NCBI GenBank assembly: GCA_003280225.1
Contig: QCFO01000001.1
Location: 1 to 64,000, forward strand
DNA: 64,000 nucleotides
Direction: 5' to 3'
Origin: Prochlorococcus sp. AG-363-K07
GTDB taxonomy: Bacteria; Cyanobacteriota; Cyanobacteriia; PCC-6307; Cyanobiaceae
Shown here: one piece after another, positions 1 through 64,000 of the stretch
Layout of the letters: each line of letters begins with the position of its first letter
Position numbering within the stretch: the first letter of the stretch is position 1
The notes under the pieces: model-generated
Told to the model about the DNA's origin: nothing
Database searches by the model: none
What the model saw: only the letters and a program-made list of their open reading frames with translations
Translations under genes and position numbers: made by a program

Positions 1-144
1 ACATCCAAAATGGTTGCTAAAGCAAAATCACATGAAAGTTAAAAAGAGGAAACAATCCCTGAATTTGATGAATTATGTCAAATTGTAGAAAAAAGCATAA
101 TTTCAGTCATGGCAATCGTTCTTGCAACTGTCACAACTGCTTAG
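1..144 (+). other. Left-edge reading frame broken by a stop (possible 3' end of a gene)
   Basis: One frame is open from the first base to a TAA at 40-42, ending in the residues TSKMVAKAKSHES. The same frame continues to a TAG at 142-144 and encodes about 33 more residues with a hydrophobic end (SIISVMAIVLATVTTA). This may be the tail of a gene entering from the left plus unrelated sequence, or a gene broken by a stop codon. Without the upstream sequence I cannot choose between these. The rest of the stretch up to the GntR-type gene at 214 shows nothing else I recognise. Confidence 0.25.
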
Positions 145-213
145 GACAAAGGAAGGATTGTCACCAGAGCCTTCAGTCCTTAAGGTAACCACATTTAGAG
201 CTGGCTCAAAGGC

Positions 214-1203
214 GTGAGATTTCATATTCAACAAGAAAGCGACATTCCTGCATCGAGTCAGCTTTACAACCAAATTTGTTTTGCTATTGCAGCTCGGCAT
301 TACCCGCCGGGACACCGCCTTCCAAGCACAAGACAGCTTGCAATGCAAACAGGGCTGCATCGCAACACAATTAGCAAGGTTTACAGGCAACTAGAAACTG
401 ATGGGGTTGTAGAAGCAATAGCAGGCTCTGGAATTTACGTTCGTGATCAACAAAAACAAAGGGAAATCCGCCTTTCTTCTTCTCAACTGCGAAATAGAGC
501 TGTCAAAGACCTAGATCAGGAAGTACGTAAGTGCGTTGATGGACTCCTCAATGCTGGGTGTACTTTGCAACAGACTAGGGAGCTATTAACTCGGGAAATC
601 GATTGGCGCCTTAGATGCGGTGCCAAAGTATTAGTTAGTACCCCAAGAGAAGATATTGGCGCCTCAATGCTCATTGCAGAAGAACTAGCACCAAACCTAG
701 ATGTCCCTGTAGAGATAGTGCCTATGGAGGAACTTGAAAACGTTCTGGAGAATTCAAGCAATGGAACAGTTGTCACCAGTAGATATTTCCTCAAACCTCT
801 TGAAGAACTGGCGAAGCGGCATTCAGTAAGAGCCGTTGCAGTAGATCTAAGTGACTTCCGCAAAGAACTTGCAATGCTAAAAGAATTGAGGCCAGGTAGC
901 TGTGTCGGACTAGTAAGCATTAGTCCTGGAATCCTCAGAGCTGCTGAAGTCATACTCCACAGCATGCGTGGTAATGAGTTGTTACTAATGACAGCAACAC
1001 CCGATGTAGGCAGCAGATTACTTGCACTACTCCGAGCAGCTAGTCATGTTCTTTGTGATAGCCCAAGTCTCCCCTTAGTTGAACACAGTCTCCGTCAAAA
1101 TCGGTCACAATTAATGCGAATGCCGCAGGTACATTGTGCCGAAAAATATTTAAGTGACTCAACTATTGAGCAACTGCGCAAAGAAATAGGCCTTCTTAAT
1201 TGA
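214..1203 (+). CDS. GntR-family transcriptional regulator
   Basis: DNA-binding regulator of 329 residues with a GTG start. Residues about 10-75 form a typical GntR winged helix-turn-helix: [18 protein letters not shown], then LPSTRQLA, then [16 protein letters not shown] and the GSGIYV wing. The remaining 250 residues are neither the aminotransferase domain of MocR proteins nor an obvious UTRA or FCD domain. They look like an alpha/beta sensor domain, perhaps related to the YtrA/PTS-like C-terminal regions of cyanobacterial GntR proteins, but I cannot name the ligand. cysE follows 22 bp downstream on the same strand, so co-transcription is likely. Family assignment is firm; target and effector are unknown. 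Confidence 0.88.
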
Positions 1204-1225
1204 ACAAAAATTAAGTAAGAAAAGA

Positions 1226-1972
1226 ATGTTCCAAACCTTAAAGACCATTAAAGCCGATCTGGCAATCATTAGAGAAAGAGACCCAGCAGCAAGAGGTCTT
1301 CTAGAAATACTTCTTTGCTATCCAGGATTCCAATCCATTGCTCTTCATAGGATTAGTCATAAACTATGGCGATATGGACTACCACTTTTACCAAGATTAC
1401 TTAGTCAACTCAATAGAACTCTGACAGGAATAGAGATCCATCCAGGGGCCCAAATAGGCCAAGGAGTCTTTATAGATCATGGAATGGGAGTTGTAATAGG
1501 CGAAACAACCGAAATTGGCAATAGATGCCTCCTTTATCAGGGTGTAACTCTTGGTGGCACAGGGAAAGAAAGTGGGAAAAGACATCCAACTTTGGCTGAG
1601 AATGTAGTCATTGGAGCAGGTGCCAAGGTTCTTGGAGCAATTACAGTGGGAGCTAATACTCGAATCGGAGCAGGATCAGTCGTTGTAAGAGATGTAGAAG
1701 CTAACAGCACTGTTGTTGGAATACCTGGAAGGGTGGTCCATCAAAGTGGGGTCAAAATCAACCCCTTAGCCCATTCAGCACTACCAGATGCAGAGGCCAA
1801 TGTCATTAGAAATTTGATGGAACGAATAGACCAACTTGAAAATCAAGTTAGTGCTCTTCAACTTTGTCTGACAGATGTGACACAGGGTCGCATTCCAAAA
1901 GATATTCTACGCGGCAAATCACAAAATCTTAAAGACAAAGAAATAATAGAATTTATAGGTGATAACTCTTAA
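1226..1972 (+). CDS. cysE: Serine O-acetyltransferase
   Basis: Makes O-acetylserine from serine and acetyl-CoA, the first committed step of cysteine synthesis in the cytoplasm. The N-terminal helical region (1-65) is followed by a left-handed beta-helix of hexapeptide repeats from about 70 to 175. Active-site histidines fit in [15 protein letters not shown] and GKRHP, and the GVTLGGTG turn is present. The length (248 residues) fits the short plant/cyanobacterial type. The C-terminal tail beyond about 180 is polar and probably carries the part that docks with cysteine synthase. The stop is 20 bp from the convergent secA stop. Confidence 0.95.
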
Positions 1973-1992
1973 TCTTAACGTAAATTTCTCCT

Positions 1993-4842
1993 TTAATTTT
2001 CTCCCTTATTATTCTTAGGGGCTGGCTCAAACATAAACATTGAATAGATCACATTGCGTCGCATATTTGTCATCATCTCAAGAAACATATCGTAGCCTTC
2101 ATTCTTATACTCAATCAAAGGATCCTTTTGACCGTAACCCCTTAATCCAACAGACTCACGCAATGCATCCATTGCTTGTAGGTGCTCACGCCATAAAGTA
2201 TCAATCTGTTGAAGAATAAAGAATCGTTCAGCTTCTCTCATCAAACCAGGCCTATCAACTTCTATCTGACTCTCTTTAATATCATATGCATTTCTAAGTT
2301 GCTCCTGAAGAAATGCCTTTAATTCATCCATATTTAAGCCTAGGATATCCTCCTCCTTAAGGTCTTCTAATAAATAAACAAATTGTTTAACTTTACCAAT
2401 TAGCTGATCTAAATCCCACTCTTCTGGTGGCAAATCAGGATTCGTATATGCATCGACAATATCATTCATTGTCCTTTCTCCATAACCAATAACCTGTTTC
2501 TTTAATTCCTGTCCCAGCAAAACTCTTCTTCTTTCAGAATAAACAGCTCTTCGCTGATTGTTCATTACTTCATCATATTCAAATACTTGTTTGCGAATAT
2601 CATAATAATAAGTTTCAACCTTTTTCTGAGCTGACTCTAAGGACCTAGTAAGCATTCCAGATTCAATAGGCATGTCTTCATCTACACGAAATGCATTCAT
2701 TAATGATGCAACCCTATCTCCTCCAAAAATCCTGAGGAGATTATCTCCTAAAGACAAAAAGAAACGTGTACTACCTAAATCACCCTGTCTTCCTGATCTT
2801 CCACGTAGTTGATTATCAACTCTCCTAGATTCATGCCTTTCTGTACCTATAACATGAAGACCACCTGCCTCTCTCACTCTAGCTTCTTCTTGCACAACAA
2901 CATCATCATATTCGGCTTTAACCATAGATATTGCCTTTCTCAATAAAGCAATTTCAGAATCATCAGTAGGAGCCTTTTCGGCAGCTGTGGCAATCCTATC
3001 TTCCAGTTCAAACATGCTTATGGCTCGATCCCCCCAGCCGTTTATAAGAGCCTTTACTAAATCATTTAAAAAAGTCTGTGTTTCATCAGTTAATGCACAT
3101 GGATAAAGACTACCAATTGCCTTGGCTTCACTAGGAGCAAAAGAACTTTTATCTTGAGATAAATCATTTTTAACACTAAAACCACTGGTATTTACGCGGC
3201 TTCTTTGTAAAGGGACTGGAGCTCTATGATCATCTTCAGGTTTAACTAGTCTTGGTAAAAGAACTTCTCGTAATTTCAGACGAGCCATATAGTCACTATT
3301 CCCACCAAGGATAATATCTGTACCTCTTCCAGCCATATTAGTTGCAATAGTAACTGCTCCAGCACGGCCTGCTTGAGCAACTATTTCAGCTTCTCTCTCT
3401 ACATTTTCTGGTTTAGCATTTAACAAATTATGTGGTATAGCTTGTTCAGCAAGTAATGAACTTAAAAGCTCACTTTTTTCTACACTAGTGGTACCAACAA
3501 GCACTGGCCTACCTAGTTTATGAATTTCTGCAGTTTCATTGGCAACTGCTCGCCACTTAGCTGATTCAGTCTTATAAACCTGATCAACCCAATCTTGTCG
3601 TGAACGTGGCCTATTCGTTGGTATAACAGTGGTCTCGAGCTTATAAGTCTTCTCAAATTCGACTTCTTCTGTTTTAGCGGTACCTGTCATGCCTGCTAGC
3701 CGAGGATAAAGCAAGAAAAAGTTTTGATAAGTTATTGATGCAAGGGTCTGAGTCTCAGGCTGAATTTTCAAATCTTCTTTCGCTTCAATAGCTTGATGCT
3801 GTCCATCACTCCAGCGTCTACCTGGCATAACACGACCAGTGAATTCATCAACAATCACAGCATCACCATCCCGAACAATGTAATTCACATCCCTAATAAA
3901 AAGCTCTTTTGCTTTTAATCCATTAGTTATATAATGCGCCCATGGATCAGATGGATCATATAAATCATTTACTTTAAGAAGTTGTTCAGCTTTTGCAAAA
4001 CCTTCATCGGTCAACGTACATGTTCTCTGTTTCTCATCTACCTCATAATCGCCTTCAGGATCAATACCATCTTTACCCATCTCAGCTGCTCGCTGAAGTA
4101 AAGAGACTACTTCCGCTGCCTTTTGATATTTTTCTTGGGGTCTTTCAATCTGTCCCGAAATAATTAAGGGTGTTCTTGCTTCATCTATAAGAATAGAATC
4201 AACTTCATCAATTACACAAAATTGAAATTCTCTCTGGACAACCTCATCATTATCTGTAGCCATATTATCTCGAAGATAATCAAAACCAAGTTCTGAATTA
4301 GTTGCATAAGTAATATCACATGCATAATTCTTTTTCCTCTCAATAGGATCCATATCCTGTTGAATCAAGCCAACACTTAAACCAAGAAATCGATGAACCT
4401 GACCCATCCACTCAGCGTCTCTTCTAGCTAAATAATCATTAACAGTGACAACATGAACTCCTCGTCCAGTAAGAGCGTTCAAAAAACTAGGCAATGTAGC
4501 TACAAGTGTCTTTCCTTCGCCAGTCTTCATTTCAGCAATCTGGCCTTCATGCAAAACCATTCCACCAATTAGCTGGACATCAAAATGTCTCATTCCCAAA
4601 ACCCGCTTACTCGCCTCTCTTACAACTGCAAAAGCCTCCGGTAATAGCTCATCTAATAAATCACGTTGCTTTTCAAAATTTGGTTCATTCTCTAATCGCT
4701 TTCGAAATTCAGCTGTTTTCAAGCGCAATTGATCATCACTTAATGGAGCCACCTCCTCTTCAAGAAGATTGACTTCAGTAACAATGGGTTGGTAACGCTT
4801 CAGCTTGCGGGCATTAGGATCTCCCAGCAAAACCTTGAGCAT
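1993..4842 (-). CDS. secA: Preprotein translocase ATPase SecA
   Basis: ATP-driven motor that pushes unfolded preproteins through SecYEG, in cyanobacteria at both plasma and thylakoid membranes. The 949 residues contain the Walker A region ([15 protein letters not shown], about residue 104), [18 protein letters not shown], the preprotein cross-linking domain, the second helicase half with [14 protein letters not shown], and the helical wing ending in MFMFEPAP. The C-terminal zinc-binding cysteine cluster of the E. coli protein is absent, as in other cyanobacterial and plastid SecA proteins. It faces cysE tail to tail and is divergent from the acetyltransferase at 5065. Confidence 0.98.
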
Positions 4843-5064
4843 GGCTAGAGCATCTACCAGAAAGATCCATTCAGCTTAACTAGGCAGATCCTCTGATTCA
4901 TTACTGAAACATGTAGGGAAATCAAGGCAAATAAACTGTTTAGATAAACAAAACTGAAATTCTTATCAAAAAATAGGTTAGGACTGTATTGATGTTGGCC
5001 AGGGTGGAAACTCTTCAAGCATGATCAACAGCCATTTGGAGTAGATCCTTATGAAGACATTGCA

Positions 5065-5538
5065 ATGACTAGCATCAGGCTTATCAAGCATGCTCCTGGA
5101 GCTCCAGGTTTGCGTATATTCGGTCTTGGACCGCAAATGCAACCGGCAAAAGGAATCCTGAAATTAAAGGAACTCTTGGATAAACATGCTTTTTGGGCAA
5201 AAGACCGCAGCCCAAAAGAACTTCGTCATCTTTTAGCACAAAGCACAGTTGTTATTAGCCTTTGGAGCGACAAGCGAATGATAGGTTTCGGCAGAGCCAC
5301 AAGTGATGGCCTTTATCGAGCCGTTCTCTGGGACATCGTCGTAGCAAGAGATCTACAAGGCTTAGGGTTAGGCCGGAAAGTAGTTGATGCTTTGTTATCA
5401 GCCCATGCTCTTAAAAAAGTAGAAAAAATCTACCTAATGACAACATATAGTACCGAATTCTATTTGGAAGTTGGGTTTAAAAAAATACAAGGCCAACAGG
5501 TACTCGTTACAAATGGCAATGAATATCGCACTAGTTAG
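5065..5538 (+). CDS. GNAT-family N-acetyltransferase
   Basis: Acetyl-CoA-dependent acetyltransferase of 157 residues. The fold is indicated by the acetyl-CoA loop VARDLQGLGLGRKVVDALL (about 93-111), preceded by an IGFGRATSDG strand and followed by the IYLMTTYSTEFYLEVGFKK motif-B region. The first 60 residues carry an unusual polar lead containing PAKGILKLKELLDKHAFW. The substrate cannot be read from the sequence. The gene stands alone between the divergent secA and a 0.5-kb region without a clear gene. Confidence 0.88.
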   Translation: MTSIRLIKHAPGAPGLRIFGLGPQMQPAKGILKLKELLDKHAFWAKDRSPKELRHLLAQSTVVISLWSDKRMIGFGRATSDGLYRAVLWDIVVARDLQGLGLGRKVVDALLSAHALKKVEKIYLMTTYSTEFYLEVGFKKIQGQQVLVTNGNEYRTS

Positions 5539-5709
5539 TTGACCAGTAGAAACCGAGGCAACATCAAAAGATCCAGAGCTTTAACATTTGGCAATCTATC
5601 TGAAGCAAATACTGACCAATTAGGAGGGAAACACCATATATAGGTATTTATACAAGCGGTCAACACCAAATCTATTGCTAAGTTAGTTGCCAATTGTATA
5701 TATCAACGC

Positions 5710-5877
5710 TTGTCAACGTCCACCACACTCAAAGCTTCGCTTCAAGACTCCATAGATAGAGAGCTTGTTGTTGATCTAGTTGAAAACAAAGCATCCGTCA
5801 AAGAAATCAGTGCAATGCTGCTTGCAATCCAAGCATGTGAAAAAGAAACCGACTCATCATTAGAGAGAGCAGCATAA
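5710..5877 (+). CDS. Possible small protein, TTG start, unrecognised
   Basis: This is a candidate small gene in the 468-bp space between the acetyltransferase and tRNA-Gly. From TTG 5710 the frame gives 55 residues (LSTSTTLKASLQDSIDRELV ... SAMLLAIQACEKETDSSLERAA), an acidic helical sequence without odd composition. The frame stays open upstream to a TAG near 5638 but has no ATG or GTG there. An AGGAGGG run near 5622 has no suitable start beside it, and no ribosome site precedes the TTG. It may be a real small gene or a relic that lost its start. The rest of the stretch 5539-6006 shows nothing I can assign. Confidence 0.35.
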   Translation: MSTSTTLKASLQDSIDRELVVDLVENKASVKEISAMLLAIQACEKETDSSLERAA

Positions 5878-6006
5878 AAAAGAACTCTTCAAATTTAATG
5901 TGTACAAGAACAAACATTTAAGAAATCCATAAAATCCAATTATCAATAGCTCAGTTATTTGCAAACGGTGTCAAAAGAAAATCCCACTTTGGAGAGTTTT
6001 CAATTA

Positions 6007-6078
6007 AGCGGATGAAGAGATTCGAACTCTCGACCCTCTCCTTGGCAAGGAGATGCTCTACCACTGAGCTACATCCGC
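6007..6078 (-). tRNA. tRNA-Gly(GCC)
   Basis: Read on the minus strand, a 72-nt cloverleaf: acceptor GCGGATG/CATCCGC, D arm around GCTCAGTGGTAGAGC, anticodon stem TCTCC/GGAGA enclosing TTGCCAA (anticodon GCC) and T arm GAGAG-TTCGAAT-CTCTT. The discriminator base is T in DNA and no CCA is encoded. It reads glycine GGC and GGU codons. Confidence 0.97.
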
Positions 6079-6156
6079 AAAGTGTCTTGTAGGTGGTTCA
6101 TCCTTCAAGATAAAAGCAGCATGCCTTAAACCAGGTGATCTGGTCAATCGAATCTT

Positions 6157-6651
6157 TCAACTAGAACATTTTATTGACTGAAGTTCACGCATTAAGGAAC
6201 CCATTTCCAAAGCTTGTAACGCGTAGTTCCATCCCAGATTGCTCTTGATACCTGCCCTTTCCAAAGCTTGCTGCATTGTGTCAGTAGTTAATACACCAAA
6301 AATTACAGGAACCCCACTTTCTCTTGAAACTGCAGCAATACCTTTGCTTGCTTCAGCCACAACAACATCAAAATGGGGAGTATCACCACGAATTACAGCC
6401 CCGAGAGTAATAACCACCTGATATCTTCCACTAAGGGCTAGGGATTTACTAACCAGAGGAAGTTCAAAAGAACCTGGGACCCAAGCAATGTCTAGTTGCC
6501 CACTGCTTTTTGTTGTGTCAATTCCGTGCCTCTCTAAACAATCCAAGCAACCGCTTAGCAGTTTATTGGTCACTAGGTCGTTAAATCGTGCAACAACTAC
6601 GGCGATGTGTAAGCCTGATGCATCTGTAAAGCGCCCTTCAAGCGTAGCCAT
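6157..6651 (-). CDS. ribH: 6,7-dimethyl-8-ribityllumazine synthase
   Basis: Penultimate step of riboflavin synthesis: joins 5-amino-6-ribitylamino-uracil with dihydroxybutanone phosphate. The 164 residues contain [16 protein letters not shown] (about 19-34), [24 protein letters not shown] with the catalytic histidine region, and [17 protein letters not shown], in the order found throughout the family. It lies downstream of the psbZ-like gene on the same strand, with a hairpin between them; ribH beside ycf9/psbZ is a known cyanobacterial arrangement. Confidence 0.97.
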
Positions 6652-6671
6652 GAATTAATAAATGCTCCAAA

Positions 6672-6693
6672 AGCTCCTACCACCGTAGGAGCT
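6672..6693 (-). terminator. Hairpin with short T run between psbZ-like gene and ribH
   Basis: A perfect 9-bp inverted repeat (AGCTCCTAC and GTAGGAGCT) with a 4-nt loop. On the minus strand it is followed by TTTTGGAGC, so it could terminate the psbZ-like transcript or act as an attenuator in the ribH leader, since it ends only about 20 bp before the ribH start. The T run is short, so strength is uncertain. Confidence 0.5.
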
Positions 6694-6783
6694 CATGGGA
6701 GGCTTATGCCAAAAAACAGATAGTAAGGAGATGAAACTCCTATAGAAGAAACAAAATCTGTTCTAAATGCTTGGTAGTTGTGC

Positions 6784-6999
6784 CTAAATATTCATCTGAT
6801 GGGAGATGAATTCACCCACTAGTGCTTGTAGTAGAACTAGGTGGAACCAAACTCCTCCAAGAATCTCAATTCGTTTAATGTTTCCGTTCCTGCGATTGGA
6901 CGGATCAGATTGGGTCATATAGAGGACTGGGACACCTATTACAAAAAGCAATGAAGCGAATAGAAGAGCGTTCGTCGTAATGGAGTTAATAGCCAGCAT
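6784..6999 (-). CDS. psbZ: Photosystem II PsbZ-like (Ycf9) protein
   Basis: Small protein of 71 residues with two membrane segments: about 8-28 (TTNALLFASLLFVIGVPVLY) and about 46-65 (LGGVWFHLVLLQALVGEF). They flank a charged loop (SDPSNRRNGNIKR). This layout, the GVPVLY turn and the position beside ribH and mutS match PsbZ, a PSII core subunit near the antenna interface. It is longer than the usual 62 residues and its second helix is diverged, so the name rests partly on gene order. An alternative is an unrelated two-helix membrane protein. Confidence 0.72.
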   Translation of the reverse strand: MLAINSITTNALLFASLLFVIGVPVLYMTQSDPSNRRNGNIKRIEILGGVWFHLVLLQALVGEFISHQMNI

Positions 7000-7155
7000 T
7001 GGAATTAAAGCTGCGGTGCAGGTGCTCTAAGCAGTTTTCAATTCTCACATGCAAGGTTGTTTTTCAAGCCAAACCACCCCAGGGTTGTCGCGAGGCTTCA
7101 CATCCAAAACAAGATACGCATTTACTATGCGTTTTGTTCTTCTACAGGAACTCCC

Positions 7156-9966
7156 ATGCCACCAACCCCTGAACCCTTACAGGGCAGTCTCTTTGGTGAA
7201 TTAGAGGGAGCCACGCTCAGCAACAATATTCAAAAAACACACCAGAGCACCCATGCAGAGCTTTCTGATGATGAGCTAGCCAAAGACGCAACTATTAGGC
7301 CAAGAAAAAGAAAAAAAATAGATTCAACGCAAGAAGAAGCATCCCGTTCTGAAAAACCACTCAACTCAAACGCTTTATCTGATACTCCTCCTTGGTCTAA
7401 TCACAAGCTGGTCGATAAAGAACAATTACCTCCAATGCTCCGGCACTACGTCGAGCTCAAATCAGCGAATCCAGAAAGGATTTTGCTTTATCGACTAGGT
7501 GATTTCTTCGAATGCTTTTTTGAAGATGCCATAAAACTATCTCAAGTTTTAGAGCTGACCCTAACCGGCAAAGAAGGTGGAAAAGAAATAGGAAGGGTAC
7601 CAATGGCAGGTATCCCTCATCATGCTGCAGAGCGCTATTGCTCAGAACTAATTAAAAATGGATACAGTGTGGCGATTTGCGACCAGCTAGAAGCGACTCC
7701 CGCCAAAGGAAACTTAATTAAAAGGGAAATCACAAGAGTACTTACACCAGGCACAGTAATTGAAGAAGGGATGTTGCAAGCACGCAAGAATAACTGGCTA
7801 GCAGCTGTAGTAATCGAGAAGCATCAAGAAAATGCAGAACCGTTTTGGGGCTTGGCTAGTGCGGATGTAAGCACAGGAGAGTTTCTTGTCCTAGAGAGTC
7901 AAGGTTATGAAAAGCTTTTGCTGGAATTAAGCAAATTAGAAGTTGCAGAATTGATTTTGGGAGAATCTGAAAATAGTTCAACAAAACAGTGGTCTCCAGA
8001 AAATATTCAAATAACCTATCTTCCGAAAACTCCTTTCAGTCATCCCGAAGCAGAATTAGCGCTAAAAAATCATTTTCACTTAACGACGCTCAATGGTCTA
8101 GGACTACAAGAAACCCCAAAAGCACTAAGAGCTGCTGGTGGCTTACTTCAATATCTAAATAATACAAACCCGCTACAAGATAGTTACTATGAGTTAATCA
8201 AAATAGCTCGTATACCTCTCGATCTTCCAAAGATAATTTTTTCACAAGACTCTCTAATTATTGATGCGCAAACGAAAAGGAACCTAGAGATAACAACTAC
8301 ACAAAAAGGTGGTCAATTTCAAGGCTCTCTTTTATGGGCCATCGATCGCACACTGACTTCTATGGGAGGTCGCTGCCTGCGCCGCTGGCTAGAAAAACCA
8401 CTGATGAATGCTGAAGCTATTTGTTCACGTCAAAAAATTGTGACGCAATTAGTGAGATCCAGAAATCTTCGCCACTCAATAAGACGACTTCTAAGATCAA
8501 TGGGCGACCTTGAACGTCTTGCTGGGCGAGCTGGTGCTGGACAAGCTGGGGCAAGAGACCTTGTTGCTATCGCTGATGGATTAGAGCGATTGCCAAAACT
8601 GGCAAATCAATTAAAAGCCCTTTCTGTTGAAGGGTCACCTTTGCTAGCCCCAATAGTGAAAACTGATCAAAAGTTAATTGAAATAGCATCTAAAATCCGT
8701 GAACAATTAAAGACAAATCCACCTCTAAGTCTTACTGAAGGAGGACTTATTTATGATGGTGTTGATCCATTGTTAGATGGTCTTAGAAATCAACTTGATG
8801 ACCAACAAGAATGGTTATCAAGTCAAGAGTTGCTAGAGAGAAAATTAAGCGGTAATGTTAATCTAAAATTACAATTCCATAGAACATTTGGCTATTTCTT
8901 AGCAGTTAGTAAAGCAAAGTCTGGCAATGTACCAGAACATTGGATACGAAGGCAAACTTTAGCTAACGAAGAGCGATTTATTACACCTGAGTTAAAGTCT
9001 AGAGAGGGTAAAATCTTTCATTCTAAAGCAAGAGCAGCTAATAGAGAATATGAATTGTTTTGTAAGTTAAGAGAAGAAGTAGGCAACGAATCAAGCTTAA
9101 TCCGGAAATCAGCCAGAGCAGTGGCAGGATTAGATTCTCTCGCAAGTCTCGCAGAAATCGCAGCAACCAATAATTATTGTCCTCCTCATATTCAAGAATC
9201 TAACTCACAAGCAGAATCACGCAAAATTAAAATCATTGGCTGTAGACATCCGGTTGTAGAACAACTTCTAGCCGAGGAATTATTTGTACCAAATAATATA
9301 ACTCTAGGTACAGAAACAGATCTCATAATTTTAACCGGTCCCAATGCGAGTGGGAAAAGTTGTTATCTAAGGCAAATTGGCTTAATTCAATTATTAACTC
9401 AAATTGGAAGTTGGGTTCCCGCAAAGGAAGCATGTTTAAGCATCGCAGATAGAATCTTTACAAGGGTGGGAGCAGTAGATGACCTTGCTGCAGGACAGTC
9501 AACATTTATGGTAGAAATGGCAGAAACAGCAAGCATTTTGCATCAAGCTACAGAAAAATCTTTAGTCCTCCTAGATGAGATTGGAAGAGGAACAGCAACC
9601 TTTGATGGCCTTGCAATTGCATGGTCAGTTAGTGAATTTTTAGCTAAAAAGTTAAGAAGCAGAACAATATTTGCAACTCATTATCATGAGCTAAATAATT
9701 TAGCGGAAAAACTTGATAATGTTGCAAACTTTCAAGTATTAGTTGAAGAAACTGGAAAAGATTTACGATTCCTCCACAAAGTAGCTCCCGGTGGCGCAAG
9801 TCGCAGTTACGGCATAGAAGCTGCGCGACTTGCTGGAATTCCTCAAGATGTTATAGAGAGAGCTAATACAATTCTTGATCAGCTTCAAAAACTCAATTTA
9901 ATAAATCACAAGGATTTAAAAAATATAGATAAGTCTTTAAATATTCACTCAGCTGCACAAAGTTAA
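7156..9966 (+). CDS. mutS: DNA mismatch repair protein MutS
   Basis: Recognises mismatches and uses ATP to start repair. From ATG 7156 the protein has 936 residues; the frame is also open from a TTG at 7057, but the extra 33 residues are not family-like. After a non-conserved polar lead comes the mismatch-binding domain ([15 protein letters not shown], the family's FYEMFxxDA region, with the wedging Phe replaced in context by FFECFF), then core and lever domains. The ATPase has Walker A (GPNASGKS, about 728), the [16 protein letters not shown] signature and the ATHYHEL switch. It stops 3 bp from the convergent cobH. mutL is not nearby. Confidence 0.96.
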
Positions 9967-9969
9967 TCT

Positions 9970-10623
9970 CTACGTCATTGTAGAGGCCCTTAACAAAGCA
10001 TTCATGGCTGCTGCTGCAAGAGCAGCTCCCCCACGCGTACCTTCCAAGCGAATATTAGGAATATTGCTTTTAGATAAACGCTCCTTACTTTCCGCTACAC
10101 CTATAAAACCAACTGGCATACCAATAACCAATGCAGGATGGGCTGCACCCACATCAACCATATCCATTAAGACTTTTAATGCTGTTGGGGCACTGCCTAT
10201 CAATACAATTGGAGTCTTTGCAAGCAATAAATCCTGGGAATATTCACGCCAAGCATTCCTCATCCCAACCGCACTTCGAGTAGTGCCTTGATCGACCGAT
10301 GGAGGAGCCCATTCTAAAATTGTTCTGACTGTAGATTTTGATGTCCTACTTGCCATAGAAGAAACTGCAGCTGAAGCCATAGCTGTATCAGTAAGAATTG
10401 GCACACCTGCATGAATAGCTTGAATTGCTGTCTGGCATGCCCCAGGAGTAAATCGAATCAGTGACTGCATTCCAAAATCACCACTACTATGAATCACACG
10501 CTCAAGGACTTGTTGTTGCAAAGGATCTAAACCAGTCAAACCCAATTTGGATTTAATTAGCCGAATACTTTCCAGAAAGATCGGATGATCAATTGTTTGC
10601 AATGGGTCGCTAACCATAACCAA
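9970..10623 (-). CDS. cobH: Precorrin-8X methylmutase
   Basis: Cobalamin (pseudocobalamin in picocyanobacteria) pathway enzyme that moves a methyl group from C-11 to C-12 of precorrin-8 to give hydrogenobyrinate. The 217 residues carry the catalytic region ERVIHSSGDFGM (about 41-52, conserved His), the TDTAMASAAV strand, LIGSAPTALKVL and GMPVGFIGVAESKE, all characteristic of CobH/CbiC. Transcribed away from holA, from which it is separated by 44 bp. Confidence 0.96.
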   Translation of the reverse strand: MVMVSDPLQTIDHPIFLESIRLIKSKLGLTGLDPLQQQVLERVIHSSGDFGMQSLIRFTPGACQTAIQAIHAGVPILTDTAMASAAVSSMASRTSKSTVRTILEWAPPSVDQGTTRSAVGMRNAWREYSQDLLLAKTPIVLIGSAPTALKVLMDMVDVGAAHPALVIGMPVGFIGVAESKERLSKSNIPNIRLEGTRGGAALAAAAMNALLRASTMT

Positions 10624-10667
10624 GATTTAAGGCATTATTTATATGGCAATAACAAGTTTGCGAAAGT

Positions 10668-11687
10668 ATGCCAATCCATTTGATATGGGGTGATGACTGC
10701 GCTGCTATTGACCTTGCGATAGAACGTCTCATTAAAGATGTGGTTGCGGCAGACTGGGAAAGGATCAATTTAAGTCGCTTTGACGGTTCAGATAGTGGAC
10801 AAGCAATTCAAGCCCTGTCTGAAATACGCACACCTCCCTTGGGTACTGGAGACAGATTGGTTCTAGTCAAACAAAGCCCTTTTTGCAACAGTTGTTCCAA
10901 TGAACTTGCTCAAGGTTTTGAGCAAGTCTTAAATATGATCCCAAGTAATAACCACCTAGTTCTTCATAACAAAAACAAACCAGATAAGCGGTTACGAACT
11001 ACTAAAGCCCTGCAATCACATCTAGAAGAAAACAATGCAACTGAACGCAGCTTTGTACTACCACCTGTTTGGGATGAAAAAGGCCAACGAGAGCTAGTCG
11101 CAAGAACTGCCCAAGAACTGAACCTAGAAATCGAACCTCAGGCTATATCTTTACTCGTGGAAATGATTGGGAACGACAGCACAAGACTCGTCTCCGAGCT
11201 GAAAAAGGTCTCTTTACTGGCAACTAATCAAGAAAGCTATATCCGTGATAATCAAAGACGTATTTTGCTGACCGCTAAGCATATAAATGATTTAGTAGAA
11301 GGGAACGCCACTAATGCTCTGAAAGTTGGTGAATCTCTCTTACAAAATAATTTAGGAGAGGCATTAATCAGGATTCATAATCTGCTTGAGCGAGGGGAAC
11401 CGCCTTTAAGGATGCTTGCAACACTGACTGGACAAGTAAGAGGGTGGCTTTGGATCAGTCTCCTTGAGGAGCATGGGGAAAAAGACGTTTCTGTCATTGC
11501 CAAGGCAGCTGGAATAGCAAATCCCAAGCGCATTTACATACTACGAAAACAAATTACAGGTAAGTCACCAAAACAATTTCTTCAGTTACTGAGCTCATTA
11601 TTAGAAATAGAAAGTACCTTAAAACGAGGAGTAATGCCTGAAGATGCTTTCAAAGATGGGCTCTTAGGGGACAAATCCTTGAGATGA
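10668..11687 (+). CDS. holA: DNA polymerase III subunit delta
   Basis: Clamp-loader subunit that opens the beta sliding clamp. The 339 residues start MPIHLIWGDDCAAIDLAIER, the degenerate P-loop-like beginning of the family, and contain the central lid-domain helices (SLLVEMIGNDSTRLVSELKK) and the C-terminal collar helices (LERGEPPLRMLATLTGQVRGWLW). Its partner DnaX is encoded at 26113. lysC follows 39 bp downstream on the same strand. Confidence 0.92.
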   Translation: MPIHLIWGDDCAAIDLAIERLIKDVVAADWERINLSRFDGSDSGQAIQALSEIRTPPLGTGDRLVLVKQSPFCNSCSNELAQGFEQVLNMIPSNNHLVLHNKNKPDKRLRTTKALQSHLEENNATERSFVLPPVWDEKGQRELVARTAQELNLEIEPQAISLLVEMIGNDSTRLVSELKKVSLLATNQESYIRDNQRRILLTAKHINDLVEGNATNALKVGESLLQNNLGEALIRIHNLLERGEPPLRMLATLTGQVRGWLWISLLEEHGEKDVSVIAKAAGIANPKRIYILRKQITGKSPKQFLQLLSSLLEIESTLKRGVMPEDAFKDGLLGDKSLR

Positions 11688-11726
11688 CTGCACACTGAAA
11701 TAATCAGTAGCTACTCAGAGAAATTA

Positions 11727-13490
11727 ATGGCATTACTGGTTCAAAAATTTGGGGGCACTTCTGTCGGAACTGTCGACCGAATTAAAGCAGTTGCACAAAA
11801 GATTTACAAAAGCAAAAACTTAGGGAATGAGTTAGTAATCGTCGTCTCTGCAATGGGACATACCACTGATGAACTAACAGGACTAGCAAAAAAAATCAGT
11901 AATAACCCCCCTCAACGTGAAATGGACATGCTTCTTGCCACAGGAGAGCAAGTCTCGATCGCACTACTTTCTATAGCTCTGCATGAGATTGGAATACATG
12001 CTGTTTCGATGACAGGTTCACAAGTAGGGATTGTTACCGAATCTGCGCATGGTCGAGCAAGAATTCTTGAAGTTCGCACTGAACGAATACATAATCTTCT
12101 CGAGCAGGGAAAAGTAGTAGTAGTAGCTGGGTTTCAAGGCACAAGCTTCAGCAGTGGAGGAACTGCAGAAATTACTACTCTTGGTAGAGGCGGATCAGAC
12201 ACATCTGCAGTGGCTCTGGCAACCGCACTAAACGCTGAAATCTGTGAAATTTATACAGATGTAGAAGGAGTTTTAACTACTGATCCGCGCAAAGTTCCTA
12301 ATGCGCAACTAATGACAACTTTGAGCTGTGACGAAATGCTGGAATTAGCGAGTCTTGGCGCATCTGTACTACATCCCCGTGCAGTGGAACTTGCTAGAAA
12401 CTACGGTGTAAAGTTACAAGTTCGCTCAAGTTGGACTGATGAGCCAGGAACAACTCTTACAACTAACCAAAAAAGAACCAAAGGGAAGGAAGGACTGGAA
12501 TTAGGACGTCCAATAGATGGAGTGGAACTTGTTGAACATCAAGCAGTGCTAGGCCTATCCCATGTTCCAGATCAACCTGGAGTTGCTGCAGATTTATTTG
12601 AAGAGTTGTCTCATCAAGGGGTCAATGTCGATTTAATTATCCAAGCCACTCATGAAGGAAATAGTAATGACATCACATTTACAGTTGATGCCGAGGCACT
12701 TTCACTAGCACAAACAATTAGTCAGGAGGTGCTTCACCAAATCGGGGGGGAACTAACAGTTCAAAATGAAATGTCAAAGCTCAGCATAAGTGGAGCAGGA
12801 ATCATGGGCAGGCCAGGAATCGCTGCAACACTTTTTGCAACCTTATCTCGAAAGGGTATCAATCTCCGACTTATAGCAACTAGCGAAGTGAAAGTAAGTT
12901 GTGTAATTAATTCCTCATTTGGCGCAAAAGCTATTCGTGCCGTTAGCGAAGCCTTTGAACTTCAAGAAAATCAAATTCAAATCAATCCAGAACTAAGCGT
13001 AAATGGAGAGCCTGAAGTACGAGCACTGGCTCTAGACCCAGATCAAGCGCAGGTCAGTGTCAAAGGAGTTCCAGATTTACCAGGAACTGCGGCTGCTCTT
13101 TGTACAGCTCTAGCTGATACAGGAATTAGCTTGGATGCAATTGTCCAATCTGAAAGACAACAAAAAAACGGTTCACGTGACATAAGCTTTATGCTCAAAA
13201 AACATGATCGAGAGTTTGCAGATAAAGCACTCTTACCACTTCTCGCAAAGTGGCCAGGGGCCGAGTTAAAAGATGGTCCTGCCATTGCCAGAATTAGTGC
13301 AGTTGGTGCAGGCATGCCAGAGACCCCTGGAACAGCAGCTCGAATGTTTAGAGCGTTAGCTCAAGAAAAAATCAATATCGCAATGATTGCGACTAGTGAA
13401 ATTAGGACAAGCTGTGTTGTCCCAGAAGAAGATGGACTAGCTGCGCTCCAGGCAATTCACAAACACTTCGGTCTTGAAATCAAAAAGTAA
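11727..13490 (+). CDS. lysC: Aspartate kinase with duplicated ACT domains
   Basis: Phosphorylates aspartate, opening the lysine/threonine/methionine branch. The kinase domain (1-250) begins VQKFGGTSVGTVDRIK and includes TTLGRGGSDTSAVALATAL and SLGASVLHPRAVELARNYG. After it come two ACT-domain pairs (about 270-420 and 430-585), visible as repeated blocks such as SKLSISGAGIMGRPGIAATL and ARISAVGAGMPETPGTAARM. The four-ACT architecture and about 590 residues are typical of cyanobacterial enzymes and imply feedback control by lysine and/or threonine. asd and dapA of the same pathway are about 6-8 kb away on the other strand. Confidence 0.96.
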   Translation: MALLVQKFGGTSVGTVDRIKAVAQKIYKSKNLGNELVIVVSAMGHTTDELTGLAKKISNNPPQREMDMLLATGEQVSIALLSIALHEIGIHAVSMTGSQVGIVTESAHGRARILEVRTERIHNLLEQGKVVVVAGFQGTSFSSGGTAEITTLGRGGSDTSAVALATALNAEICEIYTDVEGVLTTDPRKVPNAQLMTTLSCDEMLELASLGASVLHPRAVELARNYGVKLQVRSSWTDEPGTTLTTNQKRTKGKEGLELGRPIDGVELVEHQAVLGLSHVPDQPGVAADLFEELSHQGVNVDLIIQATHEGNSNDITFTVDAEALSLAQTISQEVLHQIGGELTVQNEMSKLSISGAGIMGRPGIAATLFATLSRKGINLRLIATSEVKVSCVINSSFGAKAIRAVSEAFELQENQIQINPELSVNGEPEVRALALDPDQAQVSVKGVPDLPGTAAALCTALADTGISLDAIVQSERQQKNGSRDISFMLKKHDREFADKALLPLLAKWPGAELKDGPAIARISAVGAGMPETPGTAARMFRALAQEKINIAMIATSEIRTSCVVPEEDGLAALQAIHKHFGLEIKK

Positions 13491-13498
13491 AAATTAAA

Positions 13499-15535
13499 TT
13501 ATTTTCCTACAAGTTTTTTCCTTAATGATTTGATTTTGTCTCTTAAGTTAGCCGCCTCCTCAAAATTCAAATCCTTGGCCTCCTTCTTCATTCTTTCTTC
13601 TAGCTGATGAATAATCTCAGGTAAGGATTCTAATGTTATTCCCATATCTTCTTCATCAATTGTGTCTGTAACCTTTCCAGCTATTTCAAGCAAACTAGTA
13701 TCAGATCCATCTTTTTGAAGGCGCCTAGATAATTCCAGAAAGGAAAGAATAGAGTTACCAGAACGCTTACCAGCAGGTTGAGGAATAATCCCATTTTTTT
13801 CGTTATATTTCTCTTGAATATTTCGACGTCTTTCTGTTTCACCTATTGCTCTAGCCATAGAGTCCGTCAAATTATCAGCATATAAAAGAGCAGTACCTTC
13901 AACATGTCTAGCTGCCCTTCCAATTGTTTGTATTAATGAGCGTTCAGCTCTAAGAAAACCTTCTTTATCTGCATCTAAAATGATTACAAGAGACACTTCT
14001 GGTAGGTCTAAACCCTCCCGTAATAAGTTAACACCAACTAATACATCGTACTCACCCATTCTTAAATCTTGAATTATTTCTATCCGCTCGATTGAGTGAA
14101 TCTCTGAGTGAAGATAACGTACCCTAATTTGATTATCTGCCAAATAATCAGTCAAATCCTCAGCCATGCGTTTGGTAAGAGTAGTAACTAGAACTCTTTG
14201 AGCTTTCTTACTTCTTTGCCGTATCTCGAAAAGTAAATCATCAATTTGACCATCAGTTGGACGTACTTCAACTATTGGATCAAGAACACCAGTTGGCCGT
14301 ATCACTTGCTCAGCAATCTGTCCATCACTTTTTTGCAACTCCCAATCACCAGGAGTTGCACTAATAAAAACAGCTTGATTAACTTTATTCCAAAATTCAT
14401 CACTTTTTAATGGGCGATTATCAGCAGCACTAGGAAGCCTAAAGCCGTGTTCAATTAAAACATTCTTCCTTGCCTGATCACCATTGTACATTGCCTTCAA
14501 TTGAGAGCAAGTAACATGACTTTCATCAACTACCAGAAGCCAATTTTTAGGAAAGTAATCAATCAAACATTCTGGAGGAGTACCGGAGGCTCTCCCAGAT
14601 AAATGTCGTGCATAATTTTCAACACCATTACAGTAACCAACCTCTCTCAACATCTCAAGATCATATTTAGTTCTTTGTTCTAATCTCTGCGCTTCTAATA
14701 ACTTTCCTTCATTATTTAACAACTCCAATCGACACTTTAATTCATCTTGGATAGCTTTAATAGCAACTTGAAGGCGCTCTTTTGGTGTGACAAAATGTTT
14801 AGCTGGATAGACATTTACAGATTGAAGGCCTTGCAAAATTTCACCAGTAATTGGGTCGACCAAGCGAATACCCTCTATTTCATCACCAAACAGTTCAATA
14901 CGAATTAATCTATCATCATATGCTGGTCCAATCTCCAAAACATCTCCTTTAATCCGAAAACGTCCGCGATCTATTTCAATATCATTTCGTGTATATTGAT
15001 TATTCACCAAATCCCTCAATGATTGCCTTATATCAATAAGATTACCAACTTCAAATTTGACTGAGGCCTTTAAGTATTCACTAGGCATTCCTAAGCCATA
15101 AATACAACTAATCGACGCAACAACTATGACATCATCTCTCTCAAATAATGATCTTGTAGCTGAGTGCCTAAGCATATCAATCTCTTCATTGATTGATGCA
15201 GTTTTTGCTATATAAGTATCACTTACAGGTACATATGCCTCTGGCTGATAGTAATCATAATAGGAAATAAAGTATTCAACCGCGTTGTCCGGAAAGAATT
15301 CTCGCAACTCATTACAAAGCTGAGCCGCAAGAGTTTTGTTATGTGCTAGGACTAGAGCTGGTCTTCCAGTTTGAGCAATTACATTTGCGATTGTAAAAGT
15401 TTTACCAGTGCCTGTTGCACCCAAAAGAGTTTGGTAGCGATGACCTTGATCAACACCTGCTACTAGTTTCTTAATAGCAGTGGGCTGATCACCCTTAGGC
15501 TCATACGGTGCATGAAGGCGATATTTAGACATCAC
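13499..15535 (-). CDS. uvrB: Excinuclease ABC subunit B
   Basis: Helicase-like damage-verifying subunit of nucleotide excision repair. The 678 residues show Walker A ([16 protein letters not shown], about 37-52), the beta-hairpin region [39 protein letters not shown] and QTIGRAARH. The C-terminal UVR motif that contacts UvrC is present ([18 protein letters not shown]). It faces lysC tail to tail with 8 bp between stops. Upstream 15536-15697 holds an inverted repeat (separate entry). Confidence 0.97.
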
Positions 15536-15633
15536 AGAAACCTAATTAAAATGATAGTTTGATATTTTTCATGTATATGTGCACAATTTCTTGTAATAAT
15601 TTTGAGCAAATCACTAGCCAGTCATAAAACCCA

Positions 15634-15673
15634 ATATAGCCTGCCAGCTTTAAGTCAGTTTAGCAGGCTATAT
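15634..15673 (-). terminator. Long inverted repeat after ycf23, terminator-like
   Basis: A perfect 11-bp inverted repeat, ATATAGCCTGC and GCAGGCTATAT, with an 18-nt spacer, lies about 25 bp past the ycf23 stop on the minus strand. It is followed there by TGGGTTTTATG. The stem is strong enough for a terminator, but the spacer is long and the T run is short. It could instead be an operator or 5'-leader element for uvrB, whose start is about 100 bp further on. Confidence 0.45.
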
Positions 15674-15697
15674 CAAATCAAACTGCACAAAGATGTC

Positions 15698-16483
15698 TTA
15701 CCTAAAAAGAGAATTAATAGGTAAATCTTTATAATGAGCAATTGCTTCTCGTAATCGCTTCACAACCGCAAACATTGCCAACTCATCATCAAGTCGATTG
15801 ACTACTGCCCCTACCCCTACTCCTTTTGCACCTGCAGCAAATGCCATCGGAACTGTTACAGCAGAAAGACCAGAAGCACAAAGAATTGGAACATGTCTCC
15901 CAGCCTTACGCAGGCCCTCAGAGATACAGCTAACTGCAGCCAAGGTAGGTGAGGCTTTTTCAATCATGCCCAAAATGCCAGGACTCAACGGCCTAGAACT
16001 GGTTCCACCCTCTGTCTGAATAAGATCTACGCCTTCATCCACCAAGCTCAAAGCCAAGTCAGTTTGCTTATCAAGAGGTAAAAAATGTGGAACAGTTACT
16101 GAAAGGGCAATCTCCGGTAAAAGCTTTCTAGTTTGAATCGTTAATTCAAGGACCTCTTCAGCAGAGAAAAAACGGCCTTTTGAGTAAAAAGAATCAAAAT
16201 TGCCTATCTCAACCATGGAGGCTCCAGCCTCCACAGACTGTAAAAATAATTCAGGCTCAACTGCACTTACGCATACTGGCAAATTCGAATTTTTTATTGC
16301 TAAACGCACCAATTCAGGACTGCATGCCACATCAATCAAATCCGCACCACCACGACCAGCAGCCCTTGATACCATTTCAACTGAAGCTCTATCAAAATTC
16401 TTCAAACCAGAAATAACCTTTAGCAGCGAGCCCTGAGAAAGACTTTGCACCAAAGCATGAGGTAAATGATTCAAACAAGCCAT
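15698..16483 (-). CDS. ycf23: DUF561 / Ycf23-like protein
   Basis: Homologue of plastid Ycf23, a TIM-barrel-like protein of unknown biochemical role. Landmarks are LLKVISGLKNFDRASVE near the start, GGADLIDVACSPELVRLA, LSVTVPHFLPLDKQTDLAL, GVDLIQTEGGTSS and the C-terminal AFAAGAKGVGVGAVVN, which resembles a phosphate-binding barrel end. ATG 16483 (MACLNHLPHALVQ) fits the family start; the frame is also open from TTG 16528. The start region is divergent from tilS with 66 bp or less between start codons, so the two promoters must be compressed or overlap. Name by homology is good; function is unknown. Confidence 0.87.
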   Translation of the reverse strand: MACLNHLPHALVQSLSQGSLLKVISGLKNFDRASVEMVSRAAGRGGADLIDVACSPELVRLAIKNSNLPVCVSAVEPELFLQSVEAGASMVEIGNFDSFYSKGRFFSAEEVLELTIQTRKLLPEIALSVTVPHFLPLDKQTDLALSLVDEGVDLIQTEGGTSSRPLSPGILGMIEKASPTLAAVSCISEGLRKAGRHVPILCASGLSAVTVPMAFAAGAKGVGVGAVVNRLDDELAMFAVVKRLREAIAHYKDLPINSLFR

Positions 16484-16549
16484 CAAAAGATCAGCAACCA
16501 ATCTGATTCTCCCATTACTCAAGGCCAAGATGGATCAAACTTGAAATAC

Positions 16550-17593
16550 ATGGCCAACTCAACATCAATTGCTATGTCCACCTCGAATGCAAAGCCGTGG
16601 ACTAAATGGCATCTCCGCCTCCACAAAAAGCTTTTAGCAAATAAAAGCTTAATTCCAGAAAGGGCTTGTCTAATACTTGCTATTTCGGGTGGTCAGGACT
16701 CAATGGCGCTGCTGCAGTTAATGCTAGATCTCAAGAGATTGCACTTGTGGGAGCTAAATATATGGCATGGAGATCATTGCTGGCATGAAAAATCAAAAAA
16801 AATTGCAGAAGAGCTTAAACAATGGTGTGAAGCAAAAAATCTTAGATTCTTCGCAAATTCTGCAATTAAAGGACAACTACATAACGAAGCAATTGCGAGA
16901 GATTGGCGATACTTTCATCTTGCTAAAACTGCAGAACTACTTGCCTCTAAAAAGAAAGGAAATTCCTCTCAATATATTTTAACAGGGCATACAAGTACTG
17001 ATAGAGCTGAAACATTATTACTAAACCTTGCAAGAGGCACTGACTTAGCCGGGCTAAGTAGTCTTCGAGAAGTCAGAAATCAAAAAGAAAATGTATATTT
17101 AGTGCGTCCATTACTTGGATATACTAGAACCGAAACAGCTCAAATCTGTGAAGAGATGAAACTCCCAATCTGGATTGATCCCTCAAATAAAAATATTAAT
17201 CTGAGACGCAATCAGATAAGAGAACAAATTTTTCCAATACTTGAAGAAATGTATCCAGGTTGTAGCAATCGAATGGCCTCTTTATCTGAACGACTGTCGC
17301 ATTACAAAGAAGATCAACATTCCATGGCCATGCTATTAATCAAAACATTAGAAACACCTCAAGGTCTTTGTAGAAAAACTCTATCTAAACTTTCAACTAG
17401 TGCTAGAAGGACTATTTTGGCTGAATGGTTATTAAGTAAAGGAATAAATAATATAAAAGCAGCTCAGCTTGAAGAAATAAGTGTTAAAACTGGAGCGCAC
17501 AAAACGCCAGGATCACAGGCAATTGGCAATAAATGGAGAATTAAATGGTTCAAGGAATCAATTCAAATCATTAAATCATCTGAATCGAAATAA
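16550..17593 (+). CDS. tilS: tRNA(Ile)-lysidine synthetase
   Basis: Converts C34 of the CAU-anticodon isoleucine tRNA to lysidine so that it reads AUA. The N-type ATP pyrophosphatase loop is ISGGQDSMALLQL (about 45-57 from ATG 16550), followed by LNIWHGDHCWHEKS, TGHTSTDRAETLLLNLARGT and PLLGYTRTE. The last third is a weakly conserved substrate-binding region. ATG 16550 is preferred; the frame is open from ATG 16466, but that would run into the opposite-strand ycf23 coding region, and ATG 16574 is also possible. Confidence 0.93.
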   Translation: MANSTSIAMSTSNAKPWTKWHLRLHKKLLANKSLIPERACLILAISGGQDSMALLQLMLDLKRLHLWELNIWHGDHCWHEKSKKIAEELKQWCEAKNLRFFANSAIKGQLHNEAIARDWRYFHLAKTAELLASKKKGNSSQYILTGHTSTDRAETLLLNLARGTDLAGLSSLREVRNQKENVYLVRPLLGYTRTETAQICEEMKLPIWIDPSNKNINLRRNQIREQIFPILEEMYPGCSNRMASLSERLSHYKEDQHSMAMLLIKTLETPQGLCRKTLSKLSTSARRTILAEWLLSKGINNIKAAQLEEISVKTGAHKTPGSQAIGNKWRIKWFKESIQIIKSSESK

Positions 17594-17630
17594 GAACTAA
17601 AAATGATTTTGCTTTGCTTAAGGATATGAT

Positions 17631-19646
17631 TTAAGCCACTGCAGAACGTCTTCTCCTTGTGCGACCAGCAGGCATTTCAGCTTGCGAATTATCTAACTTT
17701 TCCTTATCAGTATTCATTGTTGAAGTTGTCTGAGATTTAACAGTAGAAGAAGTCGCAGTGGTCTGAACATTGGCAGAAGAGCCTCCTGTCGCCACTCCTC
17801 GTCCCTGAGAAGCAGAATCAGTTCTCCTACTCACTGTTTTCGAATCAGAATCAGAGTCAACTCTCCCTTTGTATTCAGGTGTGCCTGCGGGTGCAGGCTG
17901 GACTAAGCAAAGAATCAAAGGTTCAACCTGCAGTTCACGTCGCATTCTTCTAGCCAAGCCAACTTCAACCTCACGCTGCAAGCCCATCCAGTCAACTTCT
18001 ACAGAGTTTCCGCCAAGTTGTCTCGCAAGCTGCTTCCATCGATTCTCTAGAACCCAAGTAATTTCACGTTCAGTCCAAAAGGACATTTTCTTTGCATCAA
18101 CACTTGTCACGACTCCTCGAAGATTGACTCTGGGCGGTGCAACCATGGCCCCATCAGTGCTAATCGCAGCAAGAACAGTCACCACTCCATCCTCAGCAAG
18201 TTGCTGACGTTCTTTCAAAACTCGATTATCAACAATGCCTTCCCTAGAAGCATCAAGGAGCTCAATACCTGCAGTAACAGATTCACCTTTTGAAATAGCA
18301 TCAGAACTCAACTGGACAACATCTCCATTTTCGAGTATCAAAATATTGTCTGCTGGCACACCCATAGATTGAGCACTTTTGCTATGGCAAATCAACATTC
18401 TGTGCTCTCCATGAACTGGGACAAAAAACCTTGGTCGTGTTAATGCAAGCATCAACTTCTGATCTTCTTGACAACCATGGCCTGATACATGAATACCTTC
18501 TGATTTGCCATAAACTACTCTTGCCCCCAACTTCATTAACCTATCAATTGTATTAACTACAGAAATAGTATTTCCTGGGATAGGACTCGCTGAGAAAATA
18601 ATCGTATCAGTAGTTTTAACCTGTACATGTTGATGTTCGCCTCTTGAGATTCGACTCAAGGCTGCCATTGGCTCTCCTTGACTGCCTGTCATTAATAGCA
18701 AAGTTTCACGATCTGGTAAATCACGAATTTGTTTGATTGGTACGAAAAGATCATCAGGACAACGTAAATATCCTAATTCTCTCGCTTTAGCAACAACATT
18801 GATCATTGACCTTCCCATTAGGCCAACCTTTCTTCCATTTTTCATTGCAAGCTCAATCAACATTGCTACTCTATGAGTAGAACTTGCAAAAGTTGTTACT
18901 ATTACTCGACCCTCAGCAGAAGCAATATGTCTATCTAAATTCGGGAATACAGCACGTTCAGAAGGAGTAAAGCCAGGTACCTCGGCATTTGTTGAATCAG
19001 AAAAAAGACATAAAACACCTTGTTCCCCATAATGCGCAAGTCGCTGGATATCAAAATGTTCTCCATCTGGAGGAGTGTGATCAAATTTGAAATCACCAGT
19101 AAATACAATAACACCTACAGGTGTAGTAATTGCTAAAGAAAAGCTATCCGAAATAGAATGAGTATTTCTAATATATTCAACTGAAAAATGTTGTCCAACT
19201 TTAACAACATCTCTAGGTTTAATTGTCTGAATCGTTGTGCAATTATTCACGCCAGCATCTTCCATTTTTCCTTGCAACATTGACATTGCTAAGGGGGGTC
19301 CATAAATAATTGGAATCTGAAAATGCTTCAAATGATGAGATATCCCACCAATATGATCCTCATGGCCATGAGTAACAATCATTCCGCGAATACGCTTCTG
19401 ATTTTCTCTTAAATATGTCGTATCAGGCATCACAACATTTACACCATGCATCCCATCATCTGGAAAAGCCAAGCCAGCATCAACAAGCATAATGTCTTCG
19501 CCAAACTCAAAGACGCAGGTGTTCTTGCCTATCTCGTGTAAACCCCCTAAAGGAATGACACGTAAACAAGGCTCCTTTGTTTTAGAAGCACCACGAGAGG
19601 CGGTACTTGAACTATTCAAATTTTTGGAAGAGGAACTAGAGGTCAT
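17631..19646 (-). CDS. rnj: Ribonuclease J
   Basis: Metallo-beta-lactamase/beta-CASP ribonuclease with endo- and 5'-exonuclease activity in mRNA turnover and rRNA maturation. Zinc-ligand motif THGHEDHIGG is near residue 85. Others are FTGDFKFDH, FSDSTNAEVPGFTPSE, the beta-CASP segment LMTGSQGEPMAALSRI and SGHGCQEDQKLMLALTRP. The last 80 residues are a Ser/Thr-rich, low-complexity tail ending in GRTRRRRSAVA, likely flexible and RNA-binding. I take ATG 19646 (MTSSSSSKNLN); an upstream in-frame ATG at 19709 would add 21 residues unlike the family. dapA is immediately upstream, as in other picocyanobacteria. Confidence 0.94.
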   Translation of the reverse strand: MTSSSSSKNLNSSSTASRGASKTKEPCLRVIPLGGLHEIGKNTCVFEFGEDIMLVDAGLAFPDDGMHGVNVVMPDTTYLRENQKRIRGMIVTHGHEDHIGGISHHLKHFQIPIIYGPPLAMSMLQGKMEDAGVNNCTTIQTIKPRDVVKVGQHFSVEYIRNTHSISDSFSLAITTPVGVIVFTGDFKFDHTPPDGEHFDIQRLAHYGEQGVLCLFSDSTNAEVPGFTPSERAVFPNLDRHIASAEGRVIVTTFASSTHRVAMLIELAMKNGRKVGLMGRSMINVVAKARELGYLRCPDDLFVPIKQIRDLPDRETLLLMTGSQGEPMAALSRISRGEHQHVQVKTTDTIIFSASPIPGNTISVVNTIDRLMKLGARVVYGKSEGIHVSGHGCQEDQKLMLALTRPRFFVPVHGEHRMLICHSKSAQSMGVPADNILILENGDVVQLSSDAISKGESVTAGIELLDASREGIVDNRVLKERQQLAEDGVVTVLAAISTDGAMVAPPRVNLRGVVTSVDAKKMSFWTEREITWVLENRWKQLARQLGGNSVEVDWMGLQREVEVGLARRMRRELQVEPLILCLVQPAPAGTPEYKGRVDSDSDSKTVSRRTDSASQGRGVATGGSSANVQTTATSSTVKSQTTSTMNTDKEKLDNSQAEMPAGRTRRRRSAVA

Positions 19647-19730
19647 GGAAAAGGTATGAAAAAAAGCTAACTGAATGGACGTATTGCAATAGCGGAGAAC
19701 GCAAAGCAAACTTTGAGAGAAGCCTTGATA

Positions 19731-20639
19731 TTAGTGCTTAGGCAAATCAGAAAGGATTTTAGAAAGTTCGTCTTTCATTTGGGTATTCAAGCGAAATAAA
19801 GGACTTCTTGGAGATCCAACAGGCCAGCCACTTAGCTCTAAGGCTGCTTTGACAGGAATTGGATTGGTGGTAGCAAAGAGAGCCTTAAACAAAGGTTGTA
19901 ATTGCTCGTGATACTCAAGAGCACGAGAGACCCGACCGCTGAGATAGGACTCAATTATCGCCTTGAGGCATGGCCCGACAATATGACTTGCAACACTAAC
20001 AACGCCAACAGCACCTACTGCAAGCATTGGCAAAAGCAAGCCGTCATCACCGCTATAAACAGCTAAACGTGAACCACACTTCATTCTAAGTTGTGTGACC
20101 TCATCGAGAGTGCCACTTGCAGCTTTAAAGCTAACAATGTTAGAACAATCCATCAATCGAGACACAGTATTAGGGGAAAGGGAGCAACCTGTCCTCCCAG
20201 GAATGTTGTAAAGCATTAAAGGTAGTTCTGGCGCAGAATTGGATATCGCACGAAAATGAGCTTCTAAACCCTCTTGAGGTGGTTTGTTGTAATAGGGAAC
20301 CACAATCAAGGCTCCATCAGCACCTAACGACGCGGCCTCACAGGTGGCCTCGATCGCCTCAGCAGTGCTATTACTTCCAGTTCCAGCTAAAATATGGACT
20401 TCATGAGGAACAGCATTGCGAACAGTTCTAAACAAATCATGCTGCTCCTTCCAGCTCAGAGTGGGGGATTCTCCAGTAGTTCCACATACAACAATCCCAT
20501 CCGAGCCTTCTCGAACTAAATGTTTGGCTAATTGAGCAGCTAACTCAAAATCTACTTCACCATATTCATCAAATGGAGTGACCATCGCTGTTAACAAACG
20601 ACCAAAAGGCGGAGACAGTGCAGTTGTTAAATTACTCAT
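19731..20639 (-). CDS. dapA: 4-hydroxy-tetrahydrodipicolinate synthase
   Basis: Condenses aspartate semialdehyde with pyruvate at the lysine/peptidoglycan branch point. Shows [20 protein letters not shown] (about 43-62), [31 protein letters not shown] (catalytic Tyr region) and [14 protein letters not shown] with the Schiff-base lysine. From ATG 20639 it has about 302 residues, the normal size. ATG 20639 overlaps the end of asd in the string ATGAGTAA, so the two genes are translationally coupled, and asd supplies the substrate of dapA. Confidence 0.96.
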
Positions 20640-21666
20640 GAGCTTTAAGTAATAATTCAGCAATTTGGATGGCATTTAGAGCAGCTCCTTTGCGGATCTG
20701 ATCACCACAAAGCCAAAACTCCAAGCAATTTGGATTACTAATGTCTTGTCGTATTCGACCTACTGCAACTAAATCTTTTCCGGCCACATCATTTGGCATA
20801 GGAAAACGATTATTTTCAAAGTCTTCAATTATCGCCAAGCCAGGGGAGCGGCTCAATATCTTTTTAGCTTCCTGCGTAGAAAAAGGTTCAACAAACTCAA
20901 CATTTACCGCTTCAGAATGTGCTCTTAAAACTGGCACTCTGACACAATTAGCCGTAAATGGTAAATCAGGCATTTGCATAATCTTTCTGGTCTCATTCAC
21001 CATTTTCATCTCTTCCTCGCAGTAACCGTTGGACTGCATTGGCGAGTTGTGAAGAAATAAATTAAAAGCTAGCGAATAAGGCAAAACAGTATTTACAGGA
21101 GTTGCACCCTCTAAAACATCCTTAGTTAATTCTTTCAACTCTTCCATGGCTTTTGCACCTGCACCACTCGCAGACTGATAGGTAGACACCACAACTCTGC
21201 GAATTGGTGCAATCTTTGCAAGTGGCGCTAAAGCTAATGCTAGAAGAATTGTTGTGCAATTCGGATTTGCAATAATCCCTTGATGGTCAGAAAGCGCTTG
21301 AGGATTAACTTCTGGTATCACTAGTGGTACATCGCCCTCCATTCGAAAAGCACTGGAATTATCTATCATTACTGCGCCAGCGGCGTTAATTATTCTTCTC
21401 CACCTTCGGGAAACGGCACCACCTGCAGAAGCCAGAACCAAATCCACATTCTCAAAACTCTCTGCAGAAACTTCTTGAATTTCCAACTCAGAACCTTTCC
21501 AAATGTGTTTAATGCCAGCAGATCTACTTGAACCTAATAATCGCAGTTCTTCTACAGGAAACGATCGCTCCGCTAAAAGAGTCAAAATCTCTTGACCAAC
21601 TGCTCCGCTAGCACCAAGTACAGCAATTTTGAGAGGCGTTTTTTTGGGAAAAGTTTGGGAAAACAA
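20632..21666 (-). CDS. asd: Aspartate-semialdehyde dehydrogenase
   Basis: NADPH-dependent reduction of aspartyl phosphate to the semialdehyde. The 344 residues begin with [20 protein letters not shown] (nucleotide-binding glycine motif) and contain the catalytic cysteine in [32 protein letters not shown], and the late histidine region [16 protein letters not shown]. First gene of a reverse block asd-dapA-rnj; the 170 bp before tig must hold promoters for both directions. Confidence 0.97.
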
Positions 21667-21718
21667 TGAATTGATCTGCTTTCGACTTAATGAAATTTGG
21701 CTCTAGCCTAAGAAGGTC

Positions 21719-21738
21719 TGCCCTTACTTCAAAGGGCA
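21719..21738. repeat. Short inverted repeat between asd and tig starts
   Basis: TGCCCTT and AAGGGCA with a 6-nt loop, between the divergent asd and tig starts. No gene ends here, so it is not a conventional terminator. It may be a 5'-leader hairpin or operator. Confidence 0.3.
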
Positions 21739-21836
21739 TTTCCTAAAAAGCACAGAATTAATTCAACCCACAATAAGCACAAAAGGTTTGACTAGCGCTT
21801 AATTAATGTGTTTGGCTGCTTGTCTTAGCAAATCAC

Positions 21837-23234
21837 TTGAGTACTGAATCAGTGAAAATAAAAACCAAATCGCTCCCTGGCAGCCGTATTTCAGTAGAGC
21901 TTGAAATCCCTGCTGAACGCTGTCAAAACAGTTATGAAGAAGCTCTATCAAGGCTCAGCCGATCAATCAAACTTCCCGGGTTCCGCCAAGGGAAAGTTCC
22001 TAGAGCAGTAATTCTCCAACAAATTGGAGTTGCAAGAATCAAAGCAACCGCACTTGAAGCATTACTTGAATCAGTATGGCGAGAAGCTCTAACTGAAAAA
22101 TCTATAGAGCCCCTATCTGAGCCTGAATTAAAAGATAGTTTTGAGACTTTGCTATCTAGCTTTGATCCATCTCAAAATCTCAACGTAACTTTAGAAACTG
22201 ATATAGATCCAACTCCGAGCTTAAAAACAACAAAAGGTCTTGAAGTAAAGGCTGAAATAGTCAAATTTGACCCATCCAGGGTTGATGAACTAATTGAGCA
22301 ATCTCGAAAACAATTAGCCACTCTAGTCCCAATAGAAGGTCGTCCGGCAGCCAAAGGAGATTTAGCCGTTGTGAGCTTTAAAGGTAGCTATGAAGATGGA
22401 ACAGAAATTGAAGGTGGTAGCTCTGAATCAATGGATATAGAATTAGAACAAGGGCAAATGATTCCTGGATTCATAGAAGGAATAATTGGAATGAAAGTAA
22501 ATGAAGAAAAGACACTAAAATGTGAGTTCCCAAAAGACTACTCTCAAGAGGATGCACGTGGTAAAAAAGCCAACTTTATCGTCAATTTGAAAGAATTAAA
22601 GAATAGAGAACTACCTTCACTAGATGACGAATTTGCCAAACAAGCAAGTGATAAAACAACCATGAGTGAGTTACGAGAAGATCTGGAAAATCGCCTAAAA
22701 GAAGATGCGAAAAAACGTCAAGAAAATAACAAGAAAGAGGCACTTATAAAAGCTCTTGTTAGTCAACTAGAAGTTGAGATTCCTCAAAGCCTTGTTGATC
22801 AAGAAGTTCGGATACTTGTGGAACAAACAGCGCAAAAATTTGCTCAACAAGGAATGGATGTCAAATCCATGTTTACACCTGAATTAGTTAAATCTCTAAT
22901 GGAATCGTCTAAAGATGAAGCCAAAGAAAGTCTAAAACGCAAACTTGCCTTAAAGGCATTAGCAACTGCAGAGGGAATCAAAGTGGACGAAAAAGCAGTC
23001 GAGGAAAAGTTCCAAGAAATCAGTCAGGAACTATCTAATGAGGGGAAAATTGATCCAAATAGGTTGCGAGAAGCTATTCGGGAAGACTTGTCAGAAGACC
23101 TACTCCTAAAATGGCTAGAGGAAAACAACAAGGTTATAGAAGTACAACCCAAACAAGACCCTAAAAAAAAGGAATCAACTAGTACAACAAAAACAAAAAA
23201 AGAAAAAGGAGCAACAAAAAAACCCAAATCCTGA
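21837..23234 (+). CDS. tig: Trigger factor (ribosome-bound chaperone)
   Basis: Chaperone and peptidyl-prolyl isomerase that meets nascent chains at the ribosome exit. N-terminal ribosome-binding domain carries the signature IKLPGFRQGKVPRAVI (about 45-60; normally GFRxGKxP). An FKBP-type isomerase domain lies at about 160-250 (AAKGDLAVVSFKGSYEDGT ... MIPGFIEGIIGMKVNEEKT), and the long helical arms follow. The 465 residues end in a lysine-rich, low-complexity tail. Start is TTG 21837. It heads a tig-clpP-clpX run, the same order seen in many bacteria. Confidence 0.96.
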   Translation: MSTESVKIKTKSLPGSRISVELEIPAERCQNSYEEALSRLSRSIKLPGFRQGKVPRAVILQQIGVARIKATALEALLESVWREALTEKSIEPLSEPELKDSFETLLSSFDPSQNLNVTLETDIDPTPSLKTTKGLEVKAEIVKFDPSRVDELIEQSRKQLATLVPIEGRPAAKGDLAVVSFKGSYEDGTEIEGGSSESMDIELEQGQMIPGFIEGIIGMKVNEEKTLKCEFPKDYSQEDARGKKANFIVNLKELKNRELPSLDDEFAKQASDKTTMSELREDLENRLKEDAKKRQENNKKEALIKALVSQLEVEIPQSLVDQEVRILVEQTAQKFAQQGMDVKSMFTPELVKSLMESSKDEAKESLKRKLALKALATAEGIKVDEKAVEEKFQEISQELSNEGKIDPNRLREAIREDLSEDLLLKWLEENNKVIEVQPKQDPKKKESTSTTKTKKEKGATKKPKS

Positions 23235-23281
23235 GCTATACCCAATAGATTATGTGACAGGAATCGCTTAACCCTTTTCGC

Positions 23282-23929
23282 GTGATTAACGCTATACGTA
23301 AACACCCTATACAGGACCAATGGTCTGGGTTCTACCCAGAATCAGGTCCAGGAGTCCTCCCAACTGTTATTGAGCAATCTGGCAAAGGAGACAGATCCTT
23401 TGATATTTACTCACGTTTGTTAAGAGAAAGAATCATCTTTTTGGGAACTGATGTGAATGATCAAGTAGCTGATGCTTTAGTAGCCCAAATGCTTTTTCTA
23501 GAAGCCGAAGACCCTGAAAAAGACATTCAGATATACATCAATTCCCCAGGCGGCTCTGTAACTGCTGGCCTAGCTATTTACGACACAATGCAGCAAGTCA
23601 CACCCGACGTTGTCACCATCTGCTATGGCCTAGCAGCAAGCATGGGGGCATTTCTATTGTCAGGTGGAGCTAAAGGGAAAAGACTTGCGTTACCAAACTC
23701 TCGAATTATGATCCATCAACCCCTTGGTGGAGCTCAAGGCCAAGCTGTAGAAATCGAAATTCAAGCTAAAGAAATATTGTTCCTAAAAGAAACACTCAAT
23801 CAATTACTTGCAGAACATACCGGACAAGATCTCAACACAATTGCTGAGGATACTGACCGAGACCACTTCCTTTCGCCAAAAGAAGCGGTTGAATACGGGC
23901 TAATAGACAAAGTCGTGGACGGCTTGTAG
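23282..23929 (+). CDS. clpP: ATP-dependent Clp protease proteolytic subunit
   Basis: Serine peptidase that forms the chamber of ClpXP. Catalytic Ser lies in [20 protein letters not shown], His in [16 protein letters not shown] and Asp in [20 protein letters not shown]. The N-terminal 30 residues ([20 protein letters not shown]) are longer than the E. coli propeptide region; processing is possible. GTG 23282 is the start. It sits 47 bp after tig and 114 bp before clpX, which encodes its likely unfoldase partner. Confidence 0.96.
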
Positions 23930-24043
23930 AACATTGAATCGTTAAGGAAGGCTGACGAAGCTTCATTCCCGAACGATCCTATGAGTTCAGGCTGGCCAAT
24001 ACTTAGTCAACCTGTTTTCCATTACTGAACTAATTAGCCCCCG

Positions 24044-25402
24044 ATGGCAAAGTTCGACGCCCATCTGAAGTGCTCCTTTTGCGGCAAATCCCAGGATCAA
24101 GTTCGAAAGTTAATCGCAGGCCCAGGAGTTTATATCTGCGATGAATGCATAGACCTCTGTAATGAGATCTTGGACGAAGAGCTTTTAGAAAATCAAAACA
24201 ACTCTCGAAGTCCCAATGAAACAAATAAAAAAAGTACTGTTTCTACCAATAAAGACAAAAAACCTGCCCCAACACTTGCTTCAATCCCAAAACCTCTAGA
24301 AATCAAAGGCTTTCTAGATCAACAGGTTGTTGGACAAGAATCAGCGAAGAAAATTCTTTCAGTCGCTGTTTACAACCATTACAAGAGGCTTGCCTGGCAG
24401 GGAGATGGAAAAGCAGAAGCAGATCGAACAGCTACAAAATTGCATAAGTCAAACATTCTTTTGGTCGGGCCAACTGGCTGTGGCAAAACTCTTCTCGCCC
24501 AAACACTCGCTGAATTGCTTGATGTCCCATTTGCTGTCGCTGATGCAACAACCCTCACTGAAGCAGGATATGTAGGCGAGGATGTTGAAAATATTCTTTT
24601 ACGACTTCTACAAAAAGCCGATATGGATGTTGAACTTGCTCAACGAGGAATTATTTATATTGATGAAATAGATAAAATCGCACGCAAAAGTGAAAACCCA
24701 TCTATCACAAGAGATGTTTCTGGAGAAGGGGTGCAACAAGCTTTATTAAAGATGTTGGAAGGTACTGTGGCAAACGTTCCTCCACAAGGAGGGCGAAAAC
24801 ACCCTTATCACGATTGTATTCAAATCGATACAAGTCAAATCCTATTTATTTGCGGTGGAGCCTTTGTGGGATTAGAGGATGTTGTGCAAAAAAGAATGGG
24901 CAGAAATGCAATAGGTTTTATGCCCAATGACAATAGGGGAAGGTCCCGACTGAGTAGAGATCTAGAAGCAAAAGAAATACTGAATCACATGGAACCAGAT
25001 GATCTTGTCCGTTATGGACTTATTCCAGAATTCATAGGAAGAATGCCAGTAAGTGCTGTACTTGAACCACTGGATGCACAAGCTCTGGAATCTATTCTTA
25101 CAGAACCTCGAGATGCCTTAATTAAACAATTCAAGACACTATTAAGTATGGATAATGTTGAACTTGAATTTGAAGATCATGCAGTCGAAGCAATAGCAGA
25201 AGAAGCCTATCGTCGCAAAACTGGAGCTCGCGCATTAAGAGGAATTGTTGAAGAATTGATGTTAGAACTGATGTATGACTTGCCTTCAAAGAAAAATATA
25301 AAAGCCTTCACAATCACTAGAGCCATGGTAGATGCACATACAGGAGTTAAAGTTCTACCATTACCCTCAAGCGAAATACTTCCTCAACAAGAATCTGCTT
25401 GA
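24044..25402 (+). CDS. clpX: Clp protease ATP-binding subunit ClpX
   Basis: AAA+ unfoldase delivering tagged substrates to ClpP. The N-terminal zinc-binding domain has [14 protein letters not shown] and [14 protein letters not shown]. Walker A is [18 protein letters not shown], Walker [16 protein letters not shown], followed by the pore loop region [14 protein letters not shown], the peptide-loop IGFMPN and sensor-2 [12 protein letters not shown]. The 452 residues are standard. Its TGA is 5 bp before the likely ATG of the next gene. Confidence 0.97.
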
Positions 25403-25407
25403 ACCAA

Positions 25408-26085
25408 ATGAGTACTGCTGATCACTTAAAAGTGCCTCGGCAACATGGCTTATTTATGCACCATGGCATTGACCTTGGAGATGGTTCTGTAGCTCACTAT
25501 TTAGAAGGTAGAAAAATCATTAGAAGTTCACTTAATGATTTCTGCGCAGGTCAAACGTATAGTTTAGTCCTGCACAAAAAATCCAGCCCTAATGCAATTA
25601 CATTACGGCGGGCAATGAGTCGAATTGGAGAGCAAAGTTACAATTTACTCTTCAATAACTGTGAGCATTTTGCGAACTGGTGCAAAACAGGAAAACATCG
25701 AAGTCTCCAAATGGAAGACTGGCTAGACAAAACTAGTCTAGGATCAATTGCTTTTGGACAACCGATACCAGCCGCCATCTTTTCAGGACTCAAACTACTA
25801 ATTCAAAAAGGATTAGAAGATGAAACATCAAGACAAAAAGCAAAAGAAGCTATCGAAAATCTGCAAAATGTACGAGAAGCACTTTATCAAAAACTAGAAA
25901 TTGCTTTAAAGGAACTAGAACTTTGGCTTCAAAGCTGCCAAATGAACGATCTCTTGAAAAAAAAAGAAAAAGGTACACAAAATCTGATTTTAATAGGTCA
26001 AAATATTTCAGATCAACTAAATACTGTAGAAAATCTAGAAAGAAAAATTACTAACTTGCTAAATCAGGCAGACTACACAGACTAA
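25408..26085 (+). CDS. LRAT/NC-domain (papain-like) protein
   Basis: 226-residue protein whose first 105 residues match the NC domain of the lecithin retinol acyltransferase/NlpC-P60-like fold. HGLFMHHGIDLGDGSVAHY supplies the histidine cluster and NCEHFANWCKTGKHRS the NCEHF nucleophile-cysteine motif. Members are thiol acyltransferases, phospholipases or unknown. The remainder is a long charged helical region (about 125-220), probably coiled coil. An in-frame TTG at 25399 overlaps clpX, but ATG 25408 is more likely. Position directly behind clpX suggests co-expression; a role with ClpXP is only inference. Confidence 0.82.
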   Translation: MSTADHLKVPRQHGLFMHHGIDLGDGSVAHYLEGRKIIRSSLNDFCAGQTYSLVLHKKSSPNAITLRRAMSRIGEQSYNLLFNNCEHFANWCKTGKHRSLQMEDWLDKTSLGSIAFGQPIPAAIFSGLKLLIQKGLEDETSRQKAKEAIENLQNVREALYQKLEIALKELELWLQSCQMNDLLKKKEKGTQNLILIGQNISDQLNTVENLERKITNLLNQADYTD

Positions 26086-26112
26086 GTTTCCTTCTAACCT
26101 CGCCCGCAGCGC

Positions 26113-27843
26113 ATGAGACAGGCCTACCAGCCGCTGCATCACAAATACCGCCCTGAGCGCTTCGATGATCTGATAGGTCAGGAGCCAATTTCTGCTGCTT
26201 TAACACAAGCAATAGAGAGTAATCGAATTGCCCCTGCTTATCTTTTCAGTGGTCCAAGAGGCACTGGAAAAACATCCAGCGCCCGAATCCTTGCTCGATC
26301 ATTGAATTGCCTTAATAGCCAGGGTCCCACTCCACAACCCTGTGGCAAATGTGATCTTTGTAAAAATATTGCCTTGGGAACTGCTTTAGACGTTATTGAA
26401 ATTGATGCCGCCTCAAATACAGGAGTTGACAATATTCGTGAACTAATTGAGAGATCTCGATTTGCCCCAGTTCAAGCTCGCTGGAAGGTGTATGTAATCG
26501 ATGAATGTCACATGCTGTCCACAGCAGCATTTAATGCTCTACTCAAAACACTTGAAGAACCGCCTCGAAAAGTTGTTTTTATTTTGGCCACAACAGATCC
26601 ACAAAGAGTTCTTTCAACAATTGTAAGTAGATGTCAGTGCTTTGACTTCAGGAGGATTGCTCTCAATTCATTAACAAATCATCTGAAAGTGATTGCTGAT
26701 AAAGAAAACATTTCTATAGAGAAAAATGCTCTCCATCTCATTGCCCAGAGATCTGAGGGAGGTCTACGAGATGCAGAAAGTATGCTTGATCAACTAAGTC
26801 TTCTTCCGCAACCTATAAATGTTGAATCCATCTGGGAATTATTAGGAGAAGTACCTGAGGAAGAACTTCTCAAAATGACCTATGCCTTATTAGAAGCCAA
26901 TCCAATTAAGCTCCTCGAAACTTCCAGAAATCTTCTTAATCAAGGCAAAGAACCTCTATCAATATTGCAAGGATTAGCCTCTATACTTAGAGACTTAGTC
27001 GTTTTAAACTCTGCACCAGAAAGACCTGAATTAACCAATATTTCAATTGATTCACGAGAACAATTAACCAAACTAGCAAACAGATGCGAAAAAAATCAAT
27101 TACTTAATTGGCAATCAGAACTTAAAGGTACAGAATTCCAGCTACGTCAAAGTGCGCAGCCAAGATTATGGTTGGAAATTCTAATTTTAGGTCTTTTATC
27201 AGAGAAGAGCTCACAAAAATATGCAACTAATAATTTCTCTAATAAGCCTCCAATTAACAATACAAATTCATCAGTCAAACCAATTTCAAGCAAAGAGCTA
27301 AAAATAAATAATGATTCAGAAGAAAATAAAAATCCTGAGCATCATGATCCAGTTTTAAAGAAAAACAATAGCTTGCAAAACTTAACTGAAACATGGCAAC
27401 AAATTCTTGGGAGCTTAGAATTACCTTCAACTCGTATGCTCTTGAATCAACAAGCAAAGCTAGTTCGCTTAACTGAAGACAAAGCATTTATTCAAGTTGC
27501 AGAAAACTGGGTGAGTATGGTTCAAAGCCGTACAAATATTCTTGAACAGGCAATCAACAAAGCTCTTGGAAGTCCAAGGCAGCTTGTCATTGAAACTCAA
27601 AGAGATCCCATTAAAGCCTCTCAACGGATTGAAGTTAAAGATTCACCAAATATTATCGAGAAACAAAAAAGCCTAGAATCATCTGACACCATCACAAAGA
27701 AGCTGGAATCAAACACATTGGCCAATTCATCACCACCAAAAAATGATTCCAAAGCAACTAAAGAAGAAGAAAAATCGGTTGATAGTCAAGCAAAAAATCT
27801 TGCTGATTTCTTTAATGGACAAGTTCTAGATGTAGAAATTTAA
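26113..27843 (+). CDS. dnaX: DNA polymerase III subunits gamma/tau
   Basis: Clamp-loader ATPase. Walker A is LFSGPRGTGKTSSARILAR (about 44-62), the zinc cluster CGKCDLCKNIALG, Walker B VYVIDECHMLS, sensor-1 FILATTDPQRVLSTIVSRCQ, then the collar domain to about 365. The rest is a tau-like region: a low-complexity linker, a folded segment (LTETWQQILGSLELPSTRML) and a polar tail. There is no intein, unlike some cyanobacterial dnaX genes. An A7 run at 27089-27095 is considered in the rejected list. Confidence 0.95.
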   Translation: MRQAYQPLHHKYRPERFDDLIGQEPISAALTQAIESNRIAPAYLFSGPRGTGKTSSARILARSLNCLNSQGPTPQPCGKCDLCKNIALGTALDVIEIDAASNTGVDNIRELIERSRFAPVQARWKVYVIDECHMLSTAAFNALLKTLEEPPRKVVFILATTDPQRVLSTIVSRCQCFDFRRIALNSLTNHLKVIADKENISIEKNALHLIAQRSEGGLRDAESMLDQLSLLPQPINVESIWELLGEVPEEELLKMTYALLEANPIKLLETSRNLLNQGKEPLSILQGLASILRDLVVLNSAPERPELTNISIDSREQLTKLANRCEKNQLLNWQSELKGTEFQLRQSAQPRLWLEILILGLLSEKSSQKYATNNFSNKPPINNTNSSVKPISSKELKINNDSEENKNPEHHDPVLKKNNSLQNLTETWQQILGSLELPSTRMLLNQQAKLVRLTEDKAFIQVAENWVSMVQSRTNILEQAINKALGSPRQLVIETQRDPIKASQRIEVKDSPNIIEKQKSLESSDTITKKLESNTLANSSPPKNDSKATKEEEKSVDSQAKNLADFFNGQVLDVEI

Positions 27844-27875
27844 AAATATATCTTTATTATTTAAATTATACAATT

Positions 27876-29192
27876 CTAACCATGATGAGTTGTCTTTGCC
27901 CAGATAAGTTTTTTAGGAAATAAAGCCATACGAATAGTAACCCAAGGTATAACTACAAACCAATGAGAAAGGTAAAAAATTGCTAATAATATTGTCAAAG
28001 GTTGGGGAGAAGGTAAATCAGGTCCCTCACTAAATGATCTGCATCCACGCCAAAAGGCAAAGCCTGAAACACTAAAAGCAACTATTGAAAGAGGCCAATA
28101 TGTTGGCATTGTTCTCGTAAACGCAGCAGTCATAAGATCTGCAAGAGATATAACTGGCAGAGCATATTGAAGAAGAAAAAAACAAGCGAGATCTAGCTTT
28201 TGTGACACACTTAATCGACTAGAAATTAAACTAGGCCAATAATCAAAAAATCTCTGCAAACCTCCTTCTGCCCACCTTTGTCTTTGTCGCCAAAGAGCAT
28301 GAACTGTTTCAACAGCCTCTTCCTGAACAGGAGGGTTCCAAAGAATTCCTACTAAAGCATCTGCAAAAAGCAAACGAAAACTCAAATCCAAATCATCGGT
28401 TACCGTCTCTTCATTAAAACCACCACAATTTTCAATAACACTACGACGAATCAACTGTCCATTGCCTCTCAATTCGCCAACCCCACCTAGAGTCAAACGA
28501 CCCTGCTGAATTACAGCATCCATAGCCATTTCCATCGCTTGCAAACGGGTCAATGAATTATGAGAAGCATTAATAACCGCTTTTCTCAATTGAACCGCAG
28601 AAAAACTACCCTCTTGGGCAAAAGTGACTAAGCGATACAAGGCATCTTCTTGTAATTGAGCATCTGCATCAAGTATTAAAAGCCAATCGCCTTTTAACTT
28701 GCTCAAGGCTTGATTCAGTGCACCAGATTTACCACCACCTTCATCTGGGGACCTGCTTATAACATTCAAATTATCAAAAGTTTGCGCTAATTCTTGCAAC
28801 ACAACCGCGGTACGATCTCGACTCCCATCATCAATTATCCAAGTAGAAAATCTTGCTTTGGGATATCGCAATGAATCTATTCTGGCAACTAAACGACCGA
28901 TCACTGCTTCTTCATCTCTCGCAGCCACAAGAACATCGATATAAGGTAATTTTTGATCATCTAAAGATTGAATCTCAAAGTCTGGCTCAACGTGAAAAGA
29001 TCTTTTTCCTCTAACAGGGTAAAGAACTGTTCTTAGGCCGTACCCACCTAGCAAGAAGGCAAGCGTTATGGCAGGCCAAAGACTAAGGCTAGATTCAATC
29101 CAATGAGGTAAAGCACCTGCCCAACCGCAAGCTATTACAAACAAAGCAGCCTTGCCTCGCCGGTACTCTCCATTTACAGCTACCGCAGCCAT
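27876..29192 (-). CDS. Family 2 glycosyltransferase, membrane-bound
   Basis: Processive-type GT2. Two N-terminal hydrophobic stretches are followed by the GT-A domain with LVAARDEEAVIGRLVARID, IIDDGSRDRT, WLLILDADAQLQED (D-x-D type metal site), LRGNGQLIRRSV, TDDLDLSFRLL and RQRQRWAEGGLQRF (the Q-x-x-R-W acceptor motif). Three or four C-terminal membrane segments follow. Such enzymes build polysaccharide or glycolipid at the plasma membrane; sugar and acceptor are not readable. The gene follows the SpoIID-like lipoprotein by 24 bp on the same strand, suggesting an envelope pair. 438 residues. Confidence 0.88.
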   Translation of the reverse strand: MAAVAVNGEYRRGKAALFVIACGWAGALPHWIESSLSLWPAITLAFLLGGYGLRTVLYPVRGKRSFHVEPDFEIQSLDDQKLPYIDVLVAARDEEAVIGRLVARIDSLRYPKARFSTWIIDDGSRDRTAVVLQELAQTFDNLNVISRSPDEGGGKSGALNQALSKLKGDWLLILDADAQLQEDALYRLVTFAQEGSFSAVQLRKAVINASHNSLTRLQAMEMAMDAVIQQGRLTLGGVGELRGNGQLIRRSVIENCGGFNEETVTDDLDLSFRLLFADALVGILWNPPVQEEAVETVHALWRQRQRWAEGGLQRFFDYWPSLISSRLSVSQKLDLACFFLLQYALPVISLADLMTAAFTRTMPTYWPLSIVAFSVSGFAFWRGCRSFSEGPDLPSPQPLTILLAIFYLSHWFVVIPWVTIRMALFPKKLIWAKTTHHG

Positions 29193-29216
29193 GGAAGGTC
29201 CCGAAGTGTCCGGACT

Positions 29217-30782
29217 CTAAGGGGCTTTAGGTAAGTCAGGCAAAGTTTTTTGGCTTGTACCAGGGTAGTAATGACTAAGAATCTCAAAAGTTTTCCAGCC
29301 TTGAGTTGCCAAATCAATAGCCCCGGCCTGGGAGAGCCCAGCTCCATGACCAAATCCCCCGCCAAAAAATTGCCAAATACCTGGTTTGATTTCCTTTACA
29401 ACAAATAATGTGCTTGGCAACAATCGCAAAGTTCTACGAATTTCGTCACGTCTTAAAACTCTTCTTTGATTATCACTAGCAAGAATTTCTAAAGACAAAA
29501 CTCTTCCACTCTCTCCACGTTCCATAACCTTCACGCCGACTGGAATCTGATCGGATCCTGAAAGTGAATTCAATGCTTTTTTGAGCTCTAGAGCTGTATA
29601 AGTTCGATTCCATCTAAAACGTGGGTGATTAGAACCATACGCTCCAATCTGTTGATCCAGTAAAGACTGAACTTTTGAATTATCTTCAAGAGGAAGACTA
29701 AAACGTTCCTTCCATTGCCTAGAACCATCTAACTGAGGTCTAAGGTATGGCAAAGGCTCGATAAACCACGCCTCACTAACAGAAGCCATGACACCTCCAT
29801 TAGTGGCGTGATAGACAGCATGAATTGGCTGATTATTCCAAGCTAAATATTGTCCTGCAGTGGTCGCAATTGCATCTTTAACTCTTGCACTCACTTGACT
29901 GGGATTTTTATAAACCTGACATTGAGTATCACTACACAAATGATATCCATCAATAGCAAAGCGATGTGCATTAGCTAGGGCCCATGTACGAGCTAAAACA
30001 GCTTGAGATGAAAGTGCGGGGATAGGAGCATTGGGACCTATTTCGTAGGGGACTACTCCATGCAAATAGCGCTCAATTGGCACTTGTTCTATAAATGTCC
30101 AGGTTCCATAAGCATCTGATTTAAGCCAAAAAGGACCCAAATAAAGTCCCTGCTTCCAATACAATCCATCGGGAGACTCAATTTGTAAAGGACCAGTTAA
30201 AACATGATTTCCACTATCCCCATTTAAGACTGGTTTAACTTCAAAACTAATCGTCTCTTTATAAGGCAAAAAGTTCAACTCCACGGGGAGAGATATCCCT
30301 TGAGGAACCCACACTTCCCAGTCTCGAGGATGAGCCACCTCAGCTGGTATCCCTTTCTTACGTAAAGATTGAGCTAATCGAAAAGCAGACTCAAAGCTTG
30401 CAAAAGGCCCAGAAACTTGTCTAACAATTTTATGCTGACGTTTTAATAATATTTTTCGCCAAGAAATTGTTATTTCTGCAGCCTGATGAACCAAACCACT
30501 AGAGTCTTTGAGAATTAAAGGTTGACCTGCACTCTTTAAACGAAAATCATCAGGCTTATTGAACTGCTTGAAACCTTTACCCAAATAAGGCTGCAAACCA
30601 ACTAAAAAAAATGATCGAGCCCCAAACTTCTGATTAGAAACACCCTCGATTGTTTGCAAATCTGAAGAAACTTTAGGAATAGTTTCTTGAGTAATAGGCT
30701 TAGTTGAACATCCCGTTGAGAGTACTAAAACACCCAAAAGATATGCTGACTGCACTGGCTTAAAAAAAGACATCCAAGTCAT
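29217..30782 (-). CDS. SpoIID/LytB-domain lipoprotein
   Basis: 521 residues with a signal sequence ending in a lipobox (LGVLVLSTGCSTKP; Cys about 25), so a lipoprotein. The SpoIID fold occupies about 235-510. Motifs are RYLHGVVPYEIGPNAPIPAL, QAVLARTWALANA, HAVYHATNGGVMASVSEAWF and FFGGGFGHGAGLSQAGAIDL, as in amidase enhancer/SpoIID peptidoglycan enzymes. In non-sporulating cyanobacteria this family is thought to act on septal or wall glycan; lytic transglycosylase activity is known for Bacillus SpoIID. Residues 110-140 resemble an SPOR-like stretch (FRLAQSLRKKGIPAEV), which fits a wall-binding role. Confidence 0.88.
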   Translation of the reverse strand: MTWMSFFKPVQSAYLLGVLVLSTGCSTKPITQETIPKVSSDLQTIEGVSNQKFGARSFFLVGLQPYLGKGFKQFNKPDDFRLKSAGQPLILKDSSGLVHQAAEITISWRKILLKRQHKIVRQVSGPFASFESAFRLAQSLRKKGIPAEVAHPRDWEVWVPQGISLPVELNFLPYKETISFEVKPVLNGDSGNHVLTGPLQIESPDGLYWKQGLYLGPFWLKSDAYGTWTFIEQVPIERYLHGVVPYEIGPNAPIPALSSQAVLARTWALANAHRFAIDGYHLCSDTQCQVYKNPSQVSARVKDAIATTAGQYLAWNNQPIHAVYHATNGGVMASVSEAWFIEPLPYLRPQLDGSRQWKERFSLPLEDNSKVQSLLDQQIGAYGSNHPRFRWNRTYTALELKKALNSLSGSDQIPVGVKVMERGESGRVLSLEILASDNQRRVLRRDEIRRTLRLLPSTLFVVKEIKPGIWQFFGGGFGHGAGLSQAGAIDLATQGWKTFEILSHYYPGTSQKTLPDLPKAP

Positions 30783-30891
30783 ACGAAGAAAAAATGAGAC
30801 TTAAAAATTTAAGAGACGCACCTTCCTAATCAAAAAATTGGACTTAGGTGACTTAAAGAAGTAGAGTTCGTATTTGTGCTTGCCGTAGGAA

Positions 30892-31089
30892 ATGCCAAAG
30901 CTCAAGACCCGCAAAGCTGCTGCAAAGCGGTTCAAGGTAACTGGCACTGGAAAATTCATGCGTCGTCGCGCATTTCGCAATCACCTTCTTGATCACAAGA
31001 GTCCCAAGCTCAAAAGACATCTTGCAACTAAAGCAGTTGTGGATGATCGCGATGCGGAAAACGTTAGTCTCATGCTCCCCTACGCTTAA
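30892..31089 (+). CDS. rpmI: 50S ribosomal protein L35
   Basis: 65-residue basic protein starting [20 protein letters not shown], with [19 protein letters not shown], matching bL35 in sequence and length. It precedes rplT by 60 bp, the universal rpmI-rplT pair; infC is not adjacent. Divergent from the SpoIID gene, with about 110 bp between them for both promoters. Confidence 0.98.
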
Positions 31090-31149
31090 AAGCAAATAGC
31101 TTCACAACCCCATCAAATTACCTGATTCTCTCCTGATTGGTTTCTCACT

Positions 31150-31497
31150 ATGGCACGTGTAAAGAGAGGCAATGTAGCCCGAAAACGTAGAAACAAAATA
31201 CTTCGCCTAGCCCGCGGCTTTAAAGGAAGCAATGGGACTCTATTTCGGACAGCCAATCAAAGGGTGATGAAAGCCCTCTGCAATGCTTACCGTGATCGCA
31301 GACGACGTAAGAGAGACTTCAGGCGTCTTTGGATAGCACGAATCAATGCTGCTGCAAGATTAAATGGTCTTAGTTACAGCAAGTTTCTAGGAGGTCTGAA
31401 AAAGGCCGATATACAACTAAATCGCAAAATGCTCGCTCAACTTGCAGTGATGGACCCTAAAAGCTTTACCGCTGTTACAAGCTTAGTCAAAAATTAA
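31150..31497 (+). CDS. rplT: 50S ribosomal protein L20
   Basis: 115-residue early-assembly protein of the large subunit. It begins [20 protein letters not shown] and contains [21 protein letters not shown] and the globular RNA-binding end [20 protein letters not shown]. Followed by an AT-rich imperfect palindrome (about 31522-31550, around AAAAACATGTTTTT) that may mark the transcript end but is weak as a terminator because it lacks GC pairs. Confidence 0.98.
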
Positions 31498-31656
31498 TAG
31501 CAAGCAAAGCCTCAATGCTCTCAAAATAAAAAACATGTTTTTATTTTTTTAAAGTTGATGGATTTATTCAAATTTTGAAAACTAATTGCTATATTTTTCA
31601 TCAATTCAATAGGATAGTGATAAATTATTTCTATTCTTATTATGAATGAACGATTT

Positions 31657-31672
31657 TCTTCCTTAAGGAAGA
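31657..31672. promoter_or_regulatory. 16-bp perfect palindrome upstream of the TPR gene
   Basis: TCTTCCTTAAGGAAGA is fully self-complementary and lies 32 bp before the start of the TPR gene, inside a 207-bp intergenic space. Such a site could bind a dimeric regulator. No second copy or known consensus is evident to me, so the assignment is tentative. Confidence 0.3.
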
Positions 31673-31704
31673 TTCTTCAAGATAGCGAGAAGCATTCTTA
31701 ACCA

Positions 31705-32262
31705 ATGGATCCTATTCTTCCTAAAGCTTATTTAATTGGCCTAATAGGTCTATTATTCTTAATTGCAATTTTAGTTGGGCGACAACTATTAAAAGTCAGA
31801 AACGACGAAGTTGAACTAATCAGACTTGAAAAAGGAGGAGCAGCTTCATCAAAAGAGGCCGCTGAACTATATGACCTTGCATCAGTACAATTACGCAAAA
31901 GACTATACCCACAAGCGACATCAACACTACGTAAAGCTATCAAGCAACTCAAGGATGAACCGAATGAAGCAAAAGCACTGATAGAAAATGCTCTTGGATT
32001 TTCCCTTGCAGCTCAAGAAGACTTTAAATCAGCAATTACTCACTATCGATCTGCTATAAAAGCAAAAGCTGATTATCCAGTAGCATTAAATAACCTTGCT
32101 TTTGCACAAGAACGTATTTCGCAATCTGATGAAGCGATAAGACTATATAAAGAAGTTTTATCTTTTGAACCAAAAAATAAAACTGCCCTAAGGCAATTGC
32201 AAAAACTTGAAAATCAAAAAAGCATCGATTCAAAAAAAGATGATAAATCTATTGGCTTCTAA
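31705..32262 (+). CDS. TPR-repeat protein with N-terminal membrane anchor
   Basis: 185 residues. Residues 7-25 (AYLIGLIGLLFLIAILVGR) form one membrane segment. After a charged helical linker there are about three tetratricopeptide repeats: AAELYDLASVQLRKRLYPQA, ALGFSLAAQEDFKSAITHYR and ALNNLAFAQERISQSDEAIR. TPR proteins of this size act as protein-docking factors; in cyanobacteria several support photosystem assembly, but nothing here fixes the partner. The tail is Lys/Asp/Ser-rich. Confidence 0.85.
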   Translation: MDPILPKAYLIGLIGLLFLIAILVGRQLLKVRNDEVELIRLEKGGAASSKEAAELYDLASVQLRKRLYPQATSTLRKAIKQLKDEPNEAKALIENALGFSLAAQEDFKSAITHYRSAIKAKADYPVALNNLAFAQERISQSDEAIRLYKEVLSFEPKNKTALRQLQKLENQKSIDSKKDDKSIGF

Positions 32263-32759
32263 TATTAAAGTTAAGGATATTCAAAAAACTATCTTCATCA
32301 AATAACTTTCAAAATTTCTCATTTTTAATATTTAAAAATTGGTAAAAACCTACTGATCTATAAACCTTTTGTTGCCATCAGCTTTTAGTTTGCCTCAAAT
32401 TGAAGATTCATTATTCATAGAAATACAATCAATAATGATAATCAATCAATTCTCGCCAAAATTGATTCACTGCTTCAAATAAAAGCATCAAGACGAAATT
32501 CTTCACAAAGTCTTACTTAAAGCAAAATGGACCCATCTGAATTCTGGCTAAAAATGGATAAGACTGATATCGACATGCATCTACAAGCTCCAAAAGGAAA
32601 TGTCAAATACTTGCTCTCCTACAGGAGCATTCGCTAATAAAACAGCTAAGCATAATCAAAAGGGCATGTCATCAAAAAAGTGTTTCACGCTAGTTGAAAC
32701 CAATTAGAACCAGCTCATCCCAAAATCAAACCTCTCCTTCCAAATATTGAAATGCACCA
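32263..32759. other. Intergenic region without a clear gene
   Basis: About 0.5 kb between the TPR gene and thiG, strongly AT-rich. The only short frame with an ATG of note is 32527-32637 on the plus strand (36 residues, MDPSEFWLKMDKTDIDMHLQ followed by APKGNVKYLLSYRSIR). It has no ribosome-binding site I can see and may be a relic. I see no TPP-riboswitch core ahead of thiG. Confidence 0.5.
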
Positions 32760-33590
32760 ATGATGAAAACCAAAGACCAGCTCAAAATTGGCAAAAAAAA
32801 TTTTACAAGCCGTCTATTCACCGGAACAGGTAAGTACAAAAGTCTTGATGTCATGCAAAGAAGCTTGGTTCTCTCAGGCAGTGAGATGGTCACTGTTGCA
32901 GTAAGGAGGGTACAAGCGCTTGAAAAGGGACACGAAGGACTCTTGGAGGCTATTCCTTGGCAGAATATTTGGATGCTCCCTAATACCGCTGGGTGCTCAA
33001 ATGCAGAAGAAGCTATTCGAATTGCAAAACTTGGTAGAGAACTTGCAAAAATTGCAGGTCAAGAAGAAAACAATTTCATCAAGTTAGAAGTTATCCCAGA
33101 CAAGATTCATTTGTTGCCTGATCCGATAGGCACCCTAGAAGCTGCTGAAAAATTAGTACAAGAGAATTTCACCGTTCTCCCTTATATAAATGCCGATCCA
33201 ATCCTTGCAAAGCGACTAGAAGAAGTGGGCTGTGCAACTGTGATGCCACTTGGATCACCAATTGGATCAGCTCAAGGCATACAAAATGAAGCAAATATTG
33301 GCCTAATCATCGAAAATGCCAATATCCCAGTTGTTGTTGACGCAGGTATTGGAGTACCTAGCGAAGCGGCACATGCAATGGAAATGGGGGCGGATGCAGT
33401 TTTAGTAAATAGCGCTATAGCCATGGCTAATGATCCTCCTTGCATGGCTCAAGCCATGTCTAAGGCGGTTCAGGCTGGCAGAGAGAGCTTTCTTGCCGGA
33501 AGGCTGCCTCAACGTATTCAAGGAGAAGCTAGCTCTCCTGAGACGGGATTGATATCGAGCAAAAACCAAATAATCAGTAAAAGAACGTAA
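32760..33590 (+). CDS. thiG: Thiazole synthase
   Basis: Builds the thiazole phosphate ring of thiamine from deoxyxylulose phosphate, dehydroglycine and ThiS-thiocarboxylate. Begins [20 protein letters not shown] and contains ILPNTAGC-type [19 protein letters not shown], the Schiff-base lysine region [25 protein letters not shown] and [20 protein letters not shown], then [12 protein letters not shown]. 276 residues, normal. thiS and thiO are not in the window. Two in-frame ATGs are adjacent at 32760 and 32763. Confidence 0.97.
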
Positions 33591-33647
33591 CGGAATGATT
33601 CATCAAGGCAATTCTTTCAATAATGTCCGCCGAGAGATTGAAATTCT

Positions 33648-33815
33648 ATGTCCGTTACAGAAGAATCAGGCGGACGCCTTAATGCCTTTGCAAAAGAACC
33701 CAAAATTGAAGTACTTAGCAAAGAAGCTAGTTCTAGCAGCCTTTTTCAGCTATTAATTTTCGCGGGAGTTATGCTTTTAGCAGCTTTAATTACTTACGCA
33801 ATTTGGTTTAGCTGA
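33648..33815 (+). CDS. Psb34/ssl1498-like small membrane protein
   Basis: A 55-residue gene that starts MSVTEESGGRLNAFAKEPKI and ends in a single membrane segment (LFQLLIFAGVMLLAALITYA). The conserved GRLNxFAxEP block followed by a variable linker and one C-terminal helix matches the cyanobacterial ssl1498 family, called Psb34 and linked to binding and exchange of Hlip-type proteins on the CP47 assembly module of PSII. It lies between thiG and sqdB, both forward, with 57 bp to each side. The family link is from memory of the motif; its function in this organism is inferred. Confidence 0.78.
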   Translation: MSVTEESGGRLNAFAKEPKIEVLSKEASSSSLFQLLIFAGVMLLAALITYAIWFS

Positions 33816-33872
33816 AAAGCCTGTAGTAGCTTGATTAAATTGAGCGGGTAGCTCTGTTTCCTGGAGTTTGGG

Positions 33873-35069
33873 TTGAAAGTTCTAGTTCTTGGTGGTGACG
33901 GCTTCTGCGGATGGCCGTGTGCAGTGAACTTGGCCGACCAAGGTCACGATGTCTTAATCGTGGACAATTTGAGTCGACGAAAAATAGATATTGATTTGGA
34001 GGTGGAGTCTCTGACCCCAATCTCCAATATCGAAGCCCGCCTCAAAGCATGGGAAGAAATAGGCGGCAAACCCATGCGCTTTGAGCGACTCGACATTGCA
34101 AAGGAATACGAAAGGCTGTTGGAACTACTAAAAGTTGAACAGCCAAATTCAATTGTTCATTTTGCGGAGCAAAGAGCTGCCCCCTACTCCATGAAAAGTA
34201 GCGCTACTAAACGCTACACAGTTGATAACAATGTGAACGGAACACATAATCTCTTGGCCGCAATTGTAGAAAGCGGGCTAGATATTCACATTGTTCATCT
34301 AGGTACAATGGGTGTTTATGGCTATGGTTCCCATCGAGGTGCAACAATTCCAGAAGGATATTTAAAAGTAGAAGTTCCTCAGCCCGATGGGACCCGTTTT
34401 GAAGAAGAAATTCTTCACCCTGCGAGTCCAGGAAGCGTTTATCACATGACTAAAACGCTAGACCAATTATTATTTCTTTATTACAACAAAAACGACAACG
34501 TTAAGATCACTGACCTTCACCAAGGCATCGTTTGGGGTACCAATACAGTTGCAACTAATAGAGATCCACGACTAACTAATCGCTTTGATTATGACGGAGA
34601 CTATGGAACCGTTCTTAATAGATTTTTAATGCAAGCAGCAATAGGATATCCATTAACTGTGCATGGAACAGGAGGACAAACTCGTGCATTTATCCACATA
34701 CAAGATTCAGTCAAATGTGTACAACTTGCCCTTGAAAATCCACCCACAAATGGTGAGCGAGTCAAAATCTTTAACCAAATGACTGAAAGTCATCAAGTTG
34801 GTGAATTAGCGAAAAAAGTTGCTGCTCTGACTGGTGCCAAATTGAACTATTTACCAAATCCAAGAAATGAGGCGGTAGAAAATGACTTAATAGTTGATAA
34901 CCGTTGTTTCATAGAGCTTGGACTGAAACCAACAACCTTAGATGACGGTCTTCTAACGGAAGTCGTCGATGTTGCCAGACGTTGGTCAGATCGATGCGAC
35001 AGAGATCGAATACCATGCATATCAGCCTGGACATCGACCCAAGCAAAAGCAATTAAAAGCTCCTCGTAA
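33873..35069 (+). CDS. sqdB: UDP-sulfoquinovose synthase
   Basis: Makes UDP-sulfoquinovose from UDP-glucose and sulfite, the head-group donor of the thylakoid sulfolipid. NAD-binding motif VLGGDGFCGWPCAVNLAD is at the N-terminus. HFAEQRAAPYSMKSS, HLGTMGVYGYG, and the SDR catalytic pair in GSVYHMTKTLDQLL follow, then DLHQGIVWG. 398 residues as expected. Start is TTG 33873. It precedes sqdX by 27 bp, the usual sulfolipid pair. Replacing phospholipid by sulfolipid is a well-known phosphate-saving trait in marine picocyanobacteria. Confidence 0.97.
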   Translation: MKVLVLGGDGFCGWPCAVNLADQGHDVLIVDNLSRRKIDIDLEVESLTPISNIEARLKAWEEIGGKPMRFERLDIAKEYERLLELLKVEQPNSIVHFAEQRAAPYSMKSSATKRYTVDNNVNGTHNLLAAIVESGLDIHIVHLGTMGVYGYGSHRGATIPEGYLKVEVPQPDGTRFEEEILHPASPGSVYHMTKTLDQLLFLYYNKNDNVKITDLHQGIVWGTNTVATNRDPRLTNRFDYDGDYGTVLNRFLMQAAIGYPLTVHGTGGQTRAFIHIQDSVKCVQLALENPPTNGERVKIFNQMTESHQVGELAKKVAALTGAKLNYLPNPRNEAVENDLIVDNRCFIELGLKPTTLDDGLLTEVVDVARRWSDRCDRDRIPCISAWTSTQAKAIKSSS

Positions 35070-35096
35070 TGAGCCACTTACTCCATCGATAAAACA

Positions 35097-36245
35097 GTGA
35101 AAATTGCCTTTTTCACCGAAACTTTCCTTCCTAAAGTTGATGGAATAGTCACCCGCCTCACCAAGACAGTTCAACATCTTGTCGCAGCAGGTGATGAAGT
35201 AACGGTTTTCTGTCCAGAAGGATGTCCTAGTGAATTCATGGGTGCAAAAGTTGTTGGAGTTCCAGCAATGCCCTTACCCCTATATCCCGAACTGAAACTT
35301 GGACTCCCAGGGCCAGCCGTCTCTGATGCTCTAGAAGGTTTTCAACCTGACTTAGTACATGTTGTCAATCCAGCTGTTCTCGGCTTAGGCGGAATATGGT
35401 TAGCCAAAACAAACAATATTCCTCTTATCGCTAGCTATCACACACATCTGCCTAAATATCTTGAACACTATGGTATGGGAATGTTGGAGCCTCTGTTATG
35501 GGAGTTATTAAAAGCTGCTCACAATCAGGCGGTATTAAATCTATGTACCTCCACAGCAATGGTTAAAGAACTCAGCGATAAAGGAATTCAACATACAGCC
35601 TTATGGCAACGTGGTGTAGATACCGAAATCTTCAGACCTGAATTGCGCAGCGATCAAATGAGACAACGTCTCCTCGGTAACTTCAGTGACGAAGGTCCTC
35701 TGTTGATTTACGTGGGCAGACTATCGGCTGAAAAGCAAATAGAGAGGATTAAACCGGTATTAGATGCTTTACCCCAAGCTCGCCTTGCTCTAGTTGGAGA
35801 CGGCCCTCATCGGCAACAGCTAGAAAAAACCTTTGAGAACACAGCAACTAATTTTGTTGGATATCTCTCAGGAGAAGAACTTGCAAGTGCGTACGCATCC
35901 GGAGATGCCTTTTTATTCCCATCAAGCACAGAAACACTCGGTTTAGTTTTACTAGAAGCTATGGCAGCGGGATGTCCCGTGATTGGGGCCAACCGAGGAG
36001 GCATTCCGGACATCATTAGTGACGGAGAAAATGGCTGTCTCTTTGACCCAGATGGAGTCAATCAAGGCTCAGACAGTCTAATTAATGCAACCAAAAGACT
36101 GCTCCAAAATGATCTAGAACACCAATCGATGCGAAATGCAGCTAGAAAAGAAGCGGAGCAATGGGGATGGGCAGGTGCTACTGCTCAATTAAGGGAATAT
36201 TACAAACAAGTTTTAAAAGCTGAATCACTCAAGATTGCAGCATAA
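35097..36245 (+). CDS. sqdX: Sulfoquinovosyldiacylglycerol synthase (GT4)
   Basis: Transfers sulfoquinovose from UDP-sulfoquinovose to diacylglycerol. GT-B fold with N-terminal FFTETFLPKVDGIVTRLTKT and SYHTHLPKYLEHYGMG. The C-terminal donor domain has LLIYVGRLSAEKQIERIKPV, FVGYLSGEELASAYASGDAF and the E-x7-E motif region STETLGLVLLEAMAAGCPVI. 382 residues, GTG start at 35097. The stop is 3 bp from the convergent small gene at 36249. Confidence 0.96.
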   Translation: MKIAFFTETFLPKVDGIVTRLTKTVQHLVAAGDEVTVFCPEGCPSEFMGAKVVGVPAMPLPLYPELKLGLPGPAVSDALEGFQPDLVHVVNPAVLGLGGIWLAKTNNIPLIASYHTHLPKYLEHYGMGMLEPLLWELLKAAHNQAVLNLCTSTAMVKELSDKGIQHTALWQRGVDTEIFRPELRSDQMRQRLLGNFSDEGPLLIYVGRLSAEKQIERIKPVLDALPQARLALVGDGPHRQQLEKTFENTATNFVGYLSGEELASAYASGDAFLFPSSTETLGLVLLEAMAAGCPVIGANRGGIPDIISDGENGCLFDPDGVNQGSDSLINATKRLLQNDLEHQSMRNAARKEAEQWGWAGATAQLREYYKQVLKAESLKIAA

Positions 36246-36248
36246 AAG

Positions 36249-36503
36249 TCAAGCTGCTTGCGGTGGAGGGTTTGGAGAATCAACTGGCTGTAGGGGTAAA
36301 ACCAAAGTGGCCCATCTTTCTGGCCTTGCTGGCCTTTGTTTCCTTGGCTTTCTAATTCCAAAAGGGACACGAACAACGTTAGTTCCATCTATTGATAAGG
36401 ACTTTCCACTATTCATGAAGGTCTGAAGATCTTCAGACAAAGATGGCAAAAACAACTGCTCTTTTTTCTTCCCACCCTTTGGCAAAGAGATGTGCTTAAT
36501 CAT
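36249..36503 (-). CDS. Small basic protein, unrecognised
   Basis: 84 residues, MIKHISLPKGGKKKEQLFLP at the start, a central SIDGTNVVRVPFGIRKPRKQ and a Pro-rich end. ATG 36503 has a G-rich GGGGGG run 5-10 nt upstream that can serve as ribosome-binding site. It lies tail to tail with sqdX and downstream of a possible tiny membrane-peptide frame that overlaps it by ATGA. Composition and the start signal favour a real gene over a frame by chance, but I recognise no domain. Confidence 0.6.
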   Translation of the reverse strand: MIKHISLPKGGKKKEQLFLPSLSEDLQTFMNSGKSLSIDGTNVVRVPFGIRKPRKQRPARPERWATLVLPLQPVDSPNPPPQAA

Positions 36504-36607
36504 GCTGTCCCCCCAATAAATAGGACTGCTGCGGTAAAGGATAGTGAAAAAAATCCAAAAAGCAGCAAAATCAAACCAATAAATTTGGTTTTCGGTGAAA
36601 ATTTAAC
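36500..36607 (-). CDS. Possible tiny membrane peptide overlapping next gene
   Basis: The frame reads VKFSPKTKFIGLILLLFGFF then SLSFTAAVLFIGGTA (35 residues), a short basic lead followed by a single clean hydrophobic segment. Its TGA overlaps the ATG of the gene at 36503 as ATGA, a typical operon junction. The problem is the start: the frame has no ATG or GTG after the TAA upstream, only TTG at 36574 and rarer codons such as GTT or ATT. It could be a real peptide with a rare start or a fragment of an older gene. Confidence 0.35.
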   Translation of the reverse strand, partial: VKFSPKTKFIGLILLLFGFFSLSFTAAVLFIGGTA

Positions 36608-36642
36608 TCTTTAAGGACTAATAAGCCAGAGGGAGCAATCAC

Positions 36643-39561
36643 TCAGTTGTCCAGCCAATCTTCTAGGGGAGCGCAACTACAGACCAAATTCCTATCTCCA
36701 AAAGCATTATCAATTCGAGAAACAGCAGGCCAGTACTTATTTTGACGCAAATTAGGCAATGGAAACGCGGCTTGCGTTCGAGAATATGATCTTTCCCAAT
36801 TATCTGCTGTTACGGTGCTCAAAGTATGTGGTGCTTGTTTCAAAGGATTGTCTTTGAGATCACTACGGTTCAATTCAATCGCCTCGATCTCCTGTCGTAT
36901 AGAAATCATTGCATCGCAAAAACGATCCAATTCTCCAAGGCTTTCGCTCTCAGTAGGCTCAACCATCAAAGTTCCTGCGACTGGCCAACTAACCGTTGGG
37001 GCATGAAATCCATAATCCATCAATCGTTTCGCAATATCCTCAACATCAATGCCTGCTTTTCGCTTCATGGAGCGAAGATCCAAAATGCACTCATGACCAA
37101 CTAGACCATTCAAACCTTTAAAAAGAACTGGATAAAAAGGATTTAATCGATGTGCAATGTAATTTGCAGACAACATTGCAATGGAACTGGCTTGACGCAA
37201 GCCTTCCACTCCCATCATTCGCAAATACATCCAACTAATAGGCAAAATTCCTGCACTCCCGAATGGAGCCGCTGATACTGGGCCAATTGCCTGATTACCT
37301 CCACAATGAGATAAAGGGTGTCCAGGTAAAAACGGACACAAATGGGAAGCAACGGCGACTGGGCCAATACCAGGTCCACCACCACCATGAGGGATGCAAA
37401 AGGTTTTATGGAGATTTAAATGACAAACATCCGCACCATATTTCCCAGGCCGGCACAAACCAACCTGCGCATTGAGATTTGCACCATCTAAATAAACCTG
37501 CCCACCATGATTATGAACAATCTCACAAGCATCACGAACTTTAGACTCAAATACACCATGCGTTGATGGATAAGTAATCATCAACGCAGCCAATCTTGAT
37601 GAATATTCAACTGCCTTTTTCTCTAAATCGTTCAGATCAACATTGCCTTCTAAATCACACTGAATCGCGACAACCTTAAAGCCAGCCATAACAGCACTAG
37701 CCGGATTGGTTCCATGGGCACTAGTAGGAATTAAACAAACATTTCTATCCATCTCACCTCTATATTTATGCCATGCACGAATAATCAGAAGACCTGCAAA
37801 TTCTCCTTGAGAACCTGCATTTGGCTGCAAGGAAACACCTGCGAACCCTGTCAAAAAAGCCAACCAAGTCTCCAAGTCAGAAACTAACTTTTGATAGCCA
37901 AGTGACTGTTGTTGCGGTACAAAAGGATGGAGAGATGAAAATTGCTTCCAGCTAATTGGCAATAGTTCAGCAGAAGCATTTAATTTCATCGTGCAGCTTC
38001 CCAAAGGAATCATTCCATTAACTAAAGTAAAGTCTTTAGTTGATAGTCGCTTCATATATCTAATCAGTTCTGTTTCACTTTGATGACCATGAAAGACACC
38101 TTGCTGCAACCAAGGCTTCTTCCTCAATGGAATTCCTGGAAATAAAGACTCAAGCTTAGAATCAAAAGCGGGCAATTTCTGGTATGATTGTTCAATAGAT
38201 TTGGCTAGAATTTCATGAATTTTATCGAATTCATTTTCCGTTGTTAATTCATCAAATGCAATACCAAATCCAGTCGCATCTTCTACCGAACTGCCAATAG
38301 GTAAAACACGGAAATTAAAACCTTTTAAAGCAGCTAATTTATGAACTTTCGTCGCATTATCACAAAGAACTTCCACAGTATCGAAACAAACTTTGGCTGA
38401 TAACTTATACCCAAGTTGAACTAAGCATTGCTCAAGTTTTGCACGGAAATAAATAACCCTATGAGCTATTTGTTTTAGTCCATGAGGACCATGATAAACA
38501 GCATAAAAAGAAGAAATAACAGCCAATAAAACTTGAGCAGTACAAATATTGCTAGTCGCCTTATCTCTACGAATATGCTGTTCTCTAGTTTGTAATGCCA
38601 GTCTCAAAGCCGTATTGCCCTCAGCATCAACAGACTGACCAACTATTCGACCTGGCATCTGACGCTTAAAAGCCTCTCTGGTTGCGAAGAAAGCTGCATG
38701 AGGCCCTCCAAATCCCATTGGCACGCCAAATCTTTGCATGCTCCCAATTGCTATATCAACGCTCAACTCACCCACTGGAGCCAGGAGAACTTGCGCCAAT
38801 GGATCAATTGCTGTTGTAACTAAAGCACCAACTGCATGTGACTTCAAAATACAATTAGAAGGATCCCAAAGCTTTCCTGAACTCCCGGGTAATTGCAGCA
38901 GAACTCCAAAAACCTCATCATCAAATTGAAAAGTATTAGGAGCTTCTACCTCAACACAAATTCCAAGAGGTTCTGCACGAGTCTGCAAAACAGAAAGAGT
39001 TTGAGGCAAAACATCTTCATCAACCAAAAAGCGAGTCGCGTGGGGCTTCTTTACAACAGAAAAAGAAAGAGCCATTGCTTCAGCGGCAGCAGTAGCCTCA
39101 TCTAGCAATGATGCATTCGCGATTGGTAAACCAGTCAACTCACTAATCAGAGTTTGAAAGTTAAATAAAGCTTCCAGTCTGCCCTGAGATATTTCTGCCT
39201 GATAAGGAGTGTATGCGGTGTACCAAGCAGGGTCTTCAAGGATATTGCGTTGAATAACTGCAGGGGTTTCTGTACCGTAATAACCCAATCCAATCAAAGA
39301 ACGCCTAAGAAGATTCTCGTTTCCAATCGAATGGAGATTTTCCAGAGCCTCAGATTCGGAACATTCCTCTAGAAGCGAATCCATTGGCGGAAACGGATCA
39401 AGAATATCTGGCGGCACAACAGAAGCAATAAAGTCCTGAAGATCTGAATAGCCTAGAACTTTCAAAAGATAATCTTGATCTTTAGAACTGAGACCGATAT
39501 GCCGGCTCAGAAACTTAGAGGAGTTACTGCTTGATACCCCCTTAAGCTTGTTCTCAAGCAC
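36643..39561 (-). CDS. gcvP: Glycine dehydrogenase (glycine cleavage P-protein)
   Basis: PLP enzyme that decarboxylates glycine and passes aminomethyl to the lipoyl arm of GcvH; in cyanobacteria part of photorespiratory 2-phosphoglycolate salvage. The 972-residue single chain has both halves. The N-terminal half has [19 protein letters not shown] and [19 protein letters not shown]. The C-terminal half has [19 protein letters not shown] and the PLP lysine in [20 protein letters not shown]. gcvH lies 77 bp upstream on the same strand, so they form a gcvH-gcvP unit. Confidence 0.98.
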
Positions 39562-39638
39562 AGCAAAAAATCAAAACTTGCGTGCCCAGATTAGAAAATC
39601 GTTGGCCCACTTGGAAGCAATAGCATTGATCTAGTGAT

Positions 39639-40028
39639 TTAAGTCGCGGCAACTTTGCTGGAATAGGTCTCAGAATCCATAAGATCATTCAATTGAGAAG
39701 CATCATTGGGTTTAACACGCAAAAGCCAACCCCCCTCATGAGGATTATTTTGAAGTGCTTCAGGACTAGCAAGGACTGATTCATTCCTTTCAACTACCTC
39801 ACCAGTTAGAGGTGAAAACATATCTTCTACGGCCTTCACTGATTCCACTGAGCCAAAACTACTCCCTCTCGTCAGCGCAGTTCCCACCTCTGGGAGATCA
39901 ACAAAAACTATGTCTCCCAACTGATCTACCGCAAAAGCACTGATACCAATTCGTACGCAATCATCTTCCAGAACAGCATATTCATGGCTATCAGCAAAGC
40001 GAAAGTTGGCAGGAAAATTGAAGTCCAT
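39639..40028 (-). CDS. gcvH: Glycine cleavage H-protein
   Basis: Lipoyl carrier that shuttles the aminomethyl group between P-, T- and L-proteins. 129 residues: RFADSHEYAVLEDDCVRIGI, DIVFVDLPEVG, and the lipoylation site in SFGSVESVKAVEDMFSPLTG (Lys about 63). The GWLLRV end is conserved. Upstream of gcvP and 20 bp downstream of the C-S lyase-like gene, all on the minus strand, so the three may share a transcript. Confidence 0.97.
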   Translation of the reverse strand: MDFNFPANFRFADSHEYAVLEDDCVRIGISAFAVDQLGDIVFVDLPEVGTALTRGSSFGSVESVKAVEDMFSPLTGEVVERNESVLASPEALQNNPHEGGWLLRVKPNDASQLNDLMDSETYSSKVAAT

Positions 40029-40048
40029 CTCAGTGGGCTAAGCAAAGC

Positions 40049-41350
40049 TCAGCCAATTAATGACATTGGAATAGCTTTTATTTTAACTAATTCACAAAGG
40101 GCTCTTGCAAGTGCCAATTTGATATGTGCATGATGTGAGCCGCCTTGTACATAAAGGTTAAAAGGTGGTCTTAAAGGAGCATCCGCAGAAAACTCACTAG
40201 TACTACCTTCAATAAAAGTCCCTCCTGCCATGATCAGCTGACTCTCATACCCAGGCGTTGCAGCCGGAAGAGGGTCAAGATAAGAACCGACCGGAGATGA
40301 ACACTGAAAAGCCCTGCAAACTGCTTGCAAAGACTCAGGAGTACCTAATCGAATGGCCTGAATAAGATCACTACGAGACTGACCTGATAAAGGCTGCACA
40401 TCAAAACCAAATGCCTCAAATAGCCCTGCTACAAGGTCAGCACCAATCAGTGCCTCAGACACCATTTGAGGAGACAAAAATAATCCCTGTAAAATAACTC
40501 TATTCAAATGAAAACTGATACCACTTTCAATCCCTAAACCAGGTGAGGTGAGGCGACAACATGCCTTCTGAACGAGATCCTTTCGACCAGCTACATAACC
40601 ACCAGTAGGAACAATAGTGCCGCCTAGGTTTTTAATTAAAGATCCAGCAACCAAATCTGCACCTACCTCACAAGGTTCCTTTCTTTCGACAAGCTCTCCA
40701 TAGCAATTATCTACAAAACAAACGCAATCTGGTTGTCTCTGATGGATATGAGAACAAAGGTGTTCAATAATATTTATTGATAACGACGGTCTCCAAGAAT
40801 ATCCACAACTGCGCTGAATAAATATCATTCGGACTGGGGATTCAAGGGCTTTGTCCAAAGCGACAAAATCCAAGTCTCCTTTCTCCCCAAGAGATAACTC
40901 TTCATATACAACTCCAAATTCCTTTAATGAACCCTGGTCTGATCCCCGCAACCCTATGACTTCTTCGAGTGTGTCATAAGGACGTCCAGTCACCGATACA
41001 AGACGATCTCTTGGACGCAACACTCCAAATAAACAAGAAGCTATTGCATGAGTTCCACTAACAAATTGAAGTCTCGCTGCTGCACTGGGAGCACCCAGCA
41101 CCCTTGCAAAAACCCTATCTATCACTTCCCTACCCAAATCGCTCTGCCCAGAACCAGTTGCTGAAGCAAAGTGCTGAGGACCTACTTTCTCCTTAGCAAA
41201 AGCATCTAATACCTTTTGAAGGTTATGCGTCACTGAGTTGATTCTATTATTCCTTAATGACGTCTGCCGATCAGCAATCAAGGCAACTTGCTTCTTTGCC
41301 CAGGCCTCTACCAGTGCTTCATTTCTGTCACCTAAATAGGCTTGATTCAC
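40049..41350 (-). CDS. PLP-dependent methionine gamma-lyase-like C-S lyase
   Basis: 433-residue fold-type I PLP enzyme of the family often labelled aluminium resistance/cystathionine beta-lyase-like (PF06838). Landmarks are FASATGSGQSDLGREVIDRV, FVSGTHAIASCLFGVLRPRD, IFIQRSCGYSWRP, CFVDNCYGELVERKEPCEVG and the PLP-binding lysine in GADLVAGSLIKNLGGTIVPT. The true substrate is unproven. It is the first gene of the reverse group with gcvH and gcvP and is divergent from the first desaturase. Confidence 0.9.
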   Translation of the reverse strand: MNQAYLGDRNEALVEAWAKKQVALIADRQTSLRNNRINSVTHNLQKVLDAFAKEKVGPQHFASATGSGQSDLGREVIDRVFARVLGAPSAAARLQFVSGTHAIASCLFGVLRPRDRLVSVTGRPYDTLEEVIGLRGSDQGSLKEFGVVYEELSLGEKGDLDFVALDKALESPVRMIFIQRSCGYSWRPSLSINIIEHLCSHIHQRQPDCVCFVDNCYGELVERKEPCEVGADLVAGSLIKNLGGTIVPTGGYVAGRKDLVQKACCRLTSPGLGIESGISFHLNRVILQGLFLSPQMVSEALIGADLVAGLFEAFGFDVQPLSGQSRSDLIQAIRLGTPESLQAVCRAFQCSSPVGSYLDPLPAATPGYESQLIMAGGTFIEGSTSEFSADAPLRPPFNLYVQGGSHHAHIKLALARALCELVKIKAIPMSLIG

Positions 41351-41477
41351 AAGAGAAACAGGATGAGGTTTACAGTTCCTTTAGATTCTTAGGCCTACTG
41401 CCTCATTCGCCCACTATTCTATTCGCTTCTGTTGGCAACCTTAAGAAGCGATATTCATCTACTCAAGGGAGATCATC

Positions 41478-42389
41478 TTGGTTTCGACTGTTCCACCAAA
41501 TTCTTCGACCTCTCGTGAACTGCGTCTAAGAGCAGGAATTATTGCTCGTAGAGAGCCTCTACCTCCAAGCCAGAGAAAATTGAGATGGGGCACAACCAGT
41601 TTCATGCTGATTATGCATGTAGCAGCAACCTTTGCGCTACTCCCAAGATTCTGGAGCTGGGAAGGCCTTTGTGCCTTTGGGATTCTCTATTGGGTCACTG
41701 TTCTTGGAGTCACACTTGGCCTTCATAGACTTGTGGCTCATCGAAGTTTTGTTGCACCTCGCTGGGTAGAAAAACTATTTGTAATTATGGGAACCTTGGC
41801 CTGCCAGAGCGGGCCCATCGAATGGGTTTCCTTGCATCGACACCATCACCAATTCTCAGATCAAGCAAACGATCATCACGACGCAGGGAGAGGCTTTTGG
41901 TGGAGTCACAGTGAATGGATGCTTCATGAAATTCCGGCTCTAGAGAAGAGCCAGCATCTTGCTGGAGATTTGTATAAAGATCCCTTCTTCAGGTGGCTTG
42001 ATCACTGGTTCCTTTTACTACAAATACCAATCTTTTTGGTTCTTTACTGGTATGGAGAAACCGCACAAATTAATGGTGGCGGATTAGGTCTAGTTTTATG
42101 GGGTATTCCCCTAAGATTAGTTGTTGTTTATCATGTCACCTGGCTAGTTAATTCCGCAACACATACTTTTGGCTATAGAAATTTCAACTCTCCAGACTTA
42201 TCAAGAAATTGCTGGTGGGTTGCTGCTTTATCTTTCGGGGAAGGCTGGCATAACAATCATCATGCATACCCCCATAGTGCAAGACATGGTCTGAGATGGT
42301 TTGAGTTTGATATAACTTGGCAACATATCCGCCTCTTAAGACGTTTAGGACTTGCCAGACAAATCCGTCAAGCTAAGTATACCCAGTAA
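41478..42389 (+). CDS. Acyl-lipid delta-9 desaturase (copy 1)
   Basis: Membrane di-iron desaturase that introduces the first double bond into acyl chains of membrane lipids. The three histidine boxes are HRLVAHR (about 74-80), HRHHH (about 112-116) and HNNHHAYPHSARHG (about 254-267). Four hydrophobic segments are in the usual places. 303 residues; start TTG 41478 with GGGAG about 6 nt before it. It is a close relative of the gene at 43186, sharing blocks such as WGIPLRLVVVYHVTWLVNSA and FGEGWHNNHHAYP, so a tandem duplication is likely. The name desC would suit. Confidence 0.93.
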   Translation: MVSTVPPNSSTSRELRLRAGIIARREPLPPSQRKLRWGTTSFMLIMHVAATFALLPRFWSWEGLCAFGILYWVTVLGVTLGLHRLVAHRSFVAPRWVEKLFVIMGTLACQSGPIEWVSLHRHHHQFSDQANDHHDAGRGFWWSHSEWMLHEIPALEKSQHLAGDLYKDPFFRWLDHWFLLLQIPIFLVLYWYGETAQINGGGLGLVLWGIPLRLVVVYHVTWLVNSATHTFGYRNFNSPDLSRNCWWVAALSFGEGWHNNHHAYPHSARHGLRWFEFDITWQHIRLLRRLGLARQIRQAKYTQ

Positions 42390-42395
42390 ATATTC

Positions 42396-43136
42396 CTAGC
42401 TTTTGATATCTAAACCAAATGCGTGACACCGCAACTGTTGAATAAATCCCTTTATTCCGTTATCGGAAGAGCCACCTAAAGCTATATAAGTTGCATACAA
42501 ATCAAACAATTCACTATCTAATTCTTCAGCTGTGTAATCACTTAAACCAGACATTACTTTTGCAAATCGCTCTTGCCGAAAAGTTTTCTTAATTGGATAG
42601 GCAGCCATTACTTCTTTCCTACATTTTCTCCAACTTTGCCCTTTACAAAAGCAATCTCCAATTGCAACACTTAACGCTTCCGCTTCATGATCCTCAATAA
42701 ACCAATCAAAAGACAACGGCAAAGGGATTAAACCTAAAAAAATCTCCAACAGTTCTCCTGCTCTTAAAGGTTGTCCCTGATCATCTAACAAAGGGATAGA
42801 AGAATCCGACAGCACTTTTAATAATTGGGGATGCACTTTTTCCAAGTGCTCGGAAATGGAATCTATTCCTAGATATAAAACACCATTCACTTGAGCAAGA
42901 GCAAGAAAAACTTCTGGGCCTGGAGATATAAGCTTCCCATTACGCAGATTGGAGATTTGGGAACTATGCAACCTTCCCAGCTCGAGAGCATCCGCAAGAG
43001 CAGGAAGAACCTTATGCGACCATCCATTTCGTTCATGCCAAATGCGAATTAAATGGGCCATAGCCCTCCGCCCATTGGACAATCTGTCGCGGAATCCCAA
43101 CTCAAGTGGGTCAGGGTAGTGATCAGATAAAGCCAC
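42396..43136 (-). CDS. Helix-turn-helix-like protein, unknown role
   Basis: 246 residues. The N-terminal third has an XRE-like helix-turn-helix pattern (ELGRLHSSQISNLRNGKLIS then GPEVFLALAQVNGVLYLG, about 52-90). The rest is helical and acidic with no domain I recognise. It sits on the opposite strand exactly between two delta-9 desaturase genes, with only 6 bp to the first and 49 bp to the start of the second. A role in regulating them is plausible from position only. Confidence 0.72.
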   Translation of the reverse strand: MALSDHYPDPLELGFRDRLSNGRRAMAHLIRIWHERNGWSHKVLPALADALELGRLHSSQISNLRNGKLISPGPEVFLALAQVNGVLYLGIDSISEHLEKVHPQLLKVLSDSSIPLLDDQGQPLRAGELLEIFLGLIPLPLSFDWFIEDHEAEALSVAIGDCFCKGQSWRKCRKEVMAAYPIKKTFRQERFAKVMSGLSDYTAEELDSELFDLYATYIALGGSSDNGIKGFIQQLRCHAFGLDIKS

Positions 43137-43185
43137 TGATACGAATCCTGATCATTTATTGTAGAAGCTAGTTCGGCAATGACTC

Positions 43186-44118
43186 ATGGAGTCAAAGATA
43201 AGTATTGCTCCTGCGACGCCAATTAGGCCTATTCCCTCAAAAAAAGCACTGAAATATTCTCAGAAGCTTCAAGCTCCCTTCAAGAAACAATCTCAATACA
43301 AGAAAAAAACGCGAAAAAGATTGGGCACTATGGCATTCATGGGTGTCATACACGTTCTCAGTCTTTTCGCTCTCTTGCCAAAGTTTTGGAGCTGGCAAGG
43401 CATCATTAGCTTTTTTATGCTCTATTGGATAACGGCATGTCTAGGGGTCACACTTGGTTATCACAGGCTTTTATCTCATCGTTCTTTTCAAGTACCTAAA
43501 TGGCTAGAGCGTTGTTTCGCAACTTGTGGAGCATTAAGCTGCCAACACGGGCCAATTGATTGGGTAGGGCTACATAGACACCACCATATTTTTTCTGATA
43601 CAGAGGCAGATCATCACAACAGTTTGAAAGGATTTTGGTGGAGTCACATGGGTTGGATGTTTAAACCTATACCTGCTATGGGTGCTGTGCCTCGTCTTAG
43701 CAGTGACCTCACTAGAGATCCCTACTACAGGTGGCTCAATCAAAATTTTCTCATTCTGCAAATTCCCCTTGGGTTACTACTTTTTTGGATTGGGAGTATT
43801 ACCAATGGTGGGGGATGGGCTTTAGTGCTTTGGGGAATACCTCTGAGATTAGTAGTTGTCTATCACGTGACCTGGCTAGTAAATTCAGCCACTCATTGCT
43901 GGGGAGAAATTAACTTCAATAGTGGAGATTCTTCTCGCAATAATGCATGGGTGGCAGCGCTTACCTTCGGAGAAGGCTGGCATAACAATCACCATGCATA
44001 CCCAAATTCAGCACTACAAGGACTTCAAAAAGGACAGATTGACCTCACCTGGGAACATATTCGCTTTCTAAGTAAAATTGGACTAGCTACAAAGATAAGG
44101 CTACCCGCAACGTACTAG
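43186..44118 (+). CDS. Acyl-lipid delta-9 desaturase (copy 2)
   Basis: Second membrane desaturase: boxes HRLLSHR, HRHHH (in GLHRHHHIFSD) and HNNHHAYPNSALQG. 310 residues. It has a longer, lysine-rich N-terminus of about 45 residues (KKALKYSQKLQAPFKKQSQY) before the first membrane segment, unlike copy 1. Core identity to copy 1 is high through the membrane and His-box regions. Copies may differ in acyl chain position or in when they are expressed; that is inference. Start region is divergent from the helix-turn-helix-like gene. Confidence 0.93.
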   Translation: MESKISIAPATPIRPIPSKKALKYSQKLQAPFKKQSQYKKKTRKRLGTMAFMGVIHVLSLFALLPKFWSWQGIISFFMLYWITACLGVTLGYHRLLSHRSFQVPKWLERCFATCGALSCQHGPIDWVGLHRHHHIFSDTEADHHNSLKGFWWSHMGWMFKPIPAMGAVPRLSSDLTRDPYYRWLNQNFLILQIPLGLLLFWIGSITNGGGWALVLWGIPLRLVVVYHVTWLVNSATHCWGEINFNSGDSSRNNAWVAALTFGEGWHNNHHAYPNSALQGLQKGQIDLTWEHIRFLSKIGLATKIRLPATY

Positions 44119-44160
44119 GGTTATCTATATATACACTTATATCCATTCCTAAAGAAGACT

Positions 44161-44619
44161 ATGGCTAAGCGCGTACAAGTTGTTCTCAACGAGGACGTCC
44201 TTAGCCTCGGGAAAGATGGAGATCTAGTTGAAGTAGCGCCTGGTTATGCCAGAAACTTCCTACTGCCTTCTGGCAAAGCACTTCCAGTCACCCCTGCTGT
44301 TCTTAAACAAGTTCAACACCGCCGCTCAAAACAAGCTGAACAAGAAGCCGCCCTAAAACAATCAGCACTTGACTTCCAAACTGCTCTTGTAACTATTGGA
44401 CGTTTCACTGTCAAAAAACAAGTGGGCGAAGACGGGGTTCTATTTGGGACTGTCACAAATGGCGATGTGGCAGAGGTTATTCAAGAAGCAACAAAAAAAG
44501 AAATAGACCGTCGTGACATCTCAGTTCCTGAAATACATGGCACAGGAAAATACAAAGTTCAAGTCAAACTACATAGTGAAGTGACTGCTGAAATCAACCT
44601 CGAAGTTGCGAGTTATTAA
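44161..44619 (+). CDS. rplI: 50S ribosomal protein L9
   Basis: 152-residue two-domain protein: [20 protein letters not shown] and [20 protein letters not shown] form the N-terminal rRNA-binding domain, followed by the long connecting helix and the C-terminal domain ([20 protein letters not shown]). rplI ahead of dnaB is a widely conserved order. Confidence 0.98.
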
Positions 44620-44686
44620 GTCTTAAAGAACTAGCGTGGGGAGTAAGCAATCCCCTCAAAGAAACCCTTCACACTGCCCCTTATAT

Positions 44687-46102
44687 ATGGCGAGTGTCCC
44701 AATTCCAAATAATCAAGATACTTCCAAACAAGTATCTAAAGCAAAGCAAGCACCTGGTTCTGCGCAAGAACCTAATTTCGAGGCTCTGCCAGATTCGATT
44801 CCCCCACAAAACCTAGAAGCCGAAGAAGCTGTTCTAGGAGGAATTCTATTAGATCCAGATGCAATAAGTAGAGTGGCTGACTTACTAGAGCCTGAAGCCT
44901 TTTACCTAAATGCACATCGAGAAATTTATCGAACAGCCTTAATGCTGCATAGCCAAGGAAAACCCACTGACTTGACTGCTATGAGTGCTTGGTTAGCTGA
45001 TACGGGATCCTTAGAAAAAATAGGAGGAAGTAATCGATTAATAGAACTAGTAGAGCGAATCTCCTCAACAGCATCTATTGAACAGGTGGCTCGACTAATA
45101 ATGGACAAATTTCTGCGTCGTCAACTAATCCGTTCAGGCAATGAAGTGATCCAACTCGGCTTTAATCAAGGATTAGGAATGGATGAAGTACTAGATAAAG
45201 CTGAACAAAAAATCTTCGCTATCAGTCAAGAACAACCTTCAAAAGGCCTAACTCCTACTGCGGAAATTCTCACAAGCACTTTTAACGAAATAGAAAGCCG
45301 TTCTTTAGGAACATCGGTTGCGGGGATCCCAGTAAATTTCTATGACCTCGATGCAATGACTCAAGGTCTCCAACGCAGTGACTTAATCATCGTTGCAGGA
45401 AGACCAGCAATGGGAAAAACCTCCATTGTCCTCAACCTTGCCAAAAATGTCGCGCAACTTCATGGCCTTCCTGTTTGCATTTTCAGTCTTGAAATGAGCA
45501 AAGAGCAATTAACTTATCGTCTCCTCTCGATGGAAGTAGGCATTGAAAGTGGAAGGCTAAGAACAGGACGCCTTCAACAAGATGAATGGCCACTCCTAGG
45601 GCAAGGTATTAATACTCTTGGTCAACTTCCTATTTATATAGATGACAAACCCAATTTAAGTGTGCTTGAAATGCGTTCTCTTTGCAGAAGATTAATTGCT
45701 GAACAAGGTAAAGAACTAGGTCTCGTCGTTATTGACTATCTACAACTTATGGAAGGATCCACACCAGACAATCGTGTTCAAGAACTCTCACGCATTACCC
45801 GAGGACTCAAAGGAATGGCAAGAGAGATGAAAGTGCCAGTAATTGCGCTATCACAATTAAGTCGAGGCGTGGAATCACGAACAAATAAAAGGCCAATGCT
45901 GAGTGACCTCCGTGAATCTGGCTCAATTGAACAAGATGCGGATCTTGTGTTAATGATCTATCGAGATGAGTATTACAACCCTGAAACACCTGATAGAGGC
46001 ATAACAGAGCTAATTCTGACCAAGCACAGAAATGGGCCAGTTGGAACAGTCAAACTCCTCTTCGAACCTCAGTTCACTAGATTCCGAAATCTAGCTGCCT
46101 AG
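44687..46102 (+). CDS. dnaB: Replicative DNA helicase
   Basis: Hexameric helicase at the replication fork. N-terminal DnaG-contact domain (PPQNLEAEEAVLGGILLDPD) and RecA-like C-terminal domain with Walker A (VAGRPAMGKTSIVLNLA), DYLQLMEG Walker B, VIALSQLSRGVESR and SDLRESGSIEQDADLVLMI. No intein. ATG 44687 (MASVPIPNN) is favoured over an in-frame GTG 44636. 471 residues from that start. Confidence 0.96.
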   Translation: MASVPIPNNQDTSKQVSKAKQAPGSAQEPNFEALPDSIPPQNLEAEEAVLGGILLDPDAISRVADLLEPEAFYLNAHREIYRTALMLHSQGKPTDLTAMSAWLADTGSLEKIGGSNRLIELVERISSTASIEQVARLIMDKFLRRQLIRSGNEVIQLGFNQGLGMDEVLDKAEQKIFAISQEQPSKGLTPTAEILTSTFNEIESRSLGTSVAGIPVNFYDLDAMTQGLQRSDLIIVAGRPAMGKTSIVLNLAKNVAQLHGLPVCIFSLEMSKEQLTYRLLSMEVGIESGRLRTGRLQQDEWPLLGQGINTLGQLPIYIDDKPNLSVLEMRSLCRRLIAEQGKELGLVVIDYLQLMEGSTPDNRVQELSRITRGLKGMAREMKVPVIALSQLSRGVESRTNKRPMLSDLRESGSIEQDADLVLMIYRDEYYNPETPDRGITELILTKHRNGPVGTVKLLFEPQFTRFRNLAA

Positions 46103-46141
46103 AGCAGGCAACATCCACCCATGCTTGCCAAGAATGCATAA

Positions 46142-48094
46142 ATGAAGCTCATGGACAATTCAAACGAAACTTTTGATGTAATCGTTGTAGGAGGAGGACA
46201 TGCAGGATGTGAGGCGGCTATTACTACGGCTCGATTAGGCCTAAAGACCGCATTATTCACTCTCAACCTTGACCGCATTGCCTGGCAACCTTGCAATCCT
46301 GCAATTGGCGGTCCTGCGAAAAGTCAATTAGTCCACGAAGTTGATGCAATGGGAGGAGTAATTGGAAAATTAGCAGATGCAACAGCACTACAAAAAAGAG
46401 TTCTCAATTCGAGTCGTGGACCAGCCGTCTGGGCTCTGAGAGCTCAAACAGACAAGCGTCAATATGCTCGAGAAATGCTGAAAATTTTACAGAACACGCC
46501 CAATTTAGCTTTACGTGAGGCAATGGTCATTGGGCTAGAAGTCGACAATCTAGATAACACAAACCACCAGCAAATCGAAGGCAGGAGCAAACGTATTAAA
46601 GGAATCAAAACCTATTTCGGTAGTGTATATAATGCAAAGTCAGTCATATTGACTACTGGTACATTCCTTGGCGGGAAGATTTGGGTAGGCAACAAATCTA
46701 TGCCTGCAGGAAGAGCAGGAGAACAATCAGCAGAAGGCCTGACAGAAGCGTTGCAAAAACTAGGGTTTGAAACAGATCGGCTCAAAACTGGAACACCTGC
46801 AAGAGTAGACAGAAGAAGTATTCGACTTGATCAACTAGAAGAACAAGCTAGCGATGCAGCAGATCGATTTTTCTCTTTTGATCCAAATGCTTGGTTTAGT
46901 GGTGAACAAATGAGTTGCCATATCACACGTACAACACAAGCCACTCATCAACTAATCAAAGACAATCTTCAACATACCCCAATCTATGGTGGTTATATCG
47001 ATAGCAAAGGACCTCGCTATTGTCCTTCCATTGAAGACAAAATTGTAAGATTTGCAGATAAAGACTCTCATCAAATTTTTCTAGAGCCTGAAGGGAGAGA
47101 CACACCTGAAATCTATGTACAAGGTTTTTCTACTGGCCTGCCAGAGAGGCTTCAACTAGAACTGCTAAGAACATTGCCCGGACTTGAAGACTGTGTAATG
47201 CTTCGACCTGCTTATGCCGTGGAATATAGTTATCTTCCAGCCACTCAACTCTTGGCTTCTTTAGAAACAAAAAAAATTAAAGGTCTTTTTAGCGCTGGGC
47301 AACTTAATGGCACCACAGGATATGAAGAAGCGGCAGCTCAAGGCTTAGTAGCAGGTATAAATGCAGCTCAAGGCGTAGTTGATAAAGAACCAATTCACTT
47401 CCCGCGCGAAGATAGTTACATCGGCACTATGATTGATGATCTCATACACAAAGATCTAAGAGAGCCATATCGCGTTCTTACCAGTAGAAGTGAGTATCGT
47501 CTTCTCCTCAGAGGCGATAATGCTGATCGTCGCCTCACACCATTAGGCTATAGATTAGGGATAATTGACAAACGTCGATGGGAATTGTTTGAAGCCAAGC
47601 AAAATGCTTTAGACAAAGAGAAAAAAAGACTCGAAACTCAAAGGATTAAGGCAAGTGATTCAAGAGCATCATTGATCGAAAAAGACACTGGTGCGCCCAT
47701 AAATGGTTCAATAACGCTTGCTGATCTACTCCGACGCCCAGGTGTTCATATGACTGATTTAGATAAATATGGTTTATTAGACCGAAACCTTTCGTTGCCT
47801 GTACAAGAAGGAGCAGAAATTGATATCAAATATAGCGGCTATTTAAAACGACAACAAGAGCAAATCAACCAAATCAAAAAACAAACAAAACGACTACTTC
47901 CTCAAAACCTAGATTACCATTCCATTACAACGATTTCACAAGAAGCTCGTGAAAAATTGACTGCAAGCCGCCCAAGCAATCTAGGACAAGCTTGTGACTT
48001 ACCAGGAGTAAGTAAAGCCGATTTATCAGCCTTACTAGTTTGGCTAAAACTCCATGGCAAAGAATTGCACGCAGCATCTCATCACAAAGGATAG
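46142..48094 (+). CDS. mnmG: tRNA uridine-34 carboxymethylaminomethylation enzyme MnmG
   Basis: FAD enzyme that with MnmE installs cmnm5 at wobble U34. FAD-binding motif [20 protein letters not shown], then [62 protein letters not shown] and [21 protein letters not shown]-terminal helical domain ends in [16 protein letters not shown]. 650 residues. Also known as gidA. Two possible ATGs, 46142 and 46151. Confidence 0.97.
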
Positions 48095-48197
48095 GTATTA
48101 GTCGATGGCAAAAATATCAGCTCATTCTGGGAGGTGAATTCTGAATAAATCACTACTAATCTCACCAAAAGCTATCTGGGAGGCTGCTCCAGATCCA

Positions 48198-48728
48198 GTG
48201 ATTTCTGGAGAAGGATCTCAAAGACTGCCTGGAGCATGGCAATTAATGCTGCTTGGAGATGGCAGCCCTACTCGTCATCTTCGTCTCCTAACAGGACATG
48301 ACGTACAAGTAAAACTAATTGCAATGGAATTGGAGACTATGGCCAGCCACAAAGCTCCAAAAGAAGTACAAGAACTCAAACCCCCACTTCTTAGACGCCA
48401 AGTTTGGCTAACTTGCAACTCGCTAACCCTGGCTTGGGCAGAAAGCTGGTGGAATCAGGCAGAAGCTAAATTACACTTGAAAAATCAAGAACAACCAATA
48501 TGGACGAGCCTTACACAAGGTCGCTCAGAACTCTTTCGTGAAGTTGATGGACTTGCGTTAGTACAAGCTGACTGGCTCGAATCAGAGTTTAATTGCGAAG
48601 GTCCTTTCTGGAGCAGGCATTATCGCTTTTTTAGGCAAGAAAGAGAATTAACTGTCATCCGTGAAGTGTTTAGCCCAACACTTGAGAAATGGCTGGGTCC
48701 AACACAACGCCATGGCATCTTCAACTAA
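48198..48728 (+). CDS. Chorismate lyase-like protein (Ycf21/UbiC-type)
   Basis: Likely forms 4-hydroxybenzoate from chorismate, the ring precursor of plastoquinone in cyanobacteria. Family features are the core LPGAWQLMLLGDGSPTRHLR and the late EREVF-type segment LTVIREVFSPTLEKWL. GTG 48198 gives 176 residues, but the frame is open to a TGA at 48135 and the added residues (LNKSLLISPKAIWEAAPDPV) look like the family's beginning. A strong GGGAGG ribosome site at 48129-48134 is followed by ATT 48138 and CTG 48141, not ATG. The true start may therefore be non-canonical. Family call good; start uncertain. Confidence 0.82.
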   Translation: MISGEGSQRLPGAWQLMLLGDGSPTRHLRLLTGHDVQVKLIAMELETMASHKAPKEVQELKPPLLRRQVWLTCNSLTLAWAESWWNQAEAKLHLKNQEQPIWTSLTQGRSELFREVDGLALVQADWLESEFNCEGPFWSRHYRFFRQERELTVIREVFSPTLEKWLGPTQRHGIFN

Positions 48729-49198
48729 TTACTGCAATTTGGTTGAGAAAGTTTAACTTCCTATGCTGCCTTAAAGCCAAAAGGCAGAACTCAATACAGC
48801 TTAATTCCTCAAACCAAACCGCTAAACAATAATCCTTAAATATCAATAATACAAATGCGAAGTTCTTATATTAATACGAAATAATAGTGCACTATTGTCA
48901 CTCAAAAATCAAAAGGATTCAGAAATGATAACTACCCTGCCGGATTATTTGAAACTGCCCATATAAATAGTGATAAATTTGCTATCACCGCTATACCTAC
49001 TGAGGAGATTTTATTCATCGGAAAACAAAATAACTATTCCAATGCAGCTAATAAAATGGCAATTTGACAAGTTACTGTCTTAAAATCCAAACAAAACTGA
49101 AAAGTTTCGGATGTCGATATTAAACAAGAATTTGCAAACTAAATTCTTACGGTTTTTCGATTCTCAAGGTGTCCATTGCTTAATTTAAAAATTTGCTA
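48729..49198. other. Intergenic region with a possible gene relic
   Basis: 470 bp with no normal gene. A 7-bp hairpin (CTGCCTT ... AAGGCAG, 48766-48787) lies shortly after the chorismate lyase gene but lacks a T run. The plus-strand frame 48888-49067 is open for 59 codons and reads like protein (KGFRNDNYPAGLFETAHINS, then ITAIPTEEILFIGKQ), yet it has no ATG, GTG or TTG near its beginning. It may be a relic or use a rare start. Nothing else is recognised. Confidence 0.4.
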
Positions 49199-49720
49199 CT
49201 AGCGTCTCCTACTAGAACGAGGCAAAGGACGACGAGTTAATGGAATGGGACCTGAATCATTAGCAGGCAAAGATTCTGCATCCGTCGGTTGGGTTTGATC
49301 ACGACGCTTCCATCTCTCTATGCGAAACGCGGATTCATCAGGCCATTCATCTCTACCCTCATTCCCCTCTGGACTTGAATCAACAGACGTTCTGAGGCTG
49401 GAGCTTACTCTTTTTGAAATAGCATCTAATGGTCGTTTTTTTCCGGACGATGAGGGTGAACTTTGTGACCTGCTTTCCCATGGCTCAAACCATCCATCCT
49501 CATCTTCAAGAAACCAATCAAGCTTATCGCCCACCCATCGACCAACTTTATCCAATCCAGACCTTGACAAACCGCTTGAAGAGATCCGACGAGCCCCTGG
49601 ACGGCCTCCTGCGACACCGTCAACAACCTGCCGTCCGGTTTCTATCCATTTATCAACACGGCGATCAAAAGGCTCTCTAGAGCCTGGCTGTCTTGGCCGC
49701 CTTGACCTACTTGATTCCAT
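49199..49720 (-). CDS. Arg/Ser-rich unknown protein
   Basis: From ATG 49720 a 173-residue protein starting MESSRSRRPRQPGSREPFDR. The better-conserved-looking middle is DKWIETGRQVVDGVAGGRPG and LDKVGRWVGDKLDWFLEDED; the end is basic, low complexity and finishes in RRPLPRSSRRR. The two helical middle segments resemble an amphipathic membrane- or RNA-contacting region, but I recognise no family. An in-frame start at 49825 would add a short hydrophobic lead and seems less likely. Real gene likely; function unknown. Confidence 0.65.
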   Translation of the reverse strand: MESSRSRRPRQPGSREPFDRRVDKWIETGRQVVDGVAGGRPGARRISSSGLSRSGLDKVGRWVGDKLDWFLEDEDGWFEPWESRSQSSPSSSGKKRPLDAISKRVSSSLRTSVDSSPEGNEGRDEWPDESAFRIERWKRRDQTQPTDAESLPANDSGPIPLTRRPLPRSSRRR

Positions 49721-49836
49721 AAAAAAATTGTCAAGGCCGCTATCGCCTCGGAAAGATTCTCTTTGCAAACCTAATGAACTGAAAAGAAAACCCCATAACT
49801 CCCACACAAAAAAAAACAAGCTCAAATCAGTTCAAA

Positions 49837-50385
49837 TCAAATGTCCTTCAAAACAGGTTCATACTTCAAAAGAAATCTTGAATCCCATTGGCCATCAGAA
49901 AACTTCTCGCAACATTGCCTACATGCGGCACCATTTACAAGTCGACGATAAGGCAATCGAACGCCACAAGATAAGCAAACAGCCCACCACTTAGGCAGTG
50001 CTACTGGAACAGGGAATTGATGATGCACAGTCACTTGAAATCTATTTTGAGCAGAATTAATCTCATGCATCCTTTGTTGAAAATTTGCTCCATGACCTTC
50101 CTTAACATTCAAAACCAAATCAATCCACGCATGGATCATTTCATGGCAAAGGGTGCTCTCAATTGCTGTAGAAGGCAAAGACTCCAATAAAGGTCTAGAT
50201 AAAACAATTTCTGCTTTAAGAAATTTAGTCAAGCTTCTATAACTACGATACAAGCCAGCAGTTTTTTTTAACCGACCATCACTCCATCGCACAGCAACTT
50301 TTGGATGGGACCCAAAAGTTAAAGACTTATCAAAGAACTCTCGGTTAAATTGATGAAAGATTGGTAACAGTGGAATAAGTGGCAT
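49837..50385 (-). CDS. SprT-like zinc metalloprotein
   Basis: 182 residues of the SprT/SPRTN-like fold. The gluzincin motif is TLCHEMIHAWIDLV (H-E-x-x-H at about 85-89), with a third histidine in KEGHGANFQQRMHEIN. A C-terminal zinc ribbon has CLSCGVRLPYR and AACRQCCEKF. Eukaryotic relatives cleave DNA-protein crosslinks; bacterial members are little studied. 12 bp from the upstream reading end of the Arg/Ser-rich gene, same strand. Confidence 0.87.
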   Translation of the reverse strand: MPLIPLLPIFHQFNREFFDKSLTFGSHPKVAVRWSDGRLKKTAGLYRSYRSLTKFLKAEIVLSRPLLESLPSTAIESTLCHEMIHAWIDLVLNVKEGHGANFQQRMHEINSAQNRFQVTVHHQFPVPVALPKWWAVCLSCGVRLPYRRLVNGAACRQCCEKFSDGQWDSRFLLKYEPVLKDI

Positions 50386-50509
50386 AAAAGCAAGCTGGGC
50401 ATTGCCCTAGCTCGGATGCATGCAGTTTGGCGAAGAATTACTAATTTCGAAAGTGTCTCGTTTCTTCAGGTAATAAGTCAGACTCTCTGAATCAATATGC
50501 ATTGAGCCA

Positions 50510-50926
50510 ATGGATGGGGCACTCGTAAAAGAAATTGGAACCAAAGCCTTACTTGTAGGGGCTACCACATTGGTCCTCTTCTGGACAATTAATGCCATAA
50601 AACTGGTGATTGGTGCCAGAGGCATAAACCCTCTAGTCAAAAAATTCTTCAATCAAATTGCTGAGGGACGCATAGATGCGGCTTACTTATTGACTTCTAA
50701 AAATTATCGCCAACACGTAAGCAGACAAGATTTCCTGAAATTCCTAGCAGGCCTGCAACTCAATAGATATAGAAATCTAAAATCAGGACGTCCTAGAATC
50801 GAAGATAAAGAAATTATTCTCACATTAAAGCTTAAATCAGAAGATAAACAAAGCGAACTACCATTAGACTTTACTTTTAAAAAAATTAAAGATTCTTGGC
50901 TTATAGATCGAATAGTTAAAGTTTAA
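50510..50926 (+). CDS. Membrane-anchored protein with NTF2-like tail
   Basis: 138 residues. A single membrane segment at about 12-33 (LLVGATTLVLFWTINAIKLV) precedes a soluble domain with KKFFNQIAEGRIDAAYLLTS, YRQHVSRQDFLKFLAGL and LDFTFKKIKDSWLIDRIVKV. The pattern of helix, polar loop and beta strands ending in W-x-I-D-R-I suggests a DUF4864/NTF2-like fold. No function can be named. It lies 36 bp before ligA on the same strand. Confidence 0.75.
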   Translation: MDGALVKEIGTKALLVGATTLVLFWTINAIKLVIGARGINPLVKKFFNQIAEGRIDAAYLLTSKNYRQHVSRQDFLKFLAGLQLNRYRNLKSGRPRIEDKEIILTLKLKSEDKQSELPLDFTFKKIKDSWLIDRIVKV

Positions 50927-50961
50927 TTTTAAAACCAATATCTTTTATTTAAGATTCATCA

Positions 50962-53055
50962 GTGTCACTAACATCCTCAGATCCATTTAGAAGGGCCTTT
51001 GAATTACGAAGTCTGTTGAATAAAGCTGGGCATGCATACTATGTGCTTGATTCTCCATTTCTTGAAGATACAGTTTATGATGCCTTCTATAGAGAATTAA
51101 TTAGTCTAGAAAAACAATACCCGGAATTGATTACACATGACAGTCCCTCTAAACGTCTTGGAGGGTTGCCAGCCACAGGTTTTTCTAGTAGCAAGCACCG
51201 AATCCCTCTATTTAGCCTTGATAACGCCTTTAACATTAAAGAACTAGAAGCTTGGTATTCAAAAGTTCAAAGAAACTTAGGGGAAAAGCCTATTGATAAT
51301 AATTTTCAGACTGATATTAAAATGATTGGAGAATTAAAAATTGACGGAAATGCATTGGCGTTAAGCTACTCAAAAGGAATACTTATAAAAGCCGCAACCA
51401 GGGGAAACGGATCAGAAGGTGAAGAGATAACAGCCAATGCACGGACAATCTGTTCACTCCCTCTCTGTTTGCAACTAGAAGATCCCCCGCCATGGCTAGA
51501 AGTCCGAGGAGAAGCATTTATCCCCAATGACGAATTTACTAAAACAAATCAAACACGTCAGTCACAAGGGGAACATCTATTTGCAAATCCCAGAAACGCC
51601 TGCGCGGGAACTCTGCGTCAACTAGATTCACGTGTTGTCGCATCAAGACATCTAGATTTCTTTGCGTACTCCTTGCATTTACCGGATGATTGGGACCATA
51701 AAGTAAAGGATTACAAGAAACCTAAAACCCAATGGGATGCTCTGAGATGGCTACAAAGAGCCGGCTTCAAAGTCAACCCACATAACAAGCTTCTAGAAAA
51801 TCTACATGAAGCTAAAGACTTCTTTTCTGACTGGGAAACTGACCGCCAAACATTACCTTATGCCACAGATGGAGTGGTTCTCAAAGTTAATACATTTGAG
51901 CTTCAAACCAAAGTAGGGTTTACACAAAAAGCACCTCGATGGGCCATTGCACTTAAGTATCCTGCAGAAGAAGCACCCAGCAAGCTCATCAAACTGACTT
52001 ACCAAATAGGAAGAACAGGTGCAGTGACACCAGTGGCAGAATTTGAATCAATTGCTTTAGCTGGGACAAGAGTTACTCGAGCAAGTCTCCACAACGCTGA
52101 TCGTCTGAAATCTCTTGATCTACACAGCGGAGACACAGTTGTGATTCGCAAGGCAGGAGAAATTATCCCGGAAGTTGTTCGAGTGATCAAAGAGTTGAGA
52201 CCTCAGGAAGCAGTACCATTGTCACTTCCTGCTAATTGTCCTGAATGCCAATCGACCCTAGTCAAAGCAAATAATGAAGCAATAACTAGATGTTTAAACT
52301 CAAGCTGCCCAGCAATTCTGCGAGGCGCACTACGACATTGGGTAAATAAAGCATCCTTAAATATTGAAGGCATAGGAAACAAGTTAATTCACCAATTAGT
52401 TGAACAAAAGTTAGTACAATCAATTGCAAATCTCTATGAACTAAATTTACACAATATCGTCAAACTTGAAAGAATGGGACCTAAATCAGCCAGCAAGTTA
52501 ATGACTTCTATATCTGAATCAAAAAACCAACCATGGCACAAAAAGCTATATGGACTTGGAATTAATCATATTGGCGAGACAAACGCGAAAGTACTAACCA
52601 AAAACTTTCACACCATAGAAGAACTTCTAGATTCAGCAGTGAATTCACCAGAGCTAATCACATCAATCTTTGGAATCGGTGATGAAATAGCACAAGCTCT
52701 AATTGAATGGTCATCCAATTCAAACAATCAAAAACTAATTGCTGATCTAAAACGTGTGGGAGTAAATCTTTCAGCAAGTGAAAAAGAAATAGAACTCTAT
52801 TCTATACAAAAAAATCAAATTTCAAATCTACTAGAAGGACAAACATTTGTTCTTACAGGCAGCATGAACTCTCTAAGTAGAAATGAAGCAAAGACTCTGA
52901 TAGAGGAAAAAGGCGGCAAAGTAACTTCATCAATCAGCGCAAATACCTCGTACTTAATTGCAGGAAGCAAAGCAGGAAGCAAATTAAATAGAGCAAATGC
53001 GCTAGGAATCAAAGTGCTAAATGAGGATGAATTCAAAAATTTACTATTTCCCTAA
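50962..53055 (+). CDS. ligA: NAD-dependent DNA ligase
   Basis: Joins Okazaki fragments using NAD. The adenylated lysine is in [19 protein letters not shown] (K-x-D-G, about 121-133), with [17 protein letters not shown] and [15 protein letters not shown] fold follows, then the zinc finger [19 protein letters not shown], helix-hairpin-helix repeats and a C-terminal BRCT domain ([20 protein letters not shown]). 697 residues. Start GTG 50962. Confidence 0.97.
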
Positions 53056-53063
53056 AATTTTCC

Positions 53064-53069
53064 TATAAT
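53064..53069 (+). promoter_or_regulatory. TATAAT -10 box ahead of small gene
   Basis: A consensus TATAAT lies 15 bp before ATG 53084, predicting transcription from about 53076 and a leader of only some 8 nt. The -35 candidate TTACTA (53041-53046) is 17 bp upstream but poor, as is common in cyanobacteria. Confidence 0.4.
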
Positions 53070-53083
53070 AAATTAATTTGAAT

Positions 53084-53272
53084 ATGTCTAACATGACTCA
53101 AAAAAAAGTTTTTGAATGGATAAAAACTCCTTGCGGAAGAGAAAAATATACCTATTTAAATACAAAAAAGGGGTTTCTAGCGAAAATCAGACTAGCTTGG
53201 TTTGTAATCTTTGCAGCTATTGAAGATTGGAATATTACTAATCCAGATCAAATTGAAGATTCTGAATCTTGA
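53084..53272 (+). CDS. Small protein of unknown function (62 aa)
   Basis: MSNMTQKKVFEWIKTPCGRE then KYTYLNTKKGFLAKIRLAWF, an amphipathic or membrane-touching helix (LAWFVIFAAIEDW) and an acidic end. A consensus -10 box directly upstream supports its own short transcript. Its last 25 bp overlap the end of the convergent TVP38-family gene. I know no family. Confidence 0.5.
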   Translation: MSNMTQKKVFEWIKTPCGREKYTYLNTKKGFLAKIRLAWFVIFAAIEDWNITNPDQIEDSES

Positions 53273-53880
53273 AGAACTCGTCTAACTGATCTTGATACTA
53301 ACCAAACAACTGAAAGGGTCGCGACCAAACTCACAAACCGAAGAACTGAAAAGGAACCCCCAGAACGACTATCTAAAACGTCTCCAAATTGAGCAACATC
53401 ACCAGCTATTTCTCCTAATCCACAAAACAAAATTGTACCGGGCAAAATTCCTAACAAGCCAATCGAATAATCTAAAACACTGACTTCAGTTAATCCATAA
53501 ACAAAGTTGAGTAAGCTAAACGGAAATGCTGGCGATAAACGTGTCAAAAAAACTAATTTTAAACCTGACTGACTGACAGCTTTTTGTACAATTTGGAGCT
53601 TGGGCATTGCATTCAAACGCTGCTGAACCCAATTGCGTAAGAAAGTGCGTCCTAGCAAAAAAGCAACTTCTGCACCAATACAAGCTCCTATAAATACAAG
53701 TAAAGTACCTAACCAAGTACCATAAAGAGCCCCAGCCAGCATTGATGCCCAGACACCTGGCAACAAAAGGGTGACCCATATCGCATAAAGAGGAACAAAA
53801 AGTACTGCACCAAGAGAAGTTTGCAGAAAAGACCACCAGCCTTCCAAAGCAAATCCCAAGTGGACACTCAGAAAAAACAT
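53248..53880 (-). CDS. TVP38/TMEM64-family membrane protein
   Basis: 210 residues with about five membrane segments. Family marks are VTLLLPGVWASMLAGALYG with GTWLGTLLVFIGACIGAEVA (the G-x-x-x-G/A-rich re-entrant region), FLTRLSPAFPFSLLNFVYGL and the late GILPGTILFCGLGEIAG. The family overlaps DedA/VTT proteins, some of which move lipids between leaflets. Its start codon immediately follows the valS stop (no gap), so it is co-transcribed after valS on the minus strand. Confidence 0.88.
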   Translation of the reverse strand: MFFLSVHLGFALEGWWSFLQTSLGAVLFVPLYAIWVTLLLPGVWASMLAGALYGTWLGTLLVFIGACIGAEVAFLLGRTFLRNWVQQRLNAMPKLQIVQKAVSQSGLKLVFLTRLSPAFPFSLLNFVYGLTEVSVLDYSIGLLGILPGTILFCGLGEIAGDVAQFGDVLDSRSGGSFSVLRFVSLVATLSVVWLVSRSVRRVLQDSESSI

Positions 53881-56685
53881 TTAACGTAAATTAGATAAAC
53901 GTTTACGAGCCAAAGAAGCCTGTACTTCAGCTTCCATTAACTTAGTCCTACACTCAAGAACAATATTTTCTGGAGCTTTTTCAGTAAAATTTGGGTTATT
54001 TAATCGCTTGGATAAAGACATAATTTCCTTGTCGGCCTTCAACAGGTCCTTCTCTAAACGCATACACAAACTATCAAGATCTACTAATCCTTCTATAGGC
54101 AAAACAACCTCCAATTCTCCACTTACACCAGCTAAAGCTTTTACACAAGATTGTGAATTTGCGGTTTGAGGATCTAAAATTTCTAAAGGTTGTGCCCTAG
54201 TAAGAACCTGAATATCATTTTGCGCCTTGCTCAAGATTTGCTCTAAATCTTTTCGTGCGGTAATCAAACGAACAGGAACCTCTTGGGATGGTTTTAACCC
54301 TGCTATAGCCCTCAGATTACGAATCAATCTAATAGCAGCAAATAACTCGCTAAAAGAAGTTTCAAGATCCTCATCTAATTGCTCAGAATCCACCTCAGGC
54401 CAATTTTGAAAAGCTAACAAACATTCATCAGAAGCACCTGTCAAGGCATGCCAAAGCTCTTCAGTTAAATGAGGCATAAGAGGGTGGAGAAATACCAAAA
54501 GATCAGTCAAAACCTTAAACAAAACTTTTTGAGCAATTCTCTTATCAGACAATTGCTGATCTGTCGCATTATCTCCTGGATTTAAACGGCGTTTTATCAA
54601 TTCCAAATACCAATCACAAAAATCATTCCAAGCAAATTCATATAAACCCTTGGCTGCCTCACCTAGCCCATAATTCTTATATCTCTGATAGGTTTGTCCA
54701 TTAACTCTATTTAAACGGGACAAAATCCAACAATCAGCTAGTTGCATATCATTTGGATCTATTAAATCAAAACTTTCAACTGATTGATTTTCTAAATTAA
54801 TAAGTGCAAATCGTGTTGCGTTCCACAATTTATTAGCAAAATTTCTCGATGCTTCAACCGTTGTAGATGTTTCAGTCTTCCTATCAAAATCAAGACGTAT
54901 GTCCTGACCAGCTCCTGCAACCTCCCGAACCAAAGCAAATCTAAGTGCATCAGTTCCATAACGATCAATTAACAAAATTGGATCAATTCCATTACCTGCA
55001 CTTTTGCTCATCTTCCTATTTTGTTCATCTCTCACCAAACCATGAATATAAACATCAGCAAATGGCATTTTGCCTGTAAAAAACCCAGACATCATCGTCA
55101 TTCTGGCAACCCAGAAAAAAATGATGTCAAAACCTGTCACCAAGGTACTGGTAGGGTACCAACGATTTAAATCAGCACTCGTGTCCTCAGGCCAACCTAA
55201 TGTGGAAAAAGGCCACAAACCGCTAGAAAACCAAGTATCTAAAACATCTTGGTCCTGACAAATTTTGATTGACTCTCCAAATTCAGCTCTGGCTTGAGCA
55301 AAAGCTTCGGCCTCCGAAGAAGCAACAATATAAGGGGTCTCATCTGTCACTATCCCATCAGTCTCACTAATCACAAACCAAGCTGGGATTCGATGACCCC
55401 ACCAAAGTTGTCGACTAATGCACCAATCTCGTATATCAGTCAACCAATCGCTATAAACCTTCTCCCAACGTTCTGGCACAAATCGTGGTTCCGACTTAGC
55501 CAAATGCTCACGACATCTTGCAGCAAGTGGTTCCATACGAACAAACCATTGCGTCGACAACAAAGGTTCTACTGGAACTTTCCCTCGATCAGAATAAGGA
55601 ACACTATGTTTATGAGGGTCGACCTTCACCAAGCATCCCTCTTCTTCTAATGCCTTAACAACAGCGTTACGAGCATCAAATCGATCTAATCCCTCAAATT
55701 GCCCTGCTAATTTATTCATCGTGCCGTCCTTATTCATCACAGTAATCAGAGGCAACTCATGCCGCTGACCTATTGCAAAATCATTGGGATCATGAGCTGG
55801 AGTCACCTTGACACATCCAGTCCCAAAATCTTTATCAACCAACTCATCTGCAATAACAGGAATCTGACGGCCAACTAAAGGCAAAGTTATTTGTTGGCCA
55901 ATCAGCTCGCTATATCGACTATCTAAAGGATTTACTGCAACAGCTACATCCCCTAACATGGTTTCTGGGCGAGTAGTAGCAACCTCAATATGGGTCCTGC
56001 CATCATTTGCAGGTCCATTAGATAATGGATAGCGAAAATGCCATAAATAGCCTTCCACCTCCCTCATCTCTACTTCTAAATCACTTACCGCTGAACCTGA
56101 AGCAGGACACCAATTCACCAAATATTCACCTCGATAAATCAAGCCATCCTGATGTAAAAGGAGAAAGGCTTTAGAAACAGCTTCACTCAAGTTCTTGTCA
56201 AGGGTAAACCGCTCTCTCTGCCAATCAACCGAATAGCCCAATCGTCTTAGTTGACTAGTAATCTTTCCTCCACTTTTCTTTTTCCAATTCCATGCCCTTT
56301 TAAGAAAAGCGTTTCTTCCGATTTCCGCGAGGCTTTTACCTTCCGCTTTCAGTTGCTTCTCAAGAATTGTTTGGACAGCAATTGAAGCATGATCTGTACC
56401 GGGCAAACAAAGAACATTTTTACCCAATAATCGCTGAAATCTGACAATCGCATCAATCAATGCTGTGTTAAAAGCATGCCCCATATGCAAACTGCCTGTG
56501 ACATTAGGTGGAGGTATAACCACAGAAAAGGACTCTCCAGAAGACTTTGGATCTGGATGAAACGCAGCAGTCTCCTCCCACACCTTTTGCCAATGACCCT
56601 CTACTTTTCCAGAGTCGTAGATCTTAGGGAGGGCATCAGCCAAATTTCCTTGTTCGGGCAACTCAGTCAAAATAGAATTGAGCAA
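53881..56685 (-). CDS. valS: Valyl-tRNA synthetase
   Basis: Class I synthetase that charges tRNA-Val; a tRNA-Val gene lies 1.3 kb away. HIGH-type motif [20 protein letters not shown] (about 58-77), editing domain with [22 protein letters not shown]-type motif [20 protein letters not shown]. It has an anticodon-binding domain and a C-terminal coiled coil ([20 protein letters not shown]). 934 residues. Stops directly against the start of the TVP38-family gene. Confidence 0.98.
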
Positions 56686-56732
56686 TATGCAAACTATGCT
56701 CGCAAAAAGAAGCTCAAAAATGTGGTTTTAAG

Positions 56733-57209
56733 TCAGGCATCTTTTTCTTTTAATCGCCACGGTATAGAAATCACAGCATCCAACTGCTGCCAAAGCTTTC
56801 TTTCAAAAGCAACCATTTCTAACAACTCAACCTTCAGCAATGCCTTCTCGGCTTGATCCAGAGTGACTGGCAAAGAACTGCTGATAGGCAAAATTAATAT
56901 TTGAGACTCAGCAGGATCAGCCAAAATCTGAAGAGACAGGCTATCTAGAGTTCTTTCAAAAAACATCCTACGCATCCGACTAGTTAAGGGATCGCCCAAA
57001 GAGTTCGCGAAAAGTTCAAGACTCTCACGTTCTCCCGAAAGACCACAATTCAACGAAAGCCAAATCAAAAATTTCACCCAACTATCTACAGTCCAAAGCG
57101 GATGGAAGCTTCCACGGTTTCTATGTACGAGCTCCATCACAGCAAAATCAAAAAGTTTTGCTTGAACCAAAGTTTGATTTGAATTTTCCATAAGAGACAT
57201 CATCGCCAA
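56733..57209 (-). CDS. Conserved-looking unknown protein (158 aa)
   Basis: A mostly helical protein: LFDFAVMELVHRNRGSFHPL, WTVDSWVKFLIWLSLNCGLS, MRRMFFERTLDSLSLQILAD, then AFERKLWQQLDAVISIPWRL. Several ATGs are possible at the start (57209, 57203, 57200, 57191). No motif I can name. It lies upstream of valS with 47 bp between and is divergent from the acidic gene at 57249. Length, composition and clean start context support a real gene. Confidence 0.65.
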   Translation of the reverse strand: MAMMSLMENSNQTLVQAKLFDFAVMELVHRNRGSFHPLWTVDSWVKFLIWLSLNCGLSGERESLELFANSLGDPLTSRMRRMFFERTLDSLSLQILADPAESQILILPISSSLPVTLDQAEKALLKVELLEMVAFERKLWQQLDAVISIPWRLKEKDA

Positions 57210-57248
57210 TTACACTCAGACTGGTTCTGTTTGTAACCAGCATTACCA

Positions 57249-57506
57249 ATGGCCATGGATCTAAACGACCCGGATCTAGAATTTTCTGACTTGGTATATG
57301 CCTACCAAACTTGGGTAATGGCTGTAATCAATGATGAAAAGCTAGACAGCGAAGACAAACTGTTAACAGAAGACATCACAGATGATGCCCTCAATGCAAT
57401 GCGATTTCTCCCAGGAGAAGTAACAAGCGCTATTGAGACTTGTTTAGCCCGTGTATATGACGTGGATGAAGATGAATTGGCTTCTCTACTCTTTCCAGAA
57501 GAATGA
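57249..57506 (+). CDS. Small acidic unknown protein (85 aa)
   Basis: A very acidic protein: MAMDLNDPDLEFSDLVYAYQ, TWVMAVINDEKLDSEDKLLT, EDITDDALNAMRFLPGEVTS and an EEDELASL-type end (VDEDELASLLFPEE). I recall small cyanobacterial proteins of this kind but no function. Alternative ATG at 57255. It is divergent from the 158-residue gene. The following 453 bp to tRNA-Val contain no intact gene (see the relic entry). Confidence 0.68.
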   Translation: MAMDLNDPDLEFSDLVYAYQTWVMAVINDEKLDSEDKLLTEDITDDALNAMRFLPGEVTSAIETCLARVYDVDEDELASLLFPEE

Positions 57507-57665
57507 TTTGAGAACCAAAAGAGTTGCTAAGTCTTGATAAAGCCTTGTAGCGAAAGGTTAATTAAGGCCCAGAGTTCAATTTGAAAGAAGTGAACATTAT
57601 TTCTTAGATTATTTACAACCTCAACCCTGCTCCACATACACAATATTCGGCTCTCTCAGATGGAC

Positions 57666-57875
57666 TTAAGAGAAAACATCCCCCATTAGATCTCCATGAT
57701 AGTCAAGATCCAATCCTTGCAATAGCTGCAACTGTTCATGTGGTACAAAAACAGTCACCCCATCAGTGTATGCGACTAGAACATGCTTAGCTATCCAGAT
57801 TGCAAGCGGAAATGAAGCCAACCTTCACATATGTATCATTCAACTAATGTGCATAATTTCTGGTGTTAGTGCAAA
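57666..57875 (-). pseudogene. Relic of an IscA/HesB-like gene, frameshifted
   Basis: Three pieces read in order on the minus strand but in different frames. ALTPEIMHIS stop (57872-57843) is first. CEGWLHFRLQSG stop (57829-57791) is second. IAKHVLVAYTDGVTVFVPHE then QLQLLQGLDLDYHGDLMGDVFS stop (57794-57666) is third. The last piece matches the HesB/IscA fold end, where G-V-x-V-x-V-D-x-x-S-x-x-x-L-x-G-x-x-L-D-Y-x-x-x-L-M-G-G-G-F is usual. No cysteine follows because the frame stops after DVFS. The whole looks like a decayed member of a short IscA-like family seen in marine cyanobacteria. A working short gene from TTG in piece three is possible but unlikely. Confidence 0.5.
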
Positions 57876-57959
57876 AGCCATTTATCTTCCTAGCACTGAT
57901 TCTGCTTCAGACTAACGCTCAAACTTAATCGATTGTTCATGGAGACTACAAAGTCGAAA

Positions 57960-58031
<72 letters not shown>

Positions 58032-58089
58032 AATCATCCACATTCTGCACTACCACGTTCCCGTTACACTAAAAGAGATTCAAAGAGCA

Positions 58090-58560
58090 ATGGCGTCAGG
58101 TAGAGATCATGATAAATCAATCCTACGATGGAGCCTACCTTTTGCGCTGATTTTGAGTCTATGTTCTGGTTTTAATTCCGGATTCATCGGTGGATTTTCC
58201 TTCCTCTTAGGAGGCCTATGGCTTTCTCCCGATCTAGACACAACATCGAATTCCCTAAAGCGCTGGGGACTATTAAGAGTTATATGGTTTCCATATCGAA
58301 AACTTGTTCGCCATCGATCATTAGCCTCACACAGCCCAATCATTGGTACAGCATTAAGACTTTGCTACTTATTGATCTGGATCATTTGTATAATTTATCT
58401 GTTTAAAGTAGTACAAATAAATAGTCCTTTTCTGATAGCAAATTACTTAAAAAACTCGCTTCAAGACAACCCAAAAGCTTTGATATCCATCTTAGTGGGC
58501 TTAGAAGCAAGTTCATGGCTTCACCTAATTCAAGATGGAGATCCCTTCCCTAAAGTCTGA
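58090..58560 (+). CDS. DUF2227 putative metal-binding membrane protein
   Basis: 156 residues of the cyanobacterial DUF2227 family. It has two hydrophobic segments near the start (LPFALILSLCSGFNSGFIGG) and LLGGLWLSPDLDTTSNSLKR with the D-x-D pair. RKLVRHRSLASHSPIIGTAL has the histidine pattern, then a membrane segment, and a final WLHLIQDGDP. Conserved Asp and His positions suggest metal binding and the family resembles YdjM-type membrane hydrolases. Activity unproven. Confidence 0.85.
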   Translation: MASGRDHDKSILRWSLPFALILSLCSGFNSGFIGGFSFLLGGLWLSPDLDTTSNSLKRWGLLRVIWFPYRKLVRHRSLASHSPIIGTALRLCYLLIWIICIIYLFKVVQINSPFLIANYLKNSLQDNPKALISILVGLEASSWLHLIQDGDPFPKV

Positions 58561-58598
58561 AAATTCAATTATGGATAAAAGGCTAATCTTCAAAGAAA

Positions 58599-59477
58599 AT
58601 GAAATCCATGGAACAAAACCACAAAGATATTACAACTTCTGCTATTCGCGAGCTGATAGAAATTGTGGCCAAACTTCGCTCTCCCTCAGAAGGATGTCCA
58701 TGGGATCTTGCACAGACACATGAATCTCTGATCCCTTATATTCTTGAAGAAGCTTATGAAGTGGTTGATGCAATTAGAAATAAAGACAACAAAGAGATAA
58801 AAGAAGAGCTAGGAGATCTTTTGTTACAAGTAGTGTTACAAGCACAAATTGGAAATGAGCAAAGATTGTTCAATCTAGAGGACATTGCAAAAGAGATATC
58901 AAACAAATTAATCCGTAGACACCCTCATGTATTTGAAAATCAAAAAGCTACCACCATTGATGAAGTCAAAAATAACTGGGAAAAAATAAAGATGCTTGAA
59001 AAACCATACAAAACATCTCTTACTCCAATAAGTGATGACTTAAAAGAAAAGGTTCGTTCGCAGCCTGCAATAGCTGGCACAATGGAAATCTCTAAAAAAG
59101 CTGCTAAATGTGGTTTTGAATGGGAAGATATTGAAAGCTTATGGGACAAAGTACATGAAGAATTCAGCGAGCTAAAAGTGGCACTTAAAAATAATGATTT
59201 ATCAAATGCAGAAGAAGAGTTAGGAGATCTTCTATTCACAATCATTAATGTTGGACGTTGGTATAATCTCAGTCCAGAAGAAGGACTAGCAGGAACCAAT
59301 AAGCGTTTTATAGAAAGATTTTCATATATGGAATCTACTTTGGAAGGGGATTTTTCAGGGCATCCCTTGAATGAAATTAAAAAGCTTTGGGAAAATGCTA
59401 AGGACTCAATCAAGCAAAGGAAAAATACAAGCCAAGAGAACTCTGAGACCTTCAAAGGTACGTTGCCAGATCGTTAA
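58599..59477 (+). CDS. mazG: Nucleoside triphosphate pyrophosphohydrolase MazG
   Basis: House-cleaning enzyme that hydrolyses non-canonical or excess NTPs. Two MazG domains: residues about 20-125 (SEGCPWDLAQTHESLIPYIL, EEAYEVVDAIRN, EELGDLLLQVVLQAQIGNEQ) and about 160-260 (AKCGFEWEDIESLWDKVHEE, AEEELGDLLFTIINVGRW). Each shows the E-E-x-x-E and E-x-x-D metal-binding pattern. 292 residues. It is a chromosomal-type two-domain enzyme, not the single-domain phage form. speE follows on the same strand. Confidence 0.96.
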   Translation: MKSMEQNHKDITTSAIRELIEIVAKLRSPSEGCPWDLAQTHESLIPYILEEAYEVVDAIRNKDNKEIKEELGDLLLQVVLQAQIGNEQRLFNLEDIAKEISNKLIRRHPHVFENQKATTIDEVKNNWEKIKMLEKPYKTSLTPISDDLKEKVRSQPAIAGTMEISKKAAKCGFEWEDIESLWDKVHEEFSELKVALKNNDLSNAEEELGDLLFTIINVGRWYNLSPEEGLAGTNKRFIERFSYMESTLEGDFSGHPLNEIKKLWENAKDSIKQRKNTSQENSETFKGTLPDR

Positions 59478-59535
59478 CTCAAGATGGCATTGCATCAAAA
59501 GAGTACTTATCTAGAAAGAGGTCGAATAACATGTA

Positions 59536-60399
59536 ATGCAAGCTAGCCAAGATCCATTGAATAATTGGATATACGAGAATCACAAAGGAGTTCGATACGG
59601 CCTAAAAGGCAAGGTTTTAGTTGATGAAAGAAGCAGTTTCCAACAAATAACAATTATAGAAAGCGAAAGGTATGGGAAAAGCCTTTTACTAGATGGCTGT
59701 TGGATGACAGCAGAACATCAAGAACGTCATTACCACGAATGTCTTGTGCAACCAGCACTTTGTAGTTCTGCAGAGCTCTCTAAAGCATTAATCATCGGAG
59801 GAGGAGATGGTGGAACCGCAAGAGAATGCTTGAGACATAAAGAACTAAAATACCTAGATATGGTAGAAATCGATCTTCGAGTGGTCGAATTGAGCCAAAA
59901 ATATTTACCCACTATTGGAGGTTCAGCATGGATTGATCAGCGACTGCACTTGAACATCTGTAACGGGATTGATTGGGTTGCGAATGCACTAGATGGGACT
60001 TATGACGTCGTCATCGTGGATGGCTCAGATCCGAAAGGTCCAGCAGAAGGCTTATTTAATAAAATCTTTTTTGAAAACTGCAAACGCATACTTAAGCCAA
60101 ATGGAGTTTTTGCTACTCAAACTGAATCACCAGAAGCTTTTCAGTCAATACATATTGAGACTATTAAATTGATTCGAGAAATTTTTGAATTTGCTGATCC
60201 CCTTTATGGCTCTGTTCCAATGTATCCAAGCGGCTGGTGGAGTTGGACTTTTGCCTCAATCAATAGTCCAAGGTATAAACATCCAATAAAAAAACGAGTA
60301 GACGAAATTTCTAAAAACTGTGAAATCTGGAGCCCTCGATGGCAAAAGGGTGCTTTTGATGCAATTCCTGCTTTTATCGAAAGAGAACTAAATCCATGA
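59536..60399 (+). CDS. speE: Spermidine synthase
   Basis: Aminopropyltransferase joining decarboxylated SAM to putrescine. It has the SAM-binding site [20 protein letters not shown] (about 90-109), [39 protein letters not shown] and Q-T-E-S-P end ([16 protein letters not shown]). 287 residues. Its stop overlaps the speB start by ATGA, so the two are translationally coupled. Confidence 0.96.
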
Positions 60400-61295
60400 A
60401 ATGTAAAATCTCACATGTGAATTTTTCATTTAACCAAGAAGGAGCAATCTTTATGGGAGCCAAACGCTCTAATGAAGATTGCAAAATAGGTCTATTTGGT
60501 GTTCCCTTTGATGGAACAACCTCTTTCCGACCGGGCACACGTTTCGGTCCTTCAGCGATTCGTGAAGCTAGTTATGGGCTAGAAACTTTTTGTCCACAGC
60601 TAGAAGCTGATCTTGAAAATATCAATTTCTTAGATCTAGGAGCCCTAGAAATTCCTCATGGTGCCCCTGAACCAGTTATATCACTAGTTAAAGAAGCTAC
60701 ATCGGATTTAATACTCCGAAAACTAAAGCCCCTAATTCTTGGCGGGGAACACTCAATAAGTTCTGGTGCAGTTGCATCAATAGCCACAAATTTCCCAGAT
60801 CTCATCCTTATTCAACTGGATGCCCATGCTGACCTACGCAGTGAATGGCAAGGAAACCAACATAGTCATGCTTGTGCAATGAGGAGGTGCTTGGACGTAT
60901 TACCAAGTAGAAAGATTTTTCAAGTAGCAATCAGAAGTGGCACAGCTGAGGAGTTTCAAGAGATCAAAAAAAATAATTGGCTAGTTAATCATCATCGTGG
61001 CCATCCAGCATTTGAATTAGAAAAGGTACTCAATCCTCACAAGGGCAAACCCATCTATCTCACCGTAGACCTTGATTGGTTTGATCCAAGCGTGATGCCA
61101 GGCACAGGTACGCCTGAACCAGGAGGATTCTTCTGGGAGGATTTTAGATCCATAACAGATGTCTTAAAAAAGCATAAAATTGTTGGTGCAGATATTGTTG
61201 AGCTATCACCGCAACTAGATAGTTCAGGAATCAGCTCAATTATTGCCGCAAAGGCAACAAGAAGCTTATTAATGTTGTTGAATATGGAAAATTAA
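60396..61295 (+). CDS. speB: Agmatinase
   Basis: Manganese ureohydrolase that converts agmatine to putrescine and urea, feeding speE. Metal-binding motifs: [27 protein letters not shown] and [20 protein letters not shown]. 299 residues from ATG 60396, which overlaps the speE stop. A second in-frame ATG at 60453 has AAGGAG 8 nt before it; the preceding residues (NQEGAIF) look family-like, so I keep 60396. Confidence 0.95.
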
Positions 61296-61323
61296 CCTCA
61301 ACGAACTTGAATTCACAAAAATT

Positions 61324-61560
61324 TCATCGCTCTAGAGAAGCAAAAGCACGCCCAAACTCTAATTGCTTCTCTCTACAAGGTACTACTTTGGTTTCTTCAA
61401 GATTCGGCAATGAAGGAGATTTCATTGACCAATGATGACAAAACGCAAAGGATGCAACATCAGCATGAACTCTGATCTTCCTCAAGCGGCACCATTCACC
61501 TGTCTCTGACTGACAAGAGAGACAGTGCTGACAAGTCTTGCAGGATGCTTGTAAGGACAT
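61324..61560 (-). CDS. Small Cys-rich protein, likely metal-binding
   Basis: 78 residues. N-terminal MSLQASCKTCQHCLSCQSET contains C-x2-C-x2-C-x2-C and a further WCRLRK, followed by VHADVASFAFCHHWSMKSPS with a CHHW cluster. The layout suggests a zinc or iron-sulfur site. I recall similar small unnamed proteins in marine Synechococcus and Prochlorococcus but no function. It faces speB tail to tail and is divergent from gcvT. Confidence 0.75.
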   Translation of the reverse strand: MSLQASCKTCQHCLSCQSETGEWCRLRKIRVHADVASFAFCHHWSMKSPSLPNLEETKVVPCREKQLEFGRAFASLER

Positions 61561-61695
61561 TGATCATGCCCGAAGTAACCAAGCCTACTTAGGGTTGAGC
61601 AATCCAGCCACGAAGCCTAAACAATCTCCTACTTTCCTTCCGCTTTGCATAGGAGCATATTTCACAAAAACAAACAACAAACCACTTGAGCAAAT

Positions 61696-62817
61696 ATGGC
61701 ACTACAACGTTCCCCACTCCATAAACTCTGTCTACAAGAGAAATGCCGCATGGTCCCTTTTGCAAACTGGGAAATGCCTATACACTTTTCAGGTCTGATC
61801 AATGAACATAAGGCCGTTAGAACACAAGCTGGAATATTTGATATTTCACATATGGGTGTAATTCAAATAGAAAGCATAAATGCGAAAGATTTGCTCCAAG
61901 ATCTCGTGCCATCTGATTTACATCGAATAGGTCCTGGAGAGGCCTGCTACACCGTACTCCTCAATGAAAAAGCGGGCATTATAGATGATATAATTATTTA
62001 TGACATGGGAATTAATGATGGCTTAGAAACCATTCTGATTATTGTAAATGCTGCTTGTAAGTCAAAAGATATTGAGTGGATACGTGAAAAGATAAACCCA
62101 AGTAAATATCATCTATGTGACAAAAAAAAGGATGGTATTTTATTAGCATTACAAGGTCCGAGCTCAAAAGAAATACTTGAACGGTACTTAAATGAATCTC
62201 TCAGCAATATTCCTAAATTTGGCCATCGGATAATAAATTTAAACTCAAAAACTGATAAAGAAGGCTCGTCTGTTTTTATCTCACGTACCGGCTATACCGG
62301 AGAAGATGGGTTTGAAATTCTTTTATCCAGCCAAGAAGGGAACAAATTATGGAGCCAATTAATTCATGAAGGTGTTACGCCCTGTGGACTAGGTGCTAGA
62401 GATACACTCCGTCTTGAAGCAGGAATGCATCTATATGGCAATGACTTAGACAGCACTACAAGCCCGTTTGAAGCCGGTCTTGGCTGGTTAGTCCATCTGG
62501 AAATGCCATGTGATTTTTATGGCAGAGAGATCCTTGAAAAACAGGCCAAAGAAGGTGTCCATCGTCGACTAATTGGTTTAGAGCTACAAGATCGGGCAAT
62601 TCCTCGAAAGGGTTACCAAGTGTTTCATAAAAGCCAAGTAATTGGTCACGTAACAAGTGGAAGCTGGTCGCCAAGCCTAGAGAAAGGAATTGCCCTGGCT
62701 TATGTAAAAAGTCAGTTTGCCAGGGTTGGGGAAAGACTCTGGATAGACATTCGTGGGAAAAAAACCCCGGCCAAAATCGTAAAAAAACCGTTTTATAAAA
62801 ACAGCAATAACAACTAG
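61696..62817 (+). CDS. gcvT: Aminomethyltransferase (glycine cleavage T-protein)
   Basis: Transfers the methylene from the GcvH-bound aminomethyl to tetrahydrofolate, releasing ammonia. 373 residues with [76 protein letters not shown] and the C-terminal barrel. Partner genes gcvP and gcvH are 22 kb upstream on the other strand. No glycine riboswitch core is visible in the 135 bp before it. aspS follows 70 bp downstream. Confidence 0.97.
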
Positions 62818-62887
62818 AACATTGGAAAAAGATGTCCAATCGTCCCACCCTATGGGAAACTCCCTTTGTTTGAATCATTCCTGGCCC

Positions 62888-64000
62888 ATGCGCAGTAACG
62901 GTTGTGGAAATCTGCGCGCTGAAAACATCGGCTCGAATGTCACCCTTTGTGGCTGGGTAGATCGTTGTAGGGATCATGGTGGCGTGATTTTTATCGATCT
63001 TCGCGACAGCACTGGCACTGTGCAGGTAACAGTCGATCCAGATCAAGGAGAACAGTTGTTTTCGTTAGCTGAATCCCTTAGGAATGAAACTGTGCTGCAA
63101 TTAACAGGGAAAGTCAGATCTAGGCCAATTGAAGCAATTAATGAGAAATTAAACACAGGCAAAATTGAAGTGGTTACAGATGGAATCAAAGTATTAAATG
63201 AAATCAAAGAAAACTTACCCTTCTCAGTTTCAGTCCACGATGAAGAACAAATTAAAGAGGAACTCCGATTACGTCATCGCTATCTAGACCTTCGTAGAGA
63301 GCGAATGAATCAAAATTTACGCCTTCGTCACCTCACCACTAAAACAGCTAGAAATTTTCTAGAAAATGAAGGATTTATTGAAATAGAAACACCAATTCTT
63401 ACCAAATCAACACCAGAGGGAGCTCGCGACTATTTAGTGCCTTCAAGAGTTTGCGGTGGTGAATGGTTTGCTTTACCTCAATCTCCACAACTCTTCAAAC
63501 AGTTATTAATGGTAGGAGGAATAGAAAAATACTTCCAAATTGCACGATGCTTTCGCGATGAAGATCTTCGATCAGATCGGCAACCTGAATTCACGCAATT
63601 GGATATTGAGACGAGTTTTATGCAACAAGAAGAAATCTTAAGCTTAAATGAAAGATTAATTGCAAAGATCTGGAAGATAACAAAAGGAATAGAACTGACA
63701 CTTCCTTTTCCTAGGATGAAATGGGATGAAGCCATGGATCGTTATGGGACCGATCGACCTGATACCCGTTACGGCATGGAATTAGTAAATATCAGTGAAA
63801 TCGTGAAAAATATAGGGTTCAAAGTTTTCTCAAACGCAGTCAATTCAGGCGGGGCTGTAAAGTGCATTACTGTAAAAAATGGAAACAACTCTATTAGTAA
63901 TGTTCGTATCAAACCTGGTGGAGATATTTTTAGTGAAGCTCAAAAAGCAGGGGCAGGAGGTCTCGCATTTATACGAGTCAGAGACCAAGGAGAAATTGAC
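62888..64000 (+). CDS. aspS: Aspartyl-tRNA synthetase, 5' part (cut by window edge)
   Basis: Class II synthetase; the first 371 codons are present and the reading frame is still open at the last base. ATG 62888 gives [20 protein letters not shown], then the anticodon-binding OB fold ([20 protein letters not shown]). Motif 1 region [32 protein letters not shown], motif 2 with [20 protein letters not shown] and [11 protein letters not shown] follow. The bacterial insertion domain begins near the edge ([17 protein letters not shown]). The protein is expected to be about 600 residues. Whether it also charges tRNA-Asn cannot be seen here. Confidence 0.96.

Follow-up and report, generated by a model that had tools for sequence, protein, structure and literature searches.

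A decayed IscA-like A-type carrier gene beside tRNA-Val in Prochlorococcus sp. AG-363-K07

Introduction

In Prochlorococcus sp. AG-363-K07, the interval that follows the tRNA-Val gene is, with high confidence, a unitary pseudogene: the relic of a gene for an IscA-like A-type carrier that was inactivated in this species, has since drifted, and was presumably dispensable beside SufA. To judge from its sequence and those of its relatives, this gene was not SufA but an IscA-like paralogue from a divergent Cyanobiaceae clade, and the species appears to have lost this paralogue and kept SufA. The window analysed here is the whole stretch of 64,000 nucleotides at positions 1 to 64,000 of contig QCFO01000001.1, with a G+C content of 41%, and belongs to a draft assembly of 1.74 Mb in 42 contigs that is 93.7% complete (G000). 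The organism is presumably of low-light habit.

Gene order across the site runs valS (minus strand), a 158-residue gene (minus), an acidic 85-residue gene (plus), the decayed interval, tRNA-Val (UAC; minus), a DUF2227 gene (plus), and mazG (plus), where valS and mazG are what we take these neighbours to be from their sequences. The tRNA-Val gene (57959–58032, minus) lies directly upstream of the pseudogene on the same strand and serves as one syntenic anchor. The second is the conserved 85-residue gene (57249–57506, plus), which is 81–87% identical in four congeners and 80–88% identical across the 80 named loci kept, and which matches nothing in Pfam or NCBIfam at E ≤ 1. The DUF2227 gene (58090–58560, plus) is the intact neighbour past tRNA-Val. 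The 158-residue gene (56733–57209), between valS and the 85-residue gene, adjoins the latter in most named loci and has zero Pfam or NCBIfam matches at E ≤ 1.

The remnant and its lesions

The remnant occupies 57613–57940 on the minus strand, 328 bases from the relic of an ATG at 57940 to that of a stop codon after LRL at 57613, as delineated by DNA alignment with congeners, which exposes deletions and nonsense, and by profile matches. An earlier note on this DNA had proposed a decayed IscA/HesB-like gene at 57666–57875, composed of three minus-strand pieces in shifting frames. All three pieces are present, with stops between them: TPEIMH and a 51-residue open frame (57666–57821 with its stop, ending GVTVFVPHEQLQLLQGLDLDYHGDLMGDVFS) share one minus-strand frame, and GWLHFRLQSG lies in another, the segment EGWLHFR (57806–57826, minus) being the frame-shifted counterpart of EGWLHIR in intact genes. 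The extent first proposed is real but too short, as it missed the true C-terminal relic, CVCGAGLRL followed by a stop (57613–57642, minus), whose counterpart in the congener G002 is CACGAGFRLL. This genuine end, ..GGCFLLSPSERAEYCVCGAGLRL, sits in a third frame, and the terminal GDVFS that had been taken for the HesB/IscA-like end is read out of frame.

Searched alone by profile, the 51-residue frame is too weak for a decision, matching NCBIfam TIGR00049 at E = 0.0017 with 18.5 bits (cut-off 58.8), and a Pfam search returned just two weak matches, both to unrelated families (E = 0.17 and 0.31). A profile of 12 intact homologues recognises the remnant at E = 6.7e-15 over 57672–57917, with four stops read through, and again over a second stretch at 57616–57687 (E = 0.0055). 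Frameshift-aware alignment of the remnant with the intact protein of a congener scores 223, against a maximum of 34.7 in 20 base shuffles of the interval and 402–526, with zero frameshifts and zero stops, at 14 intact sites that served as positive controls. At the DNA level, the interval aligns with the G002 gene along its full length at 61% identity, flank included.

Compared with G002, the remnant shows five deletions (1, 4, 1, 1, and 1 nt) and no insertions, and indels in G003, G006, and G008 number zero. Two alignments in which the window remnant is the only broken copy set against four intact genes both give this pattern; one joint global alignment merges two of the deletions and yields 1, 5, 1, and 1 nt. 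At least one nonsense codon is also present, LGR-stop at 57882–57893 (minus), where intact congeners read LGRQ. Mismatch between the remnant and the four intact genes at codon positions 1, 2, and 3 is 0.31–0.39, 0.19–0.21, and 0.50–0.55, compared with 0.13–0.20, 0.05–0.11, and 0.42–0.54 among the intact genes themselves. Change at the first two positions is approximately doubled or more and the third is little altered, which is the pattern expected once constraint has been lifted. The remnant is thus both lesioned and released from constraint, and three hallmarks of a unitary pseudogene are found together: an intact orthologue at the same site in relatives, frame-breaking lesions that the orthologues lack, and relaxed constraint.

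The tRNA-Val site in relatives

The earlier note had pointed to the interval between the 85-residue gene and tRNA-Val in related genomes as the place to seek an intact orthologue, and one is found there in three congeners, G002, G003 (AG-363-P01), and G006 (AG-463-F15). In 15 other genomes (three congeners and 12 further ones), chosen for having a homologue and tRNA-Val in one locus, an open frame with a homologue directly follows tRNA-Val on the same strand. Site homologues are of the type ..EGWLHIRLQPG..ARTDGVTLYAP..LNYYGDLSGGGFLISPPEG..CACGAGF, and intact site copies span 111–123 codons from ATG (17 copies, from named genomes). The 85-residue gene led to 80 named loci, and tRNA-Val lies within about 1.1 kb in 41 of them. 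An intact gene separates the two anchors in 32 of these 41, all titled Prochlorococcus and including G003 and G006; four loci are broken or empty (AG-404-B19, AG-463-P14, AG-409-O23, and AG-435-K18); and in five, titled Cyanobium, Synechococcus, Synechococcaceae, or Cyanobacteria, the anchors stand nearly side by side with no gene between.

Across the family, 391 of 400 genomes surveyed match the homologue profile at E ≤ 0.001, a count whose weak matches include SufA, since in the window genome, G459, and G460 they are located where PF01521 finds SufA. Five genomes at least 90% complete have no match better than 1e-20: the window genome, G284, G447, G454, and G457. A PF01521 match is kept in G447 and G454. 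G284 and G457 were set aside as cases of loss, as the homologue is absent but no PF01521 match is present either, which points to missing sequence. The presence of the divergent IscA-like gene is near universal in the family, and the window genome is one of the few good assemblies without it.

Among eight genomes of the genus searched, the window genome included, five retain both flanking genes: the site gene is intact in G002, G003, and G006 and broken in the window and in AG-404-B19 (G005). The site was not found in G001, G004, and G007, which are 57%, 86%, and 64% complete. The AG-404-B19 copy has gained 6 nt at one point and 1 nt at another, has lost 58 nt, and bears one more indel that takes different forms in different alignments; none of these is seen in the window remnant, one of whose deletions, near base 158, falls within the 58-nt gap. 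Because three of the five readable genus genomes are intact and the other broken one bears different lesions, the loss belongs to the window species, not to the genus, and the AG-404-B19 copy was broken separately. The earlier proposal of a recent loss in this lineage accordingly stands as to loss, but the lineage narrows to the species and "recent" goes unproven: with several deletions, and with divergence raised where codons are constrained, a very recent event looks unlikely.

A FastTree phylogeny was built from five neighbouring genes, concatenated, for 35 ingroup and two outgroup taxa. The six ingroup taxa whose site gene is not intact fall at six separate places in it, in a tree that is weakly supported at several nodes (down to 0.06) and whose rooting rests on two taxa. 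On firmer ground, the lesion sets of the window, AG-404-B19, AG-409-O23, and AG-463-P14 differ from one another. The AG-463-P14 remnant is the faintest, with a score of 43 (shuffle maximum 34.7, from the window's interval) and a profile E-value of 0.057. A joint alignment makes the window and AG-409-O23 coincide at one 1-nt gap; aligned alone, AG-409-O23 shows a 4-nt deletion there, and with the placement uncertain, the two were not taken as one event. The other two of the six taxa, AG-435-K18 and G045, show no remnant at all. Just 117 nt occupy the AG-435-K18 site (L149, 3253–3369), and G045 has 481 nt of unrecognisable DNA (L154, 3042–3522), which was considered as a remnant and, at a score of 28, within the shuffle range, counts only as a site with no gene. 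These two sites may mark later or complete stages of loss, or else a different history. Among the papers listed in a literature search, no title or abstract opening describes decay of this gene.

Nature of the lost protein

Against solved structures, the 12-homologue profile places IscA (1x0g) first at E = 6.9e-11. An intact orthologue, modelled with AlphaFold2 (mean pLDDT 86.1), is predicted to adopt the IscA fold, with the same structure as its best fold match (E = 2.5e-7, TM 0.70). Pfam PF01521 matches 2 of the 12 intact homologues at E ≤ 0.01 and NCBIfam TIGR00049 all 12 at that threshold; for the single member with bits shown the score is 32 (cut-off 58.8). The curated cut-off is not reached where a score was seen, which indicates a divergent relative of the A-type carriers and not a curated member. 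We further constructed a midpoint-rooted tree from the Cyanobiaceae homologues and the PF01521 proteins encoded by 14 genomes that do not belong to Cyanobiaceae. Of the 30 sequences fetched for its PF01521 set, the window genome's own included, 28 were used; L167 and L180, both missed by the motif filter, were dropped, and L188 is partly masked. In this tree the homologues from Cyanobiaceae group on a single long branch separate from SufA, and the analysis does not settle where that branch attaches among those of IscA type; clade names follow sequence motifs. The alternatives that the earlier note had left side by side, an iron-sulfur-related or an IscA-derived gene, can accordingly be sharpened to an IscA-like one, a divergent paralogue distinct from the intact SufA.

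In IscA, three cysteines hold a [2Fe-2S] cluster or iron. All three (C...C-x-C) are kept in the intact congeners G002, G003, and G006, which, with the predicted IscA fold, argues for a probable carrier of clusters or iron; working alongside SufA, the main carrier, the intact protein probably supplied a few targets. Across the clade, cysteines were counted in 52 distinct homologous ORFs, with the adjacent L004, L007, and L016 treated as site copies. Among tRNA-Val-site proteins, 17 of 38 have all three cysteines and 21 are without at least one (the second in 16, the first in two, both in three); six further proteins away from the site have all three.

Site proteins of one Prochlorococcus group have lost the second cysteine, C-x-C becoming S-x-C (L099, L102, L108, L113, L122–L125, L127, L128, L130, L135, L136, L140, L142, L143, L145, and L151), and the first is absent as well in L135, L142, and L143. 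Locus G+C in this group is 0.34–0.36 in the four read (L102, L123, L127, and L142).

Replacement, error, or a residual short gene

A second kind of IscA-like gene, here called copy B, is relocated, in differing neighbourhoods, to the middle of eight loci (L003, L005, L010, L014, L021, L023, L028, and L029). Its proteins mostly start MACN, and in all eight the third is the only ligand cysteine present. A phage origin for copy B was considered and rejected, since 50,697 phage records yielded no match to one copy-B protein at E ≤ 1e-3. Eight genomes carry copy B, G017 and G023 among them; of the six inspected at the tRNA-Val site, a remnant persists in three: clear in AG-409-O23 (G018), faint in AG-463-P14 (G061), and confined to the C-terminal residues 81–112 in G047. 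Nothing is detectable at the site in G033, G064, and G071. The genomes with remnants suggest displacement of the tRNA-Val copy by copy B. In G072, two full-length IscA-like homologues coexist (C7:50728–51063 and C18:100–429), possibly as an intermediate of replacement.

The window genome could likewise have undergone replacement and not loss, its tRNA-Val copy decaying after copy B entered elsewhere, in the 6% left unassembled. The three site remnants in copy-B genomes and the pair of homologues in G072 favour such a course, and the missing part of an assembly 93.7% complete in 42 contigs could hold a functional second copy. However, a profile that includes a copy-B sequence detects no copy B in the window genome at E ≤ 1, and in G005, G045, and AG-435-K18, all three incomplete, the site gene is likewise not intact and no second copy is seen. 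We regard replacement as unlikely for this genome, though it is the least unlikely of the alternatives. That the gene is intact and was misread or misassembled, as might happen in a draft of 42 contigs, is exceedingly improbable given several separate frame-breaking deletions within 328 bases and a nonsense codon. The neighbours valS, the 85-residue gene, DUF2227, and mazG are open at plausible full length, which makes a general sequencing fault unlikely, and errors would not raise change chiefly at codon positions 1 and 2, where constraint acts. Hardly more credible is the persistence of the 51-residue C-terminal frame as a functional short gene: the frame is open, with a TTG start, but compared with intact orthologues it ends in the wrong frame, it includes neither the first-cysteine region nor the C-x-C motif, and all other matches listed for it sit in open frames of 111–307 residues. 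Of the two outcomes that the earlier note had set against its own reading, neither is seen: an IscA-like match exists, at E = 6.7e-15 and with intact orthologues at the same site in three congeners and 32 named loci (two of the congeners among them), and the 51-residue frame does not recur as a conserved small gene. A unitary pseudogene remains the preferred reading.

Significance and comparison with known systems

The window genome encodes one intact PF01521 protein, on another contig, which groups with SufA-type proteins in the tree; apart from it, a profile search of the 93.7% complete genome finds no second homologue at E ≤ 1. A review describes Synechocystis IscA (slr1565/IscA2) as binding a [2Fe-2S] cluster together with the HEAT protein IaiH, and its loss as being without visible phenotype, and adds that iscA loss in cyanobacteria reportedly disturbs iron sensing (PMC7058544). 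Loss of a HEAT-repeat partner along with the carrier was considered and set aside, as PF13646 proteins are present in all 13 genomes searched, the window genome included, with frames of about 270–281 residues there and in several others. One of these proteins may be IaiH.

An intact SufA and the tolerance of iscA loss in model cyanobacteria would leave the paralogue so dispensable that drift and deletion bias could remove it. On a likely course of this kind, SufA would do the essential work, the paralogue would become too weakly selected to be maintained, an initial frameshift or nonsense mutation would become fixed, and further deletions would then build up; the lesions themselves are observed, their order and cause inferred. 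For Prochlorococcus, it has been argued that genes can be lost by this route, first becoming pseudogenes and then being deleted under drift (PMC10837832).

Gene decay is expected in Prochlorococcus, and the remnant represents ordinary genome erosion with one instructive pattern. At a fixed site, one small Fe-S-related gene is found among near relatives intact, depleted of cysteines, variously broken, and apparently replaced, a range of states that amounts to a natural experiment on the dispensability of a second A-type carrier. A broader reading, which we offer tentatively and consider rather doubtful, is that the second A-type carrier of Prochlorococcus is leaving Fe-S biology: ligands erode, a cysteine-poor relocated copy has displaced the site copy in several lineages, and some, probably deep and low-light ones, drop the gene, such that the survivors may be cluster-free and DsrR-like or heading for loss. 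As a caution, an "IscA" annotation in Prochlorococcus may not signify an Fe-S carrier.

Among known systems, the deletion-biased erosion of genome-reduced Prochlorococcus, in which dispensable genes become pseudogenes and are then deleted, as described for the group (PMC10837832), provides the general setting of which the present remnant is one particular case. Cyanobacterial IscA (1x0g) and the Cyanobiaceae homologues are alike in having a tryptophan shortly after the first cysteine and a C-x-C near the end. The Cyanobiaceae clade differs in having PPEG-like residues where NPNA precedes C-x-C in IscA, and in the absence of cysteines from many of its members, the likeness being one of profile and fold. 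SufA, the main cyanobacterial A-type carrier, has superfamily and fold in common with the lost gene and belongs to a separate clade. DsrR of Allochromatium (2k4z) likewise has its fold in common with the intact orthologue (Foldseek rank 9, E = 1.4e-3), and is reportedly an IscA-like protein without Fe-S binding (Grimm et al. 2010). It thus offers a precedent for an IscA fold without ligands, to be compared with the cysteine-poor copies described here, although DsrR belongs to sulfur oxidisers.
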